Assembly: GCF_900110455.1 (NCBI RefSeq)
Contig: NZ_FOIS01000002.1
Coordinates: 186,001 to 250,000 of the forward strand
Length of the DNA stretch: 64,000 bases
Direction of reading: 5' to 3'
Source: Natrinema salifodinae
GTDB taxonomy: Archaea > Halobacteriota > Halobacteria > Halobacteriales > Natrialbaceae
Part shown: positions 1 to 64,000 of the stretch, one piece after another
Layout of the letters: each line of letters starts with the position of its first letter
Numbering within the stretch: position 1 is the stretch's first letter
Made by a program: the position numbers and the translations under genes
Notes under the pieces: model-generated
Told to the model about the DNA's origin: nothing
Seen by the model: only the letters and a program-made list of their open reading frames with translations
Database searches by the model: none

Positions 1-529
1 GGTGTGATCTCGAGACGCGCGCCAGGGCCCGTAGTCCCCGGCGATCGTAGCCGTCTCCGCGCGCCAGGACGACGGCGATCGACGCGGTGTGGTCGGCGAC
101 GACGTCCGGTCGGTCCGCCGCGACGGCGGCGAGACAGCGCAGCAGCGCTCGCGTGACGTCGGCCGCCCCGTCCGATTCGCTCGATTCGTCCGACCCGTCG
201 GTGAACTCGACGGCGACGATGACGATCGTGTCGACCGACGGCGCGACGTCGGCGGGCGCTTCGGCCGCCAGGTCGGCGAGGCAGGCGGCGACCTCGTCGC
301 GGAAGTCGATCGACGGTTGCTCGAGTAGCGCCCGGAGCTTCGGAACCGTCGGGACGGCTGCCGCCGGCGTCCCTCGGTCGTCGATCGCAGCGCGAATCCG
401 GCGGACCGCGGTCCGTTGTGTTTTCGATTCGGTATCATCGAGTTGCGCGAGAACCGACGGTAGATCGAACTCGGTCCCGGTGGTCCCCCGACCCCGGGGC
501 TCGACGGTCTCGCCCCCGTCCCCATCCAT
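1..529 (-). CDS. HEAT-repeat-like protein, C-terminus beyond window
   Basis: The gene runs leftwards off the window, so only its first 176 residues are visible. ATG at 529 is preceded by a GGAG Shine-Dalgarno-like motif about 9 nt upstream, and a TATA-like CTTATCCC lies near 553-560. The translation is made of short amphipathic helices rich in Ala, Asp and Arg (for example SKTQRTAVRRIRAAIDD and RDEVAACLADLAAEAP) in the two-helix rhythm of HEAT/armadillo repeats. No catalytic motif is seen, so a scaffold role is inferred. It follows the SpoVR gene on the same strand after a gap of about 120 nt and may or may not share its transcript. Confidence 0.6.
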   Translation of the reverse strand, partial: MDGDGGETVEPRGRGTTGTEFDLPSVLAQLDDTESKTQRTAVRRIRAAIDDRGTPAAAVPTVPKLRALLEQPSIDFRDEVAACLADLAAEAPADVAPSVDTIVIVAVEFTDGSDESSESDGAADVTRALLRCLAAVAADRPDVVADHTASIAVVLARGDGYDRRGLRALARVSRSH

Positions 530-650
530 CGTATCTCCTGCATGTACGATAATGGGGATAAGTATTCTGGCCGGATGCGCCGCAGTACGCCGCGGTCGCT
601 GCTACGCCTCGAACTGATTCAGAGCGGAAAGACGGGGAGACCCGACCGCG

Positions 651-2681
651 TTAGGCGAGCCACTCGTCGGGTTTCGTGTCGTAGTCGACGTCGTCGGCCG
701 CCAGGTGCTCGACTTCCTCCCAGGGCACGTCTTCGGTGGTCACCGTCTGGCCGTTGTACCGGAGCAGCTTGCCCTGCTCTTCGGGTTCGGGCTCGCGGTT
801 GCGCCGCTTGGCCACCTCGATGTCGTGCTCGTCGACCTCCTTGACGATCGTCAGCAGGTTCACCGGCCGGCCCCACAGCTCGAAGATGCGCTTGAGCGTC
901 TCCTTCGCCTTGCCCAGATCGAGCATGACGCCGTTGTACTGGTGGCCCAACAGCAGTTCGTTGGCGTTGTTGTAGTTGCCGTCGTAGACCGCGATCGTCG
1001 GCTTCCCGAAGTTAGTGAACTGCAACAGGAGCTTCTTCTTGACGTCCTCGGCCTCGTCGCTGGCGACGTGGAACTGCCCGGTCGCCTGGGAGTGCTCGTA
1101 GGTGAAGTAGTTGTTCTCCGTGATGAACTCCCGGGTCAGGAATTCGTCGAGGAAGGTGACGTCGTTGTGGCTCTCCCGGACGTCGAACATCCGGTCCCAG
1201 CCGGTCGCGAAGTCGACGTCCGCGAGCGCCTCCTCGACCGAGGTGTAGCGGGCGTCGTCGAACAGGTAGCGGCCGATCCGCTCGAGTTCGTTCTGATTGA
1301 CCCGCGCGAGGAACCCGCGGTTCTGCCGGCGGACCAGCGAGTAGTGGCGGCGGGCCAGGCCCTCGTAGGTCAGCACCTTCCAGGGATACTTCTCGACGTC
1401 GATCTCGCCCTCGCGGGCCGCCTCGAGGGCGTCGCGGTCGACCCACGCGTCGGGGACCTCCTCGAGCTGATCGAGCGTCTCGGGGGTAATCGTCGCGATC
1501 GCGTCCGGCGGCTCGAGTGCGTCGAGGACGTCCTCGAAGTCGACGACGTCGGTGAGATTGCGCCAGGAGACGCCCTCGACGCGCAGCAGGTGTTCGAGAA
1601 CTTCCTGCCGGTTGGTCGTGTTCTCGACGTACTCCCACAGCTCCATGCCGAGACTGTAGGGGTTGAGCCCGCCGGAGGCCAGCACCTTCGCCATGTGGTC
1701 GGCGTAGTTGAGGAACTCGTCGTCGCCGGCGAAGCCCTCGTCGGTCATCATCGTCGATTCCCAGTAGGCGGCCCACCCCTCGTTCATCACCTTCGTCATC
1801 TTCTGGGCGGCGAAGTAGTACGCCTCCGCCCGCATCATGTCGAGGATGTCCCGCTGCCACTCGGTCATCTCGACCGCTCGCTCGCTCTCGTCGTCGTACT
1901 GCTTGCCGTGCTCGCGGACGAACGCTAAGACGTCCTTCTGGGGTTCCTCGGGGAAGTTCGCCGTGCCCTCTTCGCCCTTGAGCTTCTCGAGCCACTCGTC
2001 GTCGAACACCTCGCCCTTGATCTCGTCGGAGAGGCCGAGTTCGTCGAGTTTCTCGGCGATGTCCTCGTCGATCTCCTCGCCGGCCGGGCCGTCGACGTCG
2101 AGCCGGCGCTCGAAGATCCGGTGTTGGTCGATGTTGTCCTCCAGCGAGAGGCAGTGGTCGATCCACTTCTCGACCTCGGCGCGGTCGATATCGGGATCGG
2201 ACATGTACTCGTCGATGGCCCGCGCGTGGCGCTCTAACATCGCGGCGGCGTTGACCTGCTCCTCGTCGGAGCGTCCGCGGGTGAACATGCCGAACCACTC
2301 GTTATTCGCGAAGAAGTCCGAGTGGGCCTCGACGTGGGTGATGACCGCCTTCTGGTCCGCGACCGTGTTCGACTCCTGAAGGAACGCGTGGGCGGGGTTG
2401 TCGTTGTTGACGATCTCGAACGCCTTCCCGCCGCCGTACTGCCCCTGCTTTTGCTGCTTGTCGTACTGCATGCCCCACCGCCAGTGGGGGTACCTGGTCT
2501 GGAACCCGCCGTAGGCGATGAGTTCGTTCATCTCGTCGTAGTCGATGATCCAGTAGTTCACCGGGTACGGATCGAGACCGAGCGTCTTGGCCAGGTTGCG
2601 GGCCTCTTTGACCGGCTCCTCGAGTTCGCTGGCGATCGCCTGTTTGCGGAACCGATCCGCGTTGGAGTTGGACTTACTCAT
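651..2681 (-). CDS. SpoVR family protein
   Basis: SpoVR/YcgB family protein of 676 residues, somewhat longer than the roughly 500-residue bacterial proteins. The N-terminus carries the family hallmarks: NYWIIDYDEMNELIAYGGFQ followed by RYPHWRWGMQYDK, and then VEAHSDFFANNEWF. ATG at 2681 (MSKSNSN) is preferred over a GTG at 2690 because GGTGG lies just before it. It is the last gene of an operon with a DUF444 protein and two PrkA kinases, the same association known from bacteria (prkA-yeaH-ycgB), where the genes act in starvation and stress responses. The biochemical function of SpoVR is not established. Cytoplasmic; no membrane segment or signal peptide. Confidence 0.92.
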   Translation of the reverse strand: MSKSNSNADRFRKQAIASELEEPVKEARNLAKTLGLDPYPVNYWIIDYDEMNELIAYGGFQTRYPHWRWGMQYDKQQKQGQYGGGKAFEIVNNDNPAHAFLQESNTVADQKAVITHVEAHSDFFANNEWFGMFTRGRSDEEQVNAAAMLERHARAIDEYMSDPDIDRAEVEKWIDHCLSLEDNIDQHRIFERRLDVDGPAGEEIDEDIAEKLDELGLSDEIKGEVFDDEWLEKLKGEEGTANFPEEPQKDVLAFVREHGKQYDDESERAVEMTEWQRDILDMMRAEAYYFAAQKMTKVMNEGWAAYWESTMMTDEGFAGDDEFLNYADHMAKVLASGGLNPYSLGMELWEYVENTTNRQEVLEHLLRVEGVSWRNLTDVVDFEDVLDALEPPDAIATITPETLDQLEEVPDAWVDRDALEAAREGEIDVEKYPWKVLTYEGLARRHYSLVRRQNRGFLARVNQNELERIGRYLFDDARYTSVEEALADVDFATGWDRMFDVRESHNDVTFLDEFLTREFITENNYFTYEHSQATGQFHVASDEAEDVKKKLLLQFTNFGKPTIAVYDGNYNNANELLLGHQYNGVMLDLGKAKETLKRIFELWGRPVNLLTIVKEVDEHDIEVAKRRNREPEPEEQGKLLRYNGQTVTTEDVPWEEVEHLAADDVDYDTKPDEWLA

Positions 2682-2698
2682 GGAAACCACCGCTTTCG

Positions 2699-4024
2699 TT
2701 ACTCATCCTCATCACTCTCTGTCGAGAGGATCTCGTAGATCGCGTCGGTCACGTCCTCCTCGTTGTTGACGTAGGCCACCGCGACGTCGTCGGCGTCGGT
2801 GCCGAAGTGGCGTTCGAGCTCCTCGGCGTGGGTGGCGTTGATCGCGTTGCCGCTGGGCTGGGTCTCCACGTAGGCGTGGAGGTTGGCGTCGATCTCCTCC
2901 ATCATGGGGATGACGCGCTCCTCGGTGTCGTTCGAGGAGTTCTCCGAGTCGCCCGCCGCGAAGACGTAGCGGTTCCAGTCGCTCCAGGGGTACTCCTCGA
3001 GCAGTTCGTTGGCGAGTTCGTAGGCGCTGGAGATCTTCGTCCCGCCGCCGCTGCGGATGCCGAAGAACTCGTCGCGTTCGACCTCCCAGGCGTCGGCGTC
3101 GTGGGCGATATAGACGAACTCGGCGTTGTCGTACTTGCCCTGAAGGTACCAGTCCAGCGGCGTGAACGTCCGCTCGACGAGCTCGCGCTTCTTCTCGCGC
3201 ATCGAGCCGGAGACGTCGCGGATGTTGACGACGACGACGTTCTTCTCCTTCTCCTCGATGATCTCGGGGTGGCGGTAGCGCTCGTCCTCCCGTCGGAAGG
3301 GGACGTGATCGATCCCCTCGCGGCGGATCTTCTGCTGGACGTCCTCGCGCTCGACGTTGTTCTCGACCTCCTCGATCGACGCCCACGTCCCGCGCTCCTC
3401 GTCGGGGACGTCCTTGTAGGCCTCTTCGATCCAGGCCATCGAGACCGGGAGGTTCTCGCCGCGGGCCCACTCGAAGACATCGCGAGGCTCGATGTCCTCG
3501 ACCTTGCACAGCTCCCGCAGGAACTCCTCGTCGAAGTCCATCGCGAGCTTGCGCTTGAGCCCCTCCTTGAACATCCGCTCGAAGTCGAGCGTGCTGTTCG
3601 GCCCGGTGCGGGTAAGGTCGGTGAACGGCCCCTCCTTCTCCTCGACGACCTTCTTGCCCTTCGGATCGAGATCGAGCCCGAGTTCCTCGTCGAGTTCCTG
3701 GGCGAACTCCTCGGGGTCCATCTCGTAGTACTCGTGCTCGCCGCCCTCCTCGCCAGGCTCACCCTCGTCGCCGTCGTCGCCAGGCTGGGGCTGTGGCTGG
3801 CCGACCGGCTGGCCGGCGTCGGGCGTACCGCCGTCGCCCTGGCCGACGCCGCCCATGTCGCGCTGGTCGTACTCGAACTCGGGCAGCGAGACGATCTTGA
3901 CGGGGATGTTGATCTCGCCGGGGCGGCTCTGCCCGAGGTTGCCGTACTGGATGAAGTCGGCGAGGTCCTCACGACGCTCCTCGCCGACTTCGCGGAATCG
4001 TTCGAGGTCGTCTCTCAGTCCCAT
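2699..4024 (-). CDS. DUF444 (YeaH-like) VWA-type protein
   Basis: A 441-residue protein of the YeaH/DUF444 family. Residues 57-98 are a Gly/Gln/Pro/Asp-rich linker. The C-terminal half is a von Willebrand A-like domain with a MIDAS motif DVSGS at residues 270-274, so metal-dependent protein binding is likely. ATG at 4024 ([10 protein letters not shown]) is chosen because it matches the family N-terminus. It overlaps the end of the upstream PrkA gene by 10 nt, indicating translational coupling. Its stop lies 17 nt before the SpoVR start. In bacteria YeaH works with the PrkA kinase YeaG; a shared complex here is inference from order and family. Confidence 0.9.
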
Positions 4025-6303
4025 CTGTAGCTCACCTGTCCCATGACGTGTCTGCTGGTCAGTTCGGCCGACGCCTCCGAGTAGCCGAAGAGGTCGACCA
4101 TGGTCTCGATCGTGTCTGCTTTGACCTGCGCCGTCTCGGTCCCCCCGGGCGGGTCGTCCCACTGTCGCGGGTCGAAGTCCTCGAAGGTCCGCTCGACGTC
4201 GTCCCAGTCGTGGCTCTCGAGGACCGTCTTGATCACCGGGATCGCCGTGAGGTCGACGTCTTCGACCGAGAAGTCCTCGTTGCGGTGCTCCCAGGCGTGA
4301 CGGTTCAGGGACGTGATGACCTTCTCGCGCCGGAAGTTCCGGACGCTCTCCCGTGGGAGGTTCCCGTCGTAGTCGTCCTCGGAGAACCGGCCCAGGTGCT
4401 CGATCTCGAACACCTTCATCTTCAGCGGGTCGGGCTCGACGCGCTCGCCGCGGTCGTTGTACAGCGGCTCGTCGGTTTCCCACGCGTAAACGTGTTCGAC
4501 GTACTCGGCGACGGTCTCCTCGTCGACGCGCTTGTCGTGCATGATGGCCTCGATGACGTCGCTCTCCTGCTGGTCGTAGATGTAGTTCTTCACGGGGACC
4601 ACGCGGTTCTCGAACTCGGAGCGCTCGCCCGTCGAGAACACCGGCGCGTCGATCAGGCCCTCGACCATGGCGTTCAACACGTCGCGGGGCATGACCACGT
4701 CCTCGACCGGCAGGTCGGCGTGGTGGCGGTCGAGGTCGGTCTGGAGCAACTTGGCGAGGGTGTCTCGCGTGTACGTGACCGGAATGCCGTGGTCGCCGTC
4801 GTTGCCGTCGTCGTCGAAGTCGAACTCGTCTTTCTCCCGGCGGATGTCGCCCTCCTGGAGGTAGCCCTGGTCGTAGATCAGGGCCTTGTCGACGAGGTCG
4901 AGCCCGTTGGGGAGGTCGTTCTCGTCGAGTCGCGTGACGACCGCGTACAGCGCGGCCGCCTCGACGGCGTGGGGTGCGAACTCCTGGGTCCGCGTCTCGC
5001 CGTCCTGGCCCTTGATCGTCACCCGCACCGGCGCGCGGATCCGCTCGGCGAGTTCGCCGTAGCTCTCGGCCTCCCAGACCGCCGTCTCGTTGGTCAGCTC
5101 GCGGCGGATCAGCTCCGTCTCGAGCGAGAGGTTGGTGAGGTAGCCGAAACGGTGTTTGTCCAGCCGGCGCTTGAGCGCCTTCAGCGGGTCCATCCCGTTG
5201 CGATCGGCGTGCTGGTTGAGCTGGGCCTCCAGATCGGGGTTCGAGATGATCAGCATCTGGGTGTCGACGTCCATCCCGATCCCCTTGTCCAGCTTCACCG
5301 ACTGCTCGTCGGGGACGTTCAGCAGCTTCTGGAGCAGGTCGGCGTGCTGGGCCGCGTCCTCGACGACGGTGAGGACGCCGTTACCCTGCGAGAGGACGCC
5401 GTCGTAGCTGAACGCCTGCGGGTTCTTGCGTCCCCGCGAGTCGAGTTCCTGCAGCATGCCGTGCATCCACGAGCCGACGAGCCGTTCCTTGGGCCGGCCG
5501 TCGTCCTCCGAGTGGAGGACGCCGACGCCCTGTCCGACGTCGACGACGTAGTTCTTCACGCGGAGGTGGTTCTCGTCGGTGATCGCCGAGAACAGCTCGT
5601 CCTCGCCCTCGCGGCGGTAGCGCTCTTCGAGGAAGTTGTATGCTTCCCGAGAGAACGGGTCGAGTTGCGCGTCGACCTGGACCGGAACGTGGTCGTCGAG
5701 CACCTCGTTGAGCCGCGCCAGCAGGTCCTCGCGGACCTCCTCGGGGAACACCGACAGCGGGTGGGCCTGGACGGGGCTTTCGTACCAGTTCTGGTCGTCG
5801 GCCGCCGTGGCGTCCCCGCCGTAGCTCAGGCCGCGCTCGCTGGCCTCGGCGGTCGTGACGTTCCACTCGACGGTGTACCGCCGTCCCGCCGGCGTCTTCG
5901 AGTACTCGCGCAGCCCGTTGACCAGGCAGCGCTTGAGCTCGGACTTGCCGGTCGCGGTCGGGCCCTCGAACCAGATGATCTTCTCGTCTTTGGCCCGGCC
6001 GGCGGCGATCGACCGCAGGTCGTCGACGAACCCGTTGAGCACCTCGGTGTTGCCGAGGATGGCGTGCTCGCCGTCGTTGTACGGGTCGTCGAAGAAACGA
6101 TAGCGCTTCTTCTCCTCACCCTCCTCGACGACGGTTCGGGTGCCGGCGGCTTCGATCGCCTCGAGCAGGTACTTCGAGGCGTGGGAGGCGATGGTCGGGT
6201 TCTCGAAGATCCGATCGACGTACGCCGCGAGGCTCATCGGCTCCTCGTAGGTCTCCTCGAGGGTCCGGTCGGCGTCGCGGACGTAGTCGTTTCCTCGCGC
6301 CAT
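4015..6303 (-). CDS. PrkA-type AAA+ serine protein kinase, paralog 2
   Basis: A 762-residue PrkA (YeaG-like) protein with an AAA+ core. Walker A is GPTATGKS at residues 114-121, in the PrkA_AAA domain, and the C-terminal part matches the PrkA kinase domain family. It starts 1 nt after the stop of a second, divergent PrkA gene upstream and overlaps the DUF444 gene downstream, so it sits in the middle of a four-gene operon. Its Walker A (TAT in the loop) and acidic central region differ clearly from the upstream copy, so this is an old duplication and not a recent one. It may form a mixed complex with that copy (inference). Confidence 0.88.
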
Positions 6304-6304
6304 G

Positions 6305-8404
6305 TTAGTTGTCCATTTCGGCTTTGGCGACCTCCGCGCCGGCGAACTCCAGCACTTCCTTGGCCCCTTCCTCGGAGTAGCCCTGTTCCATCAGCGCGTC
6401 GATCCACGAGGAGCGCTCGTCGTCGTCGAACTCGTTGGCCGACACGAGCGCGGAGAAGTTGATGTTGTGCTTCTTGTCCTCCCAGAGCTTGCGCTCTAAC
6501 GCGCGGCGCAGGCGCTCGTTGTCCTGCGGGTTGAAGGCCTCGCCCTCGCGGGCGCGACGGGAGACCCAGTTAGAGACCTCCTGGCGGAAGTCCTCCTTGC
6601 GGTCCTCGGGAATGTCGAGTTTCTCCTCGACGCTGCGCAGGAACGTTTCGTCGGGTTCCTGCTCGCGACCGGTGAGTTCGTCCTCGATGGTGTCGTCGTC
6701 GATGTAGGCCATAACGTGGTCCATGTACTTCTCGCCCTGGCGCTGGATCTCGTCGATGTCGTAGGCCAGCGCGTGGCGGACGTCCTCGATGGCGCGCTCG
6801 CGGTACTCCTCGCGGACGGTCTCTAAGTAGCGGTAGTAGGTCTCGAAGTTCTCCTCGGGGATGGAGCCGTGGTGCTCTAAGTTCTCCTCGAAGAAGTTGA
6901 ACACCGTCAGCGGCGAGAGGAACCCGCGCTGGCGGTGTTTCGAGTCCATGATCGCCTCGGCGATCTCGTCGCCGATGAACCGCGGCGAGACGCCGACCAT
7001 GCCCTCGCCGATCTCGGCCTTCTGTTCGGCCTCCTCGCGGAGCTTCTTGACGTCGATGTCGTCGCCCTCGTCGATCTCGCCGTTGTAGGCCTTGGCCTTC
7101 GAGAGCAGATCCACGGTCTCCGTGTCGGGCTCCTCGATGCGGGTCAGGACGCCGAACAGCCCCGCCATCTCTAAGGTGTGGGGCTCGACGTTGATGTCCG
7201 GCACGTCGGCGTTGGTCAGCATCTTCAGGTAGATCTCGGCCTCGTCCTCGTAGGAGAGGACGTATGGGAAGTCGATCCGCTTGGTGCGGTCGTTGAAGGC
7301 CTCCATCTTCTCGTCGCCTTTCTTGTCCTTGTACTCGGGCATGTTCGTCCGGCCGACGATCACCTGGTCGATGTCGATCCGCGGATTGTTCTTCGGCTTG
7401 ATCGTCTGCTCCTGGGTGGCGTGGAGGAAGTCGTAGAGGAACTCGCGCTGGAGTTTGAGCAGCTCCTCGCCGGAGAAGATCCCGCGGTTGGCGTTACAGA
7501 AGGCCCCCGAGTAGTCGAACGCGCGCGGGTCAGACTCGCCGTAGATGGCGATCTTCGAGTAGTTGACGTCGCCGGTCAGCTCCGTCTCGTCCTGGTTCTT
7601 CTTGTCCTTCGGCTCGAAGGTCTCGAGCGCCTGGCGCTTGTTCTCGTCGGCGACCAGGCGGACGATTTCGATGTGGTTCTCTAAGACCTGCTGGAGGTCG
7701 TCGTCGTAGTAGGCCAGCAGCTTGTCCATGTAGAACTCGCTTTCGGGATCCAGGGCCTGCTCGTTCTGGATCGTGTACGGTGCGTCGAGGTTCTCGTTCA
7801 AGTCGTCGATGACCCGCTGGCGCTGTTCGAGCGGGAGCAGGACGAGCGGGTCCTGGTTCATCGGGGATCGGACGGTGTCGTCGGCGGGGTCCTGATCCTT
7901 GATGACGTCACAGAGGTTGGTCCAGCGGAAGGTGTACATCCGGCCGTCGTCCCGGAGCGTGTAGTCTTCGAAGTACTTGCGGACCTGTTTGTCGAAGTGG
8001 GACTTGCCGGAGCCGACCGGGCCGAGTAAGAGCTTGATTCGCCGCTCGGGACCGAGCCGGCGGGCGCCGGACTTCACCTTGTTCACGAACTCGTGGATCG
8101 ACTGGTGGATCACCTTCCCGTAGAAGGTGTTCTCACCGTCGCCCAGGGGGTCCTCGCTGGCGAGCTGGTACTCGACCATCCCCTCGGTTTCGTCGTAGGC
8201 GGTCCCATAGTAGTCGAACATGTCCGCGACGCGCTGGTGGGCGTTGCGGGAGACCTTCGGGTCCTCGTAGACCTCCTCTAAGTACCAGTTGAAGGACTTG
8301 GTTTCCCGCAGGTCTGCGGGCATCGATTCCTTGTAATCCGTACTGAGCTGCTCGAGTGTCTCGATGTCACCGGTCATGGTATCGTTGAGTGCGGGTTCCC
8401 CCAT
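6305..8404 (-). CDS. prkA: PrkA-type AAA+ serine protein kinase, paralog 1
   Basis: A 699-residue PrkA-family protein, close to the bacterial length of about 640. Walker A is GPVGSGKS at residues 128-135, and the N-terminal region (ETKSFNWYLEEVYEDPKVSRNAHQR in part) is characteristic of PrkA. A second in-frame ATG at 8377 (MTGDIETLEQL) could be the real start; neither start has a clear Shine-Dalgarno motif. This is the first gene of the prkA-prkA-DUF444-spoVR operon. A long leader of about 270 nt with a strong stem-loop separates it from a probable TATA box at 8701-8710. In bacteria PrkA has ATPase/kinase and, in some reports, protease activity. Confidence 0.9.
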   Translation of the reverse strand: MGEPALNDTMTGDIETLEQLSTDYKESMPADLRETKSFNWYLEEVYEDPKVSRNAHQRVADMFDYYGTAYDETEGMVEYQLASEDPLGDGENTFYGKVIHQSIHEFVNKVKSGARRLGPERRIKLLLGPVGSGKSHFDKQVRKYFEDYTLRDDGRMYTFRWTNLCDVIKDQDPADDTVRSPMNQDPLVLLPLEQRQRVIDDLNENLDAPYTIQNEQALDPESEFYMDKLLAYYDDDLQQVLENHIEIVRLVADENKRQALETFEPKDKKNQDETELTGDVNYSKIAIYGESDPRAFDYSGAFCNANRGIFSGEELLKLQREFLYDFLHATQEQTIKPKNNPRIDIDQVIVGRTNMPEYKDKKGDEKMEAFNDRTKRIDFPYVLSYEDEAEIYLKMLTNADVPDINVEPHTLEMAGLFGVLTRIEEPDTETVDLLSKAKAYNGEIDEGDDIDVKKLREEAEQKAEIGEGMVGVSPRFIGDEIAEAIMDSKHRQRGFLSPLTVFNFFEENLEHHGSIPEENFETYYRYLETVREEYRERAIEDVRHALAYDIDEIQRQGEKYMDHVMAYIDDDTIEDELTGREQEPDETFLRSVEEKLDIPEDRKEDFRQEVSNWVSRRAREGEAFNPQDNERLRRALERKLWEDKKHNINFSALVSANEFDDDERSSWIDALMEQGYSEEGAKEVLEFAGAEVAKAEMDN

Positions 8405-8532
8405 CTACAGTCGTCCGTGCGGACACGGGGCGTGAAAGCGGACGTCAGTCGTCCAGCCGAGGCGTCTCGCGGCCGAACCGTCGGAATCCATCGCGTTGCG
8501 TCACCCGACGTGAGCGCGCCGTCGTCGTCGGA

Positions 8533-8556
8533 CTCCTCGAGCGGGCGCTCGAGGAG
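8533..8556. promoter_or_regulatory. 11-bp-arm palindrome in prkA leader
   Basis: CTCCTCGAGCG (8533-8543) is followed after GG by its exact reverse complement CGCTCGAGGAG (8546-8556). It lies between the likely TATA box and the first prkA start codon, so in the mRNA it would form a very stable stem-loop; as DNA it could be an operator. Confidence 0.5.
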
Positions 8557-8700
8557 CGTGACCCTCTCGTGGGCGGCGGTTTGCCGTGTCATGTGCGATC
8601 TATCACCACTCAATGTTGCGCGCGACCGCGTCACGGTCCGGGCAACGGCGCGCCGGGGACGGGCGCGGAGTGGAATCGGTCCGGCGAGCGGATACCGATA

Positions 8701-8710
8701 GTATTTAATG
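8701..8710 (-). promoter_or_regulatory. Probable TATA box of the prkA operon
   Basis: On the minus strand the sequence reads CATTAAATAC, a good match to the haloarchaeal TATA box. Transcription would start near 8680, giving a leader of roughly 270-280 nt before the first prkA start. Confidence 0.4.
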
Positions 8711-9006
8711 AGGTGTAATCCAGCTACTTAGCCTTAGCCCCAAAAGGTATTTGGCAGGATTTTATTTCAGGTAAATACTGCCATGACACTGTGATGATCT
8801 TCGGTACCACACCCCATATTCGGCGGGTTGCGTCATAAGTTGACCGCCTGCAATGCCCACGTTCGGCTCGCGCGCGCCGGCCCGACGCTCGCGCGACGCG
8901 CCGGCGGTCGCGGTTCGCCAGGCGAATCCAAACGGTTCGACGGACCCGACGATCGCGATCGATCGGCGACCAGCACCGGCCGAGCGGTCGGCCGGTCGCG
9001 ACGACG

Positions 9007-9012
9007 ATATAG
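9007..9012 (+). promoter_or_regulatory. TATA box of the gene starting at 9036
   Basis: ATATAG centred about 27 nt before the ATG at 9036 fits a leaderless haloarchaeal promoter and supports that start codon. Confidence 0.4.
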
Positions 9013-9035
9013 GGCGGGACCGCCTACGGGCGGTC

Positions 9036-9524
9036 ATGTCGGACTCGGACATCGACGGCGGGTCGGATCGCTCGCGGCTGCCCGACGCCTGGGAGGTCTG
9101 GAGTCAGGGCGAGGACGGGCGGCTCGTCCTGGCTTACCGGCCGGACGTCTTCAACGCCGATGCGTTTCCCGCGCCGTGCCTGCCGACGCTGTATCTCACC
9201 CACGGCAAGCGGACCCGTCGGCCCGGCATCAACCCCGCCGACACCGCCGACGCCGAGGACTGGTTCGTCACGCTCTATCTCGAGCCGGACGTCTCGTTAA
9301 ACGAGACGCTGCGGTTCCCGACCCGAGACGAGGCGCTCGACCGGACGGTCGAATTGGCCCGGTCGTTCGACGCCGGCGAGATCGACTACCGGGAGCTGTA
9401 TCAGGTGCCCCGCGAGGCGTACTTCGAGCGCCTCGACGAACTCACCGGGCGCGACGACGGCGAGGACGGAGGGAGAAACGGGAACGGCAACGGCGGTGGC
9501 GGCGACGGCGGAGCCGCGACCTGA
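9036..9524 (+). CDS. Haloarchaeal conserved protein, DUF5820-like
   Basis: A 162-residue protein beginning MSDSDIDGG. The core (LPDAWEVWSQGEDGRLVLAYRPDVF in part, then FPAPCLPTLYLTHG) resembles a small haloarchaeal family that I believe is DUF5820; the name is from memory and not tested. The frame stays open upstream to 8853, but a TATA-like ATATAG about 27 nt before 9036 and the family-like N-terminus favour the ATG at 9036. The last 20 residues are a Gly/Asn/Asp low-complexity tail. No catalytic motif or membrane segment was seen. Function unknown. Confidence 0.72.
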   Translation: MSDSDIDGGSDRSRLPDAWEVWSQGEDGRLVLAYRPDVFNADAFPAPCLPTLYLTHGKRTRRPGINPADTADAEDWFVTLYLEPDVSLNETLRFPTRDEALDRTVELARSFDAGEIDYRELYQVPREAYFERLDELTGRDDGEDGGRNGNGNGGGGDGGAAT

Positions 9525-9637
9525 AAGCCGAGCCCTGCCGCCCGCGACGCGGCTCGATTCGGCGGGGCGTTCCCTCGAAACCGATTTCGGTCCCCTGACG
9601 CGTGAGCCTTAACCGCGAGTGGCAACTACGGCTCACT

Positions 9638-10084
9638 ATGTCGACCGTCACGCTCGTCGGATCCCGCCTGGCCGAGCCGGGAACCGAGTTCGTCTATCAG
9701 GGGGAGGCCGACGGCTGCGCCGGATGTCCCTACCGCAGCCAATGTCTCAACCTCGAGCCCGACACGAAGTACCGCGTCACCGCCATCCGCGAGAACGCCC
9801 AGACCTTGGAGTGCGCCATGCACGACGGCGGCGTCCGCGCCGTCGAGGTCGAACCCGTGCCCGTGCGCGCGAACATCACGTCGAAGGGAGCCTTCGCCGG
9901 CAGCAAGACGAGCCTGCCGGGCCCCTGTCCGTACGTCGAGTGTCCGAGCCACGAGTACTGCGAGCCCGATGGCGTCGAGTTCGACGAGGAGTACCGAATC
10001 ACGGACATCGTCGGCGACCCGCCCCACGACGTCTGTCACCTCGATCGCTCGCTCGAACTGGTCGAACTCGGGGCCGACGACTAA
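9638..10084 (+). CDS. UPF0179 family cysteine-rich protein
   Basis: A 148-residue protein matching the archaeal UPF0179 family. Eight cysteines are placed at residues 27, 30, 36, 59, 97, 102, 108 and 133, including CAGCPYRSQC and CPYVECPSHEYC, which suggests bound metal or an Fe-S cluster (inference). ATG at 9638 (MSTVTLVGSRL) is chosen because a TATA-like CCTTAACC lies 24-31 nt upstream, giving a leaderless mRNA; an earlier in-frame start at 9602 would place the TATA inside the gene. The biological role of the family is unknown. No operon partner on this strand. Confidence 0.88.
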   Translation: MSTVTLVGSRLAEPGTEFVYQGEADGCAGCPYRSQCLNLEPDTKYRVTAIRENAQTLECAMHDGGVRAVEVEPVPVRANITSKGAFAGSKTSLPGPCPYVECPSHEYCEPDGVEFDEEYRITDIVGDPPHDVCHLDRSLELVELGADD

Positions 10085-10141
10085 CCGGCGTCCTCTCCGC
10101 GTTCCGTTCTCTCTTCTCCCCTCGAGGCTCGCCGACCGATC

Positions 10142-11428
10142 TCACGCGTCAGCGCCGGCGAGCGCGAGCAACGCCGTCCCGAGCAGTCCCGCGACCCCCG
10201 CACCGAGGAACGCCGGCGTGTACGTTCCCGCGAGATCGTAGACGAGCCCGGCGGCCCAGGGCGCGACCAGGCCGGAAACGGCGAAGGACAGCGACACCAG
10301 GCCGAAGATCGCGTTCGGGTTGCGCGCGCCGAAGAGGTCGACCGTCAGCGGCGAGAGCAGGGCGCCGTTGCCTCCGTAAGCGATCCCGAAGACGACGGCG
10401 AAGGCGTACAACCCGACCGCGGAGTCCAGCAAGGGCAGACACAGCGTCGACGCGGCCATGATCGCCGAGCATCCGACGAACGTCCGGACACGGCCGAGCC
10501 GGTCGGCTAGGCCGCCGATGCCGATCCGGGCGGCGGCCGTCGTGGCGCCGATCGCCGCGAGCGCGAGCGCACCCGTCCCCTCGCCGAGCCCGACGTCGCC
10601 GGCGTAGGGGACGACGTGGACGAGCACGGCGTACAGCGTCCCGTAGACGAGCACCCAGCCCGCGAACACGAACAGGAACGAGCGGGAGGTCGCGACCGCG
10701 AGCAGTTCCGTCCGGTAGGTCGCCCAGTCCGGCGGCTCCCGATCCGGCACGCCCTCGGGGAACTCGGCGCCCGGCTCGACGCCGCTCGCGGCGGGATCGT
10801 CGGCGAACAGCGGCGTCACGGCCGCCACGGCGACCGTCGCGGCGAGGACGAGCGCCAGGAAGGCCAGGCGCCACTCGAGCACCCCGACGAGCGCGTTCGC
10901 GGCGGGCGACATCGCGACCATCCCGATGCCCAGCCCGGCGGTCGCGATCCCGGTCGCCAGGCCGCGCCGGCGCTGGAACCACCGCGGGACCGTGGCGTAG
11001 GAGACGACGTAGATCGCGCCCAGGCCGGCCGCCGTGACGACGCCGTAGGCGAGCAAGAGCGCGACGTACGAGGTCGTCTGGCTCGTCCAGAGGCCGCCGA
11101 GCGCGAGCGCCGCGACGCCGAACGCCAGCAGCCGCCGGACGCCGAATCGATCGGCGAGCACCCCCAGGATCGCCGCGGCGAGGTAGATCACGACCGTCTG
11201 GAGGGAGAAGACGAACGAGACGGCCGACCGGGAGACGCCGAGGTCCCGCTGCATCGGCCCGAGGAAGACCCCGAAGGCGTAGGAGAGCCCGAAGACGACG
11301 AACGCGCCGACGAACCCGCCGGCGACGACGTACCAGCCCCGGTAGACGTCGCGGTCGGGCGGCGCATCCGCCCCGTCGAGCACACCCGCAGGGCTTCGGG
11401 ATCGATCCGAGCCGCTGTCGCGTCGCAT
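10142..11428 (-). CDS. MFS transporter, OFA/MCT-like
   Basis: A 428-residue polytopic membrane protein with about 12 hydrophobic segments. It begins, after a charged N-terminus of about 30 residues, with RGWYVVAGGFVGAFVVFGLSY. The motif DRFGVRRLL after the second or third helix is the MFS loop 2-3 signature. The arrangement resembles the oxalate/formate antiporter and monocarboxylate branch of the superfamily, so an organic anion substrate is likely but not shown. It is divergently transcribed from an AtoE-type short-chain fatty acid transporter with only 62 bp between the start codons, which suggests linked regulation. Confidence 0.85.
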   Translation of the reverse strand: MRRDSGSDRSRSPAGVLDGADAPPDRDVYRGWYVVAGGFVGAFVVFGLSYAFGVFLGPMQRDLGVSRSAVSFVFSLQTVVIYLAAAILGVLADRFGVRRLLAFGVAALALGGLWTSQTTSYVALLLAYGVVTAAGLGAIYVVSYATVPRWFQRRRGLATGIATAGLGIGMVAMSPAANALVGVLEWRLAFLALVLAATVAVAAVTPLFADDPAASGVEPGAEFPEGVPDREPPDWATYRTELLAVATSRSFLFVFAGWVLVYGTLYAVLVHVVPYAGDVGLGEGTGALALAAIGATTAAARIGIGGLADRLGRVRTFVGCSAIMAASTLCLPLLDSAVGLYAFAVVFGIAYGGNGALLSPLTVDLFGARNPNAIFGLVSLSFAVSGLVAPWAAGLVYDLAGTYTPAFLGAGVAGLLGTALLALAGADA

Positions 11429-11453
11429 TCGGTCGCATTCCCACCCCGCGGCA

Positions 11454-11466
11454 CATAACGCTTAAC
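11454..11466. promoter_or_regulatory. Back-to-back TATA boxes in a 62-bp divergent promoter
   Basis: CATAAC (11454-11459), read as GTTATG on the minus strand, is 26-31 nt before the MFS start at 11428. CTTAAC (11461-11466) is 25-30 nt before the AtoE-type start at 11491. The two boxes almost touch, so one bound factor could control both genes. Confidence 0.45.
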
Positions 11467-11490
11467 ACGCTATTTGATATCAGGACACAC

Positions 11491-12939
11491 ATGTCATCGG
11501 TGGACGACGCGGCGGCGACCGGCAACGTCATCGAACGCGCGGGTAACCGGATCGCGGACGTCGTCGAGCGGTGGATGCCGAGCCCGTTCCTGTTCGCGAT
11601 CATCTTATCGTACGTCGTCTTTCTGGTCGGAATGGTCGTGGAAAATCAGGGGCCGTCGAACATGGTCATGTTCTGGTACGACGGGTTCTGGGCGTTCCTG
11701 GAGTTCGCGATGCAGATGGTCCTGATCATCATGACCGGGTTCGTAATCGCGTATCATCCGCGAGTCAACGACGCGCTCCAGCGCCTGGCGGCGATCCCGA
11801 ACACCGCCGGCCAGGCCGTCGTACTGGTCGGGACCGTCTCGATGGCGCTGGCCTGGGTCCACTGGGGACTGAGCCTGGTCGTCGGCGCGATCTTCGCCCG
11901 GGAGATGGGCACGGCCGCCTACCGGGAGGGGATCGCGGTTCACTACCCGCTGCTGTGCGTGGCGGGCTATATGGGGCTGGGGCTCACCTGGCACTGGGGT
12001 CTCTCGGGGTCTGCCCCGCTCTTGCTCGCGACGCCCGGCAACGAGTTCGTCGACCTCGGGATCGTCGACGGGCCGGTGGGTACGTCCGCGACGGTCTTCA
12101 GCGCGTACGCGCTCTCGCTCACCGCGCTGTCGATCGCCTTCGCGGCGGTCGTGCTGTACCTGCTGACGCCCCCGGCGGAGCGGTCGCGGGAGATCACCGA
12201 CTACATCCCGGAGGACGAACTGCTCGAGTCCTCGCCCGACGGTGGCGTCGACGATACCGCGGTCGACGACCGGGAGAGCGCGGCGAACGGCCGGCTGAAC
12301 GGCGATCGCCTCCCCGCCGAGCGCATCGACAACAGTCGGCTCCTCGGCGGGCTCATCGCGCTGACCGGCGTCGCGGTGATCGCCTGGGAGTTTTACACCC
12401 GAGGTCTCGCCGCCTTGAACCTGAACGTCCTGAACTTCGCGTTCCTGTTCGTCGGCCTGGCGATCTACACGCGACCGGCGGCCTACCGCGAGCGGTTCGG
12501 CGAGGCCGCGGAGGCCGCCGTCGGGATCATTCTCCTGTTCCCCTTCTTCGCGGGCATTCAGGGCATGATGAGCGGCTCCGGCCTGGCGGAGACGATGGCC
12601 CAGGCCCTGTTGGCGATCTCGACGCCCGAGACGTTCCCGGTGATCGCCTGGCTCACGGCCGCCATCGTCAACCTGTTCGTCCCCTCGGGCGGCGGCGAGT
12701 GGATCGTCCTCGGGCCGCCGGTCCTCGAGGCCGCCCAGGAGGTCGGGATCCCGGTCGGCCAGGCGACGATCGCCTACGCCGTCGGCGACGCGCACACGAA
12801 CCTGCTGAACCCGTTCTGGGCGCTGCCGCTGCTCGCGATCACGAAGATCCGCGCCCGGGAGATGTTCGGCTACGCCGTGGCGATGCTGCTGGCGCTGATT
12901 CCGTTCCTGACGGTCGCGTTGTACGCCTTGCCGTACTGA
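11491..12939 (+). CDS. AtoE-type short-chain fatty acid transporter
   Basis: A 482-residue membrane protein of the AtoE (TIGR00366) family, which in E. coli imports short-chain fatty acids such as butyrate and acetoacetate. It has about 12 hydrophobic segments. Recognisable family stretches are PSPFLFAIILSYVVFLVG, ALAWVHWGLSLVVGAIFARE and LFVPSGGGEWIVLGPP, and VGDAHTNLLNPFWALPLL near the C-terminus. A hydrophilic acidic loop around residues 230-275 is a haloarchaeal insertion. ATG at 11491 fits a leaderless promoter. Its product would feed acetyl-CoA metabolism, compatible with the methylaspartate-cycle genes elsewhere in the window. Confidence 0.88.
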   Translation: MSSVDDAAATGNVIERAGNRIADVVERWMPSPFLFAIILSYVVFLVGMVVENQGPSNMVMFWYDGFWAFLEFAMQMVLIIMTGFVIAYHPRVNDALQRLAAIPNTAGQAVVLVGTVSMALAWVHWGLSLVVGAIFAREMGTAAYREGIAVHYPLLCVAGYMGLGLTWHWGLSGSAPLLLATPGNEFVDLGIVDGPVGTSATVFSAYALSLTALSIAFAAVVLYLLTPPAERSREITDYIPEDELLESSPDGGVDDTAVDDRESAANGRLNGDRLPAERIDNSRLLGGLIALTGVAVIAWEFYTRGLAALNLNVLNFAFLFVGLAIYTRPAAYRERFGEAAEAAVGIILLFPFFAGIQGMMSGSGLAETMAQALLAISTPETFPVIAWLTAAIVNLFVPSGGGEWIVLGPPVLEAAQEVGIPVGQATIAYAVGDAHTNLLNPFWALPLLAITKIRAREMFGYAVAMLLALIPFLTVALYALPY

Positions 12940-13070
12940 CCGGCGCGACCATCGCTATCACGCCCGCTTCGTCGGAGCCCTCCGACGTGACGCGGCGACG
13001 AGCGTTCGAATCGCACCGCTCCTGTTCGAGACAGCGCGGCAGAAAATCGGCAGCTACCGTCGTGCGTCGG

Positions 13071-13448
13071 TCACTCCGCCTCGAGCGCGCCCTCTTCGAG
13101 CCAGGAGCCGGCCCAGCACTCGATCTCCTCGAAGACCGGTTCGAGGGACTCGCCCTTGTCGGTGAGGCTGTAGTAGGTCGCGACGGGGGCGTCCTCCTCG
13201 ATGCGACGTTCGACGAAGCCCATCTCGCCGAGATCGTCGAGTACGCGCGAAAGGGTCCGCGCGTTCGCGTCGGTCGAGCGCTTGAGTTCGTTAAAGCGCT
13301 GTTCGCCGTCCAGCAGTTCGTGCAACACCGCCAGGCGCCACTGGGAACCGATCTGCTCGAGGGAGGCGATGACGGGGCAGGCGTCGTCGCGGTCGTGGCC
13401 GCGCTGGTCCTGCTCTCGATCGCGGGGTTGCGTCTGTGGAGAAGACAT
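13071..13448 (-). CDS. HxlR family winged-helix regulator
   Basis: A 125-residue DNA-binding protein with the HxlR (MarR-like winged helix) pattern: CPVIASLEQIGSQWRLAVLHELL, then RFNELKRS, then ARTLSRVLDDLGEMGFVERR, and the wing VATYYSLTDKG. The single cysteine at the start of the domain (ACPV) is where several HxlR members sense redox or aldehyde stress. It is convergent with the AtoE-type gene and not clearly in an operon. Its target is unknown; the upstream SRPBCC gene is on the same strand after about 200 nt. Confidence 0.88.
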   Translation of the reverse strand: MSSPQTQPRDREQDQRGHDRDDACPVIASLEQIGSQWRLAVLHELLDGEQRFNELKRSTDANARTLSRVLDDLGEMGFVERRIEEDAPVATYYSLTDKGESLEPVFEEIECWAGSWLEEGALEAE

Positions 13449-13646
13449 TGGTCGTCTACGGTCGGCTACGGCGCGGACCGGTTTAGGGGTTCGGAATCGA
13501 ACCAGCTAACACGTCGTCAGTAGCTATCACGAGGACACTTCGAGAGCCCTTCGGAGTCGCCGCCGACGGCCGTGGCTCGTGGGAGACTCGTCGGCGAGAA
13601 CCGGCGCGGAACCGAACTAGCAGAACCGACGGAACCGACGCGAAAA

Positions 13647-14081
13647 TCAGGCCGCCGACGGCTCCGTTCGCGCCTGGTCGCCCTCGAGCACCGTCTCGAG
13701 ATTCTCGAGCGCGCGCAGACAGATCGGCACGTACCCCGTCCCGTGGAGCGGCAGTTCGAACGCGACCCGACAGCGCCCCTCGCCGAGGTCGTCGACGCGG
13801 TGGCCGGCGGCCGGAATTCCCGAGACGCGCCAGGTCCAGCGCCGCTCCGTTCGCGAGGTGATCCGGAAGGGGACCCAGGCGCCCGGAACCCGAATTCGGC
13901 CGGTCGTGTCGGGTTGGATCCGCCGATCCGTCGATTCGACACCGATCACGATCGGCGACCAGGCGGGCCACCTGGTGGTGTCGACGAGGGCCTCCCAGGC
14001 GTCGGCCGCGGGGGCGGTGAAAACGTGCGAGACCTCGATGCGGCGGCCGTCCGGGGTGTGCGTGGTCCGGACTCGGGTCAT
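13647..14081 (-). CDS. SRPBCC (START-like) family protein
   Basis: A 144-residue protein beginning MTRVRTTHTPDGRRIEVSH. The pattern VSHVFTAPAADAWEALVDTTRWPAWSPIV is typical of polyketide cyclase/dehydrase-like SRPBCC domains, which form a hydrophobic ligand pocket. It has the usual family length. The frame is open further upstream, but ATG at 14081 gives the right N-terminus for the domain. The ligand is unknown. It sits between the HxlR gene and a region with possible decayed coding sequence. Confidence 0.75.
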   Translation of the reverse strand: MTRVRTTHTPDGRRIEVSHVFTAPAADAWEALVDTTRWPAWSPIVIGVESTDRRIQPDTTGRIRVPGAWVPFRITSRTERRWTWRVSGIPAAGHRVDDLGEGRCRVAFELPLHGTGYVPICLRALENLETVLEGDQARTEPSAA

Positions 14082-14449
14082 CGTCGATAGTACGCGCTCC
14101 TCGGCAATGTGGGTTTGCACGGGCGGCAGATCTCCCGGCCGGCGCCGGACCGTCGCCAGGCGCGATGCCGTACGCGGCGGCCTGGTCGCCGCGACCGTTC
14201 TCCCCGAGCACCTCACCAACACCGCCGCGACGTTCGCGGTCGGCACTCCGACGGCGGCGGCCTGGGGTCGCCCGCCGCGTACTGGGTGCTCGCGGCCGGC
14301 GCGTTCGTCGCAATCAAATGGGACGTCGAGCGGATGAATTCGGACCTGCTGGTGGCGAATCGGGCGATCGGGCAAACATACACGCTTATTGATAGTACAG
14401 CGATAGCAGATACTAAACACGTCCTCGCTCTACGGATGCGTACCAGACA
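14082..14449. other. Intergenic region with a possible decayed reading frame and the FNT promoter
   Basis: About 370 nt. Near 14160-14380 two different plus-strand frames give protein-like pieces (a stretch with GGLVAATVLPEHLTNTAATFAVGT, then in another frame AAYWVLAAGAFVAIKWDVE), as if a membrane-protein gene had been frameshifted. The right end, 14384-14420, is AT-rich with TATA-like CTTATTGATA and TACTAAAC that could drive the downstream channel gene. Confidence 0.3.
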
Positions 14450-16324
14450 ATGAGCGAACCCGATCCACCCGAGCAGGAACGACCGGACCGCGATCCCCCC
14501 AAGCAGGAACGACCGGACCGCGATCCACCCGAACAGGAGCAGGTCAGGCAGGCGGTCGAACGGTCCAGAAGCGGTGCCCCGGCGGTCGGTGCGGTCGTCC
14601 GCGACCGCTTCTCGGCCGACGAGGTCTTCCAGCGCATCGTCGCAGCGGCCGACGAGGAGGTCACCTCCGGCAGCCGCGAACTCTTCTTCAGCGGCATCGC
14701 CGCCGGCTTCGCGATCACGATCACCGTCTTACTGTACGCCTCGTTGTACGGCGAGACCGGCGGCCATCCGATTCTGAGCGCACTGTTGTATCCGCTCGGC
14801 TTCATCTATATCATCATCGGCGGCTACCAACTGTACACCGAAAACACGCTCCCGCCGGTCGCGCTCACCTTGGAGCGGATCGCCAGCCTCCCCGCCCTGT
14901 TGCGCCACTGGACGATCGTTCTCGCCGGCAACTTTACCGGCGGCGCGATCGGCGCGGCGGTGCTCGCCTGGGGCGGCGTCTTCTCCCCCGAAGCGGCCGA
15001 GGCGGCGCGCTATCTCGGCACTCACGGCCCGGAGACGGCGTGGCTCGACCTGTTCTTCAAGGCTGCCTTCGCCGGCCTGATCGTCGCGGGCGTCGTCTGG
15101 GTGGAGTACGCCGCCCGCGAGACGGTCGCCAGGATCGTGATCGTCTACATGGCCTTCCTCGCGATCCCGATCGGGAACCTGTTTCACGTGGTCACCTCCT
15201 TCACCGAGATGGCCTACGTCGTCTTCATCGGCGAACTCTCCCTGTACGTTGGCCTGGTTCACTTCGTGCTCCCGGTGGCGCTCGGCAACACCATCGGCGG
15301 CATTTTGCTGGTGACCGTCGTCAACTACTTCCAGACGAGCGAACGCCGCCTCGAGTCGGCCCGATTCGAGGGGACCAATCGACAGCTCTCGCTGCGGGAG
15401 TGGCTGTTCGGGAGCTACGCTGGCCGGTCGTACGTCCCCCTGATCGACACCGCCGAGGTCTCGGCGGTCGAGGACGGCGAAACCTACCGCGTGCTGGTTC
15501 CGATCGCCAACCCCCGCACCGAGTCGCGGATCGTCGACTTCGCCGCGACGCTGGCCGACGCCCACGAGAACGCGGTCGTCCACGCCGTTCACATCATCCA
15601 GATGCCCGACCGGCGGTCCATGCGGTACGGCTCCGACCGCAACGAACGGATTATCTCCGAATCCGACCGACTGATGGAGGGGGTCCGCGAGACGATCGAA
15701 CCCTACGACGTCGAGTGCGAGACCTCGACGGTCGTCTCCCACCGTTCGTTTGAGGACGTCTTCGACACCGCCGAGCGCGAGCGGGCCGACCTGGTCGTCC
15801 TGAACTGGGGCGACAACCAGCCGTGGGACGCCGGTCACACCGAGGGCCGGATCAGCAAATTCACGAGCGACCTCCCCTGTGACTTCCTCGTCCTCAAGGA
15901 CCGGGATCTGGACACCTCGCGGATCCTCCTGCCGACCGCCGGCGGGCCGGACTCGGACCTGAGCGCCGAGGTCGCCCGCACGCTCGAGCAGGCCGACGGG
16001 TCGGACGTGAATCTCTTGCACGTCGTCAAGAATCCCGAAGACCGCGCGGAGGGCCGGACGTTCCTCGCGAATTGGGCCGCCGAGCACGACCTCGAGAACG
16101 CCGAGCTCACGATCGATGCCACCGGCGACGTCGAGAAGGCGATCTGTCGGGAGGCCGCCGACAGCTCGCTCGTGATCATCGGCGCGACGGAGTCGGGACT
16201 GCTCTCGCGGCTGGTGAGGGACTCCCTGCACATGGACGTCGTCAACGAAGTCGACAGTTCGGTCCTGCTCGCCGAACGGCCCAGCAACGGGAACATTCTC
16301 AAGCGACTGTTGGGTCGTCCGTAA
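14450..16324 (+). CDS. Formate/nitrite transporter fused to two universal stress protein domains
   Basis: A 624-residue fusion. Residues 1-30 are a charged proline-rich leader encoded by 30-bp tandem repeats. Residues of about 55-300 form an FNT-type channel with about six membrane helices (from FSADEVFQRIVAAADEEV to GNTIGGILLVTVVNYFQ). After a linker, two UspA-like domains follow (about 350-475 and 480-605), the second ending LVIIGATESGLLSRLVRDSL and VNEVDSSVLLAER. FNT channels pass formate, nitrite or similar small anions; USP domains often bind nucleotide and gate or regulate transporters (inference here). The substrate is not determinable from sequence. The gene stands alone. Confidence 0.87.
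   Translation: MSEPDPPEQERPDRDPPKQERPDRDPPEQEQVRQAVERSRSGAPAVGAVVRDRFSADEVFQRIVAAADEEVTSGSRELFFSGIAAGFAITITVLLYASLYGETGGHPILSALLYPLGFIYIIIGGYQLYTENTLPPVALTLERIASLPALLRHWTIVLAGNFTGGAIGAAVLAWGGVFSPEAAEAARYLGTHGPETAWLDLFFKAAFAGLIVAGVVWVEYAARETVARIVIVYMAFLAIPIGNLFHVVTSFTEMAYVVFIGELSLYVGLVHFVLPVALGNTIGGILLVTVVNYFQTSERRLESARFEGTNRQLSLREWLFGSYAGRSYVPLIDTAEVSAVEDGETYRVLVPIANPRTESRIVDFAATLADAHENAVVHAVHIIQMPDRRSMRYGSDRNERIISESDRLMEGVRETIEPYDVECETSTVVSHRSFEDVFDTAERERADLVVLNWGDNQPWDAGHTEGRISKFTSDLPCDFLVLKDRDLDTSRILLPTAGGPDSDLSAEVARTLEQADGSDVNLLHVVKNPEDRAEGRTFLANWAAEHDLENAELTIDATGDVEKAICREAADSSLVIIGATESGLLSRLVRDSLHMDVVNEVDSSVLLAERPSNGNILKRLLGRP
14461..14545 (+). repeat. 30-bp tandem repeat, about 2.8 copies
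   Basis: Units at 14461-14490 and 14491-14520 differ at three positions, with a partial third unit at 14521-14545. Being a multiple of three, the repeat stays in frame and encodes repeated QERPDRDPPx at the N-terminus of the FNT-USP protein. Copy number is likely to vary between strains. Confidence 0.8.
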
Positions 16325-16553
16325 GCGCAACTCCCGGAATCGCCAGCCCTGAAACGCGTCGCTGTCGATCGGCGTCGTCCCGCGACCCGATCCCTCTCAG
16401 TAGTTGGTAACCTCATTTCTTTACTCGGTATTGGTGCTGAATCCGAATGAGTCAAATCGTCACGTAGCGATGCGAACTGACCGGGTTACGCATCGTGTTC
16501 GGAGTAGCTGATTCCATGTCACCGCGAATGAACTGAGCCACTGATCAACAATC

Positions 16554-16559
16554 CTTATG
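16554..16559 (+). promoter_or_regulatory. TATA box of the NSS transporter gene
   Basis: CTTATG lies 28-33 nt before the ATG at 16587, consistent with a short-leader or leaderless transcript. Confidence 0.4.
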
Positions 16560-16586
16560 CGCGCCGAGTTGGTTCCCTGAGACAGA

Positions 16587-18014
16587 ATGGTACGTGAGAG
16601 TTGGGCGAGTCGCGCCGGATTCATCCTGGCCGCGGTCGGAAGCGCGATCGGGCTGGGGAACATCTGGCGGTTCCCGTGGATGACCGCGGAGAACGGCGGA
16701 AGCGCCTTTCTGATTTTGTATCTGCTCATTGTCCTCGTCGTCGGGGTGCCGGGGTTGCTGGCCGCGTTCGTAATCGGCCGACGGTCGAATCGGAACCCAG
16801 TCGGGGCGTTCAAATCGCTCGCCGGATCGCGTTTCTGGACGGCGTTGGGCGCGCTCTGTGTCGTCACCTCGATTCTGCTGATGTCGTTCTACAGCGTCGT
16901 CGGCGGGTGGATCCTTCGGTACTTCCTCGAGAGCGCGACGGGAGCCTATTTCGCGGCTCCTGAAACCCACTTCGCGGCGATCAGCTACGGTGCCGAAGCG
17001 TTCGGCTACCAACTCGCCGTCCTCGCGGCCACGTCTCTGATCGTCGCCGCGGGGATCAGACGCGGCATCGAGGCGACGACGAAGGTGATGATGCCTGGCG
17101 TCGTCGTATTGCTCGTTGGACTCGCGATCTGGGCGGCCCAGCAGCCCAACGCCGCGCAGGGATACGAGTTCTACCTCGAATTCGACGGCGCCTACCTCGC
17201 GGAGAACTTCCTGTCGGTGCTGGGATCGGCCGCCGGCCAGGCGCTGTTCACCCTCTCGATCGGCAGCGGAACGATGATCACCTACGCCTCCTACGTCAAC
17301 GACGACCGCTCGCTGCCCCTCGACGCCTCACTCATCGCCGTGTTCAATCTCGGCATCGGTATCTTGGCCGGTCTCGTGGTGTTCCCGTTGCTGTTCTCGT
17401 TCACGCCGGGACCGACCGAGGGCGGCCCCGGCGCCCTGTTCGTCGGGATCGCCAGTGCGTTCGCGAGCCTGCCCGGCGGGCGACTCCTCGGCGCGGTCTT
17501 CTTCCTCGTCGTTCTCCTCGCAGCCCTCACGAGTCTGATCAGCATGCTCGAGATTCCGGTCTCGTTTCTGGTCGACGAGTTCGATCTCGAGCGCTCGACG
17601 GCGACCCGGGGGCTATTCGCGCTGGTCGTACTCACCGGCGGCGTGAACGCGTTCAGCCCCGCGGTGTTTACGCTGTTCGCGGACCACCTCGTCGATCTCC
17701 TCTTGGTGCTCGGTCTGACCGGGTTCATGGTGTACACAGCCTGGGTGCTCGGTCCGGCCGCGATCGAGGAGTACCTCGAAGGCGCAGGGCCGCTCTCGCG
17801 CCCGCTGGTGATCCCGTGGCGGTACGCGATCGGGACCCTCTTCCCGGCGTTTCTCCTCTTTACGTTCTACGCCGACGTCGCGGCCTTGATCGGGTTCTCA
17901 ACGGGACCGGGACCGTTGTTGGTCGCGACGCTGCTGACGGTGCTGGTGCTCGTGGTAGTGGCCCGTCGTTCTGTCTCCGAAACCCGACCGCAACCGAGCG
18001 AGAGCACGGACTGA
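16587..18014 (+). CDS. Sodium-dependent transporter, NSS/SNF family
   Basis: A 475-residue neurotransmitter:sodium symporter family protein. The N-terminal signature SRAGFILAAVGSAIGLGNIWRFPW covers helix 1, whose unwound part binds Na+ and substrate in LeuT. About 11-12 membrane helices follow, including the helix 6 region TLSIGSGTMITYASYV. Prokaryotic members import amino acids with Na+, which suits a halophile, but the substrate here is not known. The gene is monocistronic, with a TATA box just upstream and a hairpin-rich spacer downstream. Confidence 0.88.
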   Translation: MVRESWASRAGFILAAVGSAIGLGNIWRFPWMTAENGGSAFLILYLLIVLVVGVPGLLAAFVIGRRSNRNPVGAFKSLAGSRFWTALGALCVVTSILLMSFYSVVGGWILRYFLESATGAYFAAPETHFAAISYGAEAFGYQLAVLAATSLIVAAGIRRGIEATTKVMMPGVVVLLVGLAIWAAQQPNAAQGYEFYLEFDGAYLAENFLSVLGSAAGQALFTLSIGSGTMITYASYVNDDRSLPLDASLIAVFNLGIGILAGLVVFPLLFSFTPGPTEGGPGALFVGIASAFASLPGGRLLGAVFFLVVLLAALTSLISMLEIPVSFLVDEFDLERSTATRGLFALVVLTGGVNAFSPAVFTLFADHLVDLLLVLGLTGFMVYTAWVLGPAAIEEYLEGAGPLSRPLVIPWRYAIGTLFPAFLLFTFYADVAALIGFSTGPGPLLVATLLTVLVLVVVARRSVSETRPQPSESTD

Positions 18015-18305
18015 CTGAGATAAGTTGCTCAGTTCGAATCGAACGTCTGCGCTGTCGTTCGAGAGAGCGCAACTCTCTCGTGATCGAGCGAACCCTCCGA
18101 GTTCGCGGACCTCGTGGGACCTTCGGTCCCGCTTAGTGACGAACGGCGCTTCGCGCCTTTCGAACCATGAGCGCGACGGAGTCACGCCCTCGGCGAAATC
18201 TCGAGAGAGCGAAGCCCTCTCGGACTGGGCGATTCCGAAGGAGCCGCTTCCAGTCGGGCGTCAATGCCGGCCGCTTCTACGGATGCCATCCGTCGTACTC
18301 CTTCC
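18015..18305. repeat. Spacer packed with short hairpins
   Basis: No gene is seen. The spacer holds at least four short perfect inverted repeats: CGAGAGAG/CTCTCTCG (18060-18080, loop CGCAA), GGGACC/GGTCCC (18116-18130, loop TTC), GGCGC/GCGCC (18145-18157, loop TTC) and CGAGAG/CTCTCG (18202-18221). It separates convergent genes, so the hairpins may act as transcription ends or be remnants of small palindromic repeats. Confidence 0.55.
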
Positions 18306-18800
18306 TTACTCTCCGACCCGTTTGTAGGTCACGTCGAAATCGACCTCCCATTCGATTCCGTCGTCCGAGCGTTCCCACCTGCCCTCGATCGTATCGCCGT
18401 CATCGTCGAAGGTGCCAGTAAAGCGTTGTGAGAACCCAGGTGCGTCCCTCCACAGTTTCCAGACCCCCTCACTCAGGCTCATTTGGTACACACGGAAGAC
18501 GTCACGAGAATCGGCGTAGAGCATCGTGAACTGCTCGCTCGTATCGTCCAAACCGATGATCGATACAGTGGAGTGCGGCGCGTTCTCGATCCATTCGGTG
18601 GGCGCTTCCAAAAGATCTCCCCCCTCCGATCGTTGAACGAGGAAGGCTCTATCTTCCAGCCAATTGAACGTCACGCGTCCGCCCCTAATCGTTTGCCCGT
18701 CCAGCGGCACTTCCAGTTCCCACTCCCCGACGAGCCGGTCGAGCCGGTCGAGGATCGGATTCTGGCCCGGCGTTCGGTCACTCACGTCTTCGTCTGACAT
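18306..18800 (-). CDS. DUF1579-like small beta-barrel protein
   Basis: A 164-residue protein. PILDRLDRLVGEWELEVPLDG at the start and DIEWEVDFDVTYKRV-like strands at the end, with repeated short beta-strands ending in TFDDDGDTIEGRWERSDDG, resemble the DUF1579/lipocalin-like families that measure LVGEW then a series of strands. A hydrophobic ligand pocket is likely but the ligand is unknown. There is no signal peptide. The gene is convergent with the NSS transporter and stands alone. Confidence 0.68.
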   Translation of the reverse strand: MSDEDVSDRTPGQNPILDRLDRLVGEWELEVPLDGQTIRGGRVTFNWLEDRAFLVQRSEGGDLLEAPTEWIENAPHSTVSIIGLDDTSEQFTMLYADSRDVFRVYQMSLSEGVWKLWRDAPGFSQRFTGTFDDDGDTIEGRWERSDDGIEWEVDFDVTYKRVGE

Positions 18801-19229
18801 GGTGCCTGGTAGTTGGCGAGCGTTTTGCCTAACAATTGTCCTCCCACGGACTTCCGGCGATAATTACTTCACCTGTACTGAACGCGGGTTTTCACGGCTA
18901 GCTCCGGATGAAGAAACCGCGGTGCTATCTACTGCTGTCCTCCCATCGGTCGTCGACTGCACTACCGGCTCGTCGTCGGATCGGCGGTGCGAAAAACGGC
19001 GGTGGCGAACGGCAAAACGGCCGAGAGCGCGTTCAGCCGCGGCTGAACACGCGCTTGATGCGCGAGACGATACCGCCGTCGTCGTTGCGCTCGGTGTCTC
19101 GGTCGTCGCGTTCGCCCGCCATAGTCAGACGGTCGTGTATTTCCGGTCGCACTAAAACGTGACGCCGGGAGACCTGGTCTCGATTGCCGCACCAGGTACC
19201 GTTTTTCCACAGGTTCCCGTACGGTCGGT
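18801..19229. other. Divergent intergenic region between the 18.3-kb gene and the aldo/keto reductase
   Basis: About 430 nt. It contains one possible 29-residue gene on the minus strand (19033-19122). A TATA-like GTTTTTCC at about 19200-19207 is 23-30 nt before the reductase ATG. Nothing else is recognised. Confidence 0.4.
19033..19122 (-). CDS. Possible 29-residue small protein
   Basis: A short frame encoding 29 residues: an acidic N-terminal half (MAGERDDRDTERNDDGG) and a basic amphipathic C-terminal half (IVSRIKRVFSRG). A TATA-like CGTTTTAGTG on the minus strand at about 19150-19160 would give a nearly leaderless mRNA. The change from acidic to basic is unlike random GC-rich sequence, and small haloarchaeal proteins of this kind exist, but I recognise no family. 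It could still be a chance frame. Confidence 0.35.
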   Translation of the reverse strand: MAGERDDRDTERNDDGGIVSRIKRVFSRG

Positions 19230-20204
19230 ATGGAGTACACGACGCTCGGTTCGACCGGCATGGAGGTCAGTCGCCTCTGCCTCGGCTGCATGAGCTTCGG
19301 TTCGAGCGACTGGCGCGAGTGGGTCCTCGGCGACGAGGAAAGCAAAGAGATCATCGAGCGCGCGATCGACCTCGGGATCAACTTCTTCGACACGGCGAAC
19401 CTGTACTCGAAGGGCGAGTCCGAGCGCATCCTCGGCGAAGCGCTCGAGGGCCACCGCGAGGAGTCGGTCGTCGCGACGAAGGGCTACTTTCAGATGCGCG
19501 AGGACGATCCGAACTCGGGCGGCCTCTCGCGGAAGGCCATCGAACAGGAACTCGAGGCCAGCCTCGATCGGCTGGGCATGGACACCGTCGACCTCTACCA
19601 GATCCACCGCTGGGATTACGACACGCCGATCGAGACGACAATGCGGGCGCTCGACGACGCGGTCCGCCGCGGCCAGGCGCGGTACGTCGGCGCCTCCTCG
19701 ATGTGGGCTCATCAGTTCGCCGACGCCTTGCACGCGAGCGATCGACTCGGACTCGAACGGTTCGTCACGATGCAGAACCACTACAACCTCGTCTACCGCG
19801 AGGAGGAACGCGAGATGCTACCCCTCTGCGAGACGGAAAATATCGGCGTGCTCCCGTGGTCGCCGCTGGCCAGGGGCTACCTCACGCGCCCCCACGAGGA
19901 GATCGACGCGACCACCCGCGGCGAGGCCGAGGAGCACATGTACGACCACCCGTACCGCGAGGGCGGCGGCCCGGAGATCAACGAGCGCGTCGCGGAACTG
20001 GCCGCCGAAAAAGGGGTGACGATGGCCCAGATATCGCTCGCCTGGTTGCTCCACAAGGACTGGGTCGACGCACCGATCATCGGGACGACCAGCGTCGAGC
20101 ATCTGGAGCAGGCCGTCGAGGCGCTCGATATCTCCCTGTCGGCGTCGGATATCGCCTATCTCGAGGAGCCGTACGAACCGGTGCCGGTGTCGGGTCACGA
20201 GTGA
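19230..20204 (+). CDS. Aldo/keto reductase
   Basis: A 324-residue NAD(P)H-dependent aldo/keto reductase with the full catalytic tetrad visible: Asp54 and Tyr59 (NFFDTANLYSKG), Lys84 (VVATKGYF) and His126 (LYQIHRWD). The C-terminal cofactor region reads APIIGTTSVEHLEQAVEAL. Length and order fit the AKR11/YajO-like subgroup of cytoplasmic enzymes that reduce aldehydes and ketones. The physiological substrate is unknown. The gene is transcribed alone from a TATA-like box at about 19200. Confidence 0.9.
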   Translation: MEYTTLGSTGMEVSRLCLGCMSFGSSDWREWVLGDEESKEIIERAIDLGINFFDTANLYSKGESERILGEALEGHREESVVATKGYFQMREDDPNSGGLSRKAIEQELEASLDRLGMDTVDLYQIHRWDYDTPIETTMRALDDAVRRGQARYVGASSMWAHQFADALHASDRLGLERFVTMQNHYNLVYREEEREMLPLCETENIGVLPWSPLARGYLTRPHEEIDATTRGEAEEHMYDHPYREGGGPEINERVAELAAEKGVTMAQISLAWLLHKDWVDAPIIGTTSVEHLEQAVEALDISLSASDIAYLEEPYEPVPVSGHE

Positions 20205-20270
20205 GTCCGCGACCGGCGGTCGTGACAGTCGGGAGAGTTTCGAGCCCGGGCGCGAGTTGCGGACGCGGAC

Positions 20271-20873
20271 TCACGGCAGCCGGTCGGCGGCCGCGACGAG
20301 GTCCGGTTCGGTCTCCCACCGGTGGAGGCGGTCCGCCGCGTCGAGCAGGTCGAAGACGCCGTCCTGCATCCAGTCGTACGGGCGATCCTCGTCGGCGTCG
20401 GGATACTCGCGCTTGAGCACGTGCGTCTTCTCGAAGTACTCCTCGGCACCCGCGAGCAGCCCCTGTTCGACGAGGAACCCGCTCGGGTTCTTCTCGGCGA
20501 CGCCGATGACGTGGGTGACCAGGTCCGCGATCAGGCAGAACTTCTGGATCCCGTTGTCCCAGTCGCCGCGGACGTCGACCATTCGGAAGGCGTAGGCGTC
20601 CGGCCGGCGGTTCAGCCGGTCGACGACCAGGTTCAGTCGGCGGATCGGCTCGCGGTCGTAGTTCCCGAGGACGAAGTACGACCGCTCGTGCTCGTAGACC
20701 GGCCGGAGTTCACTTAGCGAGCGGAGGAGGTCCTCATTGTCCGCCAGCGAGAGGTCCGCAGCCGAGAGTTGCTCCGTCGCGCTTCCGAGGACCGCCTCGG
20801 GGTCTGGCTCGGGATCGAAATCGGGGCCGGAGCCGGCATCGACGTCCGGACCCGGCGGATCGTCGTCTGTCAT
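20271..20873 (-). CDS. Conserved haloarchaeal protein of unknown function
   Basis: A 200-residue protein. The first 30 residues are a Pro/Asp-rich acidic extension. The core has SYFVLGNYDREPIRRLNLVVDRL, then DAYAFRMVDVRGDWDNGIQKFCLIADLVTHVIGVAEKNPSGFLVEQG, then EEYFEKTHVLKREYPD. The alternation of buried strands and helices (FVLGNYD, then THVIGVAE) resembles nucleoside-deoxyribosyltransferase or TIR-like Rossmann folds that sense or cut nucleotides, but this is only an impression. No membrane segment. It is divergent from a winged-helix regulator about 140 bp away. Confidence 0.65.
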   Translation of the reverse strand: MTDDDPPGPDVDAGSGPDFDPEPDPEAVLGSATEQLSAADLSLADNEDLLRSLSELRPVYEHERSYFVLGNYDREPIRRLNLVVDRLNRRPDAYAFRMVDVRGDWDNGIQKFCLIADLVTHVIGVAEKNPSGFLVEQGLLAGAEEYFEKTHVLKREYPDADEDRPYDWMQDGVFDLLDAADRLHRWETEPDLVAAADRLP

Positions 20874-20958
20874 ACACAGTGATTCTCGCGAATTACGGAT
20901 AGTAGTTACCGTGTCGATTCCCTTTCCGATATCTGCCGGAGACCGAATCTTACTCTAG

Positions 20959-20979
20959 GGTAATTTACCGCAGGGTAAA
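20959..20979. promoter_or_regulatory. Three-half-site operator before the winged-helix gene
   Basis: GGTAA (20959-20963), its complement TTACC (20965-20969) and GGTAA again (20974-20978) form overlapping inverted repeats, the second being TTTACC/GGTAAA. The element lies 32-52 nt before the ATG at 21011 and overlaps the expected TATA position, so autoregulation is plausible. Confidence 0.5.
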
Positions 20980-21010
20980 CTACATGGTGCCACGCTCCGT
21001 AGCCGGCCGT

Positions 21011-21424
21011 ATGAGTACCGACGCGGGGGCGCCCGAGGGGGCGGACGCGCGCGAACTCCTCCACTTCGTCACCCAGGAGACGCGGTTCGCGCTCGTGGCC
21101 AACATCCTCCAGCACCCCGACCAGCTGCCGTCGATGTACGAACTCGAGCAACTGAACCCGAGCGTGAGCGGGGCGACCGTCTACAAACACGTCCAGAAGC
21201 TGATCGACGCCGGAATCGTCGAAGCGGTCGCGCTCCCGGAAGAAAAACGGCAGCAGGGCTATCCCTGGAAGTTCTACAGCCTGACCGACGAGGGCCGCAC
21301 GTTCCTCGAACAGCATAACCTGCTCGCGGCCGAAGGGACGCTCCAGCGGATCTACGAGACGATTTCCGATAAACCCGAGAAGATGGTCACGTACGAGAAC
21401 GCGCCCCGTCCCGACCGCGACTGA
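21011..21424 (+). CDS. Winged-helix transcriptional regulator
   Basis: A 137-residue protein. The DNA-binding domain reads ELLHFVTQETRFALVANILQHPDQLPSMYELEQLNPSVSGATVYKHVQKLIDAGIVEAV and the wing YPWKFYSLTDEGRTFL, an ArsR/PadR-like arrangement common in haloarchaea. ATG at 21011 (MSTDAGAPEG) is preferred to the ATG at 20984, which would start inside the operator-like repeat. The target is unknown; the repeat upstream suggests it regulates itself. It is divergent from the unknown gene at 20.3-20.9 kb and convergent with TenA. Confidence 0.85.
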   Translation: MSTDAGAPEGADARELLHFVTQETRFALVANILQHPDQLPSMYELEQLNPSVSGATVYKHVQKLIDAGIVEAVALPEEKRQQGYPWKFYSLTDEGRTFLEQHNLLAAEGTLQRIYETISDKPEKMVTYENAPRPDRD

Positions 21425-21466
21425 CACCGCGGCCCGACCGCCGTCCGTCCGCGGGCCGAGAGCCGG

Positions 21467-22150
21467 TCAGGCGTCGGTCCCGGCGGTCGGCAGTCCCCAG
21501 TCCTCTCGCCGATAGGCCATCTCCCAAAAGCGGAACTCGAGGCGAGCGCTCGTCAGGAACGCCGCCTCCATAGCCTCGTACTGCTCGGGGTAGCGCTCCC
21601 CGTACCGGTCGACGAACGAACGCATCCAGTTGACGACCTCGCGAAACTCGTCGCTCGTGTACTTCTCGATGAAGGGCGCGTACCGGTGGTCTTCCTGGGG
21701 TGCGCGGTCGGCCATGTGATCGGCGATGTCGAGGTAGCCTTGCCCGCAAGGGTAGATCGCGGCCGCGATCTCCGGGAGCGTCCCCTCGTAGGCGGTCCGC
21801 AACAGGAAGTTCGTGTACGCGACGCAGGTCGGCGCCTTCTGCGCGGCCTCGAGGTCCGCCGGCGAGAGCCCGTAGTCGGCGGCGAACTCCCGGTGGAGAT
21901 CCATCTCGTCGTCGAGCGTCGTGTGCGCGATCCCGAACAGCCTGGTCATCGTCGCCTCGTCGCGAGCCTTCGAGCCCGCGATCGCGAACACGCGCGCGTA
22001 GTCGAGCAGATAGCGGTAGTCCTGCCGGACCCACGTGAGAAAGGCGTCTTCCGCGAGCGTCCCGTCCGCGAGCTCCGTCACGAACGGGTGACTCTTCTGC
22101 GCGTTCCAGATCTCTCCACCGGCCTCGAGCAATCGATCGCTGGTCGCCAT
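21467..22150 (-). CDS. tenA: TenA family thiaminase II / aminopyrimidine aminohydrolase
   Basis: A 227-residue TenA protein. Counting from ATG at 22150, the residues known to be catalytic in Bacillus TenA fall at the same numbers: Asp44, Tyr47, Cys135 (IYPCGQGY) and Glu205, which supports both function and start. TenA hydrolyses damaged thiamin to salvage the HMP pyrimidine. It is a single gene with no thiamin-biosynthesis neighbour in the window. A TATA box 27-37 nt upstream leaves no room for a TPP riboswitch. Confidence 0.92.
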   Translation of the reverse strand: MATSDRLLEAGGEIWNAQKSHPFVTELADGTLAEDAFLTWVRQDYRYLLDYARVFAIAGSKARDEATMTRLFGIAHTTLDDEMDLHREFAADYGLSPADLEAAQKAPTCVAYTNFLLRTAYEGTLPEIAAAIYPCGQGYLDIADHMADRAPQEDHRYAPFIEKYTSDEFREVVNWMRSFVDRYGERYPEQYEAMEAAFLTSARLEFRFWEMAYRREDWGLPTAGTDA

Positions 22151-22176
22151 GGTTACTCGAGGAGACGGCGACCACC

Positions 22177-22187
22177 GTAATATTATC
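22177..22187 (-). promoter_or_regulatory. TATA box of tenA
   Basis: The minus strand reads GATAATATTAC 27-37 nt before the tenA ATG, so the mRNA should be leaderless. Confidence 0.5.
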
Positions 22188-22326
22188 GGCCAATACAACT
22201 CTGTTATCTCCGTCGGTGCTCGTCCGCCGTTAGCGATCGTCGGTTGCGGCCGGGTTCCGCCGGATGGCGAACCAGGCGAGCCGAACGATCCGGACGGGAA
22301 GTCACAATCGTCGCGGACCGATCCGA

Positions 22327-22866
22327 TCAGGACAGCCGCGCGGCGATGTCGGCCTCGGTAATGATGCCGACGGTCTCGCCAGCCTCGGTGATCATCACGG
22401 CCTTGTAGTGTTCGAGCAGGTTGCTGATCTCGTCCAAGGTAGCGTCCTTCGAGACGGTCGGGAAGCTCTCGCTCATGTGGTCCTCGACGGATTCGTCGCG
22501 GGCCTCGGAATCGACGTGGACCAGGTCGCTCTGGCTGATCGAGCCGACGGGGATGCCGTCCTGAATGACCGCCAGCTGGGAGTAGGCTTCCTCCTCCATC
22601 TTGCGAGCGGCCTCGCTGACCGGGTCGTCGGGCGCGATGCTGACGACGGCCTCGTTCATCAGGTCGGCGGCGCGGATGACGTCGCTCTCGGCCTTCTCCA
22701 GGGCGTTGACGATTCGCCGAAGGGTCGATAGCCGCGGGTCGACGTCGCCGCCCTCGATCCGGGCGATCAGCGGCTGGGAGACGTCAGCCTTTTCGGCGAG
22801 TTCGCTCTGCGTGAGTCCGAGCTCGGTGCGGCGTTGTCGGAGGTCGGCGGGCGTCGGGAGTTCCAT
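22327..22866 (-). CDS. XRE-type HTH protein with two CBS domains
   Basis: A 179-residue regulator. Residues 5-60 are an XRE/Cro helix-turn-helix (DLRQRRTELGLTQSELAEKADVSQPLIARIEGG). Residues of about 65-179 are a pair of CBS domains (MNEAVVSIAPDDPVSEAARKMEE... and MSESFPTVSKDATLDEISNLLEHYKAVMITE). CBS pairs usually bind adenosine nucleotides such as AMP or SAM, so this is probably a nucleotide-sensing repressor. This HTH-CBS fusion is widespread in archaea. A 14-bp palindrome covers its own start codon, pointing to autoregulation. ATG at 22866 matches the family start. Confidence 0.9.
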   Translation of the reverse strand: MELPTPADLRQRRTELGLTQSELAEKADVSQPLIARIEGGDVDPRLSTLRRIVNALEKAESDVIRAADLMNEAVVSIAPDDPVSEAARKMEEEAYSQLAVIQDGIPVGSISQSDLVHVDSEARDESVEDHMSESFPTVSKDATLDEISNLLEHYKAVMITEAGETVGIITEADIAARLS

Positions 22867-22875
22867 ACGTATGGA
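22862..22875. promoter_or_regulatory. 14-bp perfect palindrome across the HTH-CBS start codon
   Basis: TCCATACGTATGGA is a perfect palindrome that contains the start codon (22864-22866). With a TATA-like TCTATAAC about 22-30 nt upstream, a protein bound here would block initiation. Confidence 0.55.
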
Positions 22876-22949
22876 TAACCACGGGTTATAGAAAGGGCTT
22901 TGGGTGGTGTCACTCGCGGCGCCCACCACCGTTGTCCGCGTGGACTCGG

Positions 22950-23303
22950 TTACTCGTCTTCGGGGACTTCGACGACCTCGACGACGGTCAGCGGGACGTC
23001 CCGCAGCGCGCCGCCGACCTCGCTCTTGGCGATACGCGAGGCGTGTTCCTCGCCGTCGGCGTTGAAGACTTCCATCTCGAGCGCGAGCCCGACCAGCGCG
23101 GTGTCGGCCGCGATGAAGGCGGAGTCGAAGGGCTCGCCGCAGGCGGGACAGCCCGTCGCGCCGACCTCGACCTCGACGTAGTCCATGTCTTCGCTGTTGA
23201 GTCGCTTCCCGGCTTCGCTGACGGCGACGCCGATCGCGTCGTCGATCTCCTCGACGTCACGAACGAGCCATGCGGCTTCCATCGCGACGAGATAATTTCC
23301 CAT
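22950..23303 (-). CDS. UPF0212 (DUF555) family protein
   Basis: A 117-residue protein with the complete archaeal UPF0212 pattern: [36 protein letters not shown], a CPAC motif ([17 protein letters not shown]) that probably binds zinc, and a conserved end [17 protein letters not shown] at 23303 gives the family start; longer frames upstream lack similarity. Function is unknown. It is on the same strand as the HTH-CBS gene, 83 nt upstream of it. Confidence 0.9.
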
Positions 23304-23610
23304 ACCCGGTGGTCGTTCCGAGGGGTTTCCTGTCTTGCGGTTCGTCCCCGCCGTCAGCCGCCCGCAGCGCGCAATCAATTCGCCGGTGCGCACGCCAATC
23401 GAATGATCGCCATACGTTACGAGAATTCCCCAGATCGATTCCCGCCTGCATACCCGTACATCGCCTCGAATCCGTCTCTAGTTGCGCCGACCGAAACTGG
23501 AGTTGAATCGCACGACAGCGGCGACCCCATACCTAAGCAACAACAATTATAAATTCCGGATTTCAAGAAAGCTTATATACGTCCTCCGTCTGACCCACGG
23601 CTGAACGCTG
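23304..23610. other. Divergent intergenic region
   Basis: About 300 nt between UPF0212 and a small membrane-protein gene. The right end is AT-rich (23540-23580) with two TATA-like stretches, ATTATAAATT and CTTATATA. No other gene is seen. Confidence 0.45.
23574..23579 (+). promoter_or_regulatory. TATA box of the 56-residue membrane protein
   Basis: TATATA lies 32-37 nt before the ATG at 23611, giving a leader of only a few nucleotides. Confidence 0.45.
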
Positions 23611-23781
23611 ATGAAATCCCGCGTGTACCGCGCGACGCTGTTCGCACTGTACCAGCTCTGCATTGTGATCGGTATCGTCGCAATGCCGCTCGCCATCGCC
23701 GCCCGCCAGGCTGGACTCACCCTGCCCATCCACCGCGTCCTCGCCAACGTCGAGGAGGCGTACGAGGCCACCCAACCCTGA
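23611..23781 (+). CDS. Small single-pass membrane protein
   Basis: A 56-residue protein beginning MKSRVYRATLFALYQL, with one hydrophobic helix (FALYQLCIVIGIVAMPLAIAA) and a polar tail ending EEAYEATQP. A clear TATA box upstream, a basic N-terminus and a good start codon support a real gene. The N-in orientation is predicted from the positive charges. It lies about 180 nt before the proteasome beta gene on the same strand but has its own promoter. No known function. Confidence 0.7.
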   Translation: MKSRVYRATLFALYQLCIVIGIVAMPLAIAARQAGLTLPIHRVLANVEEAYEATQP

Positions 23782-23925
23782 TGAACTGAGCAGTCACCGA
23801 CGGTTTCTCTCGCTCGTCGATCGAGGAGCCGCCGGACTCGGTCGAATCACGTCTCACCGCCCGCCGGTCGCCCGTCCGCCGTTCGCGGCCGATGGAAGCG
23901 GAAACGACGGTGGTGACCGCCGGTG

Positions 23926-23932
23926 TTTTATA
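23926..23932 (+). promoter_or_regulatory. TATA box of psmB
   Basis: TTTTATA is 26-32 nt before the psmB ATG at 23958; it supports that start over an in-frame upstream ATG at 23892. Confidence 0.5.
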
Positions 23933-23957
23933 CCGTCCCGGTCGTAAGGTTCGATCA

Positions 23958-24689
23958 ATGCGTACGCCCACACACGACTCCGACTTCTCCCGGACGGTCG
24001 ACCAGTTGGCCGACGATCCGAACCCCTACGAGCCGGAGATCGGATCCCTGCCCCAGAACGACCTCACGCGGGCCGATCTGGACAACGTGAACAAGACGGG
24101 GACGACGACGATCGGCATCTCCACCGCCGACGGCGTCGTCATCGCGACGGACATGCGTGCCAGCCTCGGCGGCCGGTTCGTCTCCAACAAGAACGTCCAG
24201 AAGGTCGAGCAGATCCACCCGACCGCCGCGTTAACGCTCGTCGGTAGCGTCGGCGGCGCGCAGTCGTTCATCTCGAGTCTCCGCGCCGAGGTCAACCTCT
24301 ACGAGGCCCGTCGCGGCGAGCAGATGAGCATCGACGCCCTGGCGACGCTGGCCGGCAACTTCGCCCGCGGCGGTCCGTTCTTCGCCATCCACCCGATCCT
24401 GGGCGGCGTCGACGACGAGGGCAGCCACGTTTACAGCATCGACCCCGCCGGCGGCGTCATGGAAGACGACTACACCGTTACCGGCTCCGGGATGCAGCTG
24501 GCCTACGGTCACTTAGAGCAGGCCTACGAGGAGGACATGTCCAACGAGGAAGCCGTGACGGTCGCCGCCCGCGGCATCAAGTCCGCCGTCGAGCGCGACA
24601 CCGGCTCTGGTAACGGCGTCTTCCTCTGTGAGATCACCGACGAGGGCGTCGACATCCACGGCCACCACGACTTCGACGAAGTGCTGTAA
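23958..24689 (+). CDS. psmB: Proteasome beta subunit
   Basis: A 243-residue precursor of the catalytic subunit of the archaeal 20S proteasome. The first 48 residues are a propeptide removed by self-cleavage before Thr49 in the motif NKTG-TTTIGI; the mature enzyme uses this threonine as nucleophile. Further hallmarks are DGVVIATDMRASLGGRFVSNKN with the supporting Asp and the Lys of KVEQI, and GSGMQLAYGHLEQAYEEDMS. ATG at 23958 is fixed by the TATA box. The alpha subunit gene is not in the window. Confidence 0.95.
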   Translation: MRTPTHDSDFSRTVDQLADDPNPYEPEIGSLPQNDLTRADLDNVNKTGTTTIGISTADGVVIATDMRASLGGRFVSNKNVQKVEQIHPTAALTLVGSVGGAQSFISSLRAEVNLYEARRGEQMSIDALATLAGNFARGGPFFAIHPILGGVDDEGSHVYSIDPAGGVMEDDYTVTGSGMQLAYGHLEQAYEEDMSNEEAVTVAARGIKSAVERDTGSGNGVFLCEITDEGVDIHGHHDFDEVL

Positions 24690-24820
24690 GTCGGCGCGAT
24701 CGCGTCGTCTTCTCAACTCTCTTGTTTCGAGCCCGCCAGCTGCGGCTCCGGTCGTCCGATCCCGCCACACTCTCGTCCGGCCCTCGAACTCGTCGCGTTC
24801 CGACCGCGCTTTTGAAATCG

Positions 24821-24825
24821 TTATA
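24821..24825 (+). promoter_or_regulatory. TATA box of the DUF4013 gene
   Basis: TTATA is 25-29 nt before the ATG at 24850, indicating leaderless transcription separate from psmB. Confidence 0.4.
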
Positions 24826-24849
24826 CCACGCCCGTTCGTTCGACCGACA

Positions 24850-25584
24850 ATGGCGCTTCTCGTAGACGAGGGCCTGCGGTACCCGTTCCGGGGCGACCGA
24901 TCGCCGGACCTGCTCGCGATCGGCGGCCTCCTGGGCATCTTTACGGCGATCTGCCTGCAGTTGGCCGTCGCCGTCGGTCCCTCGCCCCTCGCGGTCCCGT
25001 TCGTCGCGCTCGCAGCGGTATCGATCATCGCGCTGCTCGGCTACCTCTTTCGCGTCGTCGCCGCGACCGTCGCCGGCGACGAGACGCCGCCTGGCTTTCG
25101 CCCGCTCGGCAGACTGCTTCGGGACGGCTGTCGACTGCTCGCCGTCTCGATCGGCTACGCGATCGGGCCGACCGTCGTCCTCGCCGTCACGGTCGGCGGC
25201 CTAGTACGGCGCCCGTTCGATCCGGACGCGATCGGCTTCGGCGGCTCGCTCCTGTTCTTCGGCGCATCGACGGTCGTCCTCTCGATGGTCCTCGCGTTCG
25301 GCTACGTCTACCCGGCGGCCGTCGGCAGGCTCGCCACCGGCGGCGGGCTCCGCGAGGCCGTCGACGTTCGCCCGCAGCGATCGGTCCTGGCCCACGGCGG
25401 CTACTTCACCGCCTGGCTGTGCGCGTCGCTGTTCGTCGTCCCCGGCTGGGCGTTCCTCATCGCGGCGCTCTCGAACGCGACCGCGTTCGGCGTCGTCGCC
25501 GCCTTCGTCACCTTCTACGCGCACGTCGTGGCGGCGCGACTCGTCGGGCGGGGGTATCGACGGGCAGCGACGATCGAGCGGTGA
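24850..25584 (+). CDS. DUF4013 family membrane protein
   Basis: A 244-residue integral membrane protein with about six hydrophobic segments. It matches the DUF4013 pattern: a start of the kind EGLRYPFRGD, then a long hydrophobic hairpin, a loop GDETPPGFRPLGRLLRDGCRLLAVSIGY, and later paired helices. ATG at 24850 is supported by the TATA box. Its function is unknown. It is convergent with the sugar ABC transporter operon, 27 nt from its end. Confidence 0.8.
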   Translation: MALLVDEGLRYPFRGDRSPDLLAIGGLLGIFTAICLQLAVAVGPSPLAVPFVALAAVSIIALLGYLFRVVAATVAGDETPPGFRPLGRLLRDGCRLLAVSIGYAIGPTVVLAVTVGGLVRRPFDPDAIGFGGSLLFFGASTVVLSMVLAFGYVYPAAVGRLATGGGLREAVDVRPQRSVLAHGGYFTAWLCASLFVVPGWAFLIAALSNATAFGVVAAFVTFYAHVVAARLVGRGYRRAATIER

Positions 25585-25611
25585 GAACGAAAACGAAACG
25601 GATTCGGAATT

Positions 25612-26751
25612 CTATATTTGCGGCTCGGGTACCGTCTGCGTGTCGAGTTGCCGGTTCCGGAGCGCGCGACCGCTGCTCCGATCGAACACGTGGATCGCGT
25701 CCTCCGGGATCCGAGCGACGACCGACTGGCCCCCCTCGACGTGCTGAAAGCCGTCGATGGTCGCGACGAACGGCTCGCTGTCGGGACCGAACGCGAGATA
25801 GACGTTGTTCTCGTCGCCCATCGGCTCGACGACGTCGACCCGCGTCTCGTAGCTGTGCGAGCCGTCGCGTTCCGAGCCGACCTCGATGTCCTCGGGTCGG
25901 ACGCCGAGGACCAGATCGCGCTGGTCGCCGACCTCGCCGGCCGTCTCGGCCGACAGTTCGTATTCGAAGGCGTCGTGGACGAGCCGGTCGCCCTGCCGGG
26001 TCACGTCGAAGAAGTTCATCGACGGCTCGCCGATGAAGCCGGCGACGAACAGGTTGTTCGGCTCGTGATAGCACTCCAGCGGCGTCCCGACCTGCTGGAG
26101 CTGGCCGTCGTTGAGGATAGCGATCTTGTCCGCCATCGTCATCGCCTCGGTCTGGTCGTGGGTGACGTAGATCGTCGCGACGCCGATCTCCTCCTGGATC
26201 CGCTGGAGCTCCGTGCGCATCTGGGCCCGGAGCTTCGCGTCCAGGTTCGACAGCGGTTCGTCGAGCAGGAAGACCTCCGGATCGCGGACGATCGCCCGAC
26301 CTAGGGCGACCCGCTGTTGCTGGCCACCCGAGAGGTCGTCGGGCTTGCGATCGAGCAGGTCGTCGATCCCGAGCATCTCGGCGGCCTCCTCGACCGTCAC
26401 CGCAATCTTCTCGTCCGGCATCGAGGTCGACTCCTCGAGGCCGAAGGACATGTTCTCGCGGACGGTCATGTGCGGGTACAGCGCGTACGACTGGAACACC
26501 ATCGCGATGTCCCGCTCTTTCGGTCGCGCGTCGTTGATCACCGAGCTGCCGAGCCGGATCTGGCCGGCGCTGACCGTCTCCAGTCCCGCGACCATCCGGA
26601 GCGTCGTCGACTTCCCGCAGCCGGACGGCCCGACGAGGACCAGAAACTCCCCGTCGTCGATGTCGAGCGATACCTCGTCGACGGCGACGATCTCGTTGCC
26701 GTCGTCCTCCGTGAACACCTTCGTTACGTTGTCGAGTTGTAGATCTGCCAT
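25612..26751 (-). CDS. Sugar ABC transporter ATP-binding protein (MalK/UgpC type)
   Basis: A 379-residue ATPase. Walker A GPSGCGKST is at residues 41-49, the signature LSGGQQQR at 140-147, Walker B VFLLDEP at 160-166, and the switch His in YVTHDQTEA. Residues of about 240-379 are the regulatory/TOBE part, VLGVRPEDIEV, typical of carbohydrate importers of the CUT1 class. It is the last gene of an operon with two permeases and a lipoprotein, 11 nt after the permease stop. By position it corresponds to ThuK of the rhizobial trehalose locus. Confidence 0.93.
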   Translation of the reverse strand: MADLQLDNVTKVFTEDDGNEIVAVDEVSLDIDDGEFLVLVGPSGCGKSTTLRMVAGLETVSAGQIRLGSSVINDARPKERDIAMVFQSYALYPHMTVRENMSFGLEESTSMPDEKIAVTVEEAAEMLGIDDLLDRKPDDLSGGQQQRVALGRAIVRDPEVFLLDEPLSNLDAKLRAQMRTELQRIQEEIGVATIYVTHDQTEAMTMADKIAILNDGQLQQVGTPLECYHEPNNLFVAGFIGEPSMNFFDVTRQGDRLVHDAFEYELSAETAGEVGDQRDLVLGVRPEDIEVGSERDGSHSYETRVDVVEPMGDENNVYLAFGPDSEPFVATIDGFQHVEGGQSVVARIPEDAIHVFDRSSGRALRNRQLDTQTVPEPQI

Positions 26752-26762
26752 TGGTTTTTCTC

Positions 26763-27632
26763 TCAGATCGTCTGGCCCTTAGCGAACTGTTCTCCGAACA
26801 GGACGTACACCAGAATCGTCGGCAGGGCGGCGATGAACGCACCCGCCATCTGGACGCTGTAGTTGGTCGCCATCGAGCCCGCGAGCGCGTTCAACTCGAG
26901 CGTGATGACGTAGTTCGATCGATTGGTGAGCAACACCAGCGCGAACAGGAAGTCGTTCCAGATCTGCGTGAACTGGTAGATCAGCGTCACGGCGAACATC
27001 GGCAGCGACAGCGGCAGTACGATCTTCCGGTAGATCCGGGCGATCGACGCGCCGTCGAGTCTCGCCGCCTCGATGAGTTCGTCGTCGAGCGTCTGGTAGT
27101 ACGACCGGAACAGAATCGTACAGATCGGAATCCCGTAGGCGATGTGCGTGACGATCAGTTCCACCAGCTCGCCGCGGTCGTGAAGCTGGGTGAGGCCGAT
27201 CATCGACCAGAACTGCCGCAGCGGCACGAGCACCGCCTGGTAGGGGATGAAGACCGCCGCGAGGAACAAGGCCAGCAGGAACGCCTGGCCGCGCCAGTCG
27301 ACCTTGGTCAATCCGTAGGCCGCCAGGCTGCCGAACGCCGCCGAGAGGACGGCGGCGGGGATCGTCAGCGCGAAGCTGTTTATCATCCCGCTGGCCAGTT
27401 CGCTGCCGGCGATCAGCCAGGGGTCGATCGTGAAGCCGGTGATCGGCGGGAGGAGCGGCGACGTCTCCCGGAAGGCGTCTTGAGTCTTGAACGCGGTCGT
27501 CAGACCGCTGTACAGCGGCGAGACGTACGCCCCGACGAGCGCGAGCAGCGTCGCGTAGAGGGCGACGCGGCTGAGGGGGACGCCGCGGATCGTTGCAGTG
27601 GGGTCGCTCGGTTCGTCGGTCGTGGTTGCCAT
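26763..27632 (-). CDS. Sugar ABC transporter permease (MalG/ThuG type)
   Basis: A 289-residue CUT1 permease with six membrane helices. The cytoplasmic EAA loop that docks to the ATPase is visible as DDELIEAARLDGASIARIYRKIVLPLSLP. The start overlaps the upstream permease stop by 1 nt (TGATG), so translation is coupled. It pairs with the neighbouring permease as the transmembrane channel of a disaccharide importer. Substrate is inferred from the adjoining ThuA/ThuB-like enzymes. Confidence 0.93.
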   Translation of the reverse strand: MATTTDEPSDPTATIRGVPLSRVALYATLLALVGAYVSPLYSGLTTAFKTQDAFRETSPLLPPITGFTIDPWLIAGSELASGMINSFALTIPAAVLSAAFGSLAAYGLTKVDWRGQAFLLALFLAAVFIPYQAVLVPLRQFWSMIGLTQLHDRGELVELIVTHIAYGIPICTILFRSYYQTLDDELIEAARLDGASIARIYRKIVLPLSLPMFAVTLIYQFTQIWNDFLFALVLLTNRSNYVITLELNALAGSMATNYSVQMAGAFIAALPTILVYVLFGEQFAKGQTI

Positions 27633-28591
27633 CAGAGTGCACCTCGCTTGTATTGAGTGTAGGCGTAGGGGCCGATGATCGTCAGCGCGAGCAGGAACAG
27701 CACGACGGCGACCGCGGCGCCGTAGGCCCACTCGGCGGCGGAGAACGCCTCGCGGTACATCATGACCGCGAGGATGTCGACCGATCGGCCGGGGTTGGTT
27801 CCGAACATGACGTAGATGAAGTCGAACGCCTTGAGCGCGAACACCATCAGGACGACGGTCGCGCCGACGGTCGACGAGCGCAGCTGCGGGATGATGACAC
27901 GCCAGTACAGCTTCAGCGTCGACGCGCCGTCGATCCGCGCGGCCTCGTAGTGGTCGTCCGGAATCGAGCGCAGGCCGGCCAGGTAGACGATCATACAGTA
28001 GCCGCTGAACTGCCAGACGAGCGCGAAGATGACTGCAGCGAGTTTGAGGCGCGGATTACCGAGCCAGTCGGGACTGATCGGTAGCACCGCGTTGATCAGG
28101 CCGTTGCTGGCGTACATCCACGACCAGAAGATCGCGGTCACGACGAACGACAGCGCCATCGGCAGCAGGTAGATCGTCCGGAACGTGTTCTCGAAGCGGA
28201 TCTTGCGGTCGACGAGCAAGGCGAGTCCCAGCCCGACGAGCAGCGAAACGCCGGTGAATCCCACGAGGAGGGCGACCGTGTTCCGGAGCGCGGCCCTGAA
28301 GTTCTGATCGGCCGGCAGCTGGCGATACATCTCCAGCGAGAAGTTCGTGTACTCCGGCTGTCCGAGGCCGGACCAGCCGGTCAGCGAGATGACGACGTTC
28401 CAGCCGATCGCCCCGTAGACGAACAGCAACACGAGCAGCGTCGGCGGGAGCCAAAACGGGATCGATTCCACGAAGTCGCTCCTGCGGAATCGGTCGACGA
28501 GCGTCGCGTTTCCCGCCGGGAAGTCCTGCTCGTCGGCCTCCGGCGTCGACAGCGGGTTGAGGCGTTGCAGCGAATTTCGTAGCGAGTCCAT
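27632..28591 (-). CDS. Sugar ABC transporter permease (MalF/ThuF type)
   Basis: A 319-residue CUT1 permease. A soluble N-terminus of about 40 residues is followed by six helices, starting PFWLPPTLLVLLFVYGAIGWNVV. The EAA loop reads DDHYEAARIDGASTLKLYWRVIIPQLR. It lacks the long MalF periplasmic insertion, as usual outside enterobacteria. It lies 16 nt after the solute-binding protein gene and overlaps the next permease by 1 nt. Confidence 0.93.
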   Translation of the reverse strand: MDSLRNSLQRLNPLSTPEADEQDFPAGNATLVDRFRRSDFVESIPFWLPPTLLVLLFVYGAIGWNVVISLTGWSGLGQPEYTNFSLEMYRQLPADQNFRAALRNTVALLVGFTGVSLLVGLGLALLVDRKIRFENTFRTIYLLPMALSFVVTAIFWSWMYASNGLINAVLPISPDWLGNPRLKLAAVIFALVWQFSGYCMIVYLAGLRSIPDDHYEAARIDGASTLKLYWRVIIPQLRSSTVGATVVLMVFALKAFDFIYVMFGTNPGRSVDILAVMMYREAFSAAEWAYGAAVAVVLFLLALTIIGPYAYTQYKRGAL

Positions 28592-28607
28592 AAATCAGAG
28601 AGCGGTC

Positions 28608-29936
28608 CTATTCGAAGCTGCTGACGAGGTCGTCGTACGTTTCGTTGACGTCCCAGTTGTCGATGAAGTTAGCGAACGCGCCCTCGACGTCGGACTGCGT
28701 CGACGGATCGACCGCGAGGCCGTGGGCGATCGACGGCGGCTGTTCGTCGGACTCCCGGAAGTCGGCGATCTGATCCTGCAAGAACGGCGTGAACGACTCG
28801 TCGGAGACGTCCGTTCGCGGCGGGATCGATCCCTTGGCCGGGTTGAACCTCTCCTGTGCGTCGGTCGAACCGACGTACCGCAGGAACCGGACCGTCGCGT
28901 TCGGCGACGGGTTGTACTTCGGACAGACGAACGAGTCCATGTTGAGCGCGTACATGCCGTCCGTCCCCGGGAACGGTACGTGGTCCCAGTTCTCGCCGTA
29001 CTCGAGTTCCTCGTCGGCCTCGTACTGGCCGGCGGCCCAGTCGCCCTGGTGGAAGAACGCCGCCTCGCCGTTGTTGATGTAGTTGCTCGCCTCGTCCCAG
29101 TCGTTCAGCGAACTCGCGTCCTCGTTGAAGTACTCGCTGTACTCGACGACGATCTCGAGGGAGTCGCGGACCTCGGACTCGACGTCCGCGACGTCGCCGT
29201 TGACGAACGTGTCGTAGACGTCGGCGCCGTGCTCGCCGAGCAGGACCTGGGCCCACAACTGCAGCGTCGACCAGGCCGACTGGGTCTGCTGGGCCATACC
29301 GACGTAACCGGCGGCGTCGGCGTCGGCCATCGCGTCGACCAGGTCGCTCGGGCTCTCGATCGATTCGGGGTCGACGCCGGCGTCCTCGACGACGTCGACG
29401 TTGTAAAACAGGTTGTTCAGCCGGTGGATGTTGAGCGGCACGGCGACGAGGTCGCCGTCCGGGCGGGAGGCGTCGATCGGCCCGTCGAGGTAGGCCTCCT
29501 CCATCTCGTCGGTCCAGACGTGCTCGCTGATGTCGTAGAGCAGGTCCTCGTCAGTATAGTCGGTCAGCGCCTGGCCGGGCCAGACCTGGAACGTGCTCGG
29601 CGGGTTCTGGTCGACGACGCGGTTCCGGACGTCGGCCTCGAGCGCGCTGCCGGCGCCGCCTGGCGAGGGCGACGGATCGACCTCGATATCGGGGTATTCC
29701 TCCTGGAACCCCTCGACGAGGGCCTGGAACGCTTCCTCTTCGCCGCCCGCGGTCCACCAGTGGGCGATCTCGAGCGATTCGTACTCGTCGGGATCCTCCT
29801 CGTAGAGCTCGTTGAGGCTCTCGGCTTCACCCCCGCCGCCGAGACAGCCTGCGACCGCAGCGATTCCCATTGCACCCGTCGCTTGTAGTACTGCACGGCG
29901 TGATTTCCCGTCCCCAGTAGAATTTCTTCGGTTCAT
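28608..29936 (-). CDS. Sugar ABC transporter solute-binding lipoprotein
   Basis: A 442-residue extracellular sugar-binding protein. The N-terminus carries a twin-arginine signal (SRRAVLQATGAMGIAAVAGC) with a lipobox Cys at about residue 31, so it is exported folded by Tat and anchored by lipid, as is normal in haloarchaea. The mature part has the type-1 sugar-binding fold (LEIAHWWTAGGEEEAFQALVEGFQEEYPDIEV). ATG at 29936 is used; a TTG at 29942 is in frame. It is the first gene of the transport operon, with an inverted repeat around its TATA box. Confidence 0.93.
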   Translation of the reverse strand: MNRRNSTGDGKSRRAVLQATGAMGIAAVAGCLGGGGEAESLNELYEEDPDEYESLEIAHWWTAGGEEEAFQALVEGFQEEYPDIEVDPSPSPGGAGSALEADVRNRVVDQNPPSTFQVWPGQALTDYTDEDLLYDISEHVWTDEMEEAYLDGPIDASRPDGDLVAVPLNIHRLNNLFYNVDVVEDAGVDPESIESPSDLVDAMADADAAGYVGMAQQTQSAWSTLQLWAQVLLGEHGADVYDTFVNGDVADVESEVRDSLEIVVEYSEYFNEDASSLNDWDEASNYINNGEAAFFHQGDWAAGQYEADEELEYGENWDHVPFPGTDGMYALNMDSFVCPKYNPSPNATVRFLRYVGSTDAQERFNPAKGSIPPRTDVSDESFTPFLQDQIADFRESDEQPPSIAHGLAVDPSTQSDVEGAFANFIDNWDVNETYDDLVSSFE

Positions 29937-29963
29937 AGTCAACCTTCTACCCCGATAATGATG

Positions 29964-29986
29964 AAAGACCTCGTATTAAGGTCTTT
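29964..29986. promoter_or_regulatory. Operator around the TATA box of the sugar transport operon
   Basis: AAAGACCT (29964-29971) and its exact complement AGGTCTTT (29979-29986) flank a 7-nt spacer that contains the minus-strand TATA sequence CTTAATAC. Binding here would block TBP. It ends 28 nt before the solute-binding protein start. Confidence 0.6.
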
Positions 29987-29987
29987 G

Positions 29988-30034
29988 GTGTGTATTCACA
30001 CTGTATCGTTCATTGAGAATTATCTACATTCTCA
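29988..30034. promoter_or_regulatory. Two further inverted repeats upstream of the sugar transport operon
   Basis: GTGTG/CACAC with a 4-nt loop occupies 29988-30001. TGAGAAT/ATTCTCA with a 7-nt loop occupies 30014-30034. Both sit just upstream of the TATA-box operator and may be activator sites; or the second could be a chance AT-rich repeat. Confidence 0.4.
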
Positions 30035-30177
30035 CACGCGATTACCTAGGGTTATTAGATGGTTCGGCGGTTGAGGGCTGAAGATACGCGCAAGCATCTG
30101 AGCGAAAAACTCCTTCGGGAATGATAGACTAGATGATGTTTTCGACCATCAATCGCCGAAAAAGACAATCGGCTGAT

Positions 30178-31293
30178 CTAGTTGATCCGCGTTCGCTGCC
30201 CGGCCTCGAGTTCGACCGTCTCGAGTTGCGTCGCGCGACCGGTCTCGCTCGAGCGGTAGATCGCGTCGATGACGCGCTGGACGGTCAGCGCTTCCTCGAC
30301 GGTGTTGGTCTCCGGCGTCACGCCCGCGGCGACGGCCTGGAGGAACTGCTCGTCCTGTTGGGTGTAGCCGGTCAGGGACTCGTCGCCGGTCATGGCGACA
30401 TCGGCGTAGTGATCGCAGCCGGCGGTCCCCGCTTCGAGGATCCGGAGGTCGGTATCGCCGATATCGAACTGCGCGCCCGAGCGGGTGCCGCGGACGCGGA
30501 AGTCCATGCTCTCCTCGCGGTTGGTCGCCCAGGCGGCCTCGAGCGAGATCGTCTGTCCCTCCGCCGTGCGGATGAAGGCGCTGACGGAGTCGTCGACCTC
30601 GTAGGTCTCCGCCTCGGCGTCCCAGTTGTCGCCGAAGCCGTCGGGGTCGGCGTAGTCCTCGCGGGTGCCGAAGGTGGTCCGCGTGACGCCACTGACTTCG
30701 ACGATCTCGGGGAAGTCCAGGGCGTAGAGCGCGAGATCGAGCGCGTGGACGCCGATGTCGAGCAAGGCGCCGCCGCCGGCGAGTTCGGGATCGGTGAACC
30801 ACGAGCCGGGGCCGGGGACGCCGCGCCGGCGGACGTAGTTGGCCTCGACGTGGGTCAGGTCGCCGAACCGGCCGCGCGCGTGCTGTTCGTCAAACATCGC
30901 CATCGACGCGGCGTGGCGGTTGTGGAACCCGACCATACAGACGGCGTCGGAGCGGTCCGCCACCGCGGCGATCCGTTCGGCGCTCTCTAAGGTGTGGGCG
31001 AGCGGTTTCTCGACGAGAACGTCGCGGCCGGCTTCGAGGGCTGCGACGGCGATCGGTTCGTGAAATCGGTTCGGCGTCGTGACGATGACGGCGTCGACCG
31101 CCTCGTCTTCGACGAGTTCGTCGTGGGTCTCGTAGGTCCGTGCGCCGAACTCCTCGGCAAAGCGGTCGCGTTGTTCCGGTACCAGATCCACGCCGGCGAC
31201 GACGTCAGCCCCGAGTTCCCGGACGCTTCGGGCGTGGAGGTTCCCCATCCCACCGAGACCGACGATTCCGACGCCGATGCCGTCGCCGATCAT
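30178..31293 (-). CDS. Gfo/Idh/MocA oxidoreductase (ThuB-like)
   Basis: A 371-residue NAD(P)-dependent dehydrogenase. The Rossmann motif GVGIVGLGGMGNLHARSV is at the N-terminus, the EKP motif (VLVEKPLAHT) near residue 95, and the GGGxxxDxGxH motif (AGGGALLDIGVHALDLALY) in the substrate domain. In rhizobia the homologous ThuB oxidises trehalose-type disaccharides at C3. Here it lies on the transport-operon strand, 241 nt upstream of the lipoprotein gene, with its own promoter. ATG at 31293 is the only start consistent with the Rossmann fold. Exact sugar unknown. Confidence 0.88.
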   Translation of the reverse strand: MIGDGIGVGIVGLGGMGNLHARSVRELGADVVAGVDLVPEQRDRFAEEFGARTYETHDELVEDEAVDAVIVTTPNRFHEPIAVAALEAGRDVLVEKPLAHTLESAERIAAVADRSDAVCMVGFHNRHAASMAMFDEQHARGRFGDLTHVEANYVRRRGVPGPGSWFTDPELAGGGALLDIGVHALDLALYALDFPEIVEVSGVTRTTFGTREDYADPDGFGDNWDAEAETYEVDDSVSAFIRTAEGQTISLEAAWATNREESMDFRVRGTRSGAQFDIGDTDLRILEAGTAGCDHYADVAMTGDESLTGYTQQDEQFLQAVAAGVTPETNTVEEALTVQRVIDAIYRSSETGRATQLETVELEAGQRTRIN

Positions 31294-31571
31294 CGCTCAA
31301 CCTCCGATTGCATAGCAGCGAGGGAGGGCACGTAGTGAGAAACAAGCCATTTCGATGTCGCTTGTGTCCGATCCCGTTCCATAGAGTGTAGCAGTTGGCG
31401 ATCAAAATAAGGGTTGTGACCGATTAACCTGTACACTTAACCCATCTTTCACGGATAACGACATTATTACGCCACCGATATCTCCGAGTGGTGATCTAAC
31501 AGTCACTTATTCGTGACTGTTACCACCGTTGATCGTCCGATCTAAGGCCGCCGAGCGCGGACCGACTCGCC
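31294..31571. other. Divergent promoter region between the ThuB-like and ThuA-like genes
   Basis: About 280 nt, AT-richer than the flanks, holding promoters for the two divergent enzyme genes and a strong inverted repeat at 31497-31522. No gene is seen. Confidence 0.5.
31497..31522. promoter_or_regulatory. 10-bp-arm inverted repeat upstream of the ThuA-like gene
   Basis: TAACAGTCAC (31497-31506) and its exact complement GTGACTGTTA (31513-31522) are separated by TTATTC, which resembles a TATA box. The repeat ends 50 nt before the ATG at 31572. It is a good operator candidate for a local regulator. Confidence 0.6.
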
Positions 31572-32267
31572 ATGGTCGCAGTCACGATCTGGAACGAATT
31601 CAGGCACGAGCGCGAGGACGACGACGTCGCGGCCGTCTATCCCGACGGCATTCACGAGACGATCGCCGACGCGCTCGCCGACGACCACGAGGTCCGAACC
31701 GCGACGCTCGACGAACCCGAGCACGGGCTCACCGAAGCCGTCCTCGACGCAACAGACGTCCTCCTGTGGTGGGGCCACGAGGCCCACGACGAGGTGGCCG
31801 ACGACGTCGTCGATCGCGTCCGCGAGCGCGTCCTCGAGGGGATGGGATTCATCCCGCTGCACTCGGCCCACTACTCGAAACCCTTCAAGCGACTCATGGG
31901 GACCTCCTGTAGCCTCCAGTACCGCGAGGACGGCGGCACCGAGCGCCTGTGGGTCGTCGATCCCGGCCATTCGATCGCCGACGGACTCGACTCGTCGCTC
32001 GAACTCCCCAGGACCGAGATGTACGGCGAGCCGTTCGACGTCCCCGAGCCCGACCGCCTGGTCTTCGTCAGCTGGTTCGAGGGCGGTGAAGTGTTCCGCA
32101 GCGGCTGCTGTTACCGACGCGGAAACGGGCGAATCTTCTACTTCCGGCCGGGCCACGAGACGTATCCGATCTACGAAAACGAGGCGGTGCGACGGGTGCT
32201 TCGCAACGCGGTCGAGTGGGCCAGTCCGACCGAAGGGTCGCCGCGGACGTTCGGCGAGCGGGACTGA
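31572..32267 (+). CDS. ThuA family protein (trehalose utilisation)
   Basis: A 231-residue ThuA-domain protein, a class I glutamine amidotransferase-like fold. Family stretches are [45 protein letters not shown] and [22 protein letters not shown], and [26 protein letters not shown] near the end. The homologous rhizobial ThuA acts after ThuB on the 3-keto disaccharide. It is divergent from the ThuB-like gene, completing a Thu-like set of transporter plus two enzymes. Cytoplasmic; no signal peptide. Confidence 0.9.
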
Positions 32268-32298
32268 TCGGCCGGCGATCGGCGGACCGGCCGCGGGC

Positions 32299-33150
32299 TC
32301 AAAACTTCTGGCGACCCTCGTCCGTGACGACGCTCTCGAGCAGTTCGACCGGCGTCGCGTCGTACGTCGGGTTCTCCACGTCAAATCCGTCGGCCGGTTC
32401 CGGCATGACTTCGCTGCCCGACCGAAACTCGTTCTCGAAGACGAACCCCTCGCTGACGAGCTTCGAGGTCGCGCCGAGGACGGTGACCGGCACGTCCAGC
32501 CGGGCGGCCGTCGCCGCGATCGGGAACGTTCCGACGCGGTTGTAGAGGGTGTCGTCGACGATGCAGTCCATCCCGACGACGACTCGGTCGCACTCCGCGA
32601 GGTAGATTCCGTGGGCGCTGTCGGTGATCAACGTCGCCTCGACCCCGTCCATGTCCGCGAGCGAGCGGGCGGTCTTGCGGCCGATGTAGCGGGGCCTGGC
32701 CTCGGTGATGTAGACGTCGAAGGTCTTCCCCGCATCGGTCGCCTGGTCGAGCGCTTCGAGCACCGTCGAGGAGTAGTCGTGGGTCAGCAGCGTCGCCCCG
32801 TCGGTGAGGAGTTCCGCGGCGCGTTCGGCCGCCAGGCGCTTGCCGGACTCGATCCGCGAGACGACCTCGTCGATCTTCTCGCTGGTGAGCCGACGGGCCT
32901 CCGCGACGGTGTCGGGGTCGGCGTCGGTGACGTCGTCGACGACCTCGCGGACGGCGTTTTGCAGCGACGCGTGCGAGGGGTTCGCTCGCCGCAGGACGGA
33001 GCCGTTGCGCTCGAGGGCTCGCGTGTACTCCTCGACGGTCGCGAACTCCCGCTGGACCAGTTCCTCGAGGGCGCGGGTCGCGTTCACGGCGACCACCGAG
33101 GAGCTGTGCGTCTGCATCTCCCGGATTTCCTCGGCCGTCTCGTCGATCAT
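32299..33150 (-). CDS. eIF2B-alpha-like protein / ribose-1,5-bisphosphate isomerase family
   Basis: A 283-residue member of the eIF2B/R15P-isomerase family. Where true ribose-1,5-bisphosphate isomerases have the catalytic Cys, this protein has Asp125 (LLTHDYSSTVLEAL), while the conserved Asp is kept at 195 (VVGMDCIVDDTLYNRVGT). THDYS resembles the THAYS of eukaryotic eIF2B alpha, so a regulatory or translation-related role, or a different isomerase, is more likely than the standard isomerase. ATG at 33150 (MIDETAEEIREMQTHSSS) gives the family N-terminus. It is convergent with ThuA, 31 nt away. Confidence 0.82.
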   Translation of the reverse strand: MIDETAEEIREMQTHSSSVVAVNATRALEELVQREFATVEEYTRALERNGSVLRRANPSHASLQNAVREVVDDVTDADPDTVAEARRLTSEKIDEVVSRIESGKRLAAERAAELLTDGATLLTHDYSSTVLEALDQATDAGKTFDVYITEARPRYIGRKTARSLADMDGVEATLITDSAHGIYLAECDRVVVGMDCIVDDTLYNRVGTFPIAATAARLDVPVTVLGATSKLVSEGFVFENEFRSGSEVMPEPADGFDVENPTYDATPVELLESVVTDEGRQKF

Positions 33151-33207
33151 ACCTGCATGGTTTCCCGTCAACGGCAAAGGTGTTCCGGGTGCGTTCACTG
33201 AGCGCCG

Positions 33208-33585
33208 TTACGCGTCGTCCTCGAAGCCGAAAACCCGCCGGAGTTCCAGCTCGATCTGCTCGGTGAGCGTCTTCAGGACGGTCTCGAACTCCTCGTTCTC
33301 GGCGACCGCGCCGACTCGCTCCCGCGGGTTGTCGGGGAGTTCGACGCGGAACTCGCCGTCGTGTTCTCGCGGGCTTTGCCCGCTCGAATCGTTCGCGGAG
33401 CTTTGCTCCGCGCTACCCTCGTAGAATGGCTCGCTCTCGCTCAGCACCTGGCGGTCGATCGCGCGGAGTACTTCCGAGTCGTACCGACCGTGGAGTTGCT
33501 GGTACGCGTTGGAGTACGCCTCTTCCAGTTCCTCGAAGTAGTAGACGTACTTCTCCTCGAACTTCTCCGGGTCGAACTCCGTCAT
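33208..33585 (-). CDS. Haloarchaeal conserved protein (DUF5783-like) with hairpin insertion
   Basis: A 125-residue acidic protein beginning MTEFDPEKFEEKYVYYFEELEEAYSN in style with a small haloarchaeal family, I believe DUF5783 (from memory). Residues of about 57-76 (GSAEQSSANDSSGQ...) are a low-complexity insertion whose DNA is two adjacent perfect hairpins (33369-33383 and 33394-33412); this part differs in character from the helical rest and looks inserted in frame. No catalytic motif. It lies 57 nt upstream of the eIF2B-like gene on the same strand and may share its mRNA. Confidence 0.75.
   Translation of the reverse strand: MTEFDPEKFEEKYVYYFEELEEAYSNAYQQLHGRYDSEVLRAIDRQVLSESEPFYEGSAEQSSANDSSGQSPREHDGEFRVELPDNPRERVGAVAENEEFETVLKTLTEQIELELRRVFGFEDDA
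33369..33412. repeat. Paired hairpin element inside a coding region
   Basis: GCGGGC-TTT-GCCCGC (33369-33383) and CGCGGAGC then TTT then GCTCCGCG (33394-33412) are perfect stems with TTT loops, 10 nt apart. They share the stem-plus-three-base-loop form of the hairpins in the spacer at 18.1 kb. Confidence 0.6.
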
Positions 33586-33703
33586 GGCCGTTCATCGGCG
33601 CGCCATCGGGTAAACGGTTCGGGACCGGGACCGATTCGGGACGTTCTGTCCCGCCCGTCGTGCGGACCGCAGCTTTACCTCCGTGAGCGCCCTAAGGTCG
33701 CCG

Positions 33704-34024
33704 ATGACCGTCACCGTCCGGTACACCTGTCCGCACTGCGGCGCCGTAGTGAGCGTCGAGCGCCGACCCGACCTGGCGGACCGCTCCGTGACCAAGGTTC
33801 CCCAACCGGGCTGGGAGTACGCCGGCCCGGACGAGGCGTTCGCGGACGCCGACGGGATCGAGTTCCTCTGCGGCGAAGACGGACCCGTCACCGACCTCGA
33901 GGGCGACCCCATCGAGGGCTGCGGCCGGCCGTTCTACCTCAACTTCGTCCGGTACGAGCGGGGGGTGGAACTCGAGCCGGACCCGCCGACCTACGGCGGG
34001 CCGCGGTTCGATTTCAACGAGTGA
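33704..34024 (+). CDS. Zinc-ribbon-type conserved protein
   Basis: A 106-residue protein with an N-terminal CPHCG motif (VRYTCPHCGAVVSVERRPDL) and two later cysteines (FLCGEDGP and GCGRPFYLNFVRYE), enough for one zinc site. ATG at 33704 (MTVTVRYTC) is chosen because the zinc-ribbon begins there; the frame is open back to 33683. A small cytoplasmic protein of unknown function, transcribed 57 nt before the Mrp ATPase on the same strand and possibly co-expressed. Confidence 0.7.
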   Translation: MTVTVRYTCPHCGAVVSVERRPDLADRSVTKVPQPGWEYAGPDEAFADADGIEFLCGEDGPVTDLEGDPIEGCGRPFYLNFVRYERGVELEPDPPTYGGPRFDFNE

Positions 34025-34080
34025 TACGTGAGACCGGAGGCGAACACAACCCTTTTCGACGGCGGGCCCTACCTCCGGAC

Positions 34081-35157
34081 ATGGACGAAGCCGCCGTTCG
34101 CGACCGCCTCCGGACGGTCGATGATCCGGAACTCGGCGACGATATCGTTTCGCTCGGACTCGTCAACGACATCTCCGTCGACGGCGACGAGGTGGCCATC
34201 AATCTCGCGCTGGGCGCGCCCTACTCGCCGACCGAGAGCGACATCGCCGCGGAGGTCCGCCAGGCGCTCGCCGACGAGGGCCTCGAGCCGGACCTCTCCG
34301 CGAGCGTCCCCGACCGCGACGACCTCTCTAGCGAGGAGCAGGTCCTGCCGAACGTCAAGAACGTCATCGCCGTCGCCTCCGGGAAGGGCGGCGTCGGCAA
34401 GTCGACGGTCGCGGTCAACCTGGCCGCCGGCCTCTCGCAGTTAGGCGCCCGCGTCGGGCTGTTCGACGCCGACGTCTACGGGCCGAACGTCCCGCGGATG
34501 GTCGACGCCGACGAGCCGCCGATGGCCACCGAGGACGAGACCCTCGTTCCGCCCGAGAAGTACGGGGTGAAGCTGATGAGCATGGCCTTCCTCACCGGCG
34601 AGGACGATCCGGTTATCTGGCGCGGTCCGATGGTCCACAAGGTCATCACGCAACTCACCGAGGACGTCGAGTGGGGCCACCTCGACTACCTGGTCGTCGA
34701 CCTCCCGCCGGGGACCGGCGACACCCAGCTGACGATGCTCCAGACGATGCCCGTCACCGGTGCGGTCATCGTCACGACGCCACAGGGCGTCGCGCTCGAC
34801 GACGCTCGGAAGGGCCTGGAGATGTTCGCCAAACACGACACCGTCGTGCTGGGCATCGCCGAGAACATGTCGACGTTCGCGTGCCCCGACTGCGGCGGCG
34901 AACACGACATCTTCGGCTCCGGCGGCGGCGAGGAGTTCGCCGAGGAACACGAACTGCCCTTCCTCGGCTCGATCCCGCTCGATCCGGCCGTCCGCGAGGG
35001 CGGCGACGGCGGGAAGCCGACCGTCCTCAAGGACGCGGACGGGACCAGCGACGCCTTCCGGACGATCACCGAGAACGTCGCCAACAACACCGGGATCGTC
35101 CACCGGCAGAGCGTCACCCAGACCAGCCGCGGCGGACCCGCCTCGCCGGACCGATGA
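34081..35157 (+). CDS. Mrp/NBP35 family Fe-S cluster carrier ATPase
   Basis: A 358-residue P-loop ATPase. Residues 1-80 are a DUF59/MIP18-type domain (DDPELGDDIVSLGLVNDISVDGDEV). The deviant Walker A GKGGVGKST is at about 101-109, followed by LFDADVYGPNVPRM and LVVDLPPGTGD. A CPDC pair at residues 268-271 is where dimers bind a bridging [4Fe-4S] cluster for delivery to apoproteins. ATG at 34081 gives the complete DUF59 domain. The downstream small gene starts inside its stop (ATGA), so the two are translationally coupled. Confidence 0.93.
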   Translation: MDEAAVRDRLRTVDDPELGDDIVSLGLVNDISVDGDEVAINLALGAPYSPTESDIAAEVRQALADEGLEPDLSASVPDRDDLSSEEQVLPNVKNVIAVASGKGGVGKSTVAVNLAAGLSQLGARVGLFDADVYGPNVPRMVDADEPPMATEDETLVPPEKYGVKLMSMAFLTGEDDPVIWRGPMVHKVITQLTEDVEWGHLDYLVVDLPPGTGDTQLTMLQTMPVTGAVIVTTPQGVALDDARKGLEMFAKHDTVVLGIAENMSTFACPDCGGEHDIFGSGGGEEFAEEHELPFLGSIPLDPAVREGGDGGKPTVLKDADGTSDAFRTITENVANNTGIVHRQSVTQTSRGGPASPDR

Positions 35158-35411
35158 GCGCGAGCGACGACTCCGAGAACCCCGAGGAGGACGGGAACGC
35201 GTCGTTCGAGCCCGATCCCGAGCGCGTCGAACGCCTCCGCGAAGTCGCCGACGACGTGCGCGGCGACACCAGCGAGAGCAAACAGCTCGCGAACATCCTG
35301 TATCGAACCAGCGATCTCTACGATCCCGACGAGGAGACCACGCCCGAAGAGATCGTCCGCAACGTGAAGTTCATCCTCGAGGTCAACGAACGCGGCGGCC
35401 TCGGTCGCTGA
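35154..35411 (+). CDS. Small acidic protein coupled to Mrp
   Basis: An 85-residue protein whose ATG overlaps the Mrp stop by 4 nt (ATGA), a strong sign of a real coupled gene. The first 25 residues are disordered and acidic (SASDDSENPEEDGN); the rest is helical: ERVERLREVADDVRGDTSESKQLANILYRTSDLYDPDEETTPEEIVRNVKFILEVNE in outline. I recognise no named family, but it is likely a conserved haloarchaeal partner of Mrp. No cysteines, so not itself an Fe-S protein. Confidence 0.72.
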   Translation: MSASDDSENPEEDGNASFEPDPERVERLREVADDVRGDTSESKQLANILYRTSDLYDPDEETTPEEIVRNVKFILEVNERGGLGR

Positions 35412-35898
35412 GCGCTCGACTCCGTCTCCGCCCGACGGATCGTATCGAGGGAGTCCGGGAGCGACCCGACTCCCACCTCCCGTCTCGACGTTCTCTTCAC
35501 GCCCCCATTCGAGCCGAGTAGCAACGACGCCGTTTTTGGCAGCGTCCGCGCGGGCTCCGCGGTCGGACCGTCTCTCTGCCGACGAACGAGCGTCCACGGA
35601 GTGCGACCCCGAAAATCCCGGTGGTCCCACGGTTTGCTCTCGGGCACCAGGCGACCCGATCGACTTTGCGAGTTCGGATCGGCGATAGCGGTTGCGATGG
35701 GTTGCGGCACGCGATCGAAGCGTGCGGCTCACGCTGGCTACCGAGCCGATCGGTTCGACTCCGACACGTTGTGTACTTTCGCCCCATTCAATGGTATCCA
35801 AAACCATTTAGGGGCAGGACTTATCCCTACCAGGCCTGTTGAGTCAGCTACAAGACAGCGACGAGGCGCTTCGAGCGCCCGTTCCTGTTCATCAACCC
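35412..35898. other. Intergenic region before the phasin-like gene
   Basis: About 490 nt without a supported gene. At the right end AATGGT/ACCATT (35790-35808, 7-nt loop) and a TATA-like ACTTATCC (about 35819-35826) suggest a regulated promoter with a leader of about 50 nt. Confidence 0.45.
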
Positions 35899-36906
35899 AT
35901 GACTAACGCAACGACACCCATCGAAGCGACGTTTGAACTCCAGCGCCAGTCGATCGAACAGAGCCAGCGGCTCGTCGAACAGAGCCTCACGTTTCAGGAG
36001 AACGCGGCCGAGACGATCCTGCGAAACGGGCTCGCGATCCAGCGCAGCACGCAGCGCCAGGGAACCGAACTCGCCAGGCAGTTCCTGGACGCCCACCTCG
36101 ACGCGCTCGAGTCGGCGCTCGACGAAGACGCGTTCGACGTTCGGGCGACCGTCGACGAGCAGTTCGAGGACGGGACCGAACAGACCCAGCAACTGCTGAA
36201 CGAGCAGTTCGAGCAGGGAAGCGAGCTATTCCAGCAGCTGCTGCACGCGCAGTTCGACGCGCTCGAATCCGCGCTCGACGGCGACGGGTTCGACGTCCGA
36301 TCGACCGTCGACGAGCAGTTCGACGAGTTCGAGCAGACCCAGGAGGAAGCCTGGAACGAGTTCGAGACGGAGTTCCTCGAGGCAGTCGGCGAGTTGACCG
36401 AGCGGCAGCGGGCGCTGCTCGCGGAGTCGACCGAGTCGATGCTCGAGGCACAGCGCGATACCGAACAGCAGACCGTCGAGGGCGTCCGCCGCGCCGAGGA
36501 GGCCGCCGAGACGGTCCAGCAGCAGACCGAGGACGTCGCCGACACCGTCCAGCAGTCGACCGAAGCGGTCGCCCGCACGACCCAGGAGTCAACCCAGTCG
36601 ATCGCCCAGACGAGTCAGGAGGGCGCGCAGGACCTGGTCGGTGAGGCCGCCGAGGCCACCGAGGAGGTCGCTACCGAGACGACCGACGCGATCGAGACCG
36701 CCGCTGAAGGCGGGACCGAGGTCGTCGAGGAGAACCTGCAGGCGATCGAGGGCGTCGGCCAGACCTACGCCGACCGCCTCGCCGAGGTCGGCATCGAGAC
36801 GATCGGCGACCTCGCGGAGGCGCAGGCCCACACCGTCGCCAGCGCCGCGGAGATCTCGGAGGACAACGCCGAGGAGTGGATCGAGGCCGCACAGGCCCAG
36901 AAGTAA
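35899..36906 (+). CDS. Phasin-like coiled-coil repeat protein with C-terminal helix-hairpin-helix
   Basis: A 335-residue, Gln/Glu-rich, almost wholly helical protein without cysteine or membrane segment. A 31-residue unit occurs twice, at about 66-96 and 118-148 (LDALESALDEDAFDVRATVDEQF and FDALESALDGDGFDVRSTVDEQF). The middle is a long Thr/Gln/Glu amphipathic helix (VQQQTEDVADTVQQSTEAV). The last 56 residues are a helix-hairpin-helix domain (AIEGVGQTYADRLAEVGIETIGDL). The helical part resembles phasins that coat polyhydroxyalkanoate granules; the HhH could bind DNA. ATG at 35899 (MTNATTPIEA) is preferred over a TTG at 35839. Confidence 0.7.
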   Translation: MTNATTPIEATFELQRQSIEQSQRLVEQSLTFQENAAETILRNGLAIQRSTQRQGTELARQFLDAHLDALESALDEDAFDVRATVDEQFEDGTEQTQQLLNEQFEQGSELFQQLLHAQFDALESALDGDGFDVRSTVDEQFDEFEQTQEEAWNEFETEFLEAVGELTERQRALLAESTESMLEAQRDTEQQTVEGVRRAEEAAETVQQQTEDVADTVQQSTEAVARTTQESTQSIAQTSQEGAQDLVGEAAEATEEVATETTDAIETAAEGGTEVVEENLQAIEGVGQTYADRLAEVGIETIGDLAEAQAHTVASAAEISEDNAEEWIEAAQAQK

Positions 36907-37035
36907 TCGACAGACTCGAGTTGGTTCGCGCCGGTATCGTCGTACTCTCGTTTTTCCGTCCAACTCGGCCGCGGTGCCGGCCGTTCCGTCCGACACAGTC
37001 GCGGCGCTTTTGCCCTTCTACCGCGAGGCTCGGGT

Positions 37036-37677
37036 GTGGACGCGAACCAACAGTCGCGAGCGAACCCGTTCGGCATGGACGAGGAGTGTCAGAACTGTCC
37101 GGCGCTCTGTGAGACGCGCACGCAGGTGGTTCACGGCTACGGCGACGTCGGCGCCGACTTCCTGTTCGTCGGCGAGCGGCCGACCGCGCGGGCCGACGAG
37201 GCCGGCGTCCCGTTCGCCGGCGCGGGCGGTAGCGACGGCGACGGGGGGCTCCGGCGGATGCTCGAGCGCCTCGGCCTCTGTGACGTCACGTCGCCGGCCG
37301 ACGAACCCGCGCTCGAGAACGTCTACCTGACGAACCTCACTCGCTGTCGCGACCCCGAGCGGCGGCCGACCGACGAGGAGGTCGGCAACTGCGAGCCCTA
37401 CCTCAACGCCGAGATCCGGATGATCAATCCCGAAATCCTCGTTCCCGTCGGCGAGCGCGCGCTGGCGGAGCTCGGCGTCGAGTACACCACGACGCCGGCC
37501 GACGAGTTGTCCCTGCCCGACGACCACGCGACACGGATCCGCGGCCGCGGGTTCGAACTCGTCCCGATGATCGATCCCCACGAGCAATCGGCCGACCAGA
37601 GCCAGGCCTGGCTCGAGGCCTTCGCGACGCTGATGGCGTCGGACTATCGCCAGACGAAGGGGCGGCGGGAGCGGTAA
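37036..37677 (+). CDS. Fe-S uracil-DNA glycosylase family protein
   Basis: A 213-residue protein of the family 4/5-like uracil-DNA glycosylases, which remove uracil from DNA. Four cysteines placed as in the [4Fe-4S] enzymes are visible: CQNC at 18-21, then TRC-x14-C (CRDPERRPTDEEVGNC). The active-site loop reads VGERPTARADEAGVPFAG. The second motif is IDPHEQ and not the usual HPS, so activity may differ from classical UDG. The start is GTG at 37036 (MDANQQSRANPFGMDEECQ); an ATG at 37075 would still keep the cysteines but lose conserved residues. Confidence 0.82.
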   Translation: MDANQQSRANPFGMDEECQNCPALCETRTQVVHGYGDVGADFLFVGERPTARADEAGVPFAGAGGSDGDGGLRRMLERLGLCDVTSPADEPALENVYLTNLTRCRDPERRPTDEEVGNCEPYLNAEIRMINPEILVPVGERALAELGVEYTTTPADELSLPDDHATRIRGRGFELVPMIDPHEQSADQSQAWLEAFATLMASDYRQTKGRRER

Positions 37678-37729
37678 GCTCTCGAGGAGAAGGTGCGGAG
37701 TGGCGGACCGCGAGCGCGGTCGAGTCCGG

Positions 37730-37948
37730 CTACCAGTACGGGTTTTCGAGCCAGCGCTTCGAACGCGCGCCGACGACGGTCAGCGCCCCGACCACGACGA
37801 CCGCGATAGCGAGCGAAGCGATTGTCGGCGCGAAGTACGCCCCCGACGGGTTCGCCAGGGAACCGGTTCCGAATCCGTACGCTCCGAAGGCCGCCACCGC
37901 GACGATCGCGAGCGTCGCGAGCAGGCCGGCGATCGATCGGTCGTCCAT
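37730..37948 (-). CDS. Small two-helix membrane protein
   Basis: A 72-residue protein with two hydrophobic helices (SIAGLLATLAIVAVAAFGAYGF and ASLAIAVVVVGALTVVGA) joined by a short polar turn, and a conserved-looking end SKRWLENPYW. Typical of the many small haloarchaeal membrane proteins of unknown function. It is convergent with the glycosylase gene and divergent from the next. No domain name is proposed. Confidence 0.68.
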   Translation of the reverse strand: MDDRSIAGLLATLAIVAVAAFGAYGFGTGSLANPSGAYFAPTIASLAIAVVVVGALTVVGARSKRWLENPYW

Positions 37949-38069
37949 ATCGGCTAGCTATACTTCGACCGTTATAATTCGACGCTATTTCTACGATCGC
38001 CCGGTCCACCGATCCGCGCCGATCTTCGGAAGCGCCGCGTTCAAGGGCCGTCCCCTCGGAGTATGAGAC

Positions 38070-38816
38070 ATGATCGTCGTCGTGCCCGTCGACCCGCCGC
38101 GGGAGGGGCTCGTCCTGTCCTCGCTGGTCGACCGGACGCCGCTGAGCGAATCGGAGGCCGTCACCCTCTACGAGGCGGCCGTTGCCGACGTCCTGTGGGC
38201 CGTCGCCTCGAGCGGGGGCGACCTTTTGGTGAACTACCGCGACGCGGAGACGCTCCCGGACGAGTACGCGACCGGCGACGCCGACCCCGAAGCCGAGGTC
38301 CGGGCGCTCGTCCTCGACGCGCTCGGCGAGGACGCCGACGTCCGGTTCGAGCGCCAGGTCGGGTCAAGCACGTCGGCCCGCGTCGGCAACACCGTCACCC
38401 ACCTGCTCGAACGCGAGGGTGCACAGAGCGTCGGTGTCCTCGAACCGACGACGCCGCTAGTCAATCGGACGGAGATCGACGGCGCGGCGATGTCGCTTCG
38501 CCGCCACGAGGTCGTGCTCGGCCCGTCGTCGGAGGGTCAAACCTACTTCGCGGGGTTCGCCGAGCCGATCGACTTCACCGACGCGTACGCGACCCCCGAA
38601 CTCTCGACGCTGGCCCGTCGCGCGGCCGACGACAGCCTCAGCGTTGGCTTCGCGCCGATGCTCCCCACCGTCGCGACGCCGGCCGGCCTGCGGGCGACGA
38701 TCGCCGGCGTCGAGGCTCGCCAGGCCGCGGGACAACCGCGGGGCGAGACGACGGCAGCATTCGTCGACGAGTTGGGCCTGGCGGTTGGCGCGGACGGGAT
38801 CCTCCATCGCGAGTAG
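38070..38816 (+). CDS. DUF2064-like glycosyltransferase-fold protein
   Basis: A 248-residue protein. The N-terminus MIVVVPVDPPREGLVLSSLV followed by SEAVTLYEAAVADVLWAV and RFERQVGSSTSARVGNTVTHLLEREG, and a central VGVLEPTTPLVNRTEIDGAAMSLRRHEVVLGPSSEGQTYFAG match the DUF2064/TIGR04282 pattern of small GT-A-like nucleotidyl/glycosyl transferases. Several usual acidic metal ligands are not obvious, so activity is uncertain. It ends 41 nt before tRNA-Ser on the same strand. Confidence 0.7.
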   Translation: MIVVVPVDPPREGLVLSSLVDRTPLSESEAVTLYEAAVADVLWAVASSGGDLLVNYRDAETLPDEYATGDADPEAEVRALVLDALGEDADVRFERQVGSSTSARVGNTVTHLLEREGAQSVGVLEPTTPLVNRTEIDGAAMSLRRHEVVLGPSSEGQTYFAGFAEPIDFTDAYATPELSTLARRAADDSLSVGFAPMLPTVATPAGLRATIAGVEARQAAGQPRGETTAAFVDELGLAVGADGILHRE

Positions 38817-38857
38817 ACCGACAACCCTTTTTGAACGTGTGCAGAACCCGTACGTGA

Positions 38858-38941
38858 GGTGGGGTGGCAGAGCGGCCTAACGCGCCTGCCTTGAGAGCAG
38901 GTGGCTGTCAAGCCTCATGGGTTCAAATCCCATCCCCACCG
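38858..38941 (+). tRNA. tRNA-Ser(TGA)
   Basis: An 84-nt class II tRNA with a long variable arm. The acceptor stem pairs GGTGGGG (38858-38864) with CCCCACC (38934-38940), followed by discriminator G. The anticodon loop CTTGAGA is held by CCTGC/GCAGG and gives anticodon TGA, reading UCA serine codons. The T-arm is ATGGG-TTCAAAT-CCCAT. Its 3' end is duplicated 116 nt downstream. Confidence 0.96.
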
Positions 38942-39057
38942 TATTTTGCCGCGAGCAATACCGTGAGCGGCAAATCGGAGACGATGGATTTGAACGAGAC
39001 CAGTCGCGTGCAGCGAAGCGAGCACGTCTGGTCGTGGTTCAAATCCCATCCCCACCG
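38920..39057 (+). repeat. Duplication of the tRNA-Ser 3' end (22-bp direct repeats)
   Basis: The last 22 nt of tRNA-Ser (38920-38941) recur exactly at 39036-39057, 116 nt downstream. This is the arrangement left by site-specific integration at a tRNA 3' end. No integrase or cargo lies between, so it would be a remnant; or the copy belongs to the palindromic element at 38986-39046. Confidence 0.7.
38986..39046. repeat. Imperfect 61-bp palindromic element
   Basis: GGATTTGAAC (38986-38995) pairs exactly with GTTCAAATCC (39037-39046), and inside them GACCAG (38998-39003) pairs with CTGGTC (39028-39033). The middle holds further self-complementary sequence. It resembles a small hairpin element that shares its outer arm with the tRNA T-arm. 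Confidence 0.5.
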
Positions 39058-39438
39058 CTTCTGTGGCGAACGGACGTGAGGAGCGACGCGGAAACGGTAG
39101 GATTCGAATCGGAGTAACGCGTTCTGAGAGCGCACCGAGACTGAAGCGCTCGGCGGCCAGGCGATTCGAACGGTCGCTTCATCAGGGCTCGATTATCCAC
39201 GGAGCAACCGGGACGGGCCAGTGTCAGGTAATTGTTACTTATGGCCGACCCGGATTGTCAATTTAATGTTCATTACAATAAATTCGGTAGAATATATTAC
39301 ATTTCGGCGTGATTGTTGACTATCTATAGTGGGGACAACGAGTGAAAAATATAGAAGGAGGCGCTCTATCAGAGTAATATCCTATGACTAGTCGCTTGTT
39401 ACATTAACTATAATGGAAATTAACAATATCCGTAGTTA

Positions 39439-39449
39439 TTTATAATATA
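39439..39449 (+). promoter_or_regulatory. TATA region of the GntP gene
   Basis: TTTATAATATA lies 35-45 nt before the ATG at 39484, giving a short leader. Confidence 0.4.
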
Positions 39450-39483
39450 GACCGATCATCTGTGAACCGGTGGCATTTCCCCT

Positions 39484-40878
39484 ATGGTAATCGAGTTCGC
39501 ACATAGCCCGTTGGTGACGTTTATTCTCGGGCTCGCGGCAGTCGTACTGATGCTGGTCGTGTTGGATCTTCCGGCGTTCGTCGGTCTGATCATCTCGGCG
39601 TTTGTCGTCGGACTCATCAACACCGTCTTCGTCCCGGATTTCGGCCCGTCGGAAGCGGCGGGACGGGTCGCGACGGAGTTCGGCGACGGAATGGCGGGTA
39701 TCGGTATTCCCATCCTGATGGCTGCGATCATCGGAAAGGCGATGCTCGAGAGCGGTGCCGCACAGCGCATCGTCAGAGGCTTTCAGGGGGTCCTCGGCAG
39801 CGGTAACTCCGATATCGCGCTGTGGGGGAGCAGTACTGTCCTCGCCATTCCGGTGTTCTTCGACAGCGTCTTCTACCTGATGGCGCCGCTCGCGCGATCG
39901 ATGCGCGCTAGGGTGGGCCGCGACTACACGCTGTTCATCGTCGTCGTCGGCGCCGGCGCGGCGACGGCCCACGTGTTCGTCCCGCCGACGCCCGGTCCGC
40001 TCGCGGTCGCCGAGGAGATCGGTGCCGACCTCGGGATGACGATCGCCGTCGGCGTCGTCACGGCGGTGCCCGCGGCGCTCATGGCCGGCATCGTCTACGG
40101 TCGGTGGCTCAACAAGCGGCTGGACATCCCGCTCCGCGACGCGATGGCGACCTCGACCGACGAGCTCGAGGAACTGGCCAACCGCAAGACGGGCAACCTC
40201 CCGGGCGTGCTCGAATCCGCGGCTCCCGTCCTCCTCGCCGTCGCGCTGGTCGGTTCCTACACGTTCGTCGATAGCTTCGCAGGCGTCATCCCGCAACTGG
40301 CGGCGCTGGAACCGTACGTCGTCTTCCTCGGCGACAAGAACGTCGCGCTGACGATCGCCGCGATGGCGGCCGCCTGGACGTTCTACCGCCACAGCGACAT
40401 GTCCACTGACGCCTGGACCGAGGAGATGACCGAGGCGCTGAAAAGCGGCGGAAACATCGCGGCGATCACCGCCGCCGGCGGCGCCTACGGTGCGTTGCTC
40501 GCCGCCTCGGGCGTCGGCGACTACATTACGGGTGCGCTGTCGAGCGTCGGAATTCCGCTGCTTGTCAGCGCCTGGCTGATCGCCGCGATCGTCCGGGTCG
40601 CGCAGGGGTCGGCGACCGCCGCGATGCTGACGGCCGCCGGGATCATGGCGCCGCAGGTGCCCGAACTCTCCGTGCACCCGGCGTTTCTCGTGATGGTGAT
40701 CGGCGCGGGCGGGAACATCTGCTCGTGGTACAACGACAGCGGCTTCTGGCTGGTCAAGGAGATCGGCGGTCTGACCCAGGCCGAGACGCTCAAGACCTGG
40801 ACCGTCCTGACGACGATCATCTCCGTCACCGGCCTGGTTACAACGCTGGTCGTGTCGAGCGCCGTCCAGCTGATTTAA
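39484..40878 (+). CDS. GntP family permease
   Basis: A 464-residue membrane protein with about 12-14 hydrophobic segments and GntP-family stretches: GDGMAGIGIPILMAAIIGKAMLESGAAQRI, VLAIPVFFDSVFYLMAPLARSM, AAATAHVFVPPTPGPLAVAEEIG in outline, and RVAQGSATAAMLTAAGIMAP with SWYNDSGFWLVKEIGGL. GntP proteins import gluconate and related sugar acids with protons. The substrate cannot be assigned from the neighbours. It stands alone after an AT-rich promoter region. Confidence 0.9.
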   Translation: MVIEFAHSPLVTFILGLAAVVLMLVVLDLPAFVGLIISAFVVGLINTVFVPDFGPSEAAGRVATEFGDGMAGIGIPILMAAIIGKAMLESGAAQRIVRGFQGVLGSGNSDIALWGSSTVLAIPVFFDSVFYLMAPLARSMRARVGRDYTLFIVVVGAGAATAHVFVPPTPGPLAVAEEIGADLGMTIAVGVVTAVPAALMAGIVYGRWLNKRLDIPLRDAMATSTDELEELANRKTGNLPGVLESAAPVLLAVALVGSYTFVDSFAGVIPQLAALEPYVVFLGDKNVALTIAAMAAAWTFYRHSDMSTDAWTEEMTEALKSGGNIAAITAAGGAYGALLAASGVGDYITGALSSVGIPLLVSAWLIAAIVRVAQGSATAAMLTAAGIMAPQVPELSVHPAFLVMVIGAGGNICSWYNDSGFWLVKEIGGLTQAETLKTWTVLTTIISVTGLVTTLVVSSAVQLI

Positions 40879-41060
40879 CCGCTATCGTTCTCTGAGCGGT
40901 CGTTATCGGCCGTTTTCGAACGAGTCCACGGAGTCGGTTCCCGCCGAGTCGGTGACTCGACACCGTCGTGACGGATGCAAAACAGTGAGACGTCAGCGAC
41001 GCTTGGTCGGTGGTAGCGGCGCCGGCCGCGACCGGCGCGTCGCAGTTCGTACCCTCGCGC

Positions 41061-41423
41061 TCACACCTCGTCGCGATCCGTGAACGTATAGCGGCGGGCG
41101 ATGGCGTCGCCATCGTCGTTCAATTCGTGGAAATCGGCGAACCCGAACGTGACGTCTTCGCCGGCCTGGCGACCGGCGAACGAGCCGTGGACGGCGATCG
41201 CGTCGCCGTCGACGACGAGATCGCGGACTTCGTGACTGCCCTCCTCGAGCGGCCGCTCGTCCTCGTAAAACGCCCGGAGTGCCTCCCGGCCTTCGATCGC
41301 TCCCTGGCCGGGACGCTCGTAGCGAACGTCTTCCGTGAACAGTTCGACCAGATCGTCGTACCGGCCCGCGTCGACGAGTTCGTAGTACTTCCGTACCATC
41401 GCTTCCGGCTCCGAATCGGCCAT
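41061..41423 (-). CDS. SnoaL/NTF2-like protein
   Basis: A 120-residue protein with the NTF2-like cone fold pattern: VRKYYELVDAGRYDDLVELFTEDVRYERPGQ at the start, then EGREALRAFYEDER, and VDGDAIAVHGSFAG. Such proteins are small-ligand-binding domains or isomerases of the SnoaL group. No assignment of ligand is possible. It is at the downstream end of the methylaspartate-cycle strand, 133 nt after the CitE-type gene, and may be transcribed with it. Confidence 0.8.
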   Translation of the reverse strand: MADSEPEAMVRKYYELVDAGRYDDLVELFTEDVRYERPGQGAIEGREALRAFYEDERPLEEGSHEVRDLVVDGDAIAVHGSFAGRQAGEDVTFGFADFHELNDDGDAIARRYTFTDRDEV

Positions 41424-41556
41424 ACCCGGACTTCGGCCGACCCCCTCCTAATTCCCACGCATCGCTGCGCCGCGCTCTCGGCGAGGCCTGCGCCTGGCCG
41501 TCGATCGTCGGGAAGCGCCGAGAGCCCGCCGCCCGCTTTCCGACCCGCGGGAGCGG

Positions 41557-42600
41557 CTACCGATACGACAGGTCCAGATCGAGCGCGCGCTCGAGCAGGT
41601 CCCCGTCGTAGTACGCTTCGGTCTGGCCGGACCGCATCTCGTCGATCGCCCGAACCGTCCGGACCGTGTTCACGAAGTTCTTGAACGTCGCCTCGTCGAC
41701 CATCTGGCCGTCGATGGTGACCGCGCCGGTCCCCTCCCGCTTGGCCTCGTTGAACCGCTCGATCTTGCGGACGTCGCGCTCGAGTTCCTCGGGCGTCGGC
41801 ATGTGGACCGTATTGGCCTGGGTCGTCTGCTTGGGGTGGAGCGACCACGAGCCGTCCAGTCCCAGGCGGGCCTCGTGTTCGACCTGGTCGGCGTAGTCGT
41901 CGGCGTTGTAGAACGTCAGCCCGGCCCGCTCCTTGAACAGGTCGTCGAAGGGGCCGCCGATGGAGACCAGGCCGGCCGCGCTGGCCTCGTTGGACATGGC
42001 CTCGAGGAGGCCGTCCCAGCGCGGGCGACCGTCGCCGAGGTCGCGGCCGCCGAGTTCGGCGGTGTAGTCGACCGGGCCGAAGACGAGTCCGGTTAGCCGG
42101 GAGTCCTCGCCGAACATCGCGATCTTGCGGAGATCCGAGCGGGCGCGGCCAGTCTCGACGATGATCGAGAGGCCGATCGAGCCGTCGGCGTAGCCGTGTT
42201 CGGCCTCGGTTTCGGCGACGACCTCGGCGGCGCGGCGGACGTCCTCGAGGCGGCCGACCTTCGGGACGACGACGCCGTCGATCTCGTCGCCGATTTCGGC
42301 GACGAGCCGGTCGATCTGGTCGCGGCCCTTCTCGCGATAGGTCTCGTCCTCGTAGCTCCACTCGACGCGGGGCCAGATCTCGCCGGGGAAGTCGTGCTGG
42401 GGGACTTTCTCGATCGTGTTCTCAAGCCCCTCGGCTTTCATGTCGGGGGCCGTCCCGTCCTCCATGTCGGGGACGAGCCAGTCGGGCGCCTGAAATCCCT
42501 CGGCCGTGAGGGCCGAGACGAGGTACTTCGCCGAGTCGTCTTTCGGAACGGCGGCCGGTGCGGTCTGGAACGTGCGGCAGAGTCGGATGTCGTCGCTCAT
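41557..42600 (-). CDS. CitE-type L-malyl-CoA / beta-methylmalyl-CoA lyase
   Basis: A 347-residue CitE-like lyase. It carries the family pattern LVPDMEDGTAPDMK, the acidic metal and CoA site VVPKVGR and IIVETGRARSDLRKIAMFGE, and SWSLHPKQ near the C-terminus. In haloarchaea this enzyme cleaves beta-methylmalyl-CoA into glyoxylate and propionyl-CoA in the methylaspartate cycle for acetate assimilation. It is next to the mesaconyl-CoA hydratase gene, 65 nt after its stop. Co-location with all other cycle genes makes the assignment strong. Confidence 0.9.
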   Translation of the reverse strand: MSDDIRLCRTFQTAPAAVPKDDSAKYLVSALTAEGFQAPDWLVPDMEDGTAPDMKAEGLENTIEKVPQHDFPGEIWPRVEWSYEDETYREKGRDQIDRLVAEIGDEIDGVVVPKVGRLEDVRRAAEVVAETEAEHGYADGSIGLSIIVETGRARSDLRKIAMFGEDSRLTGLVFGPVDYTAELGGRDLGDGRPRWDGLLEAMSNEASAAGLVSIGGPFDDLFKERAGLTFYNADDYADQVEHEARLGLDGSWSLHPKQTTQANTVHMPTPEELERDVRKIERFNEAKREGTGAVTIDGQMVDEATFKNFVNTVRTVRAIDEMRSGQTEAYYDGDLLERALDLDLSYR

Positions 42601-42665
42601 GTGTCGTGTAGTGCGTGTAGTTGTGGGTTTGGATGGTGGATACTGCGGCTGCTGCGCGGCGTCTG

Positions 42666-43781
42666 CTACGGCGATCGTTTCCGTATCTCGGCGGTCCGCG
42701 TCCCCGAGTAGACGGGTTCGTCGTCCTGGTTGAACGCGATGTGCTCGAACCGGACGGCGCCCGCCCGGTCGGTCGCGGCGGCGTTCTCGGACGATGTCTG
42801 AGAGCTGGTCGAGAGTTTCTCGACGCTGTCCGCGGCCTCGAGCACGCGCGTGAACGCGTAGACGGTGTCGCCCGCCGCGACGAACGTGTGGAACGACTCG
42901 TCGTCGAACCCGACCTCACGCCAGGTCGCCTCGTCGGAGCGGGCGTGGCCCAGCGCGGTCGAGCGGGTGACGTCGCCGTAGGTGACGATATCGCCCGACG
43001 GCGAGTCGGCCATCACGTCGACGTTGTGGTGCTGTTTGGCCGTATTGAGCGTCGAGAGCGGCAGCGAGGCGACGGTGACGGCGTCCTGCGTGCGGCCGCG
43101 CTCGTGGCGGTAGGCGACCGCGGCGTCGCGGTCTTCGGCCTCCTCGAGGGCGGCGACGAAGTCCTCGAAGTGGCCGCCCGCCGGCGTGACGAACTCCGCG
43201 GGGAGGTCGGGGCCGTTCTCTCCCTCTTCCTCCTCGGCGGCCGCAGCGCTGCCGCCGTCGGTCTCGACAGGGTCGCGCCGCGGGATCATATTCGTGCGCT
43301 CGTAGGAGCACAGCACCTCGCCAGTCTCGGCGTCCGTCCCGCGGGTGCGCCAGGAGACGATGCCGTACTGGGGCCGGGAACTCGAGGTCGCCGTGTTCAC
43401 GACCTCGCTCTCGACGCGGAGTTCGGTGCCCGCGTAGACGGGCGCGCCCGGGAACCGCACGTCGGTGCGGCCGAGGAAGTAGCCGCCCTTCTCGCTGAGG
43501 TCCTCGACGGTGATCCCCAGCGTCGCGGCGGTGAGGTAGTCCGGGTGGATCGGCGGCTCATCGAAGCCACGCGCCTCGGCGGCGTCGCTGCGCCAGTAGG
43601 CCGGATCGTGGTTGAGCGTCTGGCCCATCCACTGCTCGTTGCCCCACCGCGTGAGCGTGAGGCCGGGATCGTGTTCGATGACGTCCCCTTCCTCGAAGCG
43701 CTCGAAGTAGTTGCCCTTCTCCTTAGTGTCGGCCCGGTCGAGCGCCTGTGCGAACGCGTCGGGATCGGTCCAGTCAGTCAT
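42666..43781 (-). CDS. mch: Mesaconyl-CoA hydratase (MaoC-type)
   Basis: A 371-residue protein with two MaoC-like hot-dog halves. The first contains ARGFDEPPIHPDYLTAATLGITVEDLS, and the second TYGDVTRSTALGHARSDEATWREVGF. An acidic Ser/Ala/Glu-rich linker of about residues 170-190 separates them. It hydrates mesaconyl-CoA to beta-methylmalyl-CoA in the methylaspartate cycle. Its start overlaps the methylaspartate ammonia-lyase stop by 8 nt, so the two are translationally coupled. Confidence 0.9.
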   Translation of the reverse strand: MTDWTDPDAFAQALDRADTKEKGNYFERFEEGDVIEHDPGLTLTRWGNEQWMGQTLNHDPAYWRSDAAEARGFDEPPIHPDYLTAATLGITVEDLSEKGGYFLGRTDVRFPGAPVYAGTELRVESEVVNTATSSSRPQYGIVSWRTRGTDAETGEVLCSYERTNMIPRRDPVETDGGSAAAAEEEEGENGPDLPAEFVTPAGGHFEDFVAALEEAEDRDAAVAYRHERGRTQDAVTVASLPLSTLNTAKQHHNVDVMADSPSGDIVTYGDVTRSTALGHARSDEATWREVGFDDESFHTFVAAGDTVYAFTRVLEAADSVEKLSTSSQTSSENAAATDRAGAVRFEHIAFNQDDEPVYSGTRTAEIRKRSP

Positions 43782-45057
43782 CTGCGGTCACCTCGTCACT
43801 GGTGGCTGGTAACTGTTCTCGTTCCCGTCGCGCGATCGTCCGTCGCATCTCGTTCTCGACGATCATGTACCCCTCGTCGAAGCCCATCCCCGGCTTGGCG
43901 AGCATCTGCGCGGCGTCGGTCGCGAGCGCGACGTGGGCGCAGGCCCGCGCCGAGGTCGCCGTCTCGTTGCAGGTCCCGCCCAAGTACGCGCGGGTCTCGG
44001 TCCCTTCGCAGTAACGGACCGCCTGGCCGCTCCGATGGATTCCGCCCAGGTCGGGCGTCTTAACCTGCACCAGGTCGGCGGCCTCGGCGTCGACGAACGC
44101 CTGCACGTCCGCGAAGGTGTTACACCACTCGTCGGCGACGATATCGACGCCGACGCCGGCGTCGGCCAGGCCCTCGCGGAGTTCGACCATCGCCTCGATC
44201 TGTTCGGCGCGGCCGCCGGCGTCCATCGGCCCCTCGATCTGGATCGGGAACGGATCGGCGGCGTCCTCGAGCGCGGCGAAGTAGTCGACCACCTCGTCGC
44301 GGTCGTAGGGCGCGCCGAAGGTCTCGCCGATCATCCCGTACACGTCGATGTGGAACCGCGGCTCGTAGCCGTCGGGGCCGAGCACCCGCGAGCGCTCGAC
44401 CAGCCACTCGACGTACTCCAGTAAGGTCTTGCCGTCTGCGCCGATCTTCTCGACGCTGTTGATCAGCGCGTGGGGCAGGACCGGCACGCCCTTGACGAAC
44501 ATCTTCTCGGTGTTGATGTAGCGGTCGTCGCCGGACTGGCCGAAGACCGGCACCGGCTCCGTCGCCGGGTCCGTTCCGAGCGCGTCGGCCAGCACGTCCG
44601 TGCGCGTGGTCGTTGCGGCTTCCGCGGCCGCGGAAAGCAGCGCCTGGGAGACGCCGTACCGGATCGCCGTGTGGAGCCGATCGTCGTCTACTCGCAGTTC
44701 CTCGAGCGTCTCGGCGTTATCGAGGAGGTCGGTCGCGTCGCGACCGACGAGTTCGTCGGCGACGGGCCCCTCGATCACGGGTGCGTACTCCTCGGCCCGA
44801 AACAGCGGGTCGCGCCCGCCGGCGCCGGAGTACTGGACCGCGGCGCAGTCGCCTCGCGCTACGGTGCCGTCTCCGAGTTCGACCTCGACGATGAGCGTCT
44901 CGCCGGCCTGGCGAATCTCGTCGAAGCCGTCGGTGATGGGCTCGCCGTCGTAGGTGAAGCCGTCCTGCTGTGCGCCCCGCTTGATCGCGCGCTGGTCGTC
45001 GAAGAAGAACCCGGCGTAGCCGGGCGTCGCGTGAATGCCTGTGATTTCCGTTGTCAT
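43774..45057 (-). CDS. mal: Methylaspartate ammonia-lyase
   Basis: A 427-residue enolase-superfamily enzyme. With ATG at 45057 the catalytic His and Lys of the Clostridium enzyme (His194, Lys331) correspond to His196 (VLPHALIN) and Lys333 (LVQVKTPDLGG), an offset of only two. It removes ammonia from 3-methylaspartate to give mesaconate. A GTG at 45075 is also in frame and would overlap the glutamate mutase gene. The gene lies between glutamate mutase E and mesaconyl-CoA hydratase, in pathway order. Confidence 0.93.
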   Translation of the reverse strand: MTTEITGIHATPGYAGFFFDDQRAIKRGAQQDGFTYDGEPITDGFDEIRQAGETLIVEVELGDGTVARGDCAAVQYSGAGGRDPLFRAEEYAPVIEGPVADELVGRDATDLLDNAETLEELRVDDDRLHTAIRYGVSQALLSAAAEAATTTRTDVLADALGTDPATEPVPVFGQSGDDRYINTEKMFVKGVPVLPHALINSVEKIGADGKTLLEYVEWLVERSRVLGPDGYEPRFHIDVYGMIGETFGAPYDRDEVVDYFAALEDAADPFPIQIEGPMDAGGRAEQIEAMVELREGLADAGVGVDIVADEWCNTFADVQAFVDAEAADLVQVKTPDLGGIHRSGQAVRYCEGTETRAYLGGTCNETATSARACAHVALATDAAQMLAKPGMGFDEGYMIVENEMRRTIARREREQLPATSDEVTADD

Positions 45058-45064
45058 AGTCGTG

Positions 45065-46513
45065 TTAGACGTCACCCTGTGTCCGCGGGCGGCCGATGAG
45101 CTTGCCGTCGCTGATCGCGTCGACGTCGTCCGCGACCATCCGGAACGACTGGTCGCGGCCCTCGGTGTCGGCGCGCCGCGAGAGCCTGGCCTTGTGAATT
45201 TCCTTGATGTCGTCGTCCATCGCGAGATCGCCCCACTCGAAGATTCGGACGCGACCGTCGTCGTCGCGGGCCGGTAGGACCGCGCCCTTCGCGCTGTCGC
45301 TGGGGGCGAAGGGGACGTCGAGCGCGCCGGAATCGAACGCCTTCAGCGTCCCCTGAACGACGTCGCCGTCGCCGTGCTCGAAGATCGTGTCCATCAGACA
45401 CCGTGTCTCGCGTTCGATGAGATCCTGTTCCTCCGTGATGCCGTCGATGTCGATCTCCTGTTCGATCGCCATGTCGATGACCTGGCGCGTGGTGCGCAGG
45501 CCGGCGGCGTTGGCCTCCTTGGTCGGGACGCCCTGGAACTCCTGGGGCGACTTAGTGATGACCTTGTCCGGCCTGGCGATGGCGGCGGTCATCCCGCCGA
45601 GGCCGATCACGCCGTTGGCGCGGGCCTCGTCCGGCGGGAACCCGCCCATCCACTCGTGGAAGACCGTCGTGACGACGACCTCGTCGGGGAGGTACTCGTC
45701 GCCCAGCTTCTGTAAGGCGTTCAGGGCGGCCACGTCCTGCACGACGTTGCCGACCTGACCGTAGCCGAGCGTGATCGAGCGCACGCCCTGCGTGGCGGCG
45801 AGTTTCCCCTCGACCAGCATGATCGCGATGGCGATCGACGGCGGGACCAGCGTCCCCGTCAGCGGGCCGAACGGCTCGCGGTTGATCCGCACGCCCCGCT
45901 CCGTGTACGCGCCCGCCAGGCGGTCGACGAACTGCCACTTCTCGATAGTCTCCGCTAAGCCGTGGCGCTTCGTGTAGGGGATGTTGTAGGAGATCGGCCC
46001 GCCCTCGAAGCTCTGAAAGCCGCCAGCGAAGGTGATCGCCGCGAGCAGCCTGGCGTCGGGCGTGCCGTGGCGCACCTCGATCGGGGCGTCGATCGACTCG
46101 ATCAGCTCGCGACAGCCGTCGACCCCGTGGTTGACGGCCGGAAAGCCGTTGAGGGTGTCGTCGCCCGTCTCGCGGGCCTTTTCGAGCCCTTGTTGGGCCT
46201 TCTCGTACTCGTTGTCGCGCGTGTACGAGTCGATGGTCGTCGGCAAGAGGTCCGCCTGGCCCTCCCGGTGGAGGTACTCCAGGAGTTCTACCTGATCGTC
46301 GAGCCGGGGGACGCCGGCTCGGGGTTGGAGCAGGGGTTTGTCGGCGGATTCGAGGACGTCGGCGAACCGCTTGTGTGTGGGCAGCGATTCGTGGTAGGCG
46401 ACGGCATCCTCGAAGTCGACGTCCACCCCCGTGGACCAGTTCGATCGGATTTCGTCGTCGATACGCCGTAGCTCGTCGGACGGAATGCGTTCGTCTCGTA
46501 TCATCGAGGGCAT
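45065..46513 (-). CDS. glmE: Glutamate mutase epsilon subunit
   Basis: A 482-residue large subunit of coenzyme-B12-dependent glutamate mutase, the length of the Clostridium GlmE (483). Family stretches are PLLQPRAGVPRLDDQVELLEYL, DSYTRDNEYEKAQQGLEKA, FPAVNHGVDGCRELIE and LRTTRQVIDMAIEQE. Together with the sigma subunit it converts glutamate to 3-methylaspartate by radical rearrangement. ATG at 46513 directly abuts the sigma-subunit stop. It is the first committed enzyme of the methylaspartate cycle in this cluster. Confidence 0.95.
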   Translation of the reverse strand: MPSMIRDERIPSDELRRIDDEIRSNWSTGVDVDFEDAVAYHESLPTHKRFADVLESADKPLLQPRAGVPRLDDQVELLEYLHREGQADLLPTTIDSYTRDNEYEKAQQGLEKARETGDDTLNGFPAVNHGVDGCRELIESIDAPIEVRHGTPDARLLAAITFAGGFQSFEGGPISYNIPYTKRHGLAETIEKWQFVDRLAGAYTERGVRINREPFGPLTGTLVPPSIAIAIMLVEGKLAATQGVRSITLGYGQVGNVVQDVAALNALQKLGDEYLPDEVVVTTVFHEWMGGFPPDEARANGVIGLGGMTAAIARPDKVITKSPQEFQGVPTKEANAAGLRTTRQVIDMAIEQEIDIDGITEEQDLIERETRCLMDTIFEHGDGDVVQGTLKAFDSGALDVPFAPSDSAKGAVLPARDDDGRVRIFEWGDLAMDDDIKEIHKARLSRRADTEGRDQSFRMVADDVDAISDGKLIGRPRTQGDV

Positions 46514-46954
46514 CTACGAACTGATGGTCGCTCGCTCCGACTCGGGTGGGCTGATCCGAAGGTCCTCGCGGAGTGCGGCGATCGCCTCCTCGGGGTCCGT
46601 CTCGGAGTCGAAGACGCGGTCGAATCCGAGCTCCCGGAACTGCCGCCGGGTGTGCTCGAAGTCGTCTTGCCCGACGGCGAGGTTGCCGCCGATGTAGGTG
46701 ACCGCGTCGACGCCCGCGTCCTCGAGGACGCGGTGGAATCCCTGACAGTCCTGCTCGGCGTGCCCGTAGAGCGACGAGACCAGTACGGCCTCGGCGTCGT
46801 GCGCTACCGCCGCCTCGGCGAACTCCGCTTGGGAGGTCTGAACGCCGAGGTTGACGACGGTGAAACCGGCTGCACTGAGGGCTTGCTCGAGGATCGTAAT
46901 GCCGACGACGTGGGCGTCGGAGCCGATCACGCCGAGGACGACCGTTCGGGACAT
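46514..46954 (-). CDS. glmS: Glutamate mutase sigma subunit (B12-binding)
   Basis: A 146-residue cobalamin-binding subunit. All three B12 motifs are present: DxHxxG (GSDAHVVGITIL), SxL (VSSLYGHAEQD) and GG (YIGGNLAVG). The start ATG at 46954 (MSRTVVLGVIG) is chosen over ATG at 46969 because the TATA box at 46981-46990 is 27-36 nt before it. It is the first gene of the minus-strand methylaspartate operon, followed without a gap by the epsilon subunit. Confidence 0.94.
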   Translation of the reverse strand: MSRTVVLGVIGSDAHVVGITILEQALSAAGFTVVNLGVQTSQAEFAEAAVAHDAEAVLVSSLYGHAEQDCQGFHRVLEDAGVDAVTYIGGNLAVGQDDFEHTRRQFRELGFDRVFDSETDPEEAIAALREDLRISPPESERATISS

Positions 46955-46980
46955 CGTATCCAGAACCATGATGAACTGCG

Positions 46981-46990
46981 GTATAAACTT
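46981..46990 (-). promoter_or_regulatory. TATA box of the glmS operon
   Basis: The minus strand reads AAGTTTATAC, 27-36 nt before the glmS ATG at 46954. This gives a leaderless start for the whole methylaspartate operon. Confidence 0.55.
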
Positions 46991-47128
46991 AATGATCTTC
47001 CATGATAATACTCCTTAAACGTCCTAACAGCCTCCCTATGACAGCATCTCACAACAGGGTGGCATCACAACACAAACTACATGATCAATGGTAAAGGTTT
47101 TGGCGATGGTTTCGGTACGTGGCCCTAC

Positions 47129-48349
47129 ATGGGAGCGCTTTCGAATCTTCGCGTGCTGGACCTAACCCAGGTCCTCGCGGGGCCGTACTGTACGATGCTA
47201 CTCGCGGATCTCGGCGCGGACGTCGTCAAGATCGAACGGCCCGGCGGCGACCTCATCCGGTCGAACCCGCCGTTCGTCGACGACCCCGAGGCGGAGGCCT
47301 ACGGGGGCTACTTCCAGAGCGTCAACCGCGGGAAGAAGAGCATCGAACTCGACTTCGGCGACGAGGACGACCGCGCGGACTTCCTCTCGCTCGTCGAGGA
47401 GGCCGACGTCGTCGTCGAGAACTACCGCGCGGGCACGATGGAGAAGTACGATCTCGGCTACGAGACGCTCCGCGAGCGCAACCCGCAGCTGATCTATTCC
47501 TCGATCCGCGGCTTCGGCGACCCGCGCACGGGCGAGACCGACCGCCAGGGCCAGCCCTCCTTCGACCTCATCGCGCAGGCGCTGGGCGGCGTCATGGAGA
47601 TCACCGGCCAGGCGGACGGCCCGCCGACGAAGGTCGGCCCCGGGATCGGCGACCTCTTCACCGCGACGCTGAACTGCATCGGTATCCTCGCGGCGGTCAA
47701 CCACCGCGCACAGACCGGCGAGGGCCAGTACGTCGACACCGGGATGTACGACTCGATGCTCAGCTTCACCGAGCGCGCCGTCTACCAGCAGTCCTACACC
47801 GACGAGCCGCCGACGCGCCAGGGCAACTCCCACCCGACGCTGTTCCCCTACAACGCCTTCGAGACGGCCGACGGCTACGCCGTCGTCGCCGCGTTCAACG
47901 ACAACCACTGGGCCGCCCTCTGCGAGGCGATGGACCGCCCGGACCTCGCCGAGGCGTACCCGACGGCCGCGGACCGCCTGGCGAACCGCGAGGCGCTCCG
48001 CGAGGAACTGGCCGCCTGGGCGGCCGACCGCACGAACGAGGAACTCGTCGGGACGCTCGAGGGCCGCGTCCCGGCCGCGCCGGTCCAGAACACCGAGGAG
48101 ATCTTCGACGACCCGCACGTCCACGCCCGGGACATGCTTGTGCCGGTCGAACAGCCGGGTGCCGACGCGGACGTCGAGATCGCGGGCACGCCGATCAAGA
48201 TGACCGAGACGCCGCCCCGCCCCCGCGGTCGCGCGCCGCTGCTGGACGAACACCGCGAGGAAATTCTGGACGAGGCGGCGGTCGAGACCAAGTCCGACGC
48301 CGAAGACGCGGACGTCGATCCCGACTCCGAGACGACGGCCGACGACTGA
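47129..48349 (+). CDS. mct: Succinyl-CoA:mesaconate CoA-transferase (family III)
   Basis: A 406-residue family III CoA-transferase. The N-terminus LRVLDLTQVLAGPYCTMLLADLGADVVKIERP and RGKKSIELDF are typical, and the catalytic Asp lies in VGPGIGDLFTA at residue 175, corresponding to Asp169 of formyl-CoA transferase. It loads CoA on mesaconate, linking methylaspartate ammonia-lyase to the hydratase. ATG at 47129 is chosen because the frame upstream has a non-family, glycine-rich start. The last 35 residues are a disordered acidic tail. Divergent from glmS. Confidence 0.9.
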   Translation: MGALSNLRVLDLTQVLAGPYCTMLLADLGADVVKIERPGGDLIRSNPPFVDDPEAEAYGGYFQSVNRGKKSIELDFGDEDDRADFLSLVEEADVVVENYRAGTMEKYDLGYETLRERNPQLIYSSIRGFGDPRTGETDRQGQPSFDLIAQALGGVMEITGQADGPPTKVGPGIGDLFTATLNCIGILAAVNHRAQTGEGQYVDTGMYDSMLSFTERAVYQQSYTDEPPTRQGNSHPTLFPYNAFETADGYAVVAAFNDNHWAALCEAMDRPDLAEAYPTAADRLANREALREELAAWAADRTNEELVGTLEGRVPAAPVQNTEEIFDDPHVHARDMLVPVEQPGADADVEIAGTPIKMTETPPRPRGRAPLLDEHREEILDEAAVETKSDAEDADVDPDSETTADD

Positions 48350-48358
48350 CGTCGCCGC

Positions 48359-48652
48359 CTACTCCTTCGCGCTCAGTACGTCGAGTCCGTCCTCCGTGAT
48401 CCGAACGTGGAGGAGCGCGTCCGCCTGGTCCGCGTCCGACGCGAGGTCGGAATCGGAGCCGACGACGTCGTCGAGTTCCGGCGCACAGCCCGCGAAGCCG
48501 ACCTCGTTGAAGCCGCAGGCGCCACAGATCGCGCCGTCGGGCAGCGGCTCGTAGTCGTCGTCCCGCTCGACGGCCGGGAGGTAGCCCTGATCGCTGAGTT
48601 CTTCGCCGCATTCGGTACAGGTGAGCGATTCCGGTGTCGACTCGAGTTCCAT
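48359..48652 (-). CDS. Zinc-ribbon protein
   Basis: A 97-residue protein with two CxxC knuckles at about residues 12-15 (LTCTECGEEL) and 43-46 (AICGACGFNE), a standard zinc ribbon. A Cys at 56 is extra. ATG at 48652 (MELESTPESLTC) is near a TATA-poor spacer shared with the DUF5785-like gene. Likely a regulatory or adaptor protein; function unknown. It is convergent with the CoA-transferase, 9 nt apart. Confidence 0.75.
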   Translation of the reverse strand: MELESTPESLTCTECGEELSDQGYLPAVERDDDYEPLPDGAICGACGFNEVGFAGCAPELDDVVGSDSDLASDADQADALLHVRITEDGLDVLSAKE

Positions 48653-48711
48653 ACCCGGACTGTCAACGGCGGAAAGTAATCCTTTTGCGGGTCCCCTGCA
48701 CACGTCGGAGT

Positions 48712-49038
48712 ATGAGCAGCGACTGGCCAGTCGATCCCGACGGCGAGGAGGGCAGCGAGGGCATGCGCAAGTACGACATGCGGATCATCGCGGACAAGGT
48801 CGACGAGGAGGAGGACTTCCCGCTCAACCGCGACGAGTTCGTCGCGGAGTACGGCGAGTATCCGATTCGGATCAACCACGAAAAGATCGTCGCGATGCGT
48901 GAAATCTTCGAGTACGTCGACGAGGAGGAGTTCGAGACGATCCTCGACATGCACAAGGCCGTCGGGAACGCCATGCGCGAGGGGAACTTCTGGAAGTACC
49001 ACCCACAGGGCAAGGATCCAGAGAAGATCCGCGCGTAA
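48712..49038 (+). CDS. Haloarchaeal conserved protein (DUF5785-like)
   Basis: A 108-residue acidic protein: MSSDWPVDPDGEEGSEGMRKYDMRI in style, then DFPLNRDEFVAEYGEYPIRINHEKIVAMREIFEYVDEEEF, ending GNFWKYHPQGKDPEKIRA. This resembles a small haloarchaeal family I recall as DUF5785. The ATG at 48712 is well supported by the family-like N-terminus. No catalytic residues or membrane segments are visible. It is divergent from the zinc-ribbon gene, 59 bp away. Confidence 0.75.
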   Translation: MSSDWPVDPDGEEGSEGMRKYDMRIIADKVDEEEDFPLNRDEFVAEYGEYPIRINHEKIVAMREIFEYVDEEEFETILDMHKAVGNAMREGNFWKYHPQGKDPEKIRA

Positions 49039-49134
49039 CGCACGCGTCGGCGACGCAACGGACTCGTTCTCCCGCCCATCACGAATCTGGATTGCGTATC
49101 ACTTATACGACGGCGTTCGAAAGAGTCGTCCACA

Positions 49135-49899
49135 GTGACTAACACGCAGGTGACGCTCGTTCAGATCGACAACTACGGGCCGTGGACGGTAACACCCGAA
49201 CCCCGTAGAGAGGCCGACCTCCAGACCATGCAGTCTCGGCTGTACGCGGACGTCTCCCAGTTCGTGGGTAACCGCGGCGGCTACACCTTCTTCACTCGCT
49301 TCGACAACATGATCGCCGTCACGAACGGGCTCTCGATGGAGGATCACGCGCTCCTCCAGGAGACGATCGGCAACCGCTATCCCGTAACGCTCAGCCTCGG
49401 CGTCGCGACCGGGCGGACGCCCGTCCAGGCGCTGTCCGACGCGACCGCACGGGTTCAGGAGGCCGGCAGCGCACAGGACAAGAGCCGACGGGAGTGTCTC
49501 GAGGGCCGAACCATCGAAGACCCCCACCGGACCGACGACGACGTCCAGATCGCCCACTTCGACGTGATCAACGCGACCGGCCAGTACACGGACGAACTCA
49601 ACGCCTTCGACACCTTCATCGAGATCGAGCAGGGGTACGCCGAACTCATGCGCCACATGCGCTACGCCCACGACAGCCTCTCCTTTTTCGTCGGCGGCGA
49701 CAACGTCATCGTCGTCTGCCCGGATCTCGCGGCGGGCGACTACGAGGACGCCATCTACCACGTCGAGGAGGCCGTCGACGTCGAACTGCAGGTCGGCGTC
49801 GGCCGCGGCGAGAGCGCCCACGAGGCTGGCTACGCCGCGAAACACGCCCTCGAAACGTGCCGGGCCGACGGGACCAGGGTCGAACTCGACTTCGACTGA
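49135..49899 (+). CDS. gch3: GTP cyclohydrolase III
   Basis: A 254-residue archaeal GTP cyclohydrolase III (IIa). The start VTLVQIDNYGPWTVTPEPRREADLQTMQSRLYADVSQFV and FFTRFDNMIAVTNG match the GGDEEF-like GCH III fold, as does FFVGGDNVIVVCPDL in the second half, each with a metal-binding Asp pair. It turns GTP into the formylated pyrimidine that starts archaeal riboflavin and F420 synthesis. The start is GTG at 49135, 96 nt after the DUF5785-like gene. Cytoplasmic. Confidence 0.92.
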   Translation: MTNTQVTLVQIDNYGPWTVTPEPRREADLQTMQSRLYADVSQFVGNRGGYTFFTRFDNMIAVTNGLSMEDHALLQETIGNRYPVTLSLGVATGRTPVQALSDATARVQEAGSAQDKSRRECLEGRTIEDPHRTDDDVQIAHFDVINATGQYTDELNAFDTFIEIEQGYAELMRHMRYAHDSLSFFVGGDNVIVVCPDLAAGDYEDAIYHVEEAVDVELQVGVGRGESAHEAGYAAKHALETCRADGTRVELDFD

Positions 49900-49994
49900 A
49901 GGAGCGCCGTATCCCGGAGCCAGAGAACTTCACTGGCTATTTTCTTAAGTGTAGCGGGGGTAGCTTTTAGCCCGTTCGTGGGATTCATTCACAC

Positions 49995-50606
49995 ATGGAA
50001 TCGGAACTGTCCGTCAGGGACGTCCTGGCGAGCGAATACGTCGGCGTCAGCGAATCTGATACCGCCCTGAGCGTCGTCCGGCTCATGCGCGAGGAACGGA
50101 CGAGTTGCGCGCTCGTCCTCCGCGGCACGGAACCCGTCGGAATCGTGACCGAGTGGGACGTACTCGGCCTGGTCGCCGCCGAGCGCGAGCCGGCCGAGAC
50201 GACCGTCGACGAGGTGATGACAACGCCGGTCATCGCGGTCGACCCCGATCGGTCGCTCACCGACGTCGCGACCACGATGGCCCGCGAGAACATCCGCAAC
50301 ATCGTCGTCGAGGACGAGGCCGGCATCCGCGGCCTGGTCACCCAACGCGACGTCATCGCCGCCGCGAGCTCGTTCCAGGCGACGATGACGCCGTCCCGCT
50401 CGGGCGAGCCGCCGGTCGACCGCGAGCGCGCGATCGCCGACTCGGCGGCGCCCCGCGCTCCCGCGGAGAACGCCGACGCCGGCGTGCTACCCAACGGCGG
50501 CGACGAGTACACGACGCAGGGCGTCTGCGAGACCTGTGGCTCGCTCGCGGACGAGCTCTGGGACGCCAACGGGCAACTGGTCTGCTCGGACTGCCGGACG
50601 GTGTAG
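49995..50606 (+). CDS. Double-CBS protein with C-terminal zinc ribbon
   Basis: A 203-residue protein. Two CBS domains span about 5-125 (SVRDVLASEYVGVSESDTALSVVRLMREERTSCALVL and VDEVMTTPVIAVDPDRSLTDVATTMARENIRNIVVED). A disordered linker leads to a zinc ribbon at the end (CETCGSLADELWDANGQLVCSDCRTV). CBS pairs bind adenine nucleotides; the fusion suggests an energy-sensing regulator. It lies 95 nt after GTP cyclohydrolase III on the same strand. Confidence 0.88.
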   Translation: MESELSVRDVLASEYVGVSESDTALSVVRLMREERTSCALVLRGTEPVGIVTEWDVLGLVAAEREPAETTVDEVMTTPVIAVDPDRSLTDVATTMARENIRNIVVEDEAGIRGLVTQRDVIAAASSFQATMTPSRSGEPPVDRERAIADSAAPRAPAENADAGVLPNGGDEYTTQGVCETCGSLADELWDANGQLVCSDCRTV

Positions 50607-50717
50607 CGAACGCCGACCGTAGCTGTCACCTAACGGTAGCGACGGGGCGTCATCGGCCCCCTACGCGGATTTCACCGATAGAAAGACCTTTCGGGTGCCG
50701 CGATGCAGGGGTCGATA

Positions 50718-51941
50718 ATGATCGCGACCCTCGACGACCTGGACGTCGAAGGGACTACCGTCGGTGTCCGCGTCGACGTCAATAGTCCGATCGACGACGA
50801 CGGCACGCTCGCGGACGACGCCCGTCTACGCGCCCACGTCGACACCCTCTCGGAACTGCTCGATCGCGGGGGCCGCGTCGCCGTCCTGGCCCATCAGGGC
50901 CGGCCCGGCGGCGACGACTTCGTCTCCCTCGACCCCCACGCGGATCGCCTCTCGGAACTGCTCGGCCGCCCCGTCGACTACGTCGACGCAACCTTCTCCG
51001 CGGCCGCTCGCGAGGCCGTCAGCGACCTCGAGAACGGCGACTGCCTCGTCCTCGAGAACACCCGCTTCTACAGCGAGGAGTACATGGAGTTCGACCCCGA
51101 GCGGGCCGCCCGAACCCACCTCGTCGAGGGCCTCGAACCCGTCCTCGACGCCTACGTCAACGACGCCTTCGCCGCGGCCCACCGCTCGCAACCTTCGCTG
51201 GTCGGGCTCCCGACCGCCCTGCCCAGCTACGCCGGCCGCGTGATGGAGACCGAACTCGACGTGCTGGGATCGATCGAAGCGACCCCCGAACCGCGGGTCT
51301 ACGTCCTCGGCGGCGCGAAGGTGCCCGACTCGATCGACGTCGCCTGGTCCGTCCTGGAGAACGACCTGGCCGACCACGTCCTCACCGCGGGCGTCGTCGG
51401 CAACGTCTTCCTCATCGCGGACGGTGTCGACCTGGGCGACGCCAGCTCCGATTTCATCTACGATCAGGGCTACTGGGACGAGATCGACCGGGCCGCCGAC
51501 CTGCTGGACGCCTACGGCGACCGGATCGCGCTCCCGCGGGACGTGGCCGTCGCCCGCGACGACGAGCGCTACGAACTCGGCGTCAACGCCCTCCCGCCGG
51601 AAGAGGGCGAGTCCGCGATGGACGTCGGCGAGTCGACGCTCGAGTACTACCAGCGGATCCTCGACGACGCAGAGACGGTCATCCTCAACGGACCCGCTGG
51701 CGTCTTCGAGGACGACCGCTTCCAGACGGGGACCCGACGGCTGTACGGTGCCGCCACGGACGTCTCGACGAGCATCGTCGGCGGCGGCGACACCGCCTCG
51801 GCCTTGCGTCGACTCGGCGTCGAGGGCTTCTCCCACGTCAGCACCGGTGGCGGGGCCGCCCTGCGGATGCTCACCGCCGAATCACTGCCCGCCGTAAGCG
51901 CACTCGAGAATGCCCCCGAGCAACCCGCGGCCGACGATTGA
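50718..51941 (+). CDS. pgk: Phosphoglycerate kinase
   Basis: A 407-residue phosphoglycerate kinase. Hallmarks are VGVRVDVNSPIDDDG (substrate site), LAHQGRPGG, LENTRFYSEE, AYVNDAFAAAHRSQPS, YVLGGAKVPDS, and the nucleotide part VILNGPAGVFEDDRF with SIVGGGDTASAL and STGGGAALRML. ATG at 50718 (MIATLDDLDVEG) is chosen; an in-frame ATG at 50703 adds five residues. It transfers phosphate between 1,3-bisphosphoglycerate and ADP. The 3' end overlaps the next gene by 32 nt. Confidence 0.94.
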   Translation: MIATLDDLDVEGTTVGVRVDVNSPIDDDGTLADDARLRAHVDTLSELLDRGGRVAVLAHQGRPGGDDFVSLDPHADRLSELLGRPVDYVDATFSAAAREAVSDLENGDCLVLENTRFYSEEYMEFDPERAARTHLVEGLEPVLDAYVNDAFAAAHRSQPSLVGLPTALPSYAGRVMETELDVLGSIEATPEPRVYVLGGAKVPDSIDVAWSVLENDLADHVLTAGVVGNVFLIADGVDLGDASSDFIYDQGYWDEIDRAADLLDAYGDRIALPRDVAVARDDERYELGVNALPPEEGESAMDVGESTLEYYQRILDDAETVILNGPAGVFEDDRFQTGTRRLYGAATDVSTSIVGGGDTASALRRLGVEGFSHVSTGGGAALRMLTAESLPAVSALENAPEQPAADD

Positions 51942-52503
51942 CATCGAACCCGCTGCGCGGGGCGACCTCGACGCCCTCGCGGACATGTGGGTTCGGCTCG
52001 CTCGCGACCAACGCACGTACGGGTCGGCCATCCGCGCCGACGCCAACCGCGAGACGATGCGCGAGACGCTCGCGGCCCACCAGGTCAACGACGGCCTGCT
52101 CGTGGCCCGTCTCGGGGGTCGAGGAGCGAGAGCGGGAACGGCAACGGCAACAGCAACGGGGACTGAAACCGATTCCATCGTCGGCTTCGTCTCGTTCTCG
52201 ATCGAACGGGGCTCCCTCGACCTCGACACCACCCGCGGCCTGCTCTCGAACATCTACGTCGATCCCGCCTACCGCGACCGCGGCATCGGCGCCGCGCTGC
52301 TCGAGGCCGCCGAGGACGCCCTCGCCGAGCGGGGCGCCGACGTCATGCTACTCGAAGTGATGGCCGACAACGAGGCCGCCAGGCGATTCTATCGCCGCCA
52401 GGGGTACGATTCGTTCCGAGTGACGATGGGGCGGCCGCTGGAGGAACGCGACGATCGCGGCGATCGCAGCGAAAACGATACACACTCAAAGGAGGACGGC
52501 TAA
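51910..52503 (+). CDS. GNAT family N-acetyltransferase
   Basis: A 197-residue acetyltransferase. Motif A of the GNAT fold is YVDPAYRDRGIGAALLEAAEDALAERGAD (pyrophosphate loop RDRGIGAA), followed by MADNEAARRFYRRQGYDSFRVTM (motif B). A low-complexity stretch RGARAGTATATATGTETD near residues 72-88, encoded by repeated GCAAC-like units, is inserted before the central strand. It starts 32 nt inside the pgk gene, so it is translated with it. Substrate unknown; it may acetylate a protein or a small molecule. Confidence 0.88.
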   Translation: MPPSNPRPTIDIEPAARGDLDALADMWVRLARDQRTYGSAIRADANRETMRETLAAHQVNDGLLVARLGGRGARAGTATATATGTETDSIVGFVSFSIERGSLDLDTTRGLLSNIYVDPAYRDRGIGAALLEAAEDALAERGADVMLLEVMADNEAARRFYRRQGYDSFRVTMGRPLEERDDRGDRSENDTHSKEDG

Positions 52504-52515
52504 CCACCGGCCAGC

Positions 52516-52589
52516 GCCAGGGGAGCATGGGCGGTTCATGCACTCGACTTGTAATCGAGACTTCGTGGGTTCAAATCCCACCCCTGGCT
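52516..52589 (+). tRNA. tRNA-Thr(TGT)
   Basis: A 74-nt tRNA. Acceptor stem GCCAGGG (52516-52522) pairs with CCCTGGC (52582-52588), discriminator T. The anticodon arm CTCGA-CTTGTAA-TCGAG gives anticodon TGT, which reads ACA threonine codons. The T-arm is GTGGG-TTCAAAT-CCCAC. No tail duplication was seen next to it. Confidence 0.96.
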
Positions 52590-52853
52590 TAAACCCCTTC
52601 GTTCAAGACTCCCCTTGACTGCTGCCCGACATTTCTGATTTTCGAAGGGCGTCGACAATTCGGTCCGACGGTGTAACCCGCGCTTCTCCCCGGCCTTCCG
52701 GAGGACTATATCGCCTGTGCGATCAACGGAGTGACCCGCACGGACCGATCGAGGGACTGCGATGTCGAACCTGAAACGATCTCTGAGAACGTCGATCGGA
52801 TATTAATCCCTCTACATTCGTATCCATTCTTCGCGGAACACATACACAAAATG

Positions 52854-52860
52854 TTTACAT
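52854..52860 (+). promoter_or_regulatory. TATA box of the histidine kinase gene
   Basis: TTTACAT is 24-30 nt before the ATG at 52884; the surrounding 52800-52860 is AT-rich. Confidence 0.4.
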
Positions 52861-52883
52861 AACTTCCATCCTGAATAGCAGTG

Positions 52884-54053
52884 ATGGCCACCGTGAACCG
52901 CGTCGTCTCTGCGACCAGGGGAAGGCAAGCCGTCATCGCCCTCGGGGCGATGTACGTCGTGCTTGCCGTCGGGTGGCTGTTCCTGTGGCCCACCGAAAAT
53001 AAACCGTTTCTAAATATACTATTCATCTCTATTTTAATCGGCGTTCCCGGCCTCTTCCTCCTCTACGGCGGGCTGCAATTGCCGCGCACGACCATCCATT
53101 CCGACTTCTATCTCCGAATCGGATGTTGGTGTCTCGGCGGAATCGGGGGCATGCTCGCCGTCCTCCTGCTCTACCATTTACAGCCCGCCGACAACCTGAG
53201 CGAACCGTATCGGAGCGTTCTCGTCCTCACGGCGCTGAGTAGCGTTGCCGGTTTCGGCGTCGGTATGTACGATGCAAAGGCCGAAACGCAAGCGCGTGAA
53301 GCCGCACAACGCAACCAAAAACTACAGGAAATACAAGAACAGCTCAAGGAGTCGAACGAACGACTCGAGCAGTTCGCATACGCGGCGTCTCACGACCTCC
53401 AAGAACCGCTCCGGATGATTACGAGTTATCTCCATCTCCTCGAACGCCGGTATGCGGACGATCTCGACGAGGAGGGCGAGGAATTTATCGAGTTTGCCGT
53501 CGACGGCGCCGAGCGGATGAGCGAGATGATCGACGGATTACTCGCCTATTCCCGCGTCGAGACGCAAGGTGAGCCGTTCGAACCGGTCGATCTGAACGAG
53601 GAACTCGCAGACGTACAGAAAAACCTCGAACTCCGAATTACCGAAAGCAATGCCGACATCACTATCGACGACCTCCCCCGCGTCACGGGTGATCGAAGCC
53701 AATTGCGTCAGGTTTTCCAGAATCTACTGAGCAACGCTATCGAATACAGTGGCGATGAGACACCGACCATTTTCGTCACTGCCGAGCGAAACGACGCGAT
53801 GTGGACGATATCGGTCCGAGACGAAGGAATCGGCATGCAACCCGACCAGCAAGAACGCATCTTTGAACCGTTTCAACGGCTCCACAGCCACGACGAGCAC
53901 GCCGGCACCGGTATCGGTCTCGCGCTTTGTAAGCGGATCATCGAGCGTCACGGCGGACGAATCTGGGTGGACTCCGAGCCTGGCGAAGGAGCAACGTTCT
54001 CGTTCACAGTACCGGTACGACGGCCGGGAAATTCGAGTCCACCGAACCAGTAA
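52884..54053 (+). CDS. Membrane histidine kinase
   Basis: A 389-residue sensor kinase. Four membrane helices occupy about residues 15-125, followed by a coiled coil (AREAAQRNQKLQEIQEQLKESNERLEQ) and HisKA with the phospho-acceptor His170 (YAASHDLQEPLRMITSYLHLLERRY). The HATPase domain has the N box ([15 protein letters not shown]), G1 (VRDEGIGM) and G2 ([12 protein letters not shown]). ATG at 52884 is preferred to GTG at 52881. No response regulator lies next to it. Signal unknown; it resembles light- or redox-sensing type kinases of haloarchaea. Confidence 0.92.
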   Translation: MATVNRVVSATRGRQAVIALGAMYVVLAVGWLFLWPTENKPFLNILFISILIGVPGLFLLYGGLQLPRTTIHSDFYLRIGCWCLGGIGGMLAVLLLYHLQPADNLSEPYRSVLVLTALSSVAGFGVGMYDAKAETQAREAAQRNQKLQEIQEQLKESNERLEQFAYAASHDLQEPLRMITSYLHLLERRYADDLDEEGEEFIEFAVDGAERMSEMIDGLLAYSRVETQGEPFEPVDLNEELADVQKNLELRITESNADITIDDLPRVTGDRSQLRQVFQNLLSNAIEYSGDETPTIFVTAERNDAMWTISVRDEGIGMQPDQQERIFEPFQRLHSHDEHAGTGIGLALCKRIIERHGGRIWVDSEPGEGATFSFTVPVRRPGNSSPPNQ

Positions 54054-54573
54054 CGAGACCTCTCTCGGGCCCTCTACTGGGACGACCCATCAGGAGCGGT
54101 ATCGAGTGAGACGAACGAGCGGTGCTCCAATCGTATGGCTTCTTCATGAGGAAAGATCGTCAGCGATGCGTCGGCAGCTGGCGTTCGGATGCGGTCCGGC
54201 GAGGTGGGGCGTCGTTTCCACCGGTCAGAAATAGCGGGGCGAATATCGAGGTGAGCGACGCGGATGCACTCAGCATCCAGCAGGACAGAACACCACTCGA
54301 GAGCGAATCACCGCTCGGCGGCGCGAAGTAATCGGCGACGGCAGTCTCGCCGGTTTCGAGTACCTCGCTAAAAGTGGCGGTGACCAGCCGCCACGACCAT
54401 CACGAGATCGATCAAACGGCCGCACCCGTCGACGAGTGCGACAGTCCAACGTAACGTCGGATTTCGAAATAAGTATTTTTTAAAGCGCTAACGAGAGTGA
54501 CGAGTTCCGAAGTCTCCGGTTGGCTTACCAGTCGTTTCGAATTTACGTCGCCGGCGGGTTGCCATCGACGCGT
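54054..54573. other. Intergenic region with a start-less coding-like fragment
   Basis: About 520 nt. On the minus strand 54160-54399 is an open frame of 79 codons reading VTATFSEVLETGETAVADYFAPP and then a hydrophobic stretch, with coding-like composition but no start codon: a possible gene remnant. A T-run at about 54475-54482 lies before the next gene. Confidence 0.3.
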
Positions 54574-54744
54574 TCACCACAGACCGATGGCGTTCCCGAG
54601 AACGACCGTCGTAAACAGCAACAGTCCCAACAGCAGCAACGCCACGACTTCGGGAGACTTGAACGGGCTGAATACGCCCGCAATCCGGTCCACGTATGCG
54701 TATTTCCGAACGGCGGTCCATCGCCCCTTCCCTTCGTTTGCCAC
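54574..54744 (-). CDS. Small membrane-anchored protein
   Basis: A 56-residue protein starting with GTG at 54744: a basic-aromatic N-terminus (ANEGKGRWTAVRKYAYVDRIAGVFSPFKSPEVV) and one C-terminal membrane helix (ALLLLGLLLFTTVVLGNAIGL). A TATA box 22-30 nt upstream supports a leaderless GTG start. The frame continues far upstream but its composition there is not protein-like. It may be a tail-anchored membrane protein. Function unknown. Confidence 0.62.
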   Translation of the reverse strand: MANEGKGRWTAVRKYAYVDRIAGVFSPFKSPEVVALLLLGLLLFTTVVLGNAIGLW

Positions 54745-54765
54745 GTCCCAACATTCGGCCGCCGT

Positions 54766-54774
54766 TACTAAAAA
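54766..54774 (-). promoter_or_regulatory. TATA box of the 54.6-kb small gene
   Basis: The minus strand reads TTTTTAGTA, 22-30 nt before the GTG at 54744. Confidence 0.4.
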
Positions 54775-55038
54775 CGCACGCGAAATAGCAAATCGCCGCA
54801 AGGATAGCGGAGGAGAGGGCGGGCCAGGCGGCTGGCTGTTTCGTATTCGAAAACCGACCGGACTTGGGAGATCCGGTGTCGGTTTAGGTACGTTTATGAG
54901 TGCGGATTCCTCCCCTGCAACTACCCGTGGCGGGTACCGTTCGGAACTCATCCACCACCTATCGCCCCCACGGGGACCTAACTCGGTCACCGAACCGTCG
55001 TCCACAGACCCTTTTCCCATCGACGTCGTAGGGGATCC

Positions 55039-55617
55039 ATGGCAAGCGGGCAGTCGGACAGTCCGACCGGATACGGCTTCGCCGGGAGTCTCAATTGGTT
55101 GATTAGCGGCGCACTCGGCGGCGTCACCGGCTCGCTGATTTTCGGCGGCGTCCTGTGGATGATCGACCCGGAAGTCGTCACCACCGGCATCCCCGGGATA
55201 TACGGCGTCCGTCCGAGCGGCCCCACCGGCTGGCTGTTTCACTTGATCCACGGACTCGTCCTCGGCATCGTCTTCGGGTACCTCGTCACTCACGATCCGC
55301 TCCGGCGCCGTCTCGAGACGAGTCGCGACGCCGACCGCATCGCTTCGTTCGGTCCCACCGCCCGCTTTGCACTCGCCGGGATCGGGTACGGGCTGACGAT
55401 CTGGGCCGTCGTCTGGGTGGGCCGTTCGCTCCCCCTGGGGCCCGTCCAGCGGATCGGGGCGCTCGGCTTCCCCGTCCATCCCCTCGTGAACGCCGTCGGC
55501 CATCTGTGCTACGGCCTGGTGCTCGGCACGCTCTTCTCGTTTCTGATCGATCTCTCGCCGCCCGACGAGGAGGCGACGGCCCAGTACGAGGACACGCCTG
55601 ATTCGCCAGGCGAGTAA
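55039..55617 (+). CDS. Four-helix haloarchaeal membrane protein
   Basis: A 192-residue membrane protein beginning MASGQSDSPTGYGFAGS, with about four hydrophobic segments: SLNWLISGALGGVTGSLIFGGVLWMI, LFHLIHGLVLGIVFGYLV, FALAGIGYGLTIWAVVWVG and AVGHLCYGLVLGTLFSFLI. Two HGLVLGIVFG/YGLVLGTLF stretches look like an internal repeat. A paired-helix, pocket-forming integral membrane protein; no known function is assigned. Convergent with the DCC-type gene. Confidence 0.72.
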   Translation: MASGQSDSPTGYGFAGSLNWLISGALGGVTGSLIFGGVLWMIDPEVVTTGIPGIYGVRPSGPTGWLFHLIHGLVLGIVFGYLVTHDPLRRRLETSRDADRIASFGPTARFALAGIGYGLTIWAVVWVGRSLPLGPVQRIGALGFPVHPLVNAVGHLCYGLVLGTLFSFLIDLSPPDEEATAQYEDTPDSPGE

Positions 55618-55747
55618 CGCGAACCGGGTCGCCGCTGAGAGCCGCTTCTCAGCAGCCGAGTGTCCGGAAAGCCGGCCAAAGGCCGTCGGTGGAGTCATCC
55701 TAGAAAGCAGTGATCTGCGGTCCTGAACGACGGAGACGTCGTCGCGC

Positions 55748-56170
55748 TCACTCGAGGAACCGCGTCTGGACGTCGCCGGTCGGCATCATACAGCGGTCTT
55801 TCTCGCCGAACCACTGGTACCGACGGGCCGCGACGAAGTCGTACATCCGGTCACGGATCGCTCGGGGGAGGAACCGGAACGGCGACAGCAACGCGTACGC
55901 GCCGCCCAGCAGTTCGGCGATCCGGATGACGGCCGCGGACTTGACGTAGCAGTCGTCGCCCTCGACGAGGACGATCGACTCCAGGGAGTCCGTCGGGAGC
56001 CCGTGCTCCGCGAGCAGCGCCTGGCCGACCTCCGATTGGAGGGACGCGAAGTGAAATTTCCCTTCGGAGTCCCGCGGCACGACGAACTGGACGAACCCGT
56101 TACAGAGGTTACAGACGCCGTCGAATAGGATGATCGGGTCCTCGTCCGGCACCTGACTGTCGGTACACAT
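55748..56170 (-). CDS. DCC-type thiol-disulfide oxidoreductase (DUF393)
   Basis: A 140-residue thioredoxin-like protein of the DCC family, named after the DGxCxLC motif, here DGVCNLCNGFVQFV with Cys20 and Cys23. The rest matches the family: FHFASLQSEVGQALLAEHGL, then SIVLVEGDDCYVKSAAVIRIAELLG and SPFRFLPRAIRDRMYDFVAARRYQWFG. It is divergent from an HTTM-domain membrane protein 219 bp away, an association often seen in bacteria and archaea. Thiol exchange, target unknown. Confidence 0.9.
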   Translation of the reverse strand: MCTDSQVPDEDPIILFDGVCNLCNGFVQFVVPRDSEGKFHFASLQSEVGQALLAEHGLPTDSLESIVLVEGDDCYVKSAAVIRIAELLGGAYALLSPFRFLPRAIRDRMYDFVAARRYQWFGEKDRCMMPTGDVQTRFLE

Positions 56171-56389
56171 CAGATACCCGTCCCTTAGGCGCGGCGATAG
56201 TTCAGCATTCCGATCATCGACCCGACTCGGGAGGCGACGGCTCGACAGTCGGGCCAGCGGTGACCCGCGGCCGCGGTTCGCGCGGGACGCCTGGCCCGTG
56301 TTACTCCCGTTCGGTCAAACGCGCGTTTTAGCCTCCACTACGCTTATACGGTACAGTCGTGACTGGTGTAATACCATATAGGACGCCGA

Positions 56390-57979
56390 ATGAAACTACC
56401 GCTCTCTACTGACGGCCGACGGCGGATCACGGACGGCCGCGATCGGTTCGCACGCGCGATCGAGCGACGGTTCGCGGTCGATCTGCGCGCGCTCGCGGCG
56501 TTTCGAATCGCGCTCGGGCTCTTGGTGCTCGCCGATCTGGCGCGCCGATCGCGGAACCTCGAGGCGTTCTACACGGACGCCGGCGTCCTCCCGCGGGCCG
56601 CCCTGTACTCGGACTACTCGAACGGCTACTCGCTGCACGCGGTCGCCGGCGACGCGTGGACCGTCGCCCTTCTGTTCGTCGTCGCCGGCGGCTTCGCCCT
56701 CGCGATGCTCGTCGGGTATCGAACGCGCCTGGCGACGGCCTGTTCGTGGCTGTTGCTCGTCTCACTGCACGTCCGCAACCCGATGGTCCTCAACAGCGGC
56801 GACGTGTTGCTCCGGCTGCTGTTGTTCTGGGCGATCGTCCTACCGCTGGGCGAGCGGTGGGCGGTCGACGCCGTCCGCACCGATCGGGATCGGGGCCGGG
56901 GCCGAGACCGGGACCGCAGCCGGTCGACCGTCTCGAACGTGGCCACGGCGGCGCTGTTGCTCCAGATCGTCGGTATGTACGTCTCGAACGCCGCCTACAA
57001 AGCGGGCGGCGAGCTGTGGTTGAACGGCGAGGCGATCAGCTACGTCTTCAGCCTGGACTACCAGTTTACCTTTCTGCTCGGCGACGTTCTCGCCGAGCAG
57101 CACGCCCTGTTGCGCGTGCTGACCTACGCGTGGCTCGTGCTCGTCGCCCTCTCGCCGCTGTTGCTCCTGCTCACCGGACTCCGGCGGGCCGCGATCGCGT
57201 CGGCGTTCGCCGGCATGCACCTCGGGATGCTCGTGACGATGCGGATCGACCTGTTCCCGCTGATCGTCGTCGCGGGGTTGCTGCCGTTCTACCCGCCGGC
57301 CGTCTGGGACCGCGCGACCGCGTTGGCGTCCCGGCTCGGCCTGGCGGCCCCGCTCGAACGGTCGGTGGTGTGGCTTGCGTCCGTCCTTCCCGCCGGCCCC
57401 GACCCGGGTCGCCTGGTCGACGCCGTGCCGGCGCCGCGGCGGGTCCGCTCGACCGGCCTGGCCCGCGGGCGCGCGCTGTTCGGGACGGTGCTGCCGTGGC
57501 TCTTTCTCGTCCTCGTGGTCCTCTCGAACGCCCAGGCGGTCGGCGTAACCGAGGTGCCCGATCCCGGGAAAGAGGTACTCGAATCGACCAAGACCGACCA
57601 ACACTGGCGGATGTTCGCTCCCGACCCGCTCCAGACGGACGGGTGGTACGTCGTGCCCGGCGAACTCGAGAACGGATCGGAGATCGACGCCCTGTCCCGT
57701 TCCGAGGTCGACCGCGATCCACCGCCGAGCCACGAGGCCGTCTACGAAACTGCCCGCTGGCGGAAGTACCTCTCGAACGTCTGGTCGGCCGACAATACGA
57801 ACCACCGGTCGTACCTGGGGAACTACCTCTGCGAGCGGTGGAACCGCGAGCACGACGCCCAACTCGAGAACCTGACGATCTACTACATGGCCCAGCCCTC
57901 GGAGCCGTACAACGAGACCGAACCGGTCACTGACGTCAAACTACAGGAGTACGAGTGTGGCGGCGAGTTCATCCAGTAG
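56390..57979 (+). CDS. HTTM domain membrane protein (gamma-carboxylase-like)
   Basis: A 529-residue polytopic membrane protein. It carries the HTTM (horizontally transferred transmembrane) domain known from vitamin-K gamma-glutamyl carboxylase: VDLRALAAFRIALGLLVLADLARRSRNLEAFYTDAGVLPR, NPMVLNSGDVLLRLLLFWAIVLPLGERWAVD and YKAGGELWLNGEAISY. The C-terminal 130 residues after the last helix (TDQHWRMFAPDPLQTDGWYVVPGELENG) are an extracytoplasmic domain. The substrate is unknown; catalysis is not shown. It pairs with the divergent DCC oxidoreductase. Confidence 0.85.
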   Translation: MKLPLSTDGRRRITDGRDRFARAIERRFAVDLRALAAFRIALGLLVLADLARRSRNLEAFYTDAGVLPRAALYSDYSNGYSLHAVAGDAWTVALLFVVAGGFALAMLVGYRTRLATACSWLLLVSLHVRNPMVLNSGDVLLRLLLFWAIVLPLGERWAVDAVRTDRDRGRGRDRDRSRSTVSNVATAALLLQIVGMYVSNAAYKAGGELWLNGEAISYVFSLDYQFTFLLGDVLAEQHALLRVLTYAWLVLVALSPLLLLLTGLRRAAIASAFAGMHLGMLVTMRIDLFPLIVVAGLLPFYPPAVWDRATALASRLGLAAPLERSVVWLASVLPAGPDPGRLVDAVPAPRRVRSTGLARGRALFGTVLPWLFLVLVVLSNAQAVGVTEVPDPGKEVLESTKTDQHWRMFAPDPLQTDGWYVVPGELENGSEIDALSRSEVDRDPPPSHEAVYETARWRKYLSNVWSADNTNHRSYLGNYLCERWNREHDAQLENLTIYYMAQPSEPYNETEPVTDVKLQEYECGGEFIQ

Positions 57980-58143
57980 CGTCGCCCCGGTTCGGCGTCC
58001 GATTCCTGCGGTCCTGGCTTTGCTGGGACTGGTCCGCCCGCTCCGTTCCGTTTCGGGCCGTTTTTCGGCTTCGCTCCGCCGCCGATATTCCCTCCTGACT
58101 CCGCTCCCCGGACGACGGTCGTGCGCTGAACTGCGCTGCCGGC

Positions 58144-58764
58144 CTACGTCGTTTCCGACCCCTGGGCGACCCGTGCCTCGCTCGTCACGGCGTCGACGTG
58201 GACGTGGACGTCACCCGAGTCGGTCTCGAGCGGGACGATCCAGGAGGCGCTGGTTCGGTGGGGATCGTCAGTAACGGTGACGTCCTCGTACCCTTCCCCT
58301 TCGGCGGTTTTCCGGGCGATCCGGGCCGCCTCGTCGGGGTCCTCGATCCGAATCTCGTCGTTCAGGCGGACGGTGACGACCGGGACGTCGGCCATCCGGA
58401 CGATCCGCTCAGTGACGCTTCCGACCAGCACCCGATCGAGGCCGGTCCGTCCCTGAGTTCCCATGACGATCATGTCCACGCCGTGGTGGTCGGCGTAGGC
58501 GAGAATCTCCTCGTGGGGGACGCCCCGTTCGACCGCCGTGACGACGTCGACACCCTCTCGGTTCGCTTCGCTCTCGACGCGCTCGACGGCCCGTTCCGCG
58601 GCTGGGATCGCCTCGTCAGTCTGGAGCGTTCCCAGCGGCCCCTCGGGGACGATCGACAGCGCGTGGATCGTCGCGTCGAAGCGCTCCGCGATCGTCAGCC
58701 CGTGAGTGATCGACCGACGGGTCCCGTCGCTCCCGTCCGTCGGAACGAGAATGTCCTGGTACAT
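58144..58764 (-). CDS. Universal stress protein with C-terminal extension
   Basis: A 206-residue UspA-type protein. The N-terminal 145 residues are a full USP domain: MYQDILVPTDGSDGTRRSITHGL and the ATP-binding motif GTQGRTGLDRVLVGSVTERIV. The remaining 60 residues (DPDEAARIARKTAEGEGYEDVTVTDDPHRTSASWIVPLETDSGDVHVHVD) are an extra alpha/beta domain not found in ordinary USPs, perhaps a ligand-binding unit. The minus strand reads TATTTAGG 28-35 nt upstream as TATA box. Monocistronic. Confidence 0.9.
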   Translation of the reverse strand: MYQDILVPTDGSDGTRRSITHGLTIAERFDATIHALSIVPEGPLGTLQTDEAIPAAERAVERVESEANREGVDVVTAVERGVPHEEILAYADHHGVDMIVMGTQGRTGLDRVLVGSVTERIVRMADVPVVTVRLNDEIRIEDPDEAARIARKTAEGEGYEDVTVTDDPHRTSASWIVPLETDSGDVHVHVDAVTSEARVAQGSETT

Positions 58765-58791
58765 CGATACCGCGAGGGTACGGAACGCGGG

Positions 58792-58799
58792 CCTAAATA
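58792..58799 (-). promoter_or_regulatory. TATA box of the universal stress protein gene
   Basis: The minus strand reads TATTTAGG, 28-35 nt before the ATG at 58764. Confidence 0.45.
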
Positions 58800-58955
58800 C
58801 CCTCGACCCGTCTCTCGCGCGTCGATGCTGGCCCTGTTCGCATCATACCAGCTCACGAGAAAAGACAGATGGATTACTGTTGGAAAGCGTGCTCGCGGTT
58901 TTTCCCGAACGATGTAAACATTTTTTACGATACACGGAAACGGATCACATGGAGA

Positions 58956-60551
58956 ATGACAAATCTTGTCACTAACGTCGCGGGTGCCGTCGAGGAACAC
59001 GGTGACGGCACTGCGATCGGATTTCAGGGGTCCGAAACGAGTTACGAGGAGTTCTGGGGACAGACGGGTGCTTTCGCGGCCGCGCTCGAGGAGCGGGGGC
59101 TCGGCGACGACGACCGCGTCGCGCTCTATCTCCCGAACGTCCCGCCGTTCCTGATCGCCTTCCACGGGACGCTCCGGGCCGGCGGGGTCGTCGTTCCGAT
59201 GAATCCCCAGTACAAGTCCCGCGAGATCGGCCACCTGCTCGGGGACAGCGAGGCCAAGGTCGTCGTCGCGCTGGCCGACCTGGTCCCGTTCGTCCGGGAG
59301 GTACAGGACGAGACCAGCGTCGACCACATCGTCAGCATCGGGGGCGAGGCCGAGGGCGCCACGGCGTTCGAGGAGTTCCTCGAACCAGGCGATCCCGAGA
59401 TTGCCGACCGGGCGGACGACGACGTCGCTGTCCAGCCGTACACGTCGGGGACGACCGGCCAGCCGAAGGGCGTCCAGCTCACCCACGAGAACCTCGCGTC
59501 GAACGCGAACGCGGCGGCGAAGCTCATCCCGGACGGAATCCGGCCGGACGACAAGCAGCTCGGGGTCCTGCCGCTGTTCCACATCTACGGGATGACTGTC
59601 ACGATGAACGCGGCGTTGTTCAATGGCGGCGCGTACTATCCGATGGCTTCGTGGGACGCCCAAGACGCCGTCTCTCTGATCGAGGACGAGCAGCTGACGG
59701 TCATGCACGGGGTTCCGGCGATGTACAACGACCTTATCAACCAGCCGAACGCCGAGGAGTTCGACATGTCGTCGCTGCGGCTCTGCGGCGTCGGCGGCTC
59801 CGGCATTCCGGTCGAGGTACTCCGGCAGTTCGAGGAGCTGTACGAGCCGAAGATCTACGAGGGGTACGGGCTGACCGAGACGAGCCCGATCACGCACTTC
59901 AACAGCCCGATCGAGGGGCGCCGCGTCGGCAGCATCGGCAAGACCGTCCCCGGCGTCGACTCGAAAGTCGTCACCGACGACTTCGAGGAGGTCGGTCCGG
60001 TCGAGGAAGGACCGATCGACGAAGACGAGGCCGACCTCCACGAGATCACCGGCGAGATCGTCGTCGCCGGGCCAAACGTGATGAAAGGGTACTACGGCCT
60101 CCCCGAGGCCAACGAGGAGGCCTTCACCGAGGAGGGTGGCCGACGCTGGTTCCACACCGGCGACGTCGGCTACCGCGACGAGGACGGGTTCTTCTACGTT
60201 GTCGACCGCGAGAAGCACATGATCGTCACCGGCGGCTACAACGTCTACCCGCGGGAGGTCGAAGAGTTGCTCTTCGAACACCCGGACGTCGCCGACGCCG
60301 CCGTGGCCGGCATCCCCGACGAGCGCCGCGGGGAGACCGTCAAGGCCTTCGTCGTTCGCACGCCCGACGCCGACGTCACCGAGGAGGAGATCAAGGAGTA
60401 CTGCCTGACCAACTTAGCGGAGTACAAATACCCCCGCGAAGTCGAGTTCGTCGAGGAACTCCCCCGGACGACCACCGGCAAGGTCCAGAAGTTCAAGCTC
60501 CGCGAACGCGAGCAAGAGGAAACGGACGAAGAGGAGGCCGAAGCCGAATAA
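58956..60551 (+). CDS. Acyl-CoA synthetase (AMP-forming)
   Basis: A 531-residue ANL-family ligase. Hallmarks in order: the P-loop YTSGTTGQPKGVQLTHEN, the GYGLTETSPITHF motif, WFHTGDVGYRDEDGFFYVVDREKHMIVTGGYNVYP hinge region, and the C-terminal catalytic Lys in ELPRTTTGKVQKFKL. It activates a medium- or long-chain carboxylic acid to acyl-CoA. ATG at 58956 (MTNLVTNVAGAVEEHGD) follows a GGAGA motif and fits the family; an earlier ATG at 58869 does not. The stop overlaps the enoyl-CoA hydratase start by 1 nt, forming a two-gene operon. Confidence 0.92.
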   Translation: MTNLVTNVAGAVEEHGDGTAIGFQGSETSYEEFWGQTGAFAAALEERGLGDDDRVALYLPNVPPFLIAFHGTLRAGGVVVPMNPQYKSREIGHLLGDSEAKVVVALADLVPFVREVQDETSVDHIVSIGGEAEGATAFEEFLEPGDPEIADRADDDVAVQPYTSGTTGQPKGVQLTHENLASNANAAAKLIPDGIRPDDKQLGVLPLFHIYGMTVTMNAALFNGGAYYPMASWDAQDAVSLIEDEQLTVMHGVPAMYNDLINQPNAEEFDMSSLRLCGVGGSGIPVEVLRQFEELYEPKIYEGYGLTETSPITHFNSPIEGRRVGSIGKTVPGVDSKVVTDDFEEVGPVEEGPIDEDEADLHEITGEIVVAGPNVMKGYYGLPEANEEAFTEEGGRRWFHTGDVGYRDEDGFFYVVDREKHMIVTGGYNVYPREVEELLFEHPDVADAAVAGIPDERRGETVKAFVVRTPDADVTEEEIKEYCLTNLAEYKYPREVEFVEELPRTTTGKVQKFKLREREQEETDEEEAEAE

Positions 60552-61351
60552 TGGCTCTCGGCGACGCAGTCCGCCTCGACGTCGACGACGAGGGGATCGC
60601 GACGATCACGCTCGACCGCCCCGACCGGCGCAACGCGCTCTCGCCGGCGATCAGCGACGGCCTCTCGGCGGCCTTGGACGAGATCGAGGATAGCGACGTC
60701 CGCTGCGTGCGTCTCGAAGGCGCGGGTGGCGCGTTCTCTGCCGGCGGCGACATCGAGTCGATGCGCGAGGGCATCGAGAACGACATTCCCGCCGACGAGC
60801 GGGTCCGCTCGCTCGAGCGCTCGACGAACGAACTCATCCGCCGCCTGGTCGAATTTCCAGTCCCGACGATCGCCGTCGTCGACGGCCCCGCCGTCGGGGC
60901 CGGCGCGAACCTCGCGCTGGCCTGCGACATGCAACTGGCCAGCGAGGACGCCGTCTTCGGATTCGTCTTCCGCCAGGTCGGCCTGAGCGTCGACGCGGGC
61001 ACCTCCTACCTGCTGCCCCGCGTCGTCGGCGAGAACGTCGCGAAGGAACTCGTACTGACCGGCGACATCGTCGACGCCGACCGCGCCGACGAACTCGGCC
61101 TCGTCAATCACGTCTACGACGGCGACGAATTCGACGAGCGGGTCGCCGAGTTCGCCGAAAAGATCGCCTCCGGGCCGCCGATCGCGCTGCGCCACGCCAA
61201 CCGGCTCGTCGGCGAGGGCCTGGCGAAGTCCCTGGACCAGGCCCTGACCGACGAGGCGGTCGCCCAGGGGATCGTCTTCGAGACCGCGGACCACGAGGAG
61301 GGCGTCGCGGCCTTCCTCGAAGATCGTAAGCCCGAGTACGAAGGGCGGTAG
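60551..61351 (+). CDS. Enoyl-CoA hydratase/isomerase family protein
   Basis: A 266-residue crotonase-fold enzyme. The CoA oxyanion loop AGGAFSAGGDIESM and the second GPAVGAGANLALACDM are intact. Of the two catalytic glutamates of rat enoyl-CoA hydratase, the first is Gln142 here (FRQVGLSVDAG) and the second is kept as Glu166; Asp148 in SVDAG is in the position used by isomerases such as PaaG. So this may be an isomerase or a modified hydratase acting with the ligase upstream. Overlaps the ligase by 1 nt. Confidence 0.85.
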   Translation: MALGDAVRLDVDDEGIATITLDRPDRRNALSPAISDGLSAALDEIEDSDVRCVRLEGAGGAFSAGGDIESMREGIENDIPADERVRSLERSTNELIRRLVEFPVPTIAVVDGPAVGAGANLALACDMQLASEDAVFGFVFRQVGLSVDAGTSYLLPRVVGENVAKELVLTGDIVDADRADELGLVNHVYDGDEFDERVAEFAEKIASGPPIALRHANRLVGEGLAKSLDQALTDEAVAQGIVFETADHEEGVAAFLEDRKPEYEGR

Positions 61352-61528
61352 CGGCCGGACGCCGACCTCGATCGGTTCCCGCGCCCCGCGACCCGTGGCC
61401 CGTGACCACCGATCGAGATCGATTCCGTCCGCCGGGACGACGCGAGCCCTGAATGTCGGGGCTACGAGTTCTCTTTTCCCCCCCCCGTGATCGAAATCAC
61501 TTTGCGAACGGTGTCTGAACGCGTATGT

Positions 61529-61735
61529 ATGCCGCCCGCCAGAGTCGAAGACCGGCTCCCCATGCCGCACGGAATCGTCGCGCTCGTCCTGCTCGCGGCG
61601 ATCGGTTACGGGATCCTCACTGGACAAATTCTCCGCATCTCGGTCAGCGTCGTCTCTCTCCTCGCCGTCCTGTTTTTCCTGCACTTGCTCTATCGGCTCG
61701 TCGTGGCGATCGAACACATCGCCTACGACTCGTAG
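61529..61735 (+). CDS. Small membrane protein
   Basis: A 68-residue protein: a short polar start (MPPARVEDRLPMPHG) then two closely spaced hydrophobic segments (IVALVLLAAIGYGILTG and ISVSVVSLLAVLFFLHLLYRLVVAIEHI). ATG at 61529 is used; ATG at 61562 is an alternative. The frame is well separated from its neighbours, and hydrophobic frames of this shape are unusual by chance. Function unknown. Confidence 0.62.
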   Translation: MPPARVEDRLPMPHGIVALVLLAAIGYGILTGQILRISVSVVSLLAVLFFLHLLYRLVVAIEHIAYDS

Positions 61736-61847
61736 GGGCGGACGGTCGCTCGCGTCGAGGCGGACCAGGCGACGAGTCTCTGGGACCGCCAACACTCGGG
61801 CGAAAGCGATGGCGTCGTCCGTCGGCGATGGATCCGGTTCGTTCGGG

Positions 61848-62288
61848 TTACTGCGAGCCGAGCGACACCAGCGTCGACACCCGTGCGTTCTCCTTGAGCC
61901 GGAGGCCGCCGTCGGCGACCGAGAGCGGGAGCAGCGGCAGGTGCTCGCGCACCTGCACCGACGGGTGTGAACCGCCGCGGGCCAGCAGCTCGTTGCGCGG
62001 CTGGAGCTGTACCGCCCCGTCGAGGTCGGTGAGGAACTCGTTGTGCTGGAGCACGTACTGGCCGCCCTCCAGGTGCCACCAGCCGTACTCGTCGTTGGAA
62101 TCCTCGAGTTCCGTCGGCACCGGCTCGAGGTCGGCGTCTTCGAGCTCGTCACCGCCGAAGTCGATTCGGCCGGGGGCGGCCACCTCGTAGACGGCGCCGA
62201 CCGTCAGATCGATGCCGTGCTCGTGGACTTGAACCGGTTCGTACACGAGGTTATCGACGCAGTCGGCGAGCGGATGGTCGGCGGACAT
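61848..62288 (-). CDS. dCTP deaminase/dUTPase-like protein
   Basis: A 146-residue protein of the dUTPase/Dcd fold. VHEHGIDLTVGAVYEVAAPGRIDFGGDE and YGWWHLEGGQYVLQHNEFLTD, then RNELLARGGSHPS, correspond to the first strands and substrate-recognition motif of haloarchaeal dCTP deaminase-like proteins. It is shorter than classical Dcd and its catalytic Glu is not evident, so it may be a non-catalytic relative. It lies between a small membrane protein and an O-methyltransferase, divergent from the latter. Confidence 0.72.
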   Translation of the reverse strand: MSADHPLADCVDNLVYEPVQVHEHGIDLTVGAVYEVAAPGRIDFGGDELEDADLEPVPTELEDSNDEYGWWHLEGGQYVLQHNEFLTDLDGAVQLQPRNELLARGGSHPSVQVREHLPLLPLSVADGGLRLKENARVSTLVSLGSQ

Positions 62289-62460
62289 GTCGGGTGATAC
62301 GATGGTTCCGAGCGCAAAAAAGATACTGTCGCCGGCGCTCGGGCGGACAGGGCGAGTCTCGTCTCTCGGACTCGCAGTTCCGAACTTGGACTCGGATTTG
62401 AGCCCGGCCCGGAATCGGAACTGGCCCTAGTCCTATAGGCTGGCGCGCGTATTTTCCCCT

Positions 62461-63129
62461 ATGACCGACGTCCTCACCGACGAGATCGCGCGCTTCGTCC
62501 GCGCGGTCGGTCCGGACCCGGACGAGACCCTGATCGAGATGGACGAGTACGCCGCCGCGGAGGGGTTCCCCCACGTCGGCCCCGAAGTGGGCTCGTTCCT
62601 CCGCGTCGTCGCCAGGCTGGCCGACGCCGAGCGGGTCTTCGAGTTCGGCTCGGGGTACGGCTACTCGGCCTACTGGTTCGCCGAGGCGCTCCCCGAAGCC
62701 GGCGAGATCGTCCTCACGGAGGTCGACGAGGACGAACTCGACCTCGCCCGCGAGTACATGGCGGCGGGCGGCTACGACGGAATCGCGCGGTACGAACTCG
62801 GCGACGCGATGGCGACGATCGACCGCTACGACGGGCTGTTCGACGTGGTCCTGATCGATCATCAGAAGGAGCGCTACGCGGACGCGTTCGAGGCGGTTCG
62901 CGACGACGTGCCGGTCGGCGGCGTCGTCGTCGCCGACAACGCGATCACGGCCAGCGTCGTCGATTTCGAGGACTTACTCGAGTGGGCACAAGGCGGCTCG
63001 CCGGCCGATCCCAACGAGCACACGCGGGGCGTCATCGACTATCTCGAGACGGTCCGCGCCGATCCGGCCTTCGAGACGGTCGCCGTCCCGCTTGGCGAGG
63101 GGATCGCGGTGAGCTACCGCGTCGAGTAA
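62461..63129 (+). CDS. SAM-dependent O-methyltransferase
   Basis: A 222-residue class I methyltransferase of the caffeoyl-CoA O-methyltransferase type. Motif I is VFEFGSGYGYSAYWFAEAL, an acidic residue ends strand 2 (LTEVDEDELDLA), and motif IV VVLIDHQKERYADAFEAV is present with the Asp-His-type metal residues nearby (VVVADNAI). The substrate may be a catechol or an aromatic compound. It is convergent with and overlaps the next gene by 16 nt. Confidence 0.88.
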   Translation: MTDVLTDEIARFVRAVGPDPDETLIEMDEYAAAEGFPHVGPEVGSFLRVVARLADAERVFEFGSGYGYSAYWFAEALPEAGEIVLTEVDEDELDLAREYMAAGGYDGIARYELGDAMATIDRYDGLFDVVLIDHQKERYADAFEAVRDDVPVGGVVVADNAITASVVDFEDLLEWAQGGSPADPNEHTRGVIDYLETVRADPAFETVAVPLGEGIAVSYRVE

Positions 63130-63569
63130 TCGGAGGCCTCGCCCTCGAGCATCTGCTCGTCGGGGCTTTCGGCCGGTGCTGGCGAGCCGTACTCCCGGAA
63201 CCCGAGGAAGATCGTCGTCGCCGCGGCGGACAGCAGCGCCGCCCACGTCACCGCGGTGAGCGCGACGACCGTCGCCGCGGTCGGACCGGGCGCGACCGAG
63301 CTGACCGTTTCGAGGCCGACGGCGTGGGTCCCGGCGATTCCGAGGAAGGCCAGCCAGAGCCCGAGCGCCGTGCGAGCGAGCGATCGTCGGGAGATCGACT
63401 GCGCGTAGCGAGCGAGACAGTAGCTCCCGCCGACGGCCAACGCCGTCGCTCCGATAGTGAAACCGACCGTACCGGCGGCGTTCGCGACGCCGGCGACGGC
63501 GAAACAGGCGAGCGAGGCGGCGAGCAGGTATCGATCCGAACCGCGTGTTTCCGGAATCACGTCGTGCAC
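63114..63569 (-). CDS. Four-helix membrane protein
   Basis: A 151-residue membrane protein with four hydrophobic helices (YLLAASLACFAVAGVANAAGTVGF, ATALAVGGSYCLARYA, TALGLWLAFLGIAGTHAVGL and TVVALTAVTWAALLSAAATTIFLGF). The last 20 residues are acidic and cytoplasmic by charge. Tandem pairs of helices suggest a duplication. No family is recognised. It overlaps the methyltransferase gene tail-to-tail by 16 nt, so the two must be regulated independently. Confidence 0.7.
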   Translation of the reverse strand: MHDVIPETRGSDRYLLAASLACFAVAGVANAAGTVGFTIGATALAVGGSYCLARYAQSISRRSLARTALGLWLAFLGIAGTHAVGLETVSSVAPGPTAATVVALTAVTWAALLSAAATTIFLGFREYGSPAPAESPDEQMLEGEASDYSTR

Positions 63570-63647
63570 CGCTTTGCCGGGTTGAGTAGGTGATCGGATA
63601 TATAGTTGTTGGCTGGCTCTCGCAGCGCGAACTGTCTCGGGGCCTGG

Positions 63648-64000
63648 CTAGTCGGCCGCCGGCAGGGTGAACGAGAACGTCGCGCCCTCGCCCGGTTCGG
63701 AATCGACCCGGATCTCGCCGTCGTGGCGCTCGACGATGCGGCGACAGAGCGCGAGTCCGATGCCGGTCCCGTCGTACTCCTCGCGGCCGTGCAGGCGCTG
63801 GAACACCTCGAAGATGCGGTCCTGCTGATCCGGATCGATGCCGATGCCCTCGTCCGCGACCGAGAGCTTCCAGGTCCGTCCCTGTCGTTCGGCGGTGACG
63901 CGTACGTGCGGCGGGTCGTCGCCGCAGTACTCGATCGCGTTCGACAGCAGGTTCTGGAACACCTGGCGAAATTGGCTCGGGTCGCCTTCGACGCGCGGCA
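63648..64000 (-). CDS. Histidine kinase, C-terminal part (N-terminus beyond window)
   Basis: The last 117 residues of a sensor kinase, cut by the right edge of the window. The HATPase core is intact: [19 protein letters not shown] (N box), [24 protein letters not shown] (G1), and [37 protein letters not shown] (G2). It resembles the kinase at 52.9-54.1 kb closely in this domain but differs at many positions, so it is a paralog. The sensor part and start are not visible. Confidence 0.9.

Follow-up and report, generated by a model that had tools for sequence, protein, structure and literature searches.

Why a membrane channel of the formate/nitrite transporter (FNT) family should carry two universal stress protein (USP) domains on the same chain, and what this soluble half might do for the channel, is the question raised by a gene of Natrinema salifodinae in the 64,000-nucleotide stretch of DNA analysed here (the window). 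The original prediction described a single polypeptide joining an FNT channel to a tandem USP pair, and this was confirmed: one open reading frame runs from ATG to stop and contains both Pfam domains. The main parts of the gene are as follows.

14450..16324, + strand: FNT-USP-USP fusion gene, 624 aa, ATG start, stop included
14621..15331, + strand: FNT channel domain, residues 58-294 (Pfam, structural alignment)
15332..15478, + strand: linker past the last transmembrane helix, residues 295-343
15479..15895, + strand: first USP domain, residues 344-482 (Pfam, AlphaFold2, structural alignment)
15911..16288, + strand: second USP domain, residues 488-613 (Pfam, AlphaFold2, structural alignment)

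In the Pfam search, Form_Nir_trans (PF01226) covered residues 58-294 over the complete model (1-240 of 240) with an E-value of 1.5e-48 and 165.8 bits against a cut-off of 34.6. Usp (PF00582) was matched in two stretches, the better of them at residues 347-453 (E 1.4e-12). AlphaFold2, supplied with an alignment of 30 fusion homologues, predicted an FNT-like helical bundle followed by two complete USP alpha/beta folds, in agreement with the tandem pair proposed from the sequence. Confidence in the full-length model was moderate (mean pLDDT 66.5, pTM 0.48), with most of the USP part at 80-90, and the placement of the channel relative to the soluble cassette is not readable from the model. Prediction of the cassette alone from a mixed alignment brought no gain in confidence (mean pLDDT 66.0).

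Structural likeness was judged from single-domain VIA-align alignments only. Residues 69-298 of the model aligned to FNT structures with Z values of 20-22.5, including HSC (3tds, Z 22.5) and FocA (3klz, Z 22.4), while residues 344-613 aligned to tandem USP-like structures with Z values of 16-18.6. The top rows of a Foldseek search were whole cotransporters with an rmsd of about 20 Å across both halves, and these were disregarded.

The prediction had also named a frameshift or assembly error separating the two domains in related genomes as a danger to its reading. Full-length homologues without an internal stop turned up in 72 of the family's 125 genomes, and every one of the 29 genomes of the genus has one. 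Of 391 Halobacteria genomes sampled, about 236 carry the fusion, counted as genomes with a best E-value below 1e-199. Identity over the whole length was 85% for the Natrinema zhouii homologue, and was 74% in the full-length relative from Haloterrigena salina (L004) and 64% in that from Halorubrum ezzemoulense (L005). The whole fusion was also present on ten plasmid records from Natrinema, Haladaptatus, Halocatena, Salinigranum and Halobaculum. That annotation or assembly merged two genes is therefore a practically negligible explanation, as uninterrupted homologues with 55-86% identity come from many families and independent assemblies. The FNT channel and the tandem USP pair belong to one intact polypeptide. 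Two Halorubrum-type relatives, L053:4635-6866 (-) and L005:5974-8100 (+), have frames that extend about 90-120 residues past the second USP domain, possibly as an extra C-terminal tail.

Across the sampled genomes of the phylum, full-length matches were confined to the order, with none in other classes. A 52-row tree built on the FNT domain required two changes of the fused or cassette-free label, compared with a mean of 17 after shuffling, and these were read as the cassette having been acquired once and lost once (in L061). On this tree the origin of the fusion is near-single.

Cassette-free relatives accompany the fusion in some genomes, where a close paralogue occurs beside it (e.g., G049, G050, G094 and G104). 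The genome of N. salifodinae itself carries a second, cassette-free FNT gene outside the window (L002, G000:C3:708249-708953, 333 aa), with about 52% identity to the fusion in the channel domain. The persistence of cassette-free FNT orthologues means that the cassette is not required for the channel as such. Natural versions with and without the cassette, sometimes in one genome, offer a clean system for determining the effect of USP domains on membrane transport. Each of eight cassette-free paralogues in the family (L062-L069) is adjoined by a single-domain USP gene that converges on the FNT gene.

This agrees with the wording of Anderson et al. 2011, who, in the passage concerned, described several haloarchaeal FNT transporters as fused or adjacent to UspA domains (Htur_2705, Hlac_2299, NP6264A, HQ1451A and Hmuk_1674), and who also described APC-UspA fusions (PMC3102087). 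A literature search by one of these locus tags returned that paper alone. Fusions with permeases and exchangers are listed in a 2025 review of archaeal USPs, in which formate and nitrite go unmentioned (PMC12159084). The association and class of the fusions described in that 2011 passage show no essential difference from the present gene; the FNT-UspA architecture had thus been described before and does not constitute a new system, and the value of the analysis lies in making the question of the cassette testable. Beyond that passage, the additions are a YfdC-like pore, the near-single origin, a cassette common to FNT channels and APC permeases, and the absence of the canonical nucleotide motif.

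The pore was compared with characterized FNT channels through HMMER alignments to solved FNT chains and the subfamily signatures of PMC5525234. The Vibrio FocA chain 3kly served as a check on the numbering; its K155, N171 and H208 lie one below their E. coli counterparts. Two sites are central.

15185..15187, + strand: pore histidine H246 (= FocA H209), invariant in 30 fusion homologues
14834..14845, + strand: omega-loop residues 129-132 (Y-T-E-N), with E131 at the FocA S92 position, a YfdC-subfamily signature

Together with H246, T130 (FocA T91) and L128 (L89) are invariant in the 30 homologues, and the FNT fold, pore His, Thr and omega-loop Leu are held in common with FocA, HSC and LciA, which differ in having no USP domains and other constriction residues. 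Further equivalences are Y114 to F75 and T249 to A212. The published signatures of the YfdC group comprise Glu at S92, Gly at N172, aromatic residues at L79 and N254, a non-Phe hydrophobic residue at F202 and a charged, mostly basic, residue at G86, and the uncharacterised YfdC groups include most archaeal FNT members (PMC5525234). The fusion shares F118 (L79), E131 (S92), G209 (N172), I239 (F202) and F272 (N254), as well as Asn at T93, with this subfamily. It differs in its C-terminal USP cassette, in Thr at A212, where most fusion relatives have Val, and in G125 at the G86 position, an invariant glycine in the 30 homologues in place of the charged residue. Because of G125, the pore is labelled YfdC-like and not filed as YfdC. 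The NCBIfam equivalog cut-offs for FocA (TIGR04060, 68.9 of 290.1 bits) and NirC (24.8 of 293) were not reached.

From these residues the protein is an FNT family member with a YfdC-like pore. The name formate/nitrite channel given to it at first therefore holds for the superfamily and not for the substrate, since a YfdC-type pore does not allow formate or nitrite to be called from sequence. The genes around the fusion are as follows.

10145-11428, - strand: MFS transporter, upstream of the fusion
11491-12936, + strand: short-chain fatty acid transporter, upstream (E 1.6e-123)
13074-13448, - strand: HxlR regulator, upstream
13650-14090, - strand: SRPBCC-type protein, upstream
16587-18011, + strand: SNF-type sodium symporter, downstream

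A run of transporter genes (MFS, short-chain fatty acid and SNF) thus flanks the fusion between window positions 10145 and 18011. When open reading frames around about 24 fusion loci were clustered, no common neighbour appeared except the fusion and its spurious overlapping frames, and selected neighbours had unrelated functions by Pfam. A conserved operon partner was accordingly dismissed for these loci.

Two substrates were weighed. Formate is possible but not favoured: the channel would feed folate or purine formylation, a role suggested in the passage of Anderson et al. 2011 on these transporters (PMC3102087) and one that would go with whatever the cassette does. Two cassette-free relatives (L088 and L090, family f3, genus g36) adjoin a Formyl_trans_N + AICARFT gene, in line with that proposal, but no such neighbour occurs in the window or at the examined fusion loci, formate-tetrahydrofolate ligase (PF01268) had no match in the genome of N. 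salifodinae, and the pore is of neither FocA nor FdhC type. Uptake of nitrite for assimilation appears unlikely. The same genome contains three NIR_SIR-type reductase genes, but this family also takes in sulfite reductases, none of the three lies near the fusion, and the pore is not of NirC type. Natrinema sp. J7-2 uses nitrite as its sole nitrogen source, with an FNT gene as the cited candidate (PMC3402447); as the N. salifodinae genome encodes another FNT protein besides the fusion, the fusion may not be the counterpart of the J7-2 gene.

The other part of the original prediction, that the USP half might sense nucleotide for the channel, found no support in the cassette sequences. The position concerned lies in the second USP domain.

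16181..16225, + strand: degenerate nucleotide-motif position GATESGLLSRLVRDS, residues 578-592, replacing G-2x-G-9x-G(S/T)

The canonical G-2x-G-9x-G(S/T) motif was absent from all 56 fusion cassettes and all 15 related cassettes, whereas it was present in nine of nine USP genes near cassette-free FNT paralogues, which served as a positive control. A GATExGxxxRxxxxS-type sequence occupies its place in the second domain, retaining the first Gly and the terminal Ser. Canonical USPs have an acidic residue after the first strand, and this residue is replaced in both domains (VPIANP and LPTAGG). Absence from 56 of 56 against presence in nine of nine leaves nucleotide gating unsupported and makes canonical ATP sensing an improbable role for the cassette. 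Gating of the channel by energy state, through adenine nucleotides bound to the pair, seems improbable in view of these differences, although two residues of the motif are kept, ATP binding is common among USPs, the tandem USP TTHA0350 is an ATP binder that has no recognisable motif (PMC12159084), and ATP/ADP binding occurs in the USP-like C-terminal domain of human KCC1 (PMC8280820).

Near one of the cassette-free FNT genes, L065:3609-4901 (-) encodes a 410-aa protein with two canonical-motif USP domains and a C-terminal Cys-rich stretch, CRSGGCVNCAAVC, that resembles a 2Fe-2S ferredoxin domain.

Relatives of the cassette occur on other proteins. Residues 338-624 match the cassette at the C-terminus of haloarchaeal APC permeases with about 45-58% identity (about 285 residues compared), and stand-alone tandem USPs match at the same level. 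The APC relatives are AA_permease + Usp proteins by Pfam, and one is encoded in the genome of N. salifodinae at G000:C3:357116. They carry the same kind of tandem-USP cassette, whereas their membrane domain is unrelated and their linker different: the linker of the fusion is conserved among fusions and unlike that of the permeases, and the common part starts at Y-R-V-L-V-P-x-A/S-N-P-R-T-E. VSHRSFE and TAGGPDSDLSAE are conserved in both kinds of cassette. In a quick tree of cassettes the FNT cassettes did not form one clade, a single clade was not rejected (p-AU 0.60), and the direction of transfer between FNT and APC proteins was not settled by this tree.

The best solved match of the cassette was 3g40 (Z 18.6, rmsd 3.2 over 234 residues), the cytoplasmic domain of a cation-chloride cotransporter from a prokaryote. 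Rv2623 (Z 17.9) and the C-terminal regulatory domain of KCC-1 (6vwa, Z 17.9) followed. Cation-chloride cotransporters (3g40, KCC, NKCC) resemble the fusion in having a tandem USP-like fold C-terminal on a transporter, but identity is only about 15% and their membrane part has the APC fold, not the FNT fold. A fold common to the cassette and the cotransporter domains demonstrates no function. Together with the presence of the cassette on APC permeases, the fold match to the regulatory domains of animal cation-chloride cotransporters would allow a haloarchaeal model to bear on a wider question.

On balance we lean towards a haloarchaeal FNT channel whose C-terminal tandem-USP cassette would serve as a cytoplasmic regulatory platform, probably not as a canonical ATP sensor; a regulated anion channel is the likely nature of the protein. 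The channel half, with its YfdC-like pore, would be expected to form a pentamer and to pass a small monovalent anion, candidates being formate, nitrite, acetate-like and bicarbonate-like ions. The C-terminus and the cassette would lie in the cytoplasm. By analogy with the USP-like C-terminal domains of cation-chloride cotransporters, the cassette might modulate channel opening or assembly upon a ligand, a partner protein or the state of the cell, and with APC permeases as a further parallel, the gating or regulatory role suggested for the soluble half is plausible.

A cassette acting mainly in assembly, stability or partner docking, with no effect on gating, is a rather doubtful alternative. 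Tandem USPs oligomerise, AF1760 and TTHA0350 being dimers of tandem dimers (PMC12159084), and occurrence on unrelated transporters fits a generic docking role. VSHRSFE and TAGGPDSDLSAE, shared by the FNT and APC cassettes, suggest instead a specific common interaction, but docking would fit these motifs too and they are not decisive. We put forward tentatively that the cassette is a swappable regulatory module of FNT channels and APC permeases, one that would sense another cytoplasmic signal without canonical nucleotide binding. If true, two unrelated transporter families would answer one signal through shared invariant residues.

The N-terminal end of the fusion differs from the rest of the protein in its conservation, which begins only at about residue 31 (VRxAVERSRSGAPA).

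14450..14569, + strand: N-terminal acidic, proline-rich tail, residues 1-40, pLDDT 30-40
14461..14538, + strand: 30-bp tandem repeat, 2.6 copies, encoding (P)PEQERPDRDP-type units (TRF score 135)

An N-terminus encoded by a 30-bp tandem repeat had been predicted, and both TRF and a period-30 self-identity of 0.90 bear this out; 2000 shuffles, each scored at every period from 6 to 39, gave at most 0.65. The tail encoded by the repeat reads MSEPDPPEQERPDRDPPKQERPDRDPPEQEQ and, judging from the structural model, is probably disordered. The expected variation in repeat length, originally put forward for strains, was seen between species: counted to a common reference point, the tails found in the genus are 43, 50, 51 or 53 residues long, differing by about one repeat unit, and their sequence decays fast. 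The acidic tails of other genera, about 20-60 residues long, are unrelated and lack the repeat. These comparisons characterise the repeat as a young feature of a fast-evolving tail, without sign of function. A second tandem repeat of frame-keeping length, with a 33-bp unit in 2.1 copies, lies at window positions 36494-36573 and possibly encodes a low-complexity repeat.
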